Position numbers and translations under genes: made by a program
Shown here: positions 1 through 29,647 of the stretch, piece after piece
How positions within the stretch are numbered: the first letter of the stretch is position 1
Layout of the letters: each line of letters starts with the position of its first letter
Origin: a virus
IMG/VR virus record: IMGVR_UViG_3300036859_000303
Span: 1-29,647 of that record
Direction: 5' to 3' (one strand)
DNA: 29,647 nucleotides
Notes under the pieces: generated by a model
What the model saw: the letters and a program-made list of their open reading frames with translations, nothing else
Database searches by the model: none
What the model was told of the DNA's origin: nothing

Positions 1-533
1 CCGTGGTTGTCCCAGTGTGGGTTCCGTGGAATGTCGCCGAGCCAGTCGTGGGGCTCGTCCCACATTCGTTGCTTGGCATCGCCGAAGGGCTTGGCGGCGG
101 CCGGAAGCTCGTCGTAGTTCCAGTACGGGATCTGGTACGCACCGACGCGGCTGCCGTAGAGTACCCGAGCCCAGATGAGCAGGTCGGAGATCGCGCCGGG
201 AGTCGGCAGCACGTCGTCGGTCAGGTACAGGAACCAGGGCTCCGGGGTATGCTCGACGGCATACTGGATCGCGCCTTGCATACAGCTCCAGCGGGGCAGC
301 CGCTCCAGCGGAACACCGAAGTCGGCACACAGGCGCTCATAGGGGCGCTGGACCTCGGGCTTCCAGGGGTCCTCGAATACGCGGACCGGCAGCCACGGCT
401 GGCCGAGCAGCCCCTGTGACTCGAGCACGTTCAGCAGCTTTCGGAGCCGCCCAGGAGCGTTGAAGGTGGTCAAGCCGACCCCGACCAGCGGGTGTCCTTC
501 GTTCAGCGTGGCAAGTGCGAGATCGGTGCTCAC
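1..533 (-). CDS. Glycosyltransferase-like protein (3' end cut by window)
   Basis: A partial minus-strand gene starts with GTG at 533, preceded by AGGAAGG about 8 bases upstream, and runs off the left edge after 177 codons. The N-terminus (residues about 17-40, GVGLTTFNAPGRL) resembles the first beta-strand and loop of GT-A fold family 2 glycosyltransferases, which bind the nucleotide sugar. YLTDDVLPTPGAI near residues 103-115 is like the acidic metal-binding motif (DxD-type) of that fold. The gene follows a methyltransferase, 22 bases away, on the same strand, so the pair may modify a virion, cell-surface or DNA component. The substrate cannot be told. The C-terminal half is missing from the window. 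The fold assignment rests on motif appearance only. Confidence 0.6.
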   Translation of the reverse strand, partial: MSTDLALATLNEGHPLVGVGLTTFNAPGRLRKLLNVLESQGLLGQPWLPVRVFEDPWKPEVQRPYERLCADFGVPLERLPRWSCMQGAIQYAVEHTPEPWFLYLTDDVLPTPGAISDLLIWARVLYGSRVGAYQIPYWNYDELPAAAKPFGDAKQRMWDEPHDWLGDIPRNPHWDNH

Positions 534-555
534 GGTTGTTACCTTCCTGCTGTGC

Positions 556-1263
556 TCACTGGTCGAGCCTTCCATAGACTGTTGCGCCGGCAGCCTCGGC
601 GACTGGAGTCCAGCCGGCGGCCGAGCGAAGCTGCTCGGTCCAGCTTCCCCAGTAGCGGTCGTTGCTGGCGAGGTGCTCGGGGCGCATCCGGACACCCTGC
701 TCGGTCGAGCTGCCGAAGGTTGGGATGGCTGCGATGACACCTTGGCTGCTGAGATGGCTGGCGGCAAGATGCTGCCAGAGGTCGAGCGGGTCGGGGGTGT
801 GCTCGAGCACATCGAGCAACAAGATCGCGTCGTAGCGAGGGCATTGGCTGAGACCCTCGGGCAGCGTCACGAAGTTTGAGTGGCTGGCCGCACCGTAGTC
901 CGCGCAGATCCGGAAGGCCGGGGTATCAAGGTCGGCGAAATCGACGATGAAGCCGCGGTCGATCAGGTGGTAGCCGACCTGACCGATGCCGCAGCCGAAG
1001 TCGAGCACGGTCTCGACTCGGCGGCCGTGCAGGACGTCAGCGAGGGCATCGTAGGCGGATTGGTCGCCGGTGGCACGGTCCAGCTGATGGCAGGCGTACG
1101 CCAGGCTGGTACGGTAGAAGTCGGCCTCGGCAGAGTCGTCGTGGTGACGCCACCAGAGGCGAGCGGCGGCGTCGGCGAGAACGTCAGTCCGGCTGAGTGG
1201 AAGGTCCGACCAGGCTACCCGGAGTACCCGTTCGGCGGAGGTGCGGAGCCGGTCGACATTCAC
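556..1263 (-). CDS. Class I SAM-dependent methyltransferase
   Basis: The product has 235 residues. Motif I, the SAM-binding Gly-rich loop, is VLDFGCGIGQVGYHL near residues 86-100. A second acidic strand (IVDFADLD, about 105-112) would contact the SAM ribose, and YDAILLLDVLEHTPDP (about 144-159) is the post-II/III motif typical of Methyltransf_11/23-like small-molecule or protein methyltransferases. The N-terminal 80 residues are helical-looking and of unknown role. The gene begins with GTG and lies 9 bases downstream of the small structural gene, at the distal end of the head module, next to a glycosyltransferase-like gene. It lacks the DPPY/NPPY motif of DNA amino-methyltransferases, so DNA methylation is not favoured. 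The substrate is unknown. Confidence 0.8.
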   Translation of the reverse strand: MNVDRLRTSAERVLRVAWSDLPLSRTDVLADAAARLWWRHHDDSAEADFYRTSLAYACHQLDRATGDQSAYDALADVLHGRRVETVLDFGCGIGQVGYHLIDRGFIVDFADLDTPAFRICADYGAASHSNFVTLPEGLSQCPRYDAILLLDVLEHTPDPLDLWQHLAASHLSSQGVIAAIPTFGSSTEQGVRMRPEHLASNDRYWGSWTEQLRSAAGWTPVAEAAGATVYGRLDQ

Positions 1264-1272
1264 GAGCGTCCG

Positions 1273-1518
1273 TCAAGCTGCGGTTGTGATGGCGGTCCAG
1301 GCGGTGCTGCCGTCGGTGTTGATGTAGGCCCGAGTGCTGGTACTGGTGCCGTCGGAGCGCAGGTACAAGCTGCCTTTCGGCGCGACGACCGTCGGGACGC
1401 CGGTGCCACACATGACGACCGGCGCCAGCGGGGCTTCCGGGCTGGCATTCGGGGCCGCACCGAGACCGCCTGCCGTGAGGTTGTTGAATCCGACGCTGCC
1501 GTAGTGGGTGGTGGCCAT
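1273..1518 (-). CDS. Small phage structural-type protein with Thr/Ser-rich C-terminal strand motif
   Basis: The product has 81 residues and starts at ATG 1518. The C-terminal part (KGSLYLRSDG, then STRAYINTDGSTAW, ending AITTAA) is a beta-strand pattern I recall from many short phage proteins encoded near capsid or tail-fibre genes, usually annotated only as hypothetical or structural. The N-terminal half is Gly/Ala-rich and may be flexible. The gene sits two genes downstream of the major capsid gene, separated from it by an HNH gene, so a head-decoration or collar role is possible. That role is inferred from position and motif. Confidence 0.6.
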   Translation of the reverse strand: MATTHYGSVGFNNLTAGGLGAAPNASPEAPLAPVVMCGTGVPTVVAPKGSLYLRSDGTSTSTRAYINTDGSTAWTAITTAA

Positions 1519-1523
1519 GGGTT

Positions 1524-2087
1524 CTATGCCCTCAAGAGCCGCAATACGCGGTCTTTGCGGATACCGAGTTTGGCTGCAACCTGCCGCGACGAAAGTGTAG
1601 CGCTGAGTTGCCGTACAGCTTGCCGCAAGTCTGCTTCGGCAACTGCTCGACGTGCTTCACGACGTTCCACAGCCGCCCGAATATTTGCAGCTTGTTGTCC
1701 GCCGCGCTGACCGCTTGCATTCGTATTGCCTTGCAAGGTTTGCGAGATTCGTTCGCGAGTCCGCACAGATTTTGGCTTCCCACGCAACGCCTCAGAGATC
1801 CGCTGCCGACGTTGTGGCGAAAACTCGCGCGTGTGACGACGATCGTGTTCAACCTTCGTGATCGCGGCAAGGTTCTCGGGCCTGTCGTCCAGCTTGTTGG
1901 CGTTGAGGTGGTGGATCGTACGGCTTGTGTCAGTGAGAATCCCGGCACGCCAAGCAACGTATCGAGAACGCCGCATCTGGCCATTCGTCCATGCAAAAGG
2001 ACAATCCGGGGCGTAGATGATTGCGTATCCTCGCCGATTAACATGGTGTGCACGAATTAGGATCTCGATTAGTTCTTGTTGGGTCAC
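1524..2087 (-). CDS. HNH homing endonuclease with NUMOD3-like repeats
   Basis: The product has 187 residues. The start is GTG 2087, with GGAGG 7 bases upstream. IHHLNANKLDDRPENLAAI (residues 58-76) followed by EHDRRH is the HNH_3 signature: His59/His60, Asn72 and a downstream His form the metal-binding beta-beta-alpha nuclease. Two NUMOD3-like segments follow (RISEALRGKPKS and RISQTLQGN, about 96-121), which in homing enzymes contact DNA. The C-terminus (about 165-187, SSRQVAAKLGIRKDRVLRLL) looks like a helix-turn-helix. It is probably a free-standing homing endonuclease that nicks or cuts phage DNA and promotes its own spread. It lies just downstream of the major capsid gene. The capsid coding frame is not split, so there is no sign of an intron or intein here. 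Confidence 0.85.
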   Translation of the reverse strand: MTQQELIEILIRAHHVNRRGYAIIYAPDCPFAWTNGQMRRSRYVAWRAGILTDTSRTIHHLNANKLDDRPENLAAITKVEHDRRHTREFSPQRRQRISEALRGKPKSVRTRERISQTLQGNTNASGQRGGQQAANIRAAVERREARRAVAEADLRQAVRQLSATLSSRQVAAKLGIRKDRVLRLLRA

Positions 2088-2140
2088 GGCAGACCTCCGT
2101 GAAGGAGGACTTACCGTAGATTCAACTTGTTTTCAAGCCC

Positions 2141-3082
2141 TCATGCGCCAAGCGATCCGAAGCTGCCGCGCCAGTCTCCATGGCCGGTGGCCACCCGGAA
2201 GATCCCACGCACCTTCATGTCGAAGGTGTCGTCGTCGTCGCGCATGTCGATCATCGGGGACTCGCGAATCCAGACGTTCAGATCGTGGTCGGCTTTGGCA
2301 GCGAGGCCGAACCAGCTGTCCGGGTCGGTCAGGTAGTGAGATTCCATGTACTGGAGGCCCGCGCCGCCGAGCGGATTGACCTCGTTGTCGCCGGTGTAGG
2401 GCTTCAGCTCGGACTGGGTGATCTCCTTGGCGACCCACTTGAGCTGGTAGGGTACGAGCAAGGTCGCGAGGCGCTTCGGGGTCGGCATGTTCGACTCGTT
2501 CACCGTACCGTTCATGCTGTCACTGGCAAGCTCGACGGCGGTGACGCTGAGATCGAGGTCGGTGGTCTGGCGGTTGGCATAGGTGCCGCCCCGCTTCAGC
2601 ACATGGGCGGTGCTGAACAGGGACAGGGTGTCGAAGCCAGCTGCGGTCAGCGCAGTGGTGCCGGTCGTCGAGAAGCCGTTGTTCAGCACGCGGTGAGCCT
2701 GCACTTCGAGCTGGTGGGCCGCGGAGGCACCCAGCTCGGCCGACATCTTGTTCAGCACGTTGTAGAGTTCGTCGGCCATGGCTTCGTGGGTGGCACGGAA
2801 GCCGAGGCCGAAGGTGAACGGAGTGTAACGGACGGTGCCGGCTTCCTGGATGGTGTCGTACTGGATGGCTTCACCCTGTGGCTTAGCGGTGAAGGTGCCG
2901 AGCGAGGCCACCTGGACGTCCTCGGCGAAGTTTCGGCCGGCGTCTCCGCCCATGGACTGGCCCGTGATGACGTTGGCCCACTGCCGGAACTCTTTGGCGA
3001 TGTTGATGAGGCGGCTGTAGTAGGCTTTGCGTAGTCCGGGGCGGACCAGGTTCGGGATGTTGGAGGTGAGAACTCGTGCGAT
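2141..3082 (-). CDS. Major capsid protein (HK97-type fold, likely ATC start)
   Basis: The product is predicted at about 313 residues and would form the icosahedral head shell. The reading frame is certain from the C-terminus up to 3094. The sequence pattern (VASLGTFTAKPQGEAIQYDT, a helix-rich centre rich in ATHEAM/ELYNVL, then a late TDP/MESHYL segment) resembles major head proteins of the Mu gpT-like or HK97-fold class, recalled from memory. The first ATG in frame (2953) would remove about 43 plausible residues. AGGAGG at 3096-3091 is ideally placed for a start at 3082, but that codon is ATC, and no ATG, GTG or TTG lies between it and the in-frame stop at 3097. The N-terminus would read (M)ARVLTSNIPNLVRPGLRK. 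The upstream HNH stop codon overlaps this ribosome site (TAGGAGG), which suggests coupling. Confidence 0.85.
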   Translation of the reverse strand: MARVLTSNIPNLVRPGLRKAYYSRLINIAKEFRQWANVITGQSMGGDAGRNFAEDVQVASLGTFTAKPQGEAIQYDTIQEAGTVRYTPFTFGLGFRATHEAMADELYNVLNKMSAELGASAAHQLEVQAHRVLNNGFSTTGTTALTAAGFDTLSLFSTAHVLKRGGTYANRQTTDLDLSVTAVELASDSMNGTVNESNMPTPKRLATLLVPYQLKWVAKEITQSELKPYTGDNEVNPLGGAGLQYMESHYLTDPDSWFGLAAKADHDLNVWIRESPMIDMRDDDDTFDMKVRGIFRVATGHGDWRGSFGSLGA

Positions 3083-3094
3083 GGGATTATCCTC

Positions 3095-3580
3095 CTATGC
3101 GGCCTGAACTTCTTGATGTGTGGCATGGGTCCGCGCATTTAACCCGACTTTTCCACACAGACGGCACGTGTATGGCTTTCGAGGAAGCCCTGTGAGGGCT
3201 TTGCTGATGCGTTTCCGTGTCTCTTCTGGGAGCGTACGTCCTGAAAGAGCAGCAGAGAGCTTCGGATAGTGTTTTCCACGGCGCGCCGCAGCGATCTTCT
3301 CTTTCCACAAAATCGGGCGGCCTTTGCACGCTTTGCCGTAGTCGTTCCCCCACATGTGATGTCGACAGTGCTCACTGAATAGCATCACCTGAAGGTTCTC
3401 GGGACGGTCGTCCTGCTTTTGGTGGTTCAGATGATGAACGGCATCATCTTCGGTCAGCGGCTGTATCAATTCGTGCGCAACCAGCCGTGCGCGACGCCAC
3501 ATTTTGCCATTCACGGAGCAGATGGCGTAACCGTCCTTGTCGGTCCAGAACCCCAACGCCATGATTTCCGTAAACGTCAC
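3095..3580 (-). CDS. HNH homing endonuclease with NUMOD3 and C2H2-like finger
   Basis: The product has 161 residues. The start is GTG 3580, with AGGAG about 6 bases upstream. AVHHLNHQKQDDRPENLQVM (residues 47-66) with HCRHH (71-75) is the HNH_3 nuclease core: His49/His50, Asn62 and a downstream His. One or two NUMOD3-like DNA-contact segments follow (KLSAALSGRTL, then RISKALTGLPRK). The C-terminus has Cys139, Cys142, His152 and His155, spaced like a small C2H2 zinc finger. It sits between a virion gene and the major capsid gene, and its TAG stop is part of the capsid gene's AGGAGG site. It is a second, only moderately similar, homing-type nuclease flanking the capsid gene. It may have entered by insertion right at the capsid ribosome site. 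Confidence 0.85.
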   Translation of the reverse strand: MTFTEIMALGFWTDKDGYAICSVNGKMWRRARLVAHELIQPLTEDDAVHHLNHQKQDDRPENLQVMLFSEHCRHHMWGNDYGKACKGRPILWKEKIAAARRGKHYPKLSAALSGRTLPEETRKRISKALTGLPRKPYTCRLCGKVGLNARTHATHQEVQAA

Positions 3581-3604
3581 AGATTCTCCTGTGTTTTCGC
3601 TGGC

Positions 3605-4114
3605 TTACGACGTCCCAAGCATCTGAGCGAAGTTCGGGTGGATGCTGAACACCAAGCGACCGTTGGTGTCGCCGACCTCGGTGTCCTGCGCGACCTCGTA
3701 GGTGAAGGCGCGGGCGTTGGCACCCTGCACGGCGGTATTCAGGAAGACCTTGTTGTTCGTGGTGTCGCGCTGGATGCCGATGAAGCGGCCGATGTCTTGC
3801 TGAACGAGGACGTGGTTGGCCAGAGCGGCTTCCTTGGCGTTGGCGGCGAAGAGGTTCGACGTGACAGCGATTGCCACCGCGACGCTGTGGGTGCCGGCGA
3901 CGGCGTCGTTGTGGGCGTCTTCCTCGGCGAGGCCGTAGATCACGGCCGGGGTGTCGGAGGCGATCTCGGTGGCGAAGCCTGGGACGCTGAGGAACACCAG
4001 CTCGCCCTTGACGAAGGTCTGAAGGGCGGCCTCGGGGACAGTGATGGTGGCGGGCGGTCCGCCGGACGTGGTCTTGACGCAGAGGGCGATGGCGTCGGCA
4101 ACGGTCTTGGCCAT
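3605..4114 (-). CDS. Probable virion protein upstream of major capsid (decoration-like)
   Basis: The product has 169 residues and starts at ATG 4114 with AGGAG 7 bases upstream. The sequence is rich in Ala, Val and Thr with short alternating strands (ATITVPEAAL, LVFLSVPGF, VAVAIAVTSNLF, KVFLNTAVQG). It has no signal peptide and no enzyme motif. A gene of this size and composition between scaffold and major capsid is commonly a head decoration or capsid-stabilising protein, and that is the inferred role. I do not recognise the family. Apart from the HNH gene it is the direct neighbour of the capsid gene on the same transcript. Confidence 0.55.
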   Translation of the reverse strand: MAKTVADAIALCVKTTSGGPPATITVPEAALQTFVKGELVFLSVPGFATEIASDTPAVIYGLAEEDAHNDAVAGTHSVAVAIAVTSNLFAANAKEAALANHVLVQQDIGRFIGIQRDTTNNKVFLNTAVQGANARAFTYEVAQDTEVGDTNGRLVFSIHPNFAQMLGTS

Positions 4115-4123
4115 GAAGGTCTC

Positions 4124-4873
4124 CTAGGGTTGACGTGCGGCGGCTGGTGCCGGGGCTGGCTTGGTGTAGTCGGGCTTCGGGAGTGGGCGCTCGCCGATGA
4201 CCTCGGGGTCTTCGTGAGAGGTGTCGAAGGTGGCGTCCTTGTGGCTGTAGCTCTTGCCGATCTCGTCGCGAGCGATCTTGTTGATGGTTTCGCGAGCCTC
4301 GTCACGGCCGCTGCTGGACATAAATTCCATGCGGGCAATGGAGCGCCGGTAGCGCCGATTGTGGTTGTCACGAGACTCGGCCATGAGGATCAGATCGCCG
4401 AGGATGTAGCAGATGCCGAAGTTCGGGTCGGTGCGCTTGATGCCGCAAGCGGGCCGAGCTTTTGTCACCAGGCTGCCGGGGCGGACGATGACGAAGCCGC
4501 GGCCCTGGTGCTCGAGCACACGGACGCCGTCCTTGCCGACGCGGTTGACCCATTTGTAGTGGAGGTCTGGGTCGGGGTCGATGACGGCAGACTGCTCGAG
4601 GTCGCGCTCGAGGAGGTCGTCCTGGCTGGCACCGGCAGCGGTAGCGGCCAGCTTTCGCTCGCGTTGGCCGAGAATCAAGCGGTCGTATTCGTCGGCGCCG
4701 ACCTCGAGGCCGGGGGTTGGACGGAGCGGCTCGGCCGCCTGCTCGACCGCCGACTCGGCCACGGGCGTTTCGGCAACTGCTGACTGCGGAGGTGGCTTGG
4801 CTCGCGGAGGCGGCTCGGGCTGTGGGATTCGCGCTGCAGCTGCTGGCTGCTGTGTGTCGGTCCGGTCGCTCAT
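4124..4873 (-). CDS. Head-module protein of unknown function
   Basis: The product has 249 residues. The start ATG at 4873 overlaps the stop of the preceding scaffold-like gene (ATGA), so translation is probably coupled. Residues 1-60 are Pro/Ala/Glu-rich and likely disordered. Residues about 85-215 form the conserved-looking body (HYKWVNRVGKDGV, GFVIVRPG, DPNFGICYILGDLILM, RRYRRSIARMEFM). The tail is again Pro/Ala-rich. No catalytic motif is seen. The position between scaffold and decoration-like genes suggests a minor head or assembly protein. I do not recognise the family. Confidence 0.6.
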   Translation of the reverse strand: MSDRTDTQQPAAAARIPQPEPPPRAKPPPQSAVAETPVAESAVEQAAEPLRPTPGLEVGADEYDRLILGQRERKLAATAAGASQDDLLERDLEQSAVIDPDPDLHYKWVNRVGKDGVRVLEHQGRGFVIVRPGSLVTKARPACGIKRTDPNFGICYILGDLILMAESRDNHNRRYRRSIARMEFMSSSGRDEARETINKIARDEIGKSYSHKDATFDTSHEDPEVIGERPLPKPDYTKPAPAPAAARQP

Positions 4874-5712
4874 ACTCGAGGCCGGCCCTTCATGCCGAGC
4901 ACGTCGGGGATCTCGTCGGGCGAGCTATGGGCTCGGTACTCTTCTTCTGATAGGCCCATGCGGCTAGCGACGTAGCGTTGCTCGGCGGTGAGCGGCGCCG
5001 GGGCGGTCTGCCTGCGGATGCCGACCGGGCGAGCGGCGCTGCCGGCGGCCGCCGGGGCGGGCGGGCGCGCCGTCGCGGGAGGCTGGAGAGGAGCCGATGT
5101 GCGTTCGGCCGGCGGCGGCATGGTACCGTCGTCGATCGGCTCCTCTCCGTCGGTAGCGGGCAGTGTGGCAGCGGAGCGGCGGGCGACTTCGGCGGCTACG
5201 AGGTCGTCGAGGTGCTTGGAGCGGATGTAATCGTAGACTTCGTCGTAGGCTTTGGGATCGGCGGCGATCCGGGGGTCGAGCCGATCCATCTGGCTTTCGA
5301 TCTCGGCTTGCCATTTGGTGAAGTGCTCGCCGTGGCGCTGTGCAGCGGCGTGGCGGTTGGCGGCACGCTGGTTCTTGTAGGTGGACTGGAGATGGGCGGC
5401 GGTGGCCTGGTCGGCGGCCTGGCGGATCTCGGCGGCGGCTGCGCGGAGGTCGCGACGGTTGACGATGGTGTCGTCGTCGGAGTCGGCGGCGCCGCTCGGC
5501 TGGCCGGACGCGACCTGCTGGGCCTGCAAGTAGGCGGCCACCTCGGCCATGTCGGCCTTGTACTTTGCCTCCGCGGCGTCGGCACGGGCTTTCTCGCGGT
5601 CGCGATCGGCTTGGAGCTGCGCGGCAGCTTCGGTGCGAGCGCGCTCGGCGTCGGCCGCTGCTTGCTGCGCGGCGACTTCGGCTGGAGTCGGATCCGTCAC
5701 GCGAAGCTCCAT
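4870..5712 (-). CDS. Scaffold-like protein, Ala/Glu-rich coiled coil
   Basis: The product has 280 residues. Residues 8-65 are a strong coiled-coil pattern (runs of Ala, Glu, Gln, Arg and Asp with few hydrophobics), and residues about 90-180 are also helical and charged. A Pro/Ala linker (about 195-245) precedes a short C-terminal segment with ASRMGLSEEEYRAH. This order (acidic coiled coil, linker, short basic end) and the place between portal and capsid fit a capsid scaffolding protein, which would guide prohead assembly and then leave. No protease motif is visible. In the 140 bases upstream a TTGACA (5772-5767, minus strand) has only a poor -10 partner, so a local promoter is uncertain. The gene is separated from the portal by the bacterial insert. 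Confidence 0.6.
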   Translation of the reverse strand: MELRVTDPTPAEVAAQQAAADAERARTEAAAQLQADRDREKARADAAEAKYKADMAEVAAYLQAQQVASGQPSGAADSDDDTIVNRRDLRAAAAEIRQAADQATAAHLQSTYKNQRAANRHAAAQRHGEHFTKWQAEIESQMDRLDPRIAADPKAYDEVYDYIRSKHLDDLVAAEVARRSAATLPATDGEEPIDDGTMPPPAERTSAPLQPPATARPPAPAAAGSAARPVGIRRQTAPAPLTAEQRYVASRMGLSEEEYRAHSSPDEIPDVLGMKGRPRV

Positions 5713-5844
5713 CTCACGATGTGGGACGCGGTCACAGGCTACCGGCTACACCTGAACGCCAGGCGGTGTCAAGGGGTGGTAGAGCGAGAGCTGCAGGGCT
5801 ACCAGATATAGTAGCGTGACGCGGTGCGGCGCGAGCGGCAGAGC

Positions 5845-5861
5845 CTCTAGAAGGTCTAGAG
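5845..5861. repeat. Perfect 7-bp inverted repeat at the end of the truncated DUF262 gene
   Basis: CTCTAGA at 5845-5851 and TCTAGAG at 5855-5861 are separated by AGG. The repeat contains the TAG stop (5858-5856, minus strand) of the DUF262 fragment and lies near the presumed left junction of the bacterial insert. The stem has no T-run, so it is not a typical terminator. Confidence 0.5.
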
Positions 5862-6044
5862 CCGCGGTGTGGCGCGTCGGCGCTCCCCGTCGCCAATGGC
5901 CTTCGCCAAGTCCTGGAGGAGCGTGGTCACCTCCTTGTCCGTCCACGAATACTCCCGCTGATTCGGGGGCACGTGGAGCCGGAAGCCCTTGAGGACGCCC
6001 CCGAGGCCGGATTGCTGGATCTGTTGGCTACCTGGTTCAGGCAT
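5856..6044 (-). pseudogene. Truncated DUF262 (GmrSD-type restriction nuclease) N-terminal fragment
   Basis: The frame encodes only 62 residues. Residues about 15-50 (GVLKGFRLHVPPNQREYSWT, then LLQDLAKAIGDG) match the start of DUF262, the N-terminal domain of GmrS-like type IV restriction nucleases and relatives, as I know it: hydrophobic strand, PxxQRxYsWt, then a helix leading to the DGQQR nucleotide-binding motif. Full proteins are several hundred residues long. Here the frame ends at TAG before DGQQR, so the gene is broken and presumably inactive. The ATG at 6044 overlaps the end of the ribbon-helix-helix gene, as in a translationally coupled pair. The break lies near the left edge of the insert. 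Confidence 0.7.
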
Positions 6045-6240
6045 TGTGACGCCTCAGCGGGATATCGGGGATGAAGGGTACTCGCCGCCCGGCGCTTTCC
6101 AGTTCGCGGATAGCGGCGAGCCGCAGGCGTTCCCGTACCCAAGACGAGATTGGTATCCCGGCCAACCCCGCCGCTGCCATTAGGCCCTGCTTCTCTTCGG
6201 CCGTTAGGCGGATCTGTAAAGTCTCGGTTTTTCCCCTCAT
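6037..6240 (-). CDS. Ribbon-helix-helix DNA-binding protein
   Basis: The product has 67 residues. Residues 5-45 (TETLQIRLTAEEKQGL, AGIPISSWVRERL) have the ribbon-helix-helix pattern: an N-terminal strand with alternating residues (LQIRLT), helix A, a turn with Gly, then helix B. Such proteins are dimeric repressors, antitoxins or mobilisation accessory proteins. The gene overlaps the start of the DUF262 fragment, so it probably regulates that unit. Upstream is a long palindrome with a -35/-10 pair whose -10 ends 9 bases from the ATG, so the mRNA would be leaderless or nearly so, although AAAGGGG just before the ATG could also act as a ribosome site. Autoregulation through the palindrome is inferred. 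Confidence 0.7.
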   Translation of the reverse strand: MRGKTETLQIRLTAEEKQGLMAAAGLAGIPISSWVRERLRLAAIRELESAGRRVPFIPDIPLRRHNA

Positions 6241-6245
6241 AGTGC

Positions 6246-6318
6246 CCCTTTGTAGTGCAGAACGGATTACAGGTCAAGCTGATCTATTGACTTGTAATGC
6301 AGTTTGCACTACAAAGGG
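6246..6318. promoter_or_regulatory. Palindromic operator with two divergent mirror-image promoters
   Basis: Two 32-bp arms (6246-6277 and 6287-6318) are inverted copies matching at 27 of 32 positions, around a 9-bp centre. Each arm carries a promoter pointing outward. Minus strand: TTGACC (6277-6272), 17 bp, TACAAA (6254-6249). Plus strand: TTGACT (6287-6292), 17 bp, TACAAA (6310-6315). The right arm is itself nearly palindromic (TGTAATGCA, 3 bp, TGCACTACA). An ATG lies 9 bases (minus, 6240) and 7 bases (plus, 6322) from the -10 boxes. The ribbon-helix-helix product encoded next to it is the obvious candidate binder. Confidence 0.65.
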
Positions 6319-6321
6319 TCC

Positions 6322-6483
6322 ATGAAGTGCAGCACCAAAAGCAGCTCCGCCCGAGGCTGGAACCCCGGGCGGAGCCTCAACCCCACGCGACGTGAATCGC
6401 GCAAGGCTCCCGTGAAGGGCCTTCACCGTATCACGTCATCCGTGGGCCGCGAAGGAGCCTGCGATGAACGTGCTACCGCTTGA
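6322..6483 (+). CDS. Possible 53-residue leader peptide ahead of the transposase
   Basis: ATG 6322 lies exactly where the plus-strand promoter of the palindrome would start transcription, and the frame stays open for 53 codons (MKCSTKSSSARGWNPG...), ending inside the transposase gene. The peptide is basic, Ser/Arg-rich and not recognised. It spans a strong hairpin (6344-6375). It could be a leader peptide or chance. The only support is its position. Confidence 0.22.
   Translation: MKCSTKSSSARGWNPGRSLNPTRRESRKAPVKGLHRITSSVGREGACDERATA
6344..6375 (+). repeat. Strong GC hairpin upstream of the transposase
   Basis: GCTCCGCCCG (6344-6353) pairs perfectly with CGGGCGGAGC (6366-6375) across a 12-base loop. 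No T-run follows, so it is not a classical terminator. It lies between the plus-strand promoter (6287-6315) and the transposase start at 6464, where it could limit transposase expression from outside transcription, as structured leaders do in some insertion sequences. Confidence 0.5.
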
Positions 6484-7417
6484 GAGACAGGTGCGAGCGA
6501 TCTCCGCTCTCGTGGAAGGGTGCTCGATTCGCTCTGCCGAGCGGATTACCGAGATCCACCGCGATACAATCATGCGACTCGGCGTGACGGTTGGCAAAGG
6601 GTGCGCACGGCTTCACGATCACATGATGCGCGGCCTCAACGTTGCCGCCGTCGAGCTGGACGAGCAGTGGGCATTCGTCGGGAAGAAGCAGAAGCGCGTC
6701 TGTCACGATGACCCGGCCGAGATGGGCGACGCCTACCTGTTCGTTGCGCTCGCTGCCAACACGAAGGCCGTAATCTCCTACCTGGTCGGCAAGCGGACCT
6801 CGGAGAATACCCTTGCCCTAGCGACCGATCTTCGGGGCCGTATCGTGAACCGCCCGCAAATCACGAGCGACGGATTCCAGCCGTACCCCGATGCGATCGA
6901 TTACGCCTTCGGCCTGGACGCGGATTTCGCCCAGCTCGTGAAGGTATACCAGGCAACCCCTGGCAACAGCGCGGAGATCCGGTACTCCCCCGGGTCCATC
7001 AGGGATTTAGAAATCAGGAACGTTCGCGGTAACCCCGATCCCGAGCGGATCAGCACCAGCTACGTCGAGCGATTCAACCTGACTACGCGGATGGCCTCGC
7101 GCCGCTTCACGCGCCTCACCAACGGGTTCAGCAAGAAGCTAGAGAACCACAAGGCGGCGATCGCTCTCCACGTCGCGCACTACAACCTCTGCCGTGTCCA
7201 CGAAACGATCCGCGTAACGCCCGCGATGGCGCTCGGCGTGACGGATCACGTGTGGACCGTGGCCGAGCTGGTGAGCGCCGCCCTTGAAGCGCCAGCGCCT
7301 ACGCCTGTCGCGCCCGCTCCGTACCGGGGCATGAGCGGCGCTCGCGCCAAGGGTGAGACTCGCGGCCACGCGCCGTTCAAGGGCGGATTGCGACTCATTC
7401 CGGGCGGAAAGCGATAA
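6464..7417 (+). CDS. IS1-family-like DDE transposase
   Basis: The product has 317 residues. The N-terminus (about 10-50) holds a helix-turn-helix-like segment (GCSIRSAERITEIHRDTIMRL). The catalytic triad reads Asp66 in VELDEQWAFVGKK, Asp136 in ITSDGFQPY and Glu202 in SYVERFN. The C-terminus has TRLTNGFSKKLENH and HYNLCRVHETIRVTPAMAL, which I recall from proteins annotated as IS1 family transposases. All three acidic residues are present, so it may be active. AAGGAG lies 8-9 bases before the ATG. It runs opposite to its minus-strand neighbours. I could not identify terminal inverted repeats or a target duplication, so the limits of the element, if it is one, are unknown. Confidence 0.8.
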   Translation: MNVLPLERQVRAISALVEGCSIRSAERITEIHRDTIMRLGVTVGKGCARLHDHMMRGLNVAAVELDEQWAFVGKKQKRVCHDDPAEMGDAYLFVALAANTKAVISYLVGKRTSENTLALATDLRGRIVNRPQITSDGFQPYPDAIDYAFGLDADFAQLVKVYQATPGNSAEIRYSPGSIRDLEIRNVRGNPDPERISTSYVERFNLTTRMASRRFTRLTNGFSKKLENHKAAIALHVAHYNLCRVHETIRVTPAMALGVTDHVWTVAELVSAALEAPAPTPVAPAPYRGMSGARAKGETRGHAPFKGGLRLIPGGKR

Positions 7418-7427
7418 GGCCGGCCGG

Positions 7428-7703
7428 TCACCGCTCCTTATCGAGCCATTCCCACGCCCATTTGTGAAACAAACCCTGCCTTTCAGAGAGGTCAAGTTTG
7501 CAAACGAAGAGGAGGGCCTTTTCTCCTAGGTGGGGTTTCATCTTGTCTGCCCAAGCGTCTACTGAAAGGTCCGTGTACACAATCCAACAATTCGGGGCGT
7601 ACCGTAGCCAATCGGTGGCGTTGGCGTCGAATACCTCACGAAGCTCATCCTCTTTGCCGTATTGAGGCGTAAACCCGACGTGGAGAAAGCGCTGCGTCGC
7701 CAT
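7428..7703 (-). CDS. Unknown 91-residue protein
   Basis: The start is ATG 7703, four bases after the stop of the membrane-protein gene, so the two form a unit. The sequence alternates short strands and helices (RFLHVGFT, DWLRYAPNCWIVYTDLS, ALLFVCKLD, GLFHKWAWEWLDK). A ferredoxin-like or Cas2/SinR-like small fold is conceivable from the strand pattern 'WIVYT...LLFVCKLD', but this is weak. I do not recognise it. The last bases face the transposase end at 7417 with only 10 bases between the stops (convergent genes). It belongs to the bacterial insert. Confidence 0.55.
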   Translation of the reverse strand: MATQRFLHVGFTPQYGKEDELREVFDANATDWLRYAPNCWIVYTDLSVDAWADKMKPHLGEKALLFVCKLDLSERQGLFHKWAWEWLDKER

Positions 7704-7707
7704 TCTA

Positions 7708-8085
7708 TTATTCTCGGTCGAGTTCGGGCCCTGGGAGTTCGCGAGGGGCGGTAGGGTCAGGGACAGCCGGGGCGCTGGGTGGAGAACCAATCCCCTTTGC
7801 GGCCATCTCTACCTGTTGCCATTGAACCAATTCCGCTCCCTCCAGGAGGGCCGCTCCGGGATTCTTGAGCGCAAACGCCATGACGCCCGCAAAGTAGACG
7901 AGGAAAATCACGGCCGCTACCAAGCCGATCACTAGCGGGTCCGACATTTTCCAGGCCACGATGGCGAAAACTCCGAAGAGGGCGATGACCGCGGTGCTCG
8001 TCTTGCCCACTACGCCACCGAGCCTAATTTTGCCCATCGACTCGGCGGCAACGCCGACGGTTTTGAGAACCTCTTCGAGACCCAC
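7708..8085 (-). CDS. Small membrane protein with two transmembrane helices
   Basis: The product has 125 residues. Residues about 28-46 (TSTAVIALFGVFAIVAW) and about 51-72 (VIGLVAAVIFLVYFAGVMAFAL) are hydrophobic helices separated by a short polar turn, so both ends would lie on the same side. The tail (about 95-125) is Pro-rich and acidic, probably cytoplasmic. The start is GTG 8085, with GGAG immediately upstream inside a hairpin. It is followed by the 91-residue gene at 4 bases. The function is unknown. A membrane protein paired with a small soluble protein is seen in some bacterial accessory or defence cassettes, but nothing here proves that. Confidence 0.6.
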   Translation of the reverse strand: MGLEEVLKTVGVAAESMGKIRLGGVVGKTSTAVIALFGVFAIVAWKMSDPLVIGLVAAVIFLVYFAGVMAFALKNPGAALLEGAELVQWQQVEMAAKGIGSPPSAPAVPDPTAPRELPGPELDRE

Positions 8086-8092
8086 GGTTCTC
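8065..8092 (-). promoter_or_regulatory. Hairpin covering the ribosome site of the membrane-protein gene
   Basis: GAGAACC at 8065-8071 and GGTTCTC at 8086-8092 form a 7-bp stem. On the minus strand the first arm includes the GGAG ribosome-binding bases, and the GTG start (8085-8083) opens the loop. In the mRNA this could lower initiation. The 14-base loop makes it only moderately stable. Confidence 0.35.
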
Positions 8093-8172
8093 CGCGTACC
8101 GCATTCTCTGTGCGGAGGGAAAGGTTCCGATGTCTCTTATGCCTGCCGCGTCCCCCAACGGAATCGAGGATC

Positions 8173-8207
8173 AAAACCGGCCACTTCGAGTTAAAACCAG
8201 CCACTAC
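8173..8207. mobile_element. Probable IS21-type terminal repeat remnant
   Basis: AAAACCGGCCACT (8173-8185) and AAAACCAGCCACT (8193-8205) are direct copies with one mismatch and a 20-bp period. Read on the minus strand this is AGTGGCTGGTTTT, spacer, AGTGGCCGGTTTT, the style of multiple terminal repeats I know from IS21-family ends. No istA or istB gene is present. It lies 3-4 bases from the stop codon of the phage gene at 8211, so it probably marks the right edge of the foreign segment. Confidence 0.5.
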
Positions 8208-8210
8208 CCG

Positions 8211-8579
8211 TCATTCGTCGCGCTCGGGCTCGCCGCGGGCGGCCGATAGCAGGTCGTCCATTGCCGCCATGATGGCTCCGCAGCCGGCTGCCATGCCTTG
8301 CGACCGAAAAATGTTCTGCGGGTCCTTGTCGGTGGCGCACTTGGTGATCGCCTCGCCGTAGATTTCGTCGATACGCTGGCGGAGCGCCTTCCAGAGCTGG
8401 CGGTAGTCGACTGGGGCGTGAGCCGAGGCAACCAGCGGGGCGGACTCGTAGCCGTGCGAGATGTCGTCGGGGCCGTTTGGTGGCTCTGCCGTGCTGGGTT
8501 GAGCTGCAACCGTACTATGCGGTGCAGCGGACGGCCGTGGGCTGGGACGGCTGGCTGGAGTCGAACCGGCGGCGCTCAC
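8211..8579 (-). CDS. Head-module protein of unknown function, 122 residues
   Basis: GTG 8579 overlaps the stop of the 27-residue gene upstream (GTGA). The first 45 residues are Pro/Ala/Ser-rich and likely disordered. Residues about 58-113 look helical and ordered (YRQLWKALRQRIDEIYGEAI, MAAGCGAIMAAMDDLL). The gene lies after the portal on the late transcript and just before the bacterial insert, so its former downstream neighbour was probably the scaffold-like gene. The C-terminus (RGEPERDE) ends within 5 bases of the IS21-like repeat, so a small change to the original end is possible. I do not recognise the family. Confidence 0.55.
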   Translation of the reverse strand: MSAAGSTPASRPSPRPSAAPHSTVAAQPSTAEPPNGPDDISHGYESAPLVASAHAPVDYRQLWKALRQRIDEIYGEAITKCATDKDPQNIFRSQGMAAGCGAIMAAMDDLLSAARGEPERDE

Positions 8580-8659
8580 TTGGCGGGCTTCGGGCGCTTC
8601 GGCCGGCTCGGCGCCTTCGGCTTCTTGTTCTGGCCTTTGTAGCGCATTCCTTTTGGCAT
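8576..8659 (-). CDS. 27-residue Lys/Pro-rich protein
   Basis: ATG 8659 follows AAGGAG by about 8 bases. The peptide starts MPKGMRYKGQNKKPK and continues with Pro/Lys/Arg to a final PAK. Its TGA stop overlaps the GTG of the next gene. Very short, very basic genes between portal and scaffold occur in other phages in my memory, but no function is known to me. Good ribosome site, close packing and the stop/start overlap support a real gene. Confidence 0.6.
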   Translation of the reverse strand: MPKGMRYKGQNKKPKAPSRPKRPKPAK

Positions 8660-8683
8660 GACGGCGGTCTCCTTACTATACTA

Positions 8684-8696
8684 TGTAGCAGCTACA
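8684..8696. repeat. Palindrome TGTAGC-A-GCTACA after the portal gene
   Basis: A 13-bp palindrome lies directly after the portal stop codon (8699-8697, minus strand) and before the ribosome site of the 27-residue gene. The same TGTAGC or AGCTAC words recur in the divergence region (13.5-13.7 kb). It may be a protein-binding site or a weak RNA hairpin. Confidence 0.35.
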
Positions 8697-10715
8697 CTAC
8701 TGCAGATTTCCGTTTCCACTGCTGGAGCCGGCAGGTTGGCCGCCGGACGGGCCGGCAATTTGCAGAAGCTCTGCCAGCTGGGGTGGAGCGCCACCGGCAC
8801 TCTGGCTGGCTGCCGCGCCCGGCTGTGCGCCCGGCCCCATCGGCCCCGGCTGAGCAGCCAACGCGGTCATCGCATCGGCAATCAAGCTCACGTCGAGATC
8901 GAAAGCCGAGTAGCTCTGCAGGAGCTTCGCCATGGCTTTGGTCAGCACCTCGATGCCGGCCGCCATCGCCTGCTTCATGCCGGCTGGCATCTGCGGCTGC
9001 ATCAGCACCGGAGCCAGCTGCCCGAGCATCATGATGTGGTCGCGCACCATGCCGTAGAGCTGAACGTTCGACTGCTTCTCCATCTCGCGGTTCACGGCCT
9101 GTGTCGAGATGTTCAGCTTGATCGCGACGAAGTTACGCAGGTTGTCCTGGAGGCCGAGCAGCACGCGAACCTGCTGGGCGTCCTCGGGGTCGAGCACCTG
9201 CTCGGGGCTGCCCGGCATCTCCGGGTCCGGCAGGCCGTGGGTCTGGTACAGCTCAGCCACCTGGCGGCCCTGCTCGGACAGGGCCTTCCGGATCTCGCTG
9301 GTGTTCAAGTCGAACCGGCGAGAGCCTTCTTGCAGGAGCGCCATCACGGTCGTCGCCGCGGCTCGGCCGAGCGGGCTCGACATGTTGCCCTGGTTGATAT
9401 CGGTCTGGCCGACGCGCTTCTCGGCAAGCTGGGTGACGCTTTGCTCTTCGAAGACGTCGGTCTGGATGTTGCTGCTCGGCCGGAACTCGACCAGGTCGGC
9501 CGGGTTCAGCATCTTGATGACCCTGCCGGACTTCGGCCGGATGGTGTCCGGCAGGTTCGACGCCGCCGAGCCTTTGTACATGACGATGTTGGCGAGATGG
9601 GCACGGTCACGACGCTGATTGTGGATGGTGCTGGCCTCGTCCTGGAGCTGCTCGATCATCTCGGGCACACCGATGCCGTCGAATTCGCCTTCTTCCTCGA
9701 TGAACCGGGTCACGATGTAGGGGCGCATCTGCGACGGGTAGGGGTTGGCGCGCAGCCGAAGGATCGTCCGCGTGTCGAGATGCAGCATCATCACGTATTC
9801 TTCGGGGTAGCCGTCGTGGTCGAGATCACGGGAGAGCCAGACGGTCCAGATTTGCCAGAGGCCGAACTCGGGAGCGGTGTCGGTGCCGACTCCGCCGGAC
9901 AGCTCGCGGCGCTGGCGGCGTAGGTCGGTTTCGCCGTCGGGATTGCCGGCCAGCTTGGCCAGCTCGGTCGGATCGATGAAGGGCGGGGGACCGCCCAGTG
10001 TGCTGTAGGCCAGCTGCTGCAGCCGGTCCCAGCTGAAGTACATACGGTGCGCAAGAAAGGGTGCTCGCTGGAGGTCGGCAAACCCGTCGACAGTCAGGAT
10101 GTCTTCGCGGGGCACCCACGTCGGGTCGGGACCGTACCGGACCTCGCTATCGACGGTTTGCTGGGTGGCGTCGTCGTAGCGCCGCACCAGCTCGGAGCGC
10201 CAGCCGTTGTACAGCACACTGGTGCCTAGCTTGACTGTCTCCATCACGAGAGGCTTCACCACTCGCTCTTGGTCCCAGACATTCTGGCGGCACCAGTCGA
10301 GCCAGCGCTCGAGCGGCTTCACGGCGTCGGCGAACTTACGGTTCAGCTCGGTGCCGGTCCAGTGGGGCTCGACCGCGAAGATAGCCTGCATGATGCGTGC
10401 GATGATGATGTCGCTATAGATTGCCGCCAGAGGGACGACCACGTTGCTGGCTCCGGCGTGCGGATATTCCTTGACGCGGTCGCGCGGCTCGGCTCGGTAC
10501 AAGCGCTGCCAGCGGAGCCAGTTTTGCTCGCGAGTGGTCCGGAGCCCGAGCTGAAGCGTGATCTCGTCGGCGTATGCGGCAGCCAGGCTCGCGAGGTCGC
10601 TGTCGGTGAGCGCGACCGGCTCCGGGCCAGCCATGCTCTCGGCGGCAGTGTCCGGCCGGTCGGGCATGGTGTCGGTGGTGTCCTGGTCGGCGGTCGGCGG
10701 CGGTCGGCGAGCCAC
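8697..10715 (-). CDS. Portal protein
   Basis: The product has up to 672 residues and would form the dodecameric ring through which DNA enters the head. Features include an N-terminal charged region, the stretch TREQNWLRWQRLYR, a conserved HAGASNVVVPL near residue 86, long helical segments, and a C-terminal region rich in Gln, Met and Ala (about 600-672) that fits a barrel or flexible tail. It follows the large terminase and precedes head-assembly genes, the standard order. It resembles the large P22-like or Mu-like portals rather than the shorter HK97 type, judged by length. The start is uncertain: GTG 10715 has no clear ribosome site, and ATG at 10667 or about 10634 would shorten it by 16-27 residues of low-complexity sequence. 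Confidence 0.82.
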   Translation of the reverse strand: MARRPPPTADQDTTDTMPDRPDTAAESMAGPEPVALTDSDLASLAAAYADEITLQLGLRTTREQNWLRWQRLYRAEPRDRVKEYPHAGASNVVVPLAAIYSDIIIARIMQAIFAVEPHWTGTELNRKFADAVKPLERWLDWCRQNVWDQERVVKPLVMETVKLGTSVLYNGWRSELVRRYDDATQQTVDSEVRYGPDPTWVPREDILTVDGFADLQRAPFLAHRMYFSWDRLQQLAYSTLGGPPPFIDPTELAKLAGNPDGETDLRRQRRELSGGVGTDTAPEFGLWQIWTVWLSRDLDHDGYPEEYVMMLHLDTRTILRLRANPYPSQMRPYIVTRFIEEEGEFDGIGVPEMIEQLQDEASTIHNQRRDRAHLANIVMYKGSAASNLPDTIRPKSGRVIKMLNPADLVEFRPSSNIQTDVFEEQSVTQLAEKRVGQTDINQGNMSSPLGRAAATTVMALLQEGSRRFDLNTSEIRKALSEQGRQVAELYQTHGLPDPEMPGSPEQVLDPEDAQQVRVLLGLQDNLRNFVAIKLNISTQAVNREMEKQSNVQLYGMVRDHIMMLGQLAPVLMQPQMPAGMKQAMAAGIEVLTKAMAKLLQSYSAFDLDVSLIADAMTALAAQPGPMGPGAQPGAAASQSAGGAPPQLAELLQIAGPSGGQPAGSSSGNGNLQ

Positions 10716-10797
10716 GGCGGCGAGCTTACGCCTGCGATGGTGGCAAAAGCAAGGCTCAGCTATGAATGAGACATGTCAGCCTGTCTAGCGGCGCCGC

Positions 10798-12390
10798 TCA
10801 GTAGCCGGTGATGGGGCTGCGGGTCCGGTCGGCGGTGTCGTCGTCGACATCGAGGCCGGCGGACCGTTCGTCGCGCGACCGCTCCCAAAGCTCTTCGCGA
10901 GTCGGCGTCCGGGGCTCGTACCAGACTGTCGGCGCCCACGCTAGCGCATCGAGGATGTCGACAGTCGTGCCGGTCGGGAAGCTCTCGTACTCGGCCAGCA
11001 GCTCGAGGTCGGCTCGGCTGACGTAGACCCGGCCCTGCTCGACGAACGGGTAGAACGCTCGGATCCGGCTCTGCTTGGATCGGCTGCTGTCCTGGGGCAG
11101 CTTGCGGAGACGCATCCGCGGGAAAGTCGCCACCATCCAGTTCCAGAACACGATGTGGCCGCCGAACACTTCGATGGCGGCCGACTCTGGCTGGAACCTC
11201 TGGTAGACTTCGTAGGCTCTGCGGATGGTTGCTTCGGGGGCCGACCGCTCAGCCCAGGTGTGCAACACCACGATGTCGAAGGGCTCGGTTGGCGAGGGCG
11301 GCGGCGTCAGCGCCACGACCACGTTGGCCGACCTGGCGTCGTCGGATTCTGGTGACAGGCCGGCGTCGATCAGCTGGAACACGGTGCAGCTTGCGAGCGG
11401 GACGGTCCGTAGGGTGCCGTCGCGGCGCTCGAGCCGAAGGCACGGCTGGCCGGTGCCGTCGGGTCGCGGCTCAGTGGCAGTCGTGTACCAGCAAAGCTGG
11501 CCGGGGTCGAACTCGGTAGCTCCGACAGCGAGAGCCCGGTTCTTGTACTGGAGCGCGAACCAGGCCGCACCGTACTTCTGCAGGATGCGCCGCAGCTCAA
11601 CCTGCGGCATCCGGCTCCAGAGTGGATTCAGCTCGTCGTCGATGCCGAGATGAAAGTAGTCGAGGTGCTCGGCTTCGTGCTTCAGCATCCAGTCGGCGAG
11701 ATCGTTGACACCCCAGCGGGTGCCGACCGTGTCGATGGTGTGGAGCGGGTCGACGAGCAGCGACTCCGCCAGCACATGCTGGTCGATGGCTTTCTGCATG
11801 ACCGTCGGGCTCTCGCGGGCTTCCTTGCCGACGAGATCGTCTTCCTTGATGCGCTCGTAGTGGTTGGAGGTGCTGGCGCCGCCAGCGCCGATGCCCTCGA
11901 TCGTCGGTTCGGGCCACGGCTCGGTGCGGCGAAGCTCCAGCTGGGTTTGGTTCCAGCGGACGCGGCGGTCGGCGAGGTCGGGCAGCCGGTCTCCGAACAG
12001 CCACTGGTATGTGGGCTGGACCGCGATGGCTTGCATCATGCCGAGCCACTTGACCGTGTTGCCGATGATCTCGTTGACGAGCAGGATGCGGGTGTTGGGG
12101 TCGACAGTGGCGAGGCGGAGGCTGTCGGCGATGGTCCACACGCTGGTTTTCAAATGACCACGAGGGGCTAGCCCGAGCTTTCGGCGGCTCGGCCGCTCGA
12201 TCCAGCGGCTCATGGTGCCGTGCAGCACCGGGTCGAGGTCGCGGAAGCCGCAGACGGTCGTCGCGAAGGCATACGTAGATCGAAGGCAGGCTTCGCGGAG
12301 CGCCTGACGTTGCTGGTCGGCCGAGTCAGCAGCTCCGAAGCTGGCGCGGACGATGGGGGAGGCGGAGTCGACGGAGCCCGGCGGCGGCAC
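10798..12390 (-). CDS. terL: Terminase large subunit
   Basis: The product has 530 residues and would be the ATP-driven motor and headful or cos nuclease that packages DNA. In the N-terminal ATPase, APRGHLKTS (75-83, Lys81) is a variant Walker A of the R-x-H-x-K-(T/S) type seen in many phage terminases, RILLVNE (101-107) is a core strand, and YERIKEDDLVG (178-188) carries the Walker B acids. In the C-terminal RNase H-like nuclease, FQLIDAGLS has Asp342, a second acid lies in AAIEVFGGH, and VDILDALAWA supplies the late Asp. The start GTG 12390 has no strong ribosome site. It lies downstream of the candidate small terminase and 82 bases upstream of the portal. Confidence 0.88.
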   Translation of the reverse strand: MPPPGSVDSASPIVRASFGAADSADQQRQALREACLRSTYAFATTVCGFRDLDPVLHGTMSRWIERPSRRKLGLAPRGHLKTSVWTIADSLRLATVDPNTRILLVNEIIGNTVKWLGMMQAIAVQPTYQWLFGDRLPDLADRRVRWNQTQLELRRTEPWPEPTIEGIGAGGASTSNHYERIKEDDLVGKEARESPTVMQKAIDQHVLAESLLVDPLHTIDTVGTRWGVNDLADWMLKHEAEHLDYFHLGIDDELNPLWSRMPQVELRRILQKYGAAWFALQYKNRALAVGATEFDPGQLCWYTTATEPRPDGTGQPCLRLERRDGTLRTVPLASCTVFQLIDAGLSPESDDARSANVVVALTPPPSPTEPFDIVVLHTWAERSAPEATIRRAYEVYQRFQPESAAIEVFGGHIVFWNWMVATFPRMRLRKLPQDSSRSKQSRIRAFYPFVEQGRVYVSRADLELLAEYESFPTGTTVDILDALAWAPTVWYEPRTPTREELWERSRDERSAGLDVDDDTADRTRSPITGY

Positions 12391-12486
12391 GCTATCGCTC
12401 TGACCCGAATTGCGTTGAGGGACCGGCTAGCAGGCCGTTTCGTCGGATGTCTGAGCCTGGCATGGCCATAGCTGCCGCTAGCCGAG

Positions 12487-13407
12487 CTACTTCCGCTGTT
12501 CTAGTTGGTAAGGCTGTTCGGAGGCAGGCTGCAGGAGTTGGCTGGACGGTGCGTCGTCGGCTGGGCGTTCAGGCAGGGCCTGCCGGAGCGCATAGCCGAG
12601 CGGTCCGTGCTCGAGATCGATCGCGTCGACGAGTGGTAGCTCGGCGGCCAGCTTGGCGATGTTCCGGAGAGTCTGCTCGCCAAGCTCGACGCGGACAGTG
12701 GTGTCGGTTTTCGTCGCGGCTCGGAGGCCGGGGCGGTCGAGCGCGCTATCGCTGACGCGAGCCAGCACGTTTGGATCGGAGCAGTTCTGCAGCAGGTCGG
12801 CCTGGACCTGTGCAGCCAGAAAGGCGTTGTTCTCTATCAGCAAACGGGCTTCGGTGAAGGGTTGGAGGGCGGCGGCGTCGGGGGTAGCGGCGGCGCGGTC
12901 GGCGAGCACTCGGGCTTTGGCGGTGATGTAGGCCGGATTCGAAGCGATGGTGGTGAGGCCGCGGGCTGGGGGCCAGCCGACTGCGGCTGCCGCGACTTCG
13001 GGCCGATCGCCAGCGACCATGCGACGAGCAAACTCGAGCAGCTCGGCAGCGCGCTGGACGTCGGCTCGGACGCTGGGTCGGGGCAGCCGTGCAGCGCGGT
13101 CGACCGCGGCTCGGCTCAGTACGGCAGCGACCTCGGCCGGCCGGACTGCAGCCACTTTCGCGGCATCCGGCGGGGTGGCCGTGTTGGTCAGGACGACAGG
13201 ATGGTCCGGCCGAGCAGCGCACGCAGCGGGGCTGCTTTTGGCCGCGGCAGTCGCAGCTGCTGGAACCGCGCCGGCCGCGTCCACTGAAGCAGCCACTGCA
13301 GGAAAGGCGTCGGAGCCGAGGTTGAGCGGGCGGTAGCAGCGCACGTAGCCGAGGGTAGCACGAAGCCTGCAGTTAGTGTCAATGACGGCAGTAGCTGGTG
13401 CTGGCAA
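12487..13407 (-). CDS. Candidate terminase small subunit, Ala-rich
   Basis: The frame spans up to 306 residues, beginning with TTG 13407. The start is uncertain because the first 90 residues are Ala/Pro-rich, with GTG codons as alternatives. Residues about 115-285 are helical (VQRAAELLEFARRMV, LIENNAFLAAQVQADLLQ, GEQTLRNIAKLAAELPLVD). No clear helix-turn-helix is visible. The role is suggested by position, directly before the large terminase at the head of the minus-strand operon, where small terminases sit. Small terminases recognise the packaging site, often in or beside their own gene, which makes the repeats at 13.5-13.9 kb of interest. Another helical head-associated protein is possible. 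Confidence 0.5.
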   Translation of the reverse strand: MPAPATAVIDTNCRLRATLGYVRCYRPLNLGSDAFPAVAASVDAAGAVPAAATAAAKSSPAACAARPDHPVVLTNTATPPDAAKVAAVRPAEVAAVLSRAAVDRAARLPRPSVRADVQRAAELLEFARRMVAGDRPEVAAAAVGWPPARGLTTIASNPAYITAKARVLADRAAATPDAAALQPFTEARLLIENNAFLAAQVQADLLQNCSDPNVLARVSDSALDRPGLRAATKTDTTVRVELGEQTLRNIAKLAAELPLVDAIDLEHGPLGYALRQALPERPADDAPSSQLLQPASEQPYQLEQRK

Positions 13408-13572
13408 GACACCGAGCCGCGCAGTTTAGGACACTCGGCGACAGACACTACCCAGTAGCTACAGTACCTACAACGCAAGGTGTGAACTTTTTGGCCGGTC
13501 TGCGCGCCGGAGCGCGGCTGGCGGCTGTAGCAGTCTCGCTTGAGAACGTAGAAGGACGAGCCCGCTACGACC

Positions 13573-13594
13573 AGCTACAGCTCTAGCTATAGCT
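13573..13594. repeat. Four AGCT motifs at exact 6-bp spacing
   Basis: AGCT occurs at 13573, 13579, 13585 and 13591, a strict 6-bp period. Six more AGCT copies follow up to about 13690. Ten copies in about 120 bp is far above the roughly one per 256 bp expected by chance. Confidence 0.6.
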
Positions 13595-13633
13595 GCTGTA
13601 ACAATAGCTGTAGCAGTAGCAGCTCCAGCATCT

Positions 13634-13655
13634 ACACTAGCTGCCACACTAGCTG
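13634..13655. repeat. Tandem copy of ACACTAGCTG, 12-bp period
   Basis: ACACTAGCTG occurs at 13634-13643 and again at 13646-13655, inside the AGCT-rich stretch. A third partial match (CTCTAGCTG) lies near 13680. Confidence 0.5.
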
Positions 13656-13820
13656 TGCTAAGCATGCTAGTTATTAAGCTCTAGCTGTGCTGCGCGTTGG
13701 TGAGAGGCTCTGCACCGCTGAGCACAGGGGTGGGCCTGGGGGGAACCGCCCTGCTGCTTAGCTGCTTGCAGCAGTACAACAGAAGAACAGGCCAGCTCGC
13801 AGCGTAGCAGCAGCAAGAAT

Positions 13821-13886
13821 ATCCGCTGCAGTAGATGATATGGTGATCCGCCCCAGCGGTCGGGGCTGCAGCCATCCGCTGCAGTA
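13821..13886. repeat. Direct repeat ATCCGCTGCAGTA, 53 bp apart
   Basis: The 13-bp word occurs at 13821-13833 and 13874-13886 in the same direction. Each contains the palindrome CTGCAG and is followed by a purine-rich run. It may be a protein-binding iteron. Confidence 0.5.
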
Positions 13887-14207
13887 AGTAGTACGGTAGT
13901 TCGGTGCGTGCTGCTGGCAGCAGCAGTTGCCGAGCTGATCGCCTAGCTGAGCCAGAGCGCAAGTGCCTATCTGGCGGGCCGGTGGAGCCGACGTGGCCGC
14001 GCCGGGTCGAATCGGCGACCCGTTTATCACAGCTCGACCAGCAGTGTCAAGAGAGCCCCCAGAGTACCTAATCCAGGCCTCTCGCGACTCCTGCAATTAC
14101 AGCTACTTACGGCACCAGCAAACCGCTCCTCCGAGCTAACCCTGCCAGATCTCGTCTAATTAGAGTTTGTGTTGATTGTCTGAGCGCCCGAGGGCGGCCG
14201 CGCCAAA

Positions 14208-14241
14208 GGGCGAAAGGAAGGCGAAACTTTCTTCCTCGCCC
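14208..14241. repeat. Hairpin GGGCGA-AA-GGAAG / CTTCC-TCGCCC
   Basis: GGGCGA (14208-14213) and GGAAG (14216-14220) pair with CTTCC (14231-14235) and TCGCCC (14236-14241), leaving a two-A bulge and a 10-base loop. A second short hairpin (CGCCC-GA-GGGCG, about 14186) lies just before it. No T-run follows on either strand. Confidence 0.45.
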
Positions 14242-14269
14242 TAGACCTTCGCCATGCTTTCGCCCCCAG

Positions 14270-14460
14270 CCAGTTGACAGTTACGGCCAAAAAAGAGGGA
14301 TATTTTGACATTTTATATAATAAAATCAATGACTTAGGAGCTTTTCAAGGGTACCCCTCCGCGGGCGCCCTGGTATCCCAATTTACAATTAGCCTGCTTT
14401 TTCAGCTAGTTAGCTTGGGGTATCTTTCCCAAGTATCTGGAATATCTCAGCTTTTTTAGC
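14270..14460. other. AT-rich tract in the divergence region
   Basis: This stretch is clearly AT-richer than the rest of the window. It includes TTTTATATAATAAAAT (about 14310-14327), two TTGACA words (14273 and about 14306), and three TATCT words near 14420-14445. It also has CTTGGG / CCCAAG as a 6-bp inverted repeat around GTATCTTT. It could be a DNA-unwinding region or a promoter cluster. Neither TTGACA has a well-spaced consensus -10. Confidence 0.4.
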
Positions 14461-14599
14461 TGCTTTTTGAGGTATCGACAGCTCCAAGCGGGCCGATCCG
14501 ACAGCTCACCAGGTCGGCTCGAGCCCAGCCCCAGCCGACCTGAAGTGCAGATTGGCCTGATATGACCAGAAATAGTAGTACTATGTGTGCCTGCAACAC

Positions 14600-14629
14600 T
14601 TGACAAATGACACGGGAGTAATCTACTAT
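14600..14629 (+). promoter_or_regulatory. Sigma70-like promoter for the rightward operon
   Basis: TTGACA (14600-14605), an 18-bp spacer and TACTAT (14624-14629) lie 7 bases before ATG 14637. Transcription would start within one or two bases of that ATG, so the first message would be leaderless, unless the second ATG at 14658 is the true start. Confidence 0.5.
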
Positions 14630-14636
14630 CAAAACC

Positions 14637-14861
14637 ATGAAGAAGACCAACGAATCGATGAACGCCCACTTCGAGTGGCACCGCAAACCGGCCGGGTGGA
14701 ACGGTGCGCCATGCCCGATCTGTGGTTGTGAGGCGAAGCGCCTGAAGGCTCTCCACCGCGCGCTGCGAGCAGACGAACTCGGGCGGGGTTGGGGCTCGCT
14801 GTGGATCAAGAGCGTCAAGGTGTGCTTCGGCACCGACACCTCGGTAGAGGCGGTGCGGTAA
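14637..14861 (+). CDS. Small zinc-knuckle-type protein, 74 residues
   Basis: The product is basic and carries one CPICGCEAK motif (about residues 26-34), a possible half of a zinc site, so a dimeric or incomplete zinc ribbon is likely. It is the first gene of the rightward operon, directly behind the promoter, and stops one base before the next start. ATG 14637 has no ribosome site if the promoter call is right. ATG 14658 would give 67 residues. The function is unknown. First-transcribed small phage genes often take over host functions, which is only a general expectation. Confidence 0.5.
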   Translation: MKKTNESMNAHFEWHRKPAGWNGAPCPICGCEAKRLKALHRALRADELGRGWGSLWIKSVKVCFGTDTSVEAVR

Positions 14862-14862
14862 C

Positions 14863-15249
14863 ATGGGGCTCTTCCACGGAATTAAGCCTCGCGACAAATG
14901 GGTTCTTGAGTATTTGCTCGCGCGCTCTCTCGGTCGTGACGTCCACGGCAACTTTTGCGGCGTACACATCGAGACAACTCCCACGTTCGATGACGGAATG
15001 GAGTTCGTCGTTGCATTCAACGAGGCATTTCCCGGTCGTGTGAGTGATCCAAATCTCACACTCGGATCGGCGCGTCTCGCGCGGGTATGCCGGAGAATGG
15101 TGCGCGACGGTTGGCTTGAGCGCTGGCGTCTCGGTAATGAGGTCGATTTGCCTGGCACGCCGCGCTGGCAATGGGTGTATCGGATTCCGCAGGCAGTTCT
15201 CAACGATCTAAAGAACCAGAGGATCACGCTCGTCGAGGAAGCACGTTGA
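14863..15249 (+). CDS. Unknown protein, possible winged-helix, in transposase operon
   Basis: The product has 128 residues. LGSARLARVCRRMVRDGWLERWR (about 67-89) followed by the strand WQWVYRIP has the recognition-helix and wing pattern of a winged-helix DNA-binding domain. The N-terminus (KPRDKWVLEYLLARSLGRD) could be the first helix. The gene starts at ATG 14863, one base after the previous stop, and its TGA overlaps the ATG of the transposase (TGATG), so the two proteins are made together. It may be the DNA-recognition or regulatory partner of that transposase. I do not recognise the family. Confidence 0.55.
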   Translation: MGLFHGIKPRDKWVLEYLLARSLGRDVHGNFCGVHIETTPTFDDGMEFVVAFNEAFPGRVSDPNLTLGSARLARVCRRMVRDGWLERWRLGNEVDLPGTPRWQWVYRIPQAVLNDLKNQRITLVEEAR

Positions 15250-16082
15250 TGGACAAAGTCACCATCAGCACGTTTCAGCTTTTCCAGATGTTCCCCGATG
15301 CCGAGAGTGCTCGGCTCTACTTCGAAGCTCGCCGCTGGCCGAACGGAGTGCGCTGCCCGGTCTGTGAGAGCGGCGAGCGGATCACGACTCGCGCGGGCGG
15401 CTTTTACCGCTGCAATAGCTGCAACGAAGACTTCACAGTCCGCACGGGCACCATCTTCGAGCGATCGCACGTTCCGCTGCACAAATGGCTCTATGCGATG
15501 TACCTCCTCGTGACTGCTCGGAAGGGTATCTCGTCGCTTCAGCTCTCCAAGCAGATCGGCGTCACGCAGAAGACTGCGTGGTTCATGCTCCATCGGCTCC
15601 GCGAAGCGTGCGGTGGAGATAGCGGTCTTGGCAAGCTGCGCGGCATCGTCGAAGTGGACGAGACTCACGTCGGCGGGATCGAGGGCAACAAGCACGAGCG
15701 GAAGAAGCTCCACGCTGGCCGTGGCACCGTCGGCAAGGCCCCCATCATCGGCCTTGGCTCCACGATCCACACCGACGAAGCAGCGGCATACGCCAATCTT
15801 GGCGGTCTCTTCTTCGGCCATCATGCCGTCAATCACGGGGCTGGCGAGTACGCTCGGGGCAACGTGAGCGTGAACGGCATCGAAAGCGTTTGGGCTGTTC
15901 TCAAGCGCGGCATCATCGGTGTCTACCACCACGTTTCCCGTAAGCACCTCGGTCGCTACGCACACGAGTTCGCTTTCCGCCTGAACGAGGGGAACGTCCG
16001 CCGCCACACCTTCGACCGGCTCGACAGCCTGATCGCTGCGACGGTGGGACGTCGGCTCACCTATGCGAGGTTGACCGCATGA
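15249..16082 (+). CDS. IS1595/ISXO2-type transposase, internally shortened
   Basis: The product has 277 residues. The N-terminal zinc ribbon has Cys36/Cys39 (CPVC) and Cys55/Cys58 (CNSC). It is followed by a helix-turn-helix-like segment (SSLQLSKQIGVTQKTAWFM, about 95-113). In the DDE domain Asp137 lies in IVEVDETHVGG, Asp176 in IHTDEAAAY and Glu212 in NGIESVWAVLKRG, and YHHVSRKHLGRYAHEFAFR is the typical end. In the family I know, about 40-60 residues separate the GTVGKAPI segment from the TDE motif. Here VGKAPIIGLG runs almost straight into HTDEA, so the central strands are missing while the frame and all three acids are kept. It overlaps both neighbours (TGATG, ATGA). No terminal repeats were identified. 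It may be inactive or domesticated. Confidence 0.8.
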   Translation: MDKVTISTFQLFQMFPDAESARLYFEARRWPNGVRCPVCESGERITTRAGGFYRCNSCNEDFTVRTGTIFERSHVPLHKWLYAMYLLVTARKGISSLQLSKQIGVTQKTAWFMLHRLREACGGDSGLGKLRGIVEVDETHVGGIEGNKHERKKLHAGRGTVGKAPIIGLGSTIHTDEAAAYANLGGLFFGHHAVNHGAGEYARGNVSVNGIESVWAVLKRGIIGVYHHVSRKHLGRYAHEFAFRLNEGNVRRHTFDRLDSLIAATVGRRLTYARLTA

Positions 16083-16237
16083 CGAAACCGAAGCGAGAGA
16101 AGGCCCCCGACGTACTCGATCGCGTTGCAGATCGGGTGCTCGCGTACCGACCGAAGCCGACGAGCAACCAAGGAAAAAAGCGTCAACGAAAACGGCGCTC
16201 GGCGCGGCGTAAGAAGCTAAGGGAGTCAAGTAATTAA
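16079..16237 (+). CDS. Very basic 52-residue protein coupled to the transposase
   Basis: ATG 16079 overlaps the transposase TGA (ATGA). The product begins MTKPKREKAPDVLDRVADRVLAY... and ends in an Arg/Lys-rich tail (about residues 31-50), as in nucleic-acid-binding peptides. The acidic/hydrophobic middle (VLDRVADRVLAYRP) may be a short helix. It is the third gene of the overlapping unit 14863-16237. The function is unknown, with DNA or RNA binding a guess from charge. Confidence 0.5.
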   Translation: MTKPKREKAPDVLDRVADRVLAYRPKPTSNQGKKRQRKRRSARRKKLRESSN

Positions 16238-16331
16238 TTCCCAAAACTAACGCCTTATGGGTGTCGCGGCAATCACGCCGCCAGCTGAAAGGCACGGTTG
16301 GGCATCCGCCCACAGTCGCCGGGAGGAATGT

Positions 16332-17486
16332 ATGACGAACATGGACAGCAGAGCATCGAACCAGTGGGCTACGCGCCCCGCCGACCAGCGGTTCTGGTCA
16401 CTCGACGAGCTACACGACGCCGTCGTCGTATACAAGCACGAAGCGAAGACCGCCAACGTCAAGAGCACGGACATCCGTGTCGAGGCCGACGCCGGCGACC
16501 TTCGCCTCGTTGGCAAGGCCGGTATCCCGGCCTCGCTCACCAACTACAGCTTCGGCCAGCTCTCCCGCTTGGCCGACGCACCCGCCGGCTACCTCGCGAC
16601 CCTGCCAGCGACCCTCGCGGCGCAGAACCTCAACCACGGCTTCGCCAAGCGTGGCGCGGACGCCGGCGCGAAGGATCTCGCGCTGCTCTTCCGTGCGAAC
16701 GGCGCGCTCGAGCTTCGCGCCGCCGTGACCGAGGCTTATGAGCGCATTTGGAACGCGGACATCACCGGACGGCTCCGCGACCTCGGCAACCAAGGGTGGA
16801 AGGTTCCCCCCGCGATGAAAGCTCCGATCGACGGCATCGCCACCCGCCGCGCCACCGAGGCAGACTGCGGCGAGTACACGCTGGTCAAGGCCGGGGATGT
16901 GATCTCACCCTCGGGGCTCTATGCCAGTGACCGCGATCTCTTTGCTTTCATGATTCACCCCGAGCGCGTGGTGCGCTCCGGCAACCGACAGCTCTTCCGC
17001 GGGTTCTTCGTTTGGAACTCTGAGGTGGGCGATAAGTCGTTTGGCATCTCAACCTTCCTCTTCGATTACGTTTGCTTCAACCACAACGTTTGGGGCTCGG
17101 AGCGCCTCGCGGACCTCCGCATTCGTCATGTCGGCGATGCCTCGGTCCGGTGGACGAACGAGGTCACGGTCGAGTTGAAGAAGTACGCCGAGCAGAGCGC
17201 GAGTGACGACGAAGCTCGCATCGTGGCGTGCCGCAACTACAAGATCGCCGGCACCAAGGCTGAGGTCATCGACAAGTTGTTCGGCTCCAAGGCGCTCGGT
17301 CTCTCCCGCAACCTCATCGAGTCGGCTTACAGCGTGGCTGAGGCGAACACCGACGCCTACGGCGACTCGAACTCAGCGTGGGCGATCGGCAACGGACTCA
17401 CCGAAGTGAGCCAGAAGCAACCCTACGCTGAGGCACGGGTCCGTGTCGACCGCGCGGCCGGCAAGGTCTACAACATGGCTTTCTAG
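16332..17486 (+). CDS. DUF932 family protein
   Basis: The product has 384 residues. The start is ATG 16332, behind GGGAGGAATGT. The sequence has the pattern I know for DUF932 (phage/plasmid-like proteins): an N-terminal region with SFGQLSRLADAPAGYLATLP, a central ERIWNADITGRLRDL, DLFAFMIHPE, then RGFFVWNSEVGDKSFGISTF with FNHNVWG. Members occur in phages, plasmids and mobile elements, and their biochemical role is not established. Its place at the start of the rightward operon fits an early accessory gene. Codon use looks more like the surrounding accessory genes than the AGCT-rich structural genes. Length is normal for the family. Confidence 0.8.
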   Translation: MTNMDSRASNQWATRPADQRFWSLDELHDAVVVYKHEAKTANVKSTDIRVEADAGDLRLVGKAGIPASLTNYSFGQLSRLADAPAGYLATLPATLAAQNLNHGFAKRGADAGAKDLALLFRANGALELRAAVTEAYERIWNADITGRLRDLGNQGWKVPPAMKAPIDGIATRRATEADCGEYTLVKAGDVISPSGLYASDRDLFAFMIHPERVVRSGNRQLFRGFFVWNSEVGDKSFGISTFLFDYVCFNHNVWGSERLADLRIRHVGDASVRWTNEVTVELKKYAEQSASDDEARIVACRNYKIAGTKAEVIDKLFGSKALGLSRNLIESAYSVAEANTDAYGDSNSAWAIGNGLTEVSQKQPYAEARVRVDRAAGKVYNMAF

Positions 17487-17503
17487 TCGGGTGTCGCCTG
17501 CTA

Positions 17504-17546
17504 GAGCCCACTTTCCTCGGCTGGCTCGGCTGGGGAGAGTGGGCTC
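17504..17546 (+). repeat. Long hairpin between DUF932 and the next gene
   Basis: Arms 17504-17516 (GAGCCCACTTTCC) and 17534-17546 (GGAGAGTGGGCTC) match at 12 of 13 positions around a 17-base loop. It follows the DUF932 stop by 17 bases and ends 5 bases before the GGAGG site of the next gene. No T-run follows, so it may be a pause, RNA-stability or processing element rather than a terminator. Confidence 0.5.
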
Positions 17547-17562
17547 GATGGAGGAAACACTT

Positions 17563-17877
17563 ATGCCGGAGCACGCTACACCAGGACCGTACTGGAAAGC
17601 TCGCTTGCGGGGGAAAACCTTCATCGTCTCGCATATCCACGAAGCCAACCACGCTGAAACCGTGCTTCGCGGCGGTCTCTCACAAGAAGTGGCGACCTTC
17701 GCCGCAAGCGTTGCCAACGACGCCATCGACGAGCACAAAGCAGTTGTGGAAGCGGCGCGGCTCCTGCTCGATCGTATCGACGGAATCACAACGGACGAAT
17801 TCCAGCTTGGCGGGGAGCGTGAACAAAGGGAAGCGCTCCGCCGCGCCCTCGCGCGGTTGGGGGAGGTCAGCAAGTGA
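17563..17877 (+). CDS. Unknown 104-residue protein
   Basis: The start is ATG 17563 with GGAGG 8 bases upstream. The N-terminus (PGPYWKARLRGKTFIVSHI) suggests two strands. The rest is helical and charged (ASVANDAIDEHKAVVEAARLLLDRI, REQREALRRALARLGEV). The last bases overlap the GTG of the next gene. There is no signal peptide or known motif. It begins the dense chain of small overlapping genes that continues to about 20.6 kb. Confidence 0.5.
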   Translation: MPEHATPGPYWKARLRGKTFIVSHIHEANHAETVLRGGLSQEVATFAASVANDAIDEHKAVVEAARLLLDRIDGITTDEFQLGGEREQREALRRALARLGEVSK

Positions 17878-18314
17878 ACGCGCCCGACGACCTCGAGAGC
17901 AGCTGGCCGACTGACGACGATATAGCTGGCAGCTGGACTGAGCCAAAGCTGACCAACTCGTTGCAGGGTACAGTACTGGAGAGCCCTGGAGAGCCGGTCG
18001 ATCTGCCGCCGTGGCTGTGCGGACGACCACAGGGTTACAGCTGGCGAGCGGTTGGGCAGTTGACTCTGCCGACGCGGCTACAGCAGGCGCGGGCGAGTGC
18101 AGCTGGTTGGCTGGCACGGACGAAGGCCAGAGCAGCTGGCTGGCTAGAGGCCTCGCGAACCGAGCTGAAGATGGCGCTCGAGCACCGTTGGCGGCTGGGA
18201 CCGGCCGATCTGTTGGCCATGTTTGCTGGGGCGCTGCTGCTCGGACTGTTGCTGGGCTGGTGCGGCGGCTACGTGGTAGGGTACAAGTCGGCGCTTGTGT
18301 GGATACAACAATGA
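17874..18314 (+). CDS. Single-pass membrane protein, unknown
   Basis: The product has 146 residues, starting at GTG 17874 inside the previous stop (GTGA). The first 70 residues are polar with several Trp and Pro. A positively charged helical stretch (about 72-105) leads to one hydrophobic helix at about 114-138 (LLAMFAGALLLGLLLGW, VVGY). It would be anchored with the long N-terminal part inside the cell, by the positive-inside rule. The function is unknown. Use of AGCTGG-rich codons resembles the phage structural genes more than its neighbours. Confidence 0.55.
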   Translation: MNAPDDLESSWPTDDDIAGSWTEPKLTNSLQGTVLESPGEPVDLPPWLCGRPQGYSWRAVGQLTLPTRLQQARASAAGWLARTKARAAGWLEASRTELKMALEHRWRLGPADLLAMFAGALLLGLLLGWCGGYVVGYKSALVWIQQ

Positions 18315-18357
18315 AAGACGAGCGAGGAGGAAGCGATGAGCGAGCCAAGCAAAGCGC

Positions 18358-18525
18358 GTGCGGCGGGAAGCGTGGCCGTTCAAGGACACTGATGCAGGCT
18401 ACAGTGCAATCTATGTCTATCCGCGTAAAATGGAACCGTACTCTGTGGTGCTAGCTAAAGCCATCGAAGTCATCCTCAACTCAGCAGCAGCGCCCCGTCC
18501 AAGGACGCGGAAACGAAGGAAATAA
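18358..18525 (+). CDS. Small protein, 55 residues (start uncertain)
   Basis: This frame (ending TAA 18523-18525, which overlaps the next ATG as TAATG) reads like protein: WPFKDTDAGYSAIYVYPR, then PYSVVLAKAIEVILN and a basic tail RTRKRRK. Its only usable start is GTG 18358, which has no good ribosome site. Two other starts upstream are better placed: ATG 18311 (overlapping the previous stop; 47 residues in a different frame) and ATG 18335 behind GAGGAGG (18 residues, also another frame). A frameshift in the sequence or a programmed one would join them. The function is unknown. Confidence 0.4.
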   Translation: MRREAWPFKDTDAGYSAIYVYPRKMEPYSVVLAKAIEVILNSAAAPRPRTRKRRK

Positions 18526-19490
18526 TGAAACTCATGTGCGCCATCGTACTACTCGCCATCGCAAGTCTGATCGCGGCGAGAGCACAAGCTGCCGATCTGG
18601 TCGTGCTCATCGGCTGGGACGGAGCCGACTACCGTCTCGTCTCCCAAATGGTCGAGGCAGGCGAGCTACCGCACCTCGCCGACGTCGTCTCCACCGGCAC
18701 GTTGCAGCAGCTCACCATTGAAGAGCGAACGATGACGAAGCCCTCGTGGGCAACGATGCTGAGCGGACTGCCTTGGTGGGCGCACGGCACAGAGTCGAAT
18801 CTCGTGTACCAAGCAATCCCACCGAACAAGACCATTTTCGAGCGGCTGCGGGCACTTGGTATCCCGAGTGCCTACGTGACGCAGAAGTGCCAGCCCGGAA
18901 ACCACGGGAACCTCTGCGGCGGCAGTACTCAAGCCAGCGACGGCACGATGGTACCAAATACCTTTGCCGCTGTGCCGGAAGCTACCGTTTACTACTCCGC
19001 TACGCAGAGCCGGCGGGACGACGACTACCGCGAATTTATCCCGCCACAGACGAAACGTTGCCGGAAGGGAATCAAGGCCGTTCAGCAAGCGAGCAGGGAT
19101 GGCCGGGGCTTCGTCTGGTGTCATTACGGATGGCCGGACGATGCTGGCCATGCGTTCGGCGGCGCGTCAGAAGAGTATCGGGACTCACTCCGACTGTTGG
19201 ACGCGCAGATCCCCACGCTGCTCATAGGACTCCCGGCCGGCGCTGTTGTGCTCGTCACCAGCGACCACGGCTTCGAGCGCGCCGGAGATCCGACCGAACA
19301 AGCGGTCACGAATCGCTACCGCGATGTCGGGCCATTTGGGCTTACCCACTGGTACGAACCGCGCGCTATCCTTGGGTCGGCGGTGCCGCTGCTCTCGCCT
19401 GCTTCTGGCCGCGATGTCTTCAAGACTCTGCTCGTGCTGCTCAAGGTCGAGACGCCAGCGTATCCGAGTGGAAGGAGTCTGGTACCGTGA
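18525..19490 (+). CDS. Secreted alkaline-phosphatase-superfamily hydrolase (phosphodiesterase/sulfatase-like)
   Basis: The product has 321 residues. Residues 1-22 form a signal peptide (basic start, hydrophobic LLAIASLIAARA, AQA cleavage site), so it acts outside the cytoplasmic membrane. Metal and active-site motifs of the superfamily occur in order: Asp32 in LIGWDGADY, a Thr/Ser nucleophile region in MTKPSWATMLSG (Thr71), Asp205 or Asp206 with His209 in WPDDAGHAFG, and Asp247-His248 in VTSDHGFE. The His ligand near the C-terminus may be THWYEPR. Such enzymes hydrolyse phosphomonoesters, phosphodiesters, nucleotides or sulfates, and the substrate cannot be read here. It is embedded in a chain of tiny overlapping genes in a phage early operon, which is unusual. 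Cys120 and Cys131 could form a disulfide. Confidence 0.75.
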   Translation: MKLMCAIVLLAIASLIAARAQAADLVVLIGWDGADYRLVSQMVEAGELPHLADVVSTGTLQQLTIEERTMTKPSWATMLSGLPWWAHGTESNLVYQAIPPNKTIFERLRALGIPSAYVTQKCQPGNHGNLCGGSTQASDGTMVPNTFAAVPEATVYYSATQSRRDDDYREFIPPQTKRCRKGIKAVQQASRDGRGFVWCHYGWPDDAGHAFGGASEEYRDSLRLLDAQIPTLLIGLPAGAVVLVTSDHGFERAGDPTEQAVTNRYRDVGPFGLTHWYEPRAILGSAVPLLSPASGRDVFKTLLVLLKVETPAYPSGRSLVP

Positions 19491-19792
19491 TGATCGACGA
19501 CGCGAGGTTGGAGGAAATCCTGATCGAAGTAGAAGTGGACGACTTCAAAAGCGCCCGGATAGGAGATCCCAGGGAATTTGTCAAGCGCGTCGCCCGCCGG
19601 GCCGTGGCGGAGGCGCTGGCGGAAGCAGCGGAGCTGTCATGCTTCTGGTGCAAGGAAGGTTATCCGTTCAGAGAGGACCCGGGCTATTTGATGCCGCCGA
19701 GGACGTGGCATCGGCAACCTGACGATCCTATGAGTTATCGGTGCAGCGATGCGTCCATAGCGATTCGCGCCCTCGCGGAGAAGGTCAAGTGA
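19490..19792 (+). CDS. Unknown 100-residue protein with CxxC
   Basis: ATG 19490 overlaps the phosphatase stop (TGATG). GTG 19487 is an alternative start. The N-terminal half is acidic and helical (LEEILIEVEVDDFKSA, FVKRVARRAVAEALAEAAEL). The C-terminal half has SCFWCKEG, then Trp/Pro-rich sequence and one more Cys (RCSD), so a metal site is possible. It looks like the small metagenome and phage proteins of unknown function that pair a helix with a CxxC segment. Confidence 0.5.
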   Translation: MIDDARLEEILIEVEVDDFKSARIGDPREFVKRVARRAVAEALAEAAELSCFWCKEGYPFREDPGYLMPPRTWHRQPDDPMSYRCSDASIAIRALAEKVK

Positions 19793-19992
19793 GCGGCGAT
19801 ATTCTTTGCTGGCTCGGCTTCCACAAGTGGGGCTCATGGCAACGCGCCGAGCTTCCTCACGGTCGAACTGTATGGATTCGAGACTGCGAACGCCCCAATT
19901 GCTGGATGTGTGAGCCCACGTGGAAGGAGCCGCGTTTTGAGAGCAAGCTGCCATTGGCCCTACCGCGAAACTCGAAGGAAGAGGAGGCGTGA
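19789..19992 (+). CDS. Unknown 67-residue Trp/Cys-rich protein
   Basis: GTG 19789 overlaps the previous stop (GTGA). The N-terminus is CWLGFHKWGSW, followed by CERPNCWMCEP (about residues 34-44) and a charged tail. Cys and His residues (C7, H13, then Cys pairs) could hold one zinc. The pattern 'LGFHKW' resembles short phage and bacterial proteins annotated as hypothetical. The next gene begins within its stop. Confidence 0.5.
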   Translation: MSGDILCWLGFHKWGSWQRAELPHGRTVWIRDCERPNCWMCEPTWKEPRFESKLPLALPRNSKEEEA

Positions 19993-20333
19993 GCACGATA
20001 ATTGGTATTGGTATAGTGATCTCTATCGTGCTCGCCGGCCTCGTCATTGGTTTATGTGCGGAGTGGATTGAACGGAGGATCCGAATGAGCATGGAGACGA
20101 CAGAGGAATTTGTTCTTGGACTCGCTTATCATCTCCTTCACGACATCCGCTCCCGCGACGCTGCCATCCGCGCCGACGAACGGGCGAAGGTGCTTGAGAA
20201 AGCGGCGAAGCTCGCACCACATGACCCGGATTGCACAATAGCGTCGCCTGGCGTCGATCAAGAGTGCTGCGACGAATGTCCCCGCGTAAGAATACGCGCC
20301 CTCGCCTCGAAAGGAACCAAGTCCGATGACTGA
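19989..20333 (+). CDS. Small membrane-anchored protein with Cys pair
   Basis: The product has 114 residues, starting at GTG 19989 (GTGA overlap). Residues 3-24 form one hydrophobic helix (IIGIGIVISIVLAGLVIGL), likely a membrane anchor rather than a cleaved signal. Residues about 30-70 are charged and helical. DQECCDEC (about 90-97) with an earlier Cys may bind metal. The function is unknown. ATG 20083 (METTEE...) behind a purine-rich stretch is an alternative internal start without the anchor. Confidence 0.5.
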   Translation: MSTIIGIGIVISIVLAGLVIGLCAEWIERRIRMSMETTEEFVLGLAYHLLHDIRSRDAAIRADERAKVLEKAAKLAPHDPDCTIASPGVDQECCDECPRVRIRALASKGTKSDD

Positions 20334-20433
20334 CTTTGCGTGCGCGGTGCTCGGACCAACCATGGGTTTCTTCTTTGGGTTTCTCTCGGCAACGCTGATG
20401 TTCTACGTAGCGAAAGGGAGGTCAGATGGCTGA
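20326..20433 (+). CDS. 35-residue membrane peptide
   Basis: ATG 20326 overlaps the preceding stop (ATGACTGA), and its own TGA overlaps the next ATG at 20426. The peptide is mostly one hydrophobic helix (VLGPTMGFFFGFLSATLMFYVA). The two overlaps and the typical membrane composition support translation. It may be a holin-like or regulatory micro-membrane protein, but nothing shows the role. Confidence 0.5.
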   Translation: MTDFACAVLGPTMGFFFGFLSATLMFYVAKGRSDG

Positions 20434-20629
20434 CGAACATGAGGCTCGAAAACACTTCGCATTCGTGATCGAAGTGTCCGTCGACCGTAGGGCTACACGA
20501 AAGCTGGTCCGAGGCTACGTGCGAGATGCCGTTGCTTCATGGCGTGGGCAACTTGAACCTCCGAACAAGGATAACGGTTGGTCTGGCGACCCGCTTTTCG
20601 GCCTCAAAGTCAGAAAGGTAAGCAAATGA
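20426..20629 (+). CDS. Unknown 67-residue protein
   Basis: The start is ATG 20426 with GGGAGG 5-6 bases upstream. The product begins with a strand (HFAFVIEVSV), then a basic helix (RRATRKLVRGYVRDAVASW) and a Gly/Pro-rich end. The overall shape is beta-alpha-beta, and it may bind nucleic acid given its charge. The stop overlaps the next start (ATGA). The family is not recognised. Confidence 0.5.
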   Translation: MADEHEARKHFAFVIEVSVDRRATRKLVRGYVRDAVASWRGQLEPPNKDNGWSGDPLFGLKVRKVSK

Positions 20630-21066
20630 CAGTAGCAGAACGCGAAGCTCGGGATCGGCGGCTGCGGGTCGCCCTCATATGGAACAGTGTGTCAGCGCGA
20701 GTAGACGCGAGCGATTTAGCTTCCGTCCTCGACGAACTGCGGGAGGCGCGGGAGACCGTTGACGCTCGCGAGGAAGAACTTGCCCGCTTGACGAAACGCA
20801 CCCGTGAGAGTCATGCCGCGAAGAACGAAGCTGAGCGCCAGCTTGCCAAGCTTCAACGTGAACGTGAGCAGCATAAGCAAATGATCCTTACGCAAGGCGA
20901 GTCGATCGACGAACTGGAAAAGGAGCTTGCCGCCCTGCGAGCGGTCGCGGAGCGGGCGCCACATCTGATGAGGACCGCAAGCGTTCACGGCACCAGAATC
21001 GAAAAGGCACTACGCTGCGTGTTCAGTACGTGTGGCAGCCGATGGCGAGGGTCCTGGAGGAACTAG
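20626..21066 (+). CDS. Coiled-coil protein (C-terminus possibly frameshifted)
   Basis: The product has 146 residues from ATG 20626. Residues about 28-110 form an uninterrupted charged coiled coil (heptads with Leu, Val and Ile among Glu, Arg and Lys), as in the small phage proteins that dimerise. The last 30 residues are of a different kind (Cys, Trp, Arg-rich) and look non-native, while another frame over about 20970-21137 reads well (LRVQYVWQPMARVLEELEEV). A one- or two-base change near 20950-21000 may have split an originally longer gene. The function is unknown. Confidence 0.5.
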   Translation: MTVAEREARDRRLRVALIWNSVSARVDASDLASVLDELREARETVDAREEELARLTKRTRESHAAKNEAERQLAKLQREREQHKQMILTQGESIDELEKELAALRAVAERAPHLMRTASVHGTRIEKALRCVFSTCGSRWRGSWRN

Positions 21067-21137
21067 AGGAAGTAGGGCGTCTTGACAACCAAATACACCT
21101 GGTGTATCTAGCACACCGTGCGTTCGAGAAAGTCTAG
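21042..21137 (+). CDS. 31-residue ORF, or displaced C-terminus of the coiled-coil gene
   Basis: ATG 21042 opens a frame of 31 residues (MARVLEELEEVGRLDNQ, then HLVYLAHRAFEKV), helical and well composed. No clear ribosome site precedes it. It is either a tiny gene or the original end of the preceding coiled-coil gene after a frameshift. Confidence 0.35.
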   Translation: MARVLEELEEVGRLDNQIHLVYLAHRAFEKV

Positions 21138-21148
21138 GTAGACAAGCT

Positions 21149-21370
21149 ATGAGTAGGGTAAGCGAAGTCCGAACCCGCACCGACACTCCAGGTCGCAAGG
21201 TCCGGCTCGAGGCGGGAGCCGAATCAGAGTACGAAATCCTGACGGTCAAGCGCGTCCGGCGAGATGTCATGCAGGCAGTCCGACAGCTGGCGCTCGACCG
21301 CGGCGCGACGATCGAGCTGACCGTGAACGAGGTCATGCAGGCCGGAGTGCAGGCGCTGGCGACCAGCTAG
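21149..21370 (+). CDS. Unknown 73-residue protein
   Basis: The product starts at ATG 21149. The first half is polar with strands (KVRLEAGAESEYEILTV) and the second helical (VRRDVMQAVRQLALDRG, then IELTVNEVMQAGVQAL). This could be a small ribbon-helix-helix or dimerisation domain, but the pattern is not clear. It belongs to the same rightward operon. Confidence 0.45.
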   Translation: MSRVSEVRTRTDTPGRKVRLEAGAESEYEILTVKRVRRDVMQAVRQLALDRGATIELTVNEVMQAGVQALATS

Positions 21371-21393
21371 CCCGCCCAGGTATGGAGGTAATC

Positions 21394-21696
21394 GTGGACA
21401 ACCTGATCGAGCTGGAGTGTCCGAGCTGCGACACGTCACTGGAGTTCACGATCGTGGACCCCGGCAGCCCGCCGACGCTGGATGGGCCAGAGGTTTGCCC
21501 GGGCTTGGTGGCGACGTACGACCCACGGCGCGCAGACCCCGAGTCGGGCGAGCCGGTCGAGTACGAGAAGTGCGGCTATGCGCTGCAAGCCGATCAGAAG
21601 TTTCAAGGTAGGTTGGTAGCCGAGGCTCTCCGGCGGATCGCTGACTGGGTCGAGTTGGCAGCCGAGGACGCGGCACTAAGGCGAGCCGATGACTGA
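21394..21696 (+). CDS. Zinc-ribbon-like protein of unknown function
   Basis: The product has 100 residues. The start chosen is GTG 21394 with GGAGG five bases upstream. ATG 21382 is an alternative but would itself overlap that site. CPSC near the N-terminus and two later Cys (VCPG, KCGY) make a four-cysteine zinc ribbon plausible. The C-terminal helix (RLVAEALRRIADWVELAAEDA) follows. The stop overlaps the beginning of the next gene region. Confidence 0.55.
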   Translation: MDNLIELECPSCDTSLEFTIVDPGSPPTLDGPEVCPGLVATYDPRRADPESGEPVEYEKCGYALQADQKFQGRLVAEALRRIADWVELAAEDAALRRADD

Positions 21697-21721
21697 CAAA
21701 AGGACGAAAGGAGATACGCAG

Positions 21722-22009
21722 ATGGAAACTCTCGGAAAGCCGGTGCTCGTGACCACAGAATATCGCGGGGTGTTCTTCGGATACCTGGATGGAAAACCCG
21801 GTGACACGCTGACGATCACCAAGGCCCGCAACTGCATCTACTGGTCGGCCGACGTGAAGGGCGTTCTTGGGCTGGCTTCGAACGGGCCGACGAGAACCTG
21901 CAAGGTGGGGCCGGCGGTGCCGTCGCTCACGCTCTTCAAGGTGACGGCCGTAGTCGAGGCCAAGCCCGAGGCAGTCGAACGCTGGGAGAAGGCCCCGTGG
22001 GCGCTGTAG
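21722..22009 (+). CDS. DUF6948-like small protein
   Basis: The product has 95 residues from ATG 21722 with AAAGGAG about 10 bases upstream. An in-frame ATG at 21689 lacks a ribosome site. The sequence (PVLVTTEYRGVFFGYL, TKARNCIYWSADVKGVLGLA, GPTRTCKVGPAVPSL, ending VERWEKAPW) matches a compact beta-rich family I recall as DUF6948 from phages and phage-like islands. The function is unknown. It overlaps by 13 bases the next gene, which carries Gly-X repeats, an arrangement I recall seeing with this family elsewhere (unverified). Confidence 0.65.
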   Translation: METLGKPVLVTTEYRGVFFGYLDGKPGDTLTITKARNCIYWSADVKGVLGLASNGPTRTCKVGPAVPSLTLFKVTAVVEAKPEAVERWEKAPWAL

Positions 22010-22530
22010 TCCTCTGGGGTAGGGTGTTTGGGACCGAGTACGGGACCGGGTACGGGTACGGGGCCGGGGCCGGGGCCGGAGACGGGTACGGGTACGGGGG
22101 CGGGTACGGGGCCGGGTACGGGGACGGGGCCGGGTACGGGACCGGGTACGGGGACGGGAAATATTTCGCCTCGGCGATAGCCTTAGTTTCGGCGTCGTGG
22201 CCGGCCCCGCAACAGACACGTCTTCGCGAACTCCAAGCTGCAGGCGCGCGGATTGCTTATTGGCGCTCCACCGCGAAAGGGACCGCTGCAAATGGAGGCT
22301 CGTGCGAGCCGGTGGCAATCGGCACCGTACAGACTGAGAAGGGACCGTTGCGGCTTTGTTCACGCGGGACACTCCACGCGACGCTGCTGCCGCACAAGTG
22401 GCGGGGTGAGAAGCTGTGGGTCGTGGCCCTCATCGGCAAGATCGTCGGCAACGATGAAAAGCTCGGGGCGCTCAAGCGCGAGATTGTCGGTGAGGTGGTG
22501 AGTCCGGGCATCGGTGGAGAGGTACCATGA
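21997..22530 (+). CDS. Gly-X repeat protein with DUF7666-like C-terminal domain
   Basis: The product has 177 residues from GTG 21997, inside the previous gene. Residues about 12-54 are a Gly-X repeat where every second residue is Gly and X is mostly Tyr, Ala, Asp or Thr. The C-terminal half (about 85-170: RIAYWRSTAKGTAAN, LRLCSRGTLHATLLPHKW, GEKLWVVALIGKI, KLGALKREIVGEV) resembles a small domain known to me from phage proteins as DUF7666, with a conserved LHAT. The function of both parts is unknown. The repeat may act as a flexible or surface-binding tail. The repeat lies in a GGGNNC DNA array and could vary in length between strains. Confidence 0.6.
   Translation: MGAVVLWGRVFGTEYGTGYGYGAGAGAGDGYGYGGGYGAGYGDGAGYGTGYGDGKYFASAIALVSASWPAPQQTRLRELQAAGARIAYWRSTAKGTAANGGSCEPVAIGTVQTEKGPLRLCSRGTLHATLLPHKWRGEKLWVVALIGKIVGNDEKLGALKREIVGEVVSPGIGGEVP
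22030..22158. repeat. GGGNNC hexanucleotide array
   Basis: About 21 consecutive 6-bp units, nearly all of the form GGGNNC (GGGTAC, GGGGCC, GGGACC, GGGGAC), with a few GAG or GGA variants at the start. Coding in the plus frame gives Gly followed by Tyr, Ala, Thr or Asp. The NN positions vary while the frame is kept, so the array is under amino-acid-level constraint or expands by slippage with subsequent mutation. Confidence 0.8.
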
Positions 22531-23534
22531 CCGACATCCTGGTCGTCGACAACTCGGCGCTCCGCGACCTTGCTAGCTGTAGCCGCCGTGCGCTGCTGCG
22601 GTACTGGTTCGGATTCGTGAGTCCCGAGGAGAGCCGGTTTTTGCGGGCTGGCTCGGCGGTGCACGCGGCGGTGGCAGACTGGCTGCTGTCAGGTGGTGAT
22701 CTCCGCCGGGCAATGGCAGAGCTGACGCTCGGGTACGAGGAGTTTGGCTCCGACCCGGCTTGCGTGCAGCCCGATGATCGGCTCTCGTGGGCGAACGTCC
22801 GCCGGGTGGTGCAGGCTTGGTTCGAGGGGCACCGGCCAGCCGAGCTGCCATGGGAGACCGAAGCCGTCGAGGAGCCTTTCGTGTTGCCGCTCGTGCCGGA
22901 CGGCAGTGTAACTGTAGTCGGACGGATCGACGGCCGGGGTCGTGACCGCCAGCTTCGCCAGCGATGGCTCGTCGAGCACAAATCGACGGGCAGGATCGAC
23001 AAGATTTGGATGTCCAACTTTCACTTGGACAGCCAGGTGTCTGAGTACCTGTGGGCACAGGAGCAGCAGAGTGGGGAGCTGTACTCCGGGGCGTTCATCA
23101 ACGGGATCGAGCTGAGCCAAGCGCCGAGCGATGCCAAGCGAAAGTGTGCCAAGCACGGCACTGTATATGCAGAGTGCGGGGCGCTGCATCCGAATCACCA
23201 GATCGTACCGGTGACGCGGACACCCGAGGAGCTTGCAGCTTGGCACGTCCAGGCGGTCCGGATGGCCGAACGATACTGGGACCTGGTCGAGAGCTTCAGC
23301 CAGCTCGAGCAGATAGCAAGCAGTCCGGCCGAGGGCAAGTTCCACGGAGCCTGCGCGTTCTGCTTTGCGCGGAGCTTCTGTGTGACGGGGGCCAACGCGG
23401 ACGCTGCCGAGAACATGTTTCGCGTCGAGCCGTGGCAGCCGTTCGCCGACTCGGGCGGGCGCTGGGCTGGCTTGACGGTCGGACGGTGGCAGCAGCTGCC
23501 AGTCGAACTGGAGCCCAGGCGGGCCGACGCATGA
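22527..23534 (+). CDS. PD-(D/E)XK nuclease with four-cysteine Fe-S-type cluster (Cas4/AddB-like)
   Basis: The product has 335 residues from ATG 22527, with GGAGAGG close upstream. The nuclease core is His46 (SAVHAAV), Asp135 (VGRIDGRG), Glu150-x-Lys152 (LVEHKST) and Gln170/Tyr174 (DSQVSEY), the RecB-family motif order. One Cys near the N-terminus (Cys18, SCSRR) and three near the C-terminus (Cys276, Cys279, Cys285 in CAFCFARSFC) match the 1+3 arrangement that holds an iron-sulfur cluster in Cas4 and AddB-type nucleases. It would be a single-strand exonuclease for recombination or DNA processing. There is no cas1 or CRISPR nearby. It is followed by the Sak4-like ATPase, so a phage recombination module is likely. 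Confidence 0.82.
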   Translation: MTDILVVDNSALRDLASCSRRALLRYWFGFVSPEESRFLRAGSAVHAAVADWLLSGGDLRRAMAELTLGYEEFGSDPACVQPDDRLSWANVRRVVQAWFEGHRPAELPWETEAVEEPFVLPLVPDGSVTVVGRIDGRGRDRQLRQRWLVEHKSTGRIDKIWMSNFHLDSQVSEYLWAQEQQSGELYSGAFINGIELSQAPSDAKRKCAKHGTVYAECGALHPNHQIVPVTRTPEELAAWHVQAVRMAERYWDLVESFSQLEQIASSPAEGKFHGACAFCFARSFCVTGANADAAENMFRVEPWQPFADSGGRWAGLTVGRWQQLPVELEPRRADA

Positions 23535-23773
23535 GGCGCGGACAGCATGACTTGGCCAATGTTAGTTGGAACGTGGCTGACCTCACTAATCCGAAGCAGG
23601 CTCGAAGCCCCGAGCACGCGATTCTTGCTGTGCTGATGGATATTCGCAAGCAGTTGTACGGTATCGGAGATCGGCTCGATTGCGGCGAGTGCCTCGCGAT
23701 TCCGCGAACGCTGCGCCAAATCGCTGCCAACACCAAACGGAGGAAGCCTAATGCCAAAGCCAAGCCGAAGTGA
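23531..23773 (+). CDS. Unknown 80-residue basic protein
   Basis: ATG 23531 overlaps the nuclease stop (ATGA). The N-terminal half is polar (LANVSWNVADLTN), the middle helical (SPEHAILAVLMDIRKQLYGI) and the end very basic (TKRRKPNAKAKPK). One Cys pair (DCGEC) lies in the middle. Its last 23 bases overlap the start of the Sak4-like gene. It may be a small partner of the recombination proteins, which is a guess from position. Confidence 0.5.
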   Translation: MRRGQHDLANVSWNVADLTNPKQARSPEHAILAVLMDIRKQLYGIGDRLDCGECLAIPRTLRQIAANTKRRKPNAKAKPK

Positions 23774-24584
23774 CCAGCCAACCACAGCCGAGCCTGCGCC
23801 GAACCCGAGTCTGCTCTGCCGTATCGAGCACTATTCCGACGAGGAGCCCACCGAAGCAAGCGGCTACAGCCGATACTTCAACCGCGTCAAGCATCTGCGC
23901 AACGATGGCGAAATCCAACAGTGGGCAACGGTGGTGTTCGACAGCGTGACGAGCATGGATATCCTGGCGCGGGGTTGGTATCGGTACCAGCTGAACCCGG
24001 CCAAGGGCGGCGATGCCGGCCTACACGATACCAGGCCCTGGAGAGCCGGCGCGACAGACACTCTCGAGGAGAATCTGTACACACGAGTCGGGGCTTGGCG
24101 CACGAATGTCTGTGTGATCGCGCATATCACCGAGGACAAGGACGAGGTCAACGGCAGCTTCGTCCGGAATCCTGCGGCGCCGGGGCGACTGTCGAAGCGC
24201 CTGCCGGCTGGCTACAACGAGATGTATCACATGTATGGCATCGATGACGAGGGCAAGGACACGCGATGTCTGCAGACCAGCCGAAATAGCCGGTTCAATG
24301 CCGGCTCGACCATTGGGGCGCCGAACCCATGCTGGCCGGAGTTCGATTCGCTGTGGCAGGGCTGGCCGAACGGCAGCCAGCGGCCGTGGCTGCATTGTAT
24401 GGTATACGGGGACGTGTTCATCGGCAAGTCGAGCTTCGCGGCGACATGGCCGAAGCCGATGCTGGTGCTGATGTTCGACGGGATCGGGAAGGACACTCCA
24501 TATCTGCGGCTCGGCGAGGTGGTCGATGAGGGTGTAGACGAGTTCGGGACGTTCGTGCAGCAGGTGTACGAACGGGCATCCTGA
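23751..24584 (+). CDS. Sak4-like RecA-fold ATPase, apparently circularly permuted
   Basis: The product has 277 residues, a normal size for the family, from ATG 23751 with GGAGG about 7 bases upstream. Sak4-type phage ATPases help single-strand annealing recombination and normally read Walker A, a strand ending MFDxxGKD, then Walker B and a conserved C-terminal part. Here the order is swapped. Residues about 23-202 hold the later part: the Walker B-like WATVVFDSVTSMD (Asp64), CVIAHITEDKDEV (His125), FVRNPAAPGRLSKRL and NPCWPEFDSLW. Residues about 212-277 hold the beginning: HCMVYGDVFIGKSSFAATW (Walker A, Gly220-Ser227), then MLVLMFDGIGKDTPYL and VDEFGTFVQQVYE. The two halves join through GWPNGSQRP. 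It lies between the nuclease and the polymerase genes. Confidence 0.75.
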   Translation: MPKPSRSDQPTTAEPAPNPSLLCRIEHYSDEEPTEASGYSRYFNRVKHLRNDGEIQQWATVVFDSVTSMDILARGWYRYQLNPAKGGDAGLHDTRPWRAGATDTLEENLYTRVGAWRTNVCVIAHITEDKDEVNGSFVRNPAAPGRLSKRLPAGYNEMYHMYGIDDEGKDTRCLQTSRNSRFNAGSTIGAPNPCWPEFDSLWQGWPNGSQRPWLHCMVYGDVFIGKSSFAATWPKPMLVLMFDGIGKDTPYLRLGEVVDEGVDEFGTFVQQVYERAS

Positions 24585-24601
24585 CGGCTGCACGGGCGCG
24601 A

Positions 24602-24817
24602 ATGGCGACACCGGCAATGGTGCTGTCGAGGCGGGCCGACGTCGGCGGGATGCATCGTCCGAGGCAGCCTGACGAGACCGGTCACACCTATGCGCAGGGC
24701 TGGCGTGACGGGGTCGACCGGACCATCGATCGGCTACAGGCTGTCGTTGACGGGGCAACCGAGAAGGTGGTAGCGGTCGCGGATCTGCGAGCGTTGATAG
24801 AGATGCTGCGGTATTGA
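24602..24817 (+). CDS. Unknown 71-residue protein
   Basis: The product starts at ATG 24602 (ATG 24617 is an alternative), 17 bases after the Sak4-like gene. The N-terminus is polar. TYAQGWRDGVDRTIDRLQAVVDG and AVADLRALIEML are amphipathic helices, so it may dimerise. No ribosome site is obvious. The family is not recognised. Confidence 0.45.
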   Translation: MATPAMVLSRRADVGGMHRPRQPDETGHTYAQGWRDGVDRTIDRLQAVVDGATEKVVAVADLRALIEMLRY

Positions 24818-24851
24818 GCTTTGATTCCAAGGCGAGAGGAGGTGGTAAGCT

Positions 24852-25115
24852 ATGTCACGAACTACATCGATCGACCTCACGAAGCTGAACATGTTGGCGG
24901 AGATCGGGGCGGCAGTCGTGGAGCTGATCCGCAAGAGCGGAGCGCTGAGACGAAAGCCCGGGCGGAAGCCGGCGCTGCGATCGGCTCGCAAGGCAGCAGC
25001 GAAGCCAGTCCGGCAGTCGACGCTCCCCAAGGCACCGGCTCGGCGGTCCCGCCCGGTAGCCCCAGACAGTGGGGGTGAGTCGGATCTCGGGTTGGACGCA
25101 GAACAGCAGCAGTAG
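24852..25115 (+). CDS. Basic Lys/Arg/Ala-rich protein, possibly DNA-binding
   Basis: The product has 87 residues from ATG 24852 with GAGGAGG about 7-10 bases upstream. The first 30 residues are one helix (NMLAEIGAAVVELIRKSGAL). Residues 31-65 are Arg/Lys/Ala/Pro-rich (like histone H1-type tails), and the end is acidic with Gln. It may bind DNA non-specifically during replication. The remaining 80 bases to the next gene hold an AGC/AGT trinucleotide-like run and nothing else recognisable. Confidence 0.5.
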   Translation: MSRTTSIDLTKLNMLAEIGAAVVELIRKSGALRRKPGRKPALRSARKAAAKPVRQSTLPKAPARRSRPVAPDSGGESDLGLDAEQQQ

Positions 25116-25196
25116 TAGCAGTAGGCAGATGGGGCAGGCGGGCGGTAGAAACAGTCGGCAACCACGTATCATCAACCAGTAAACCAGGGAGGAATC

Positions 25197-25880
25197 ATGG
25201 GCAAGAACATTCCAGCAGGCAGCATTCCGCGTCGGAGCGTACTGCCGCCTGGCAACCATACGCTCGAAATCGAGAAGCTCGAGGAGACCGATCTCGACGG
25301 TAGCTATGCGCTACGAGGGGCGTACCGGTCGCTCGGCCCGGTCGCCGGGCTGACACACAGCGAGCTGTTCGTGATCGGCACCGAGGCCGATCCGACGGCC
25401 GAGGATCCCGACAGCTGGACCGGGCCAGATGCCTGGTCAGCACAGCGTCTGTTCCGGATGCTCGACAAGGCGAAGGTGCCGGGAGCCGAGGCCGAGAGTG
25501 TGGACTCGGAACAGCTCTGCATCGATGCCGAGGGGCACCGGTTCGACGTGGTGTGCACGCACGTCATCGACGACGGCAAGCGGAACCCGGCAAACAAGGG
25601 CAAGACGTACGTCAGGCTGGCGTACTTCGAAGAGGGCAGCTTGCAGGCCGGGGCGGCACCGGCCCGCGGGTCGGCTCCGAGACCTACCCCGGCGGCTCCA
25701 GCAAGACCGACGCCACCTGCGCGGCCGCCCGCTCCAGTCAGGCAGGCAACCCCGGCGGCTCCACAGCCAAACGGCGAGGATACCGAATACGAGGCTCCGG
25801 CGGCTGCTGCGGCCGCTCCGGCTCCGCCCCCAGCGAGGGGTACCGCACCGCAGCGGCCGATTCCGAGGCGCACCGCCTGA
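25197..25880 (+). CDS. Possible DUF669-like ssDNA-associated protein with Pro/Ala-rich tail
   Basis: The product has 227 residues from ATG 25197 with AGGGAGG about 5 bases upstream. Residues 1-135 look like a compact beta-rich domain (NHTLEIEKLEETDL, AYRSLGPVAGL, HRFDVVCTHVID, KTYVRLAYFE). Residues 145-225 are a long Pro/Ala/Arg tail. In other phages, DUF669-type or single-strand-binding proteins stand between the recombination ATPase and the polymerase and have this two-part build, with a disordered tail for partner contact. The domain match is weak and mostly positional. The tail is GC-rich and repetitive. Confidence 0.45.
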   Translation: MGKNIPAGSIPRRSVLPPGNHTLEIEKLEETDLDGSYALRGAYRSLGPVAGLTHSELFVIGTEADPTAEDPDSWTGPDAWSAQRLFRMLDKAKVPGAEAESVDSEQLCIDAEGHRFDVVCTHVIDDGKRNPANKGKTYVRLAYFEEGSLQAGAAPARGSAPRPTPAAPARPTPPARPPAPVRQATPAAPQPNGEDTEYEAPAAAAAAPAPPPARGTAPQRPIPRRTA

Positions 25881-25957
25881 CGACAGGCGTAGGCACGATC
25901 TCCGTGGGGTAGGTGAGCCGGTCGGCCGCTACCCCACTTCTCGTTGGAGGACGCGGA

Positions 25958-28561
25958 ATGCTTTCTGTAGCGGTACCGGACTACGGCTCACGCGCTGCTC
26001 GGCTGGTGCTGATCGGCGAGGCTCCTGGCAGCCAGGAGATGCTCCGCCGGACGCCGTTCGTCGGCCCGAGTGGCAAGCTGCTCGAGCGCTGGTGGGCAGC
26101 ATCCGGGCTCAGCCGACGCGATTTCTACATCACGAACACGGTGGGGTACCAGCCACGGGGCAAGGTGGAAGCGCTGTCGCGTGCTGAGCTGGACGACTGG
26201 ATAGCTGCACTGCACGATCGGCTAGCCAAGCTGGACGATCCTTGGCTGATCGTACCGACCGGGGCAGTGGCGCTCGAGGCGTTGACCGGCAAGCACGGCA
26301 TCCTGAAGCACCGGGGTAGCGTGTATAGCTATACCGACAATCGGGGGCGGGTGGTGAAGGTGATTCCGACGGTGCATCCGGCGGCGACGTTCCGGGAGCC
26401 ATCGCTGGAGAAGGCGTGCCGGGCCGACTGGGCGCGGATCGCGGCGGACAGCCAGTTCCGAGAATTGCGGCTGCCCGAGCGCGCCCACTACATCAATCCG
26501 AGCCTCGACGACGTGCGGTGGTTCGTGGACGAAGTGGCTGCGCACGGCCGGGTGCTCTCCGTCGACATCGAGACGCCACGACGAGAGACCTGGACCCCGA
26601 CGGTGCTGAAGTCCGGCAAGCCGGGAAAGCCGAAGCGATCACTCGGCGAGCCTTACATTGCGTGTGTGGGATTCAGCTTCGACCCGGCCTTCGCGATGTG
26701 CATACCGACGACTGCTGAGTATTGGGGCTCGGAGGGCCGGTGTCGGCGGGTGTGGGGGCTGGTGCAGCAGCTCTGCCAAGACCCTGTGACCGAGAAGGTG
26801 CTGCAGAATGGCGGCTTCGACACCTGGTGGCTGGAGCGCGAGCAGAGCATTCGGATGGTGAACTACCGCTGGGACTGCAAAGCGATGCATCACTGTTTGG
26901 ACCCCACTGACAGCCATAGCTTGGCGTACATGGCGAGCGTCGATACACGCCAGCAATTTTGGAAGGACGAAGCGAAAGACCCAGACGAGATAATGAAGTA
27001 CGCCAGCAACCAGGAGGCTTTTTTTACGTACAATTGTCTCGACGTCGAGGTCCAGCGGGAGCTGTACGATGTCTACGAGCGGGAATTGCAGCGCCGTGGG
27101 CTGCTCGGCACGTACATCCAGCACTACCGGAACCTGTTCTGGCCGCTGTTGCAGATCAGTCTGCACGGGCTAGCAGTGGATTCCGAGATGCGAGCCGTCA
27201 AGGAAGCAGAGTTCAAAGCCGAGATATCTCGGCTGCGAAGTGAGCTGTCGGAGCGTACCGGTACCGAACTGTATGGTAAGACCAGTCTGTCGCCAACCAA
27301 GCTAGCGGCTTACCTGTACGGTACTCCAATCAAGCAGAAGTGTCCGACTTGTGGAGGCCGGAAAGCCAAAGCTGGCTGTCAGTCCTGCAGGCAAACCGGC
27401 AAGGCGCTTGTTAGCCTGCCGCAGTCACTGCGACTGCCGAAGCAGATGCTGAAAGGAAAGCTGACCACGCGCGAGGTAGCGGTGCGGAAGCTGATGCTGA
27501 AGTTTCCGGACAAGCTGGGTGTGACTGGGCAGCTGATACTGGATCAGCGTCGGACTCAGCAGCTGGTGAACTTCGTGAAGGAATCTCGTGTGGACCCGGA
27601 CGGCCGGATGCGGTCCAGTTACGGCTTCAGCCCGGAGACCGGACGGCTCAGCAGCACGAGAGCGCCGAACCGCCGCGGCTGCAATGCCCAGAACCAGGAC
27701 CGAGAAATACTCGAGATGTACAAGGCCGACGAGGGTTGTGTGCTGCTGGAGGCAGACTATAGCCAAGGTGAGAGCCGAATCGTCGACGTGCTGACGCAGG
27801 ACCGGGTGTTGGTGGACCGGGCGTACAGCAAGCCGTGGGAGCGGGACGTGCACCGGGAGACCGCGGCCATCGTGTTTCGGGTACCGCTTCGAGCGGTTAC
27901 CGACCTGCAGCGCGAGCTGGGAAAGCGAGCCAAACACGCCGGCAACTACGACGTCCACGGCAAGACGTTCTCGGAGGAGCTATCGAAGGACGGCTACACG
28001 TTCACGCCCGAGGAGTGCGAGGCGTGGATTCAGCAGGCGGTCGAGCCAGCGATCCGCCACTGGCAGCGCCGGATTCGAATGGAGCTGATGCGGCACCGGA
28101 AGCTGGTGTCGCCGTTCGGGTGTACGATCAGCTTTCCGTACGAGCGGCTGGACAGCAATCTGTACCGTAGGGGCTATGCCTGGAAGCCCCAGCACACACT
28201 AGCTAAGATGCTGAACCTGTTTGGGATGGTGCCGCTGGCGAGGTGGCTGGCTCGAGAGGCCGTTCCCGCCCGGGTGAACGCCAACATCCACGATGCGTTG
28301 AAGGTGAGCGTGCCACCTGAGTGGGCCTACGATGTAGCTGAGTTCATGGGCACGAGCATGTCGCAGCCGCTCGACATCGAAGGGATTCCGCTTGCGATCC
28401 CTGTGGAGTACAAGGTAGGACTGCGAGGTGGCGGGCCGGGCACGGTGAAGCTGAAGCGCCTGCCGAGCCGAGAGGAGTTCGACCGAGTGGTGGCGAGCGT
28501 GATGGACGACAGCACGGCTGTACCAGCCGCCGTACCCGACGTTGCAGCAGCCGAAGTCTAG
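25958..28561 (+). CDS. Uracil-DNA-glycosylase-like domain fused to family A DNA polymerase
   Basis: The product has 867 residues from ATG 25958 (GGAGG upstream). GTG 25913 would add 15. The N-terminal UDG-fold domain (about 10-165) has GEAPGSQE (20-27), PFVGPSGKLL (33-42) and HPAATF (140-145), the motifs of family 4/5-type glycosylases. The 3'-5' exonuclease (about 195-390) has VDIE (Asp203, Glu205), NGGFD (Asn284, Asp288) and YNCLD (Tyr358, Asp362). The polymerase has FSPETGRLSS, motif A EADYSQGESR (Asp600, Glu605), motif B GKRAKHAGNY (Lys656, Tyr664) and motif C IHDAL (Asp779). Between thumb and fingers lies a zinc-ribbon insert with Cys462, Cys465, Cys474 and Cys477. Motif C has Ala where HDE is usual. 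All catalytic acids are kept. Confidence 0.85.
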   Translation: MLSVAVPDYGSRAARLVLIGEAPGSQEMLRRTPFVGPSGKLLERWWAASGLSRRDFYITNTVGYQPRGKVEALSRAELDDWIAALHDRLAKLDDPWLIVPTGAVALEALTGKHGILKHRGSVYSYTDNRGRVVKVIPTVHPAATFREPSLEKACRADWARIAADSQFRELRLPERAHYINPSLDDVRWFVDEVAAHGRVLSVDIETPRRETWTPTVLKSGKPGKPKRSLGEPYIACVGFSFDPAFAMCIPTTAEYWGSEGRCRRVWGLVQQLCQDPVTEKVLQNGGFDTWWLEREQSIRMVNYRWDCKAMHHCLDPTDSHSLAYMASVDTRQQFWKDEAKDPDEIMKYASNQEAFFTYNCLDVEVQRELYDVYERELQRRGLLGTYIQHYRNLFWPLLQISLHGLAVDSEMRAVKEAEFKAEISRLRSELSERTGTELYGKTSLSPTKLAAYLYGTPIKQKCPTCGGRKAKAGCQSCRQTGKALVSLPQSLRLPKQMLKGKLTTREVAVRKLMLKFPDKLGVTGQLILDQRRTQQLVNFVKESRVDPDGRMRSSYGFSPETGRLSSTRAPNRRGCNAQNQDREILEMYKADEGCVLLEADYSQGESRIVDVLTQDRVLVDRAYSKPWERDVHRETAAIVFRVPLRAVTDLQRELGKRAKHAGNYDVHGKTFSEELSKDGYTFTPEECEAWIQQAVEPAIRHWQRRIRMELMRHRKLVSPFGCTISFPYERLDSNLYRRGYAWKPQHTLAKMLNLFGMVPLARWLAREAVPARVNANIHDALKVSVPPEWAYDVAEFMGTSMSQPLDIEGIPLAIPVEYKVGLRGGGPGTVKLKRLPSREEFDRVVASVMDDSTAVPAAVPDVAAAEV

Positions 28562-28581
28562 CCGCCCGAAGGCCCGCAGCT

Positions 28582-29647
28582 GTGCAACCGCCCGCCGCCC
28601 CAGCTCCAGCTACCTTTCTCAGCCTCTACAAAGCTCACTGCGGCCGTACCGAGGTGCCCGAGCCGTACCACCTCTGGGTCAGCCTCGCGCTGATCGCCAG
28701 CTGCGTGTCCGATCGGGTGTGGATCGAGAAGCTCCGGGGTAGCCGCTGGGTACCGAACCTCTACGTGCTGCTGCTCGGCCCGAGCGGGCTTGGCAAGGGC
28801 GAAGCAATCAATACGGCGTGTCGGCTCGTGAAGCCGTACACGGAGAAGCAGCTCGGTGCCGACGGTCAGCCCTTGCCGATGCTGAACGTCTACTACGGCA
28901 AGGCGACGGGCCAGTATGTGGCTGACTTCATGTCGGGTCGGGAGCGGGATGCGCCGCGGCGGGTCACCCGCCGGATGGTACGAAAGGTAGAACCGAAGCA
29001 GCGGCTCATGCTGGTCAACGAGGAACTGGCGCTCGACATCGGTCGCGGCCCGCAGGCAGACGACTTCATCAAGTACATGACCGGGCTGTACAGCGGAAGC
29101 CCGTTACCGTTCCGGGATGGCACTCGCACGGCTGGCGAAGCCGCGGTCCCGAACCCGTGCTTGAACTGGCTAGCCGGCACCACCGAGGAATGGCTGGTAG
29201 CCAGTGTGACTCGCGACGCCATCGAGGGCGGATTTTTTGCTAGGGTGGTCACGGTCGTCGGGGACTACGATCTCGACAACCGGGTGCCAGAGCCTACCTA
29301 TCCGCTCGACTACGATGCGATCGTGGCGGCGCTGCGGCGCTGCGTGGAGATCCTGTTGACTGTCGCGGAGGGGCCGGTCGCGATGACGCCATCGGCACAG
29401 CTGGTAGCCAACCATTGGTACTCGGTCCGGCCGACGCCGGCCGATGAACAGCTGCTGCCGACGTGGAAGCGGCAGCCCGTGCTGGTATACAAGGTGGCGA
29501 TGCTGCTGGCGCTGTCCAGCTGGGTGGTGCGGTATGCGCTCTGGCAAGATGACGGCGCCGAAGGGCTCGCACCGGAGCTTGTCATCGACCGGGCCGAGAT
29601 CATCGCCGCACAGCGGATGCTGGTCAAGGTGCAGGCACCGATCGGCC
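28582..29647 (+). CDS. DUF3987-like phage helicase/primase ATPase (3' end cut by window)
   Basis: The reading frame is open from GTG 28582 to the right edge (355 codons). The N-terminus (TFLSLYKAHCG, PEPYHLWVSLALIAS) is helical. A P-loop follows as LLLGPSGLGKGEAI (about 62-75), and LMLVNEEL (about 137-144) is the Walker B strand. Later helices (LNWLAGTTEEWLV, GGFFARVVTVVGD) match the DUF3987 pattern as I know it from phages, where such proteins act as replicative helicase or primase-helicase next to the polymerase. The P-loop ends in GKG rather than GKS or GKT. The Ser/Thr that coordinates magnesium is replaced by Gly, which is unusual. The start lies 20 bases after the polymerase stop. Confidence 0.7.
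   Translation, partial: MQPPAAPAPATFLSLYKAHCGRTEVPEPYHLWVSLALIASCVSDRVWIEKLRGSRWVPNLYVLLLGPSGLGKGEAINTACRLVKPYTEKQLGADGQPLPMLNVYYGKATGQYVADFMSGRERDAPRRVTRRMVRKVEPKQRLMLVNEELALDIGRGPQADDFIKYMTGLYSGSPLPFRDGTRTAGEAAVPNPCLNWLAGTTEEWLVASVTRDAIEGGFFARVVTVVGDYDLDNRVPEPTYPLDYDAIVAALRRCVEILLTVAEGPVAMTPSAQLVANHWYSVRPTPADEQLLPTWKRQPVLVYKVAMLLALSSWVVRYALWQDDGAEGLAPELVIDRAEIIAAQRMLVKVQAPIG

Follow-up and report, generated by a model that had tools for sequence, protein, structure and literature searches.

A probable circularly permuted Sak4-type RecA-core ATPase in a phage contig, and permuted relatives in other phages

The Sak4-like gene and its neighbors

The window analyzed here is a 29,647-nucleotide stretch of viral DNA (positions 1 to 29,647 of IMG/VR record IMGVR_UViG_3300036859_000303). 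A gene on its plus strand (23751-24584) encodes a 277-residue protein that profile searches identify as a circularly permuted relative of the Sak4-like RecA-core ATPases. The protein can be divided, in the order in which it is encoded on the plus strand, into: a new amino-terminal tail (residues 1-17; 23751-23801) that lies outside the family profile match and is modeled with low confidence; residues 18-207 (23802-24371), which form the second part of a normal Sak4 and contain the RIEHY strand, Walker B, the KDE and PAAPGRL motifs and the carboxy-terminal block; a joint between the old carboxy terminus and the old amino terminus (residues 208-209; 24372-24377), lying between the two profile matches; and residues 210-275 (24378-24575), which form the first part of a normal Sak4 and contain strand 1, Walker A, the second strand with FDG.GKD.PYL and a hairpin. 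The Walker B strand is TVVFD (residues 60-64; 23928-23942, plus strand) and the Walker A P-loop is GDVFIGKS (residues 220-227; 24408-24431, plus strand); the conserved Walker A lysine and Walker B aspartate, both invariant columns of the alignment, are present. Codon-position GC is similar between the two halves of the gene and the adjoining genes.

With its neighbors on the plus strand the gene makes up a recombination/replication module. Upstream lies a PD-(D/E)XK (Cas4/RecB-like) exonuclease gene (22527-23534; PF12705, 3.9e-10; phrog_1218, 1.4e-18), which adjoins Sak4 in relatives too. Downstream are genes for an SSB-like protein (25197-25880), a DNA polymerase A with an amino-terminal UDG domain (25913-28561) and a primase/helicase (DUF3987; 28561-29646; phrog_14296, 8e-22; PF13148, 2e-11) that is truncated at the contig end. 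The SSB-like protein itself has no match among the Pfam and PHROG family profiles; its assignment comes via a homolog (L022, 9435-10193; blastp 2.5e-14) that hits both phrog_378 SSB (3e-7) and DUF669. The polymerase, identified by profile matches and used below for the phage tree, has a 3'-5' exonuclease domain between its uracil-DNA glycosylase and polymerase domains.

Several other features of the window were noted. The reading frame at 21997-22530 (plus strand) contains a long, low-complexity Gly-Tyr/Ala repeat run (GYGAGYGDGAGYGTGYGDG). Two DDE transposase genes, of IS1 type and IS1595 type, are present at 6464-7417 and 15171-16082 (plus strand), and the same contig encodes terminase, portal and major head proteins.

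Motif order and predicted fold

Both Pfam AAA_24 (4.8e-9, above the gathering score) and the Sak4-like phrog_124 (1.9e-13) hit the window protein in two stretches. When the pieces were scanned separately, residues 1-210 corresponded to positions 61-193 of AAA_24 and 103-240 of phrog_124, and the last 67 residues to positions 5-34 and 46-78, respectively. A subfamily profile made from 12 normal-order relatives only gave the same picture: profile positions 70-252 match residues 18-207 (205.8 bits, iE 2.4e-64) and positions 3-69 match residues 210-275 (77.5 bits, iE 3.6e-25), so that the two pieces are complementary, with neither overlap nor gap. The best score among 2000 shuffled window proteins was 4.4 bits. 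When all rotations of the protein were scored, the best began at residue 209 and produced a single match of 280.5 bits over profile positions 3-251, compared with 205.8 bits for the unrotated protein. Known phages behave likewise in tblastn: among the matches listed, coverage in a single place is at most 58% for the unrotated protein and 87-97% for the rotated one, and no known-phage record covers at least 80% of the unrotated protein. Residues 18-207 contain no Walker A, the sole copy in the protein being the one at 220-227; the Sak4 motif order, Walker A followed by Walker B, is reversed in the window protein and restored by rotation. A chimera of two families is ruled out, since both pieces hit the same family. 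By its sequence the window protein thus belongs to the Sak4 family by descent, as a genuine permuted relative and not as a canonical member.

The original prediction had been made from the sequence alone, and the swapped motif order that it described is borne out by the two complementary profile matches and by the rotation maximum at the joint. Its boundaries for the two pieces (residues 23-202 and 212-277) were correct to about 5 residues. It had allowed that the halves might match different families or that residues 23-202 might hold a Walker A of their own, either of which would have defeated the claim; aligned separately, both halves hit one and the same set of families and proteins, and the first has no such motif. 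An intact frame and a good ribosome site had also been described, and the gene is a full open reading frame that begins with ATG and has a Shine-Dalgarno-like GGAGG (23739-23743, plus strand) 7 nt upstream.

An AlphaFold2 model of the window protein, for which the input alignment combined permuted proteins with the separated halves of normal ones, is confident and compact (pLDDT 90.5, pTM 0.87). Its early part comprises a strand at 21-27, a helix at 38-51 and the Walker B strand at 60-64, and its late part a strand at 215-220, the P-loop helix at 226-230, a strand at 237-241 and a hairpin at 256-262/268-273; as modeled, they correspond by rotation to the elements of the normal relative L013, for which the model was weaker (pLDDT 69.5) and built from fewer rows. 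The cut had been expected in a surface loop, which fits its position in the turn between the predicted strands 256-262 and 268-273 that end the permuted chain; the same turn is at residues 70-74 in the L013 model. The first 20 residues of the window protein are modeled with a pLDDT of only 55-73, and the profile match starts only at residue 18.

The L013 model aligns over nearly its whole length with RAD51-type and RecA cores (Z 12-13.6), its top match being the Staphylococcus aureus phage Sak4 (PDB 8rc5; Z 13.6, nearly full length). With a sequential aligner, the window model matches RAD51/RecA cores mainly over residues of about 14-210 (Z up to 7.3), and the alignment begins past the Walker A of the target (RAD51 179-328 in the top row). 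With Foldseek against the PDB, 39 matches fell below 1e-3 for the normal relative and none for the permuted model, as is expected when a sequential aligner is given a permuted chain. In BFVD, phage RecA-like proteins match the permuted model with good superposition over part of the chain only. Sequential methods cannot show that the core is closed; the high pTM suggests that the last 65 residues do close it in the model.

Permuted and normal-order relatives

Fifteen close relatives were identified in IMG/VR contigs with a degenerate DNA pattern and with alignments of the subfamily; 12 are in normal order (L013/L022, L025, L043 and nine others) and three, from other uncultured phages, are permuted. 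The permuted ones are: L034 (also L012/L017; contig 3300035183_001064, 53 kb), which runs through profile positions 56-248 and then 9-68; L029 (contig 3300037245_003366, 50 kb), with 47-252 and then 4-45; and L033 (contig 3300035698_014502, 47 kb), with 47-251 and then 4-46. The chain ends at the same place in the window protein and L034 (69/68), and this cut site is common to both; L029 and L033 use a second site (46/47) directly after the conserved GKDxPY, no more than 25 residues from the first. All four permuted genes have an intact reading frame and a Shine-Dalgarno-like site before the new start, and their products share only about 30-51% identity among themselves. The nearest normal-order relative has 46% identity to the window protein after rotation. 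More distant Sak4 proteins (L002-L009, L030-L042) have the normal order wherever the order can be read.

The joints carry some information on how the proteins may have arisen. All four are almost without linker, which says that the old termini lie close together in space; a RecA core without extra domains allows this. In L029, L033 and L034 a methionine stands directly before the old amino terminus (RMPI, GMPE; codons at L029 8661-8663, L033 8580-8582 and L034 8601-8603), in L033 following AAAGGGGAGAGG; it may be a relic of the old start codon or an internal start that yields a free P-loop peptide. L034 has profile positions 56-68 at both ends, as GVPAVAVHT near the start and GLPTIEVYS at the end. 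Duplication followed by incomplete trimming would leave such an overlap; it is suggestive only, and it is weak statistically (5 of 500 shuffles of the L034 amino terminus score equally). No relics of a tandem copy were found in the flanks of any of the four permuted genes, and an Rfam scan of the permuted loci for introns gave no match.

The order exonuclease, Sak4, SSB-like protein, polymerase A places the gene in the same slot in normal and permuted relatives. Each of seven contigs (those of the window, L029, L033, L034, L043, L022 and L025) has one AAA_24 locus, so the permuted gene would seem to stand in for the normal one where it occurs, with the reservation that these contigs may be incomplete. 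Two peculiarities of the adjoining genes were seen. In L027 (6184-7974), an apparent intein carrying a LAGLIDADG domain interrupts the exonuclease gene next to Sak4. Two separate genes encode polymerase A in the other permuted-Sak4 contigs (L029, 13132-15021 and 15824-16711; L033, 12616-14520 and 14862-15713; L034, 11865-13550 and 13853-14731), the break in L029 and L033 coming after the motif NLQNIKR/NMQNLKR, and the interval between the halves in L033 (14521-14861) holds a reading frame with a weak, below cut-off SLOG-type match (PF10686). A tie between the split polymerase and the permutation was rejected: the window polymerase is whole, and the normal-order L046 has a split one too.

Searches outside this set were negative. 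Scans of viral contigs with single sequences (the window Sak4, exonuclease and polymerase) brought up no relatives, and two scans of genome contigs found no subfamily member, so at this search sensitivity the subfamily looks phage-bound. A plasmid search returned nothing relevant, a PDB sequence search no relative, and the known-phage collection no close permuted relative at the tblastn sensitivity used.

Origin and meaning of the permutation

How often the order changed was addressed with two trees. In the Sak4 tree, for which all sequences were rotated to one common order, the four permuted rows require three order changes, and the normal-order L043 joins L029 and L033 with support of 100/100. 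In the polymerase tree L043 again groups with L029 and L033 (100/100), and the window groups with the normal-order L025 and L013/L022 (91/92, 94/95). A single clade of the permuted members is rejected in both (AU p 0.018 for Sak4; 1.2e-5 for the polymerase). Since the permuted proteins are not monophyletic and L043 sits with L029 and L033, the order probably changed at least twice and possibly three times. The normal order is taken as ancestral since all distant Sak4 proteins with a readable order have it.

One event with reversals is not excluded. A single ancient permutation in the subfamily, with termini shifted later and several returns to normal order, would fit with cut sites no more than 25 residues apart and with three smaller permuted groupings that the Sak4 tree does not reject (window and L034, p 0.22; window, L029 and L033, p 0.068; L034, L029 and L033, p 0.13). 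L034 lies on a long branch, and the polymerase may differ through recombination between phages. We nevertheless hold this history unlikely: besides the rejected clade and the placement of L043, the window's polymerase neighbors are of normal order, and every reversal would amount to a second permutation. The stronger proposal, that within a single small subfamily the RecA core of phage Sak4 has been permuted repeatedly, with two or three separate events and two cut sites, we regard as evenly balanced between true and false. The original prediction could not have shown that two or more cut sites exist and that the permutation probably arose more than once.

As to the nature of the protein, we consider it highly probable that it is a Sak4-type RecA-core ATPase permuted in place, probably through tandem duplication and trimming. 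The order, the joint, the coding integrity, the recurrence in four phages, the synteny and the confident predicted fold are observations; the ATPase and annealing activities of the window protein and the duplication route are inferred, with no biochemical data. Under the proposed route, a tandem duplication of the Sak4 gene would have been followed by read-through fusion of the copies and then by loss of the front of the first and the back of the second. The old termini are joined almost without linker, and the new start lies in the turn that leads into the third core strand (profile 69/70); the new ends are at this hairpin turn in the window protein and L034 and after the GKDxPY segment in L029 and L033. 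The beta1-P-loop-beta2-hairpin unit would be translated last and yet pack into the same RecA fold. Duplication and loss had been put forward in the original prediction, and remain an inference: the end overlap in L034 and the joint methionines favor them, and the flanks, free of relics, do not.

Sak4 is a RecA-core-only protein. That of HK620 binds ssDNA and carries out ATP-dependent annealing of complementary strands, is stimulated in this by an SSB whose gene usually adjoins Sak4, and shows no strand exchange in vitro (PMC5928155). The window protein shares with the Sak4 family (phrog_124; HK620; PDB 8rc5) the family profile in both pieces, Walker A and B, the KDE/PGRL motifs and the nearby exonuclease and SSB-like genes; it differs in that its Walker A unit is carboxy-terminal. 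The normal-order IMG/VR members occupy the same slot, have at most 46% identity after rotation and differ in motif order. The cores of RadB, RAD51 paralogs and RecA align with model residues of about 14-210, but differ in the order of the core elements, and the window protein has no extra amino-terminal domain. With the same motifs and the same setting, the permuted protein most likely acts as Sak4 does: the exonuclease would produce ssDNA, the SSB-like protein would coat it, and the permuted Sak4, binding both ATP and ssDNA, would anneal complementary strands.

The permuted protein might instead have gained another role or oligomer, for instance through changed filament or ring contacts, beyond replacing Sak4. 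RecA and RAD51 proteins polymerize via segments adjoining the core termini; the permutation relocates these termini, and its recurrence could mean selection. We find a new role improbable, as the protein has the module position and the conserved residues of an ordinary Sak4 and no data support it. It is more improbable still that the gene is a rearranged, dead Sak4 remnant with motifs kept by recent descent. Its Walker A, GDVFIGKS, is slightly off the common GDPGAGKS, its RQW motif reads RPW, and it has a long disordered amino-terminal tail; against this, the frame is full-length with a good ribosome site and coding-like codon-position GC in both halves, the key residues are conserved, it is the sole Sak4 match in the contig, and no stops have arisen over a long divergence (46% identity to the closest relative of normal order). 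An assembly artefact, in which misjoining or a chimera of two copies of the gene gave the swapped order, is scarcely credible and largely ruled out even though the window gene is on one linear contig only and no near-identical copy was found. The original prediction had named restriction to a single assembly as a sign of such an artefact, but permuted order also occurs in three further contigs (47-53 kb) of different phages, of which two have another cut, with intact frames, Shine-Dalgarno-like sites and proteins only about 30-51% identical to one another, and the joint itself is clean and keeps the frame.

Natural permutation of P-loop proteins is known in TRAFAC GTPases, namely those of the YjeQ/YlqF type and cpRAS, the latter with the order G3-G4-G5-G1-G2 (PMC2430557). 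In the YjeQ/RsgA-YlqF GTPases the order is G4-G5-G1-G2-G3. As in the window protein, the P-loop of these GTPases is shifted toward the carboxy-terminal part and the fold is retained, and in cpRAS the chain is opened in a comparable region; unlike it, they are TRAFAC proteins rather than RecA-core ATPases, have other cut points and have been known for years. Our literature search, which left most subscription journals uncovered, found no natural circular permutation of Sak4, RecA or RAD51 recombinases, in agreement with the earlier statement that none had been described for this family. Standard sequential searches split or underscore permuted proteins, as the Foldseek result illustrates (0 significant PDB matches versus 39 for the normal relative).

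Related phages with normal Sak4 and with Sak4 permuted at two sites, all in the same slot, constitute a natural experiment on how P-loop ATPases tolerate permutation and how often it is repeated. The set could reveal intermediates, and also on which termini the formation of filaments or rings depends. If repeated permutation is true, these phages would offer a RecA-type recombinase in a natural series of topological forms, and the permutation may have been selected, with the moved termini altering oligomer contacts or partner binding.
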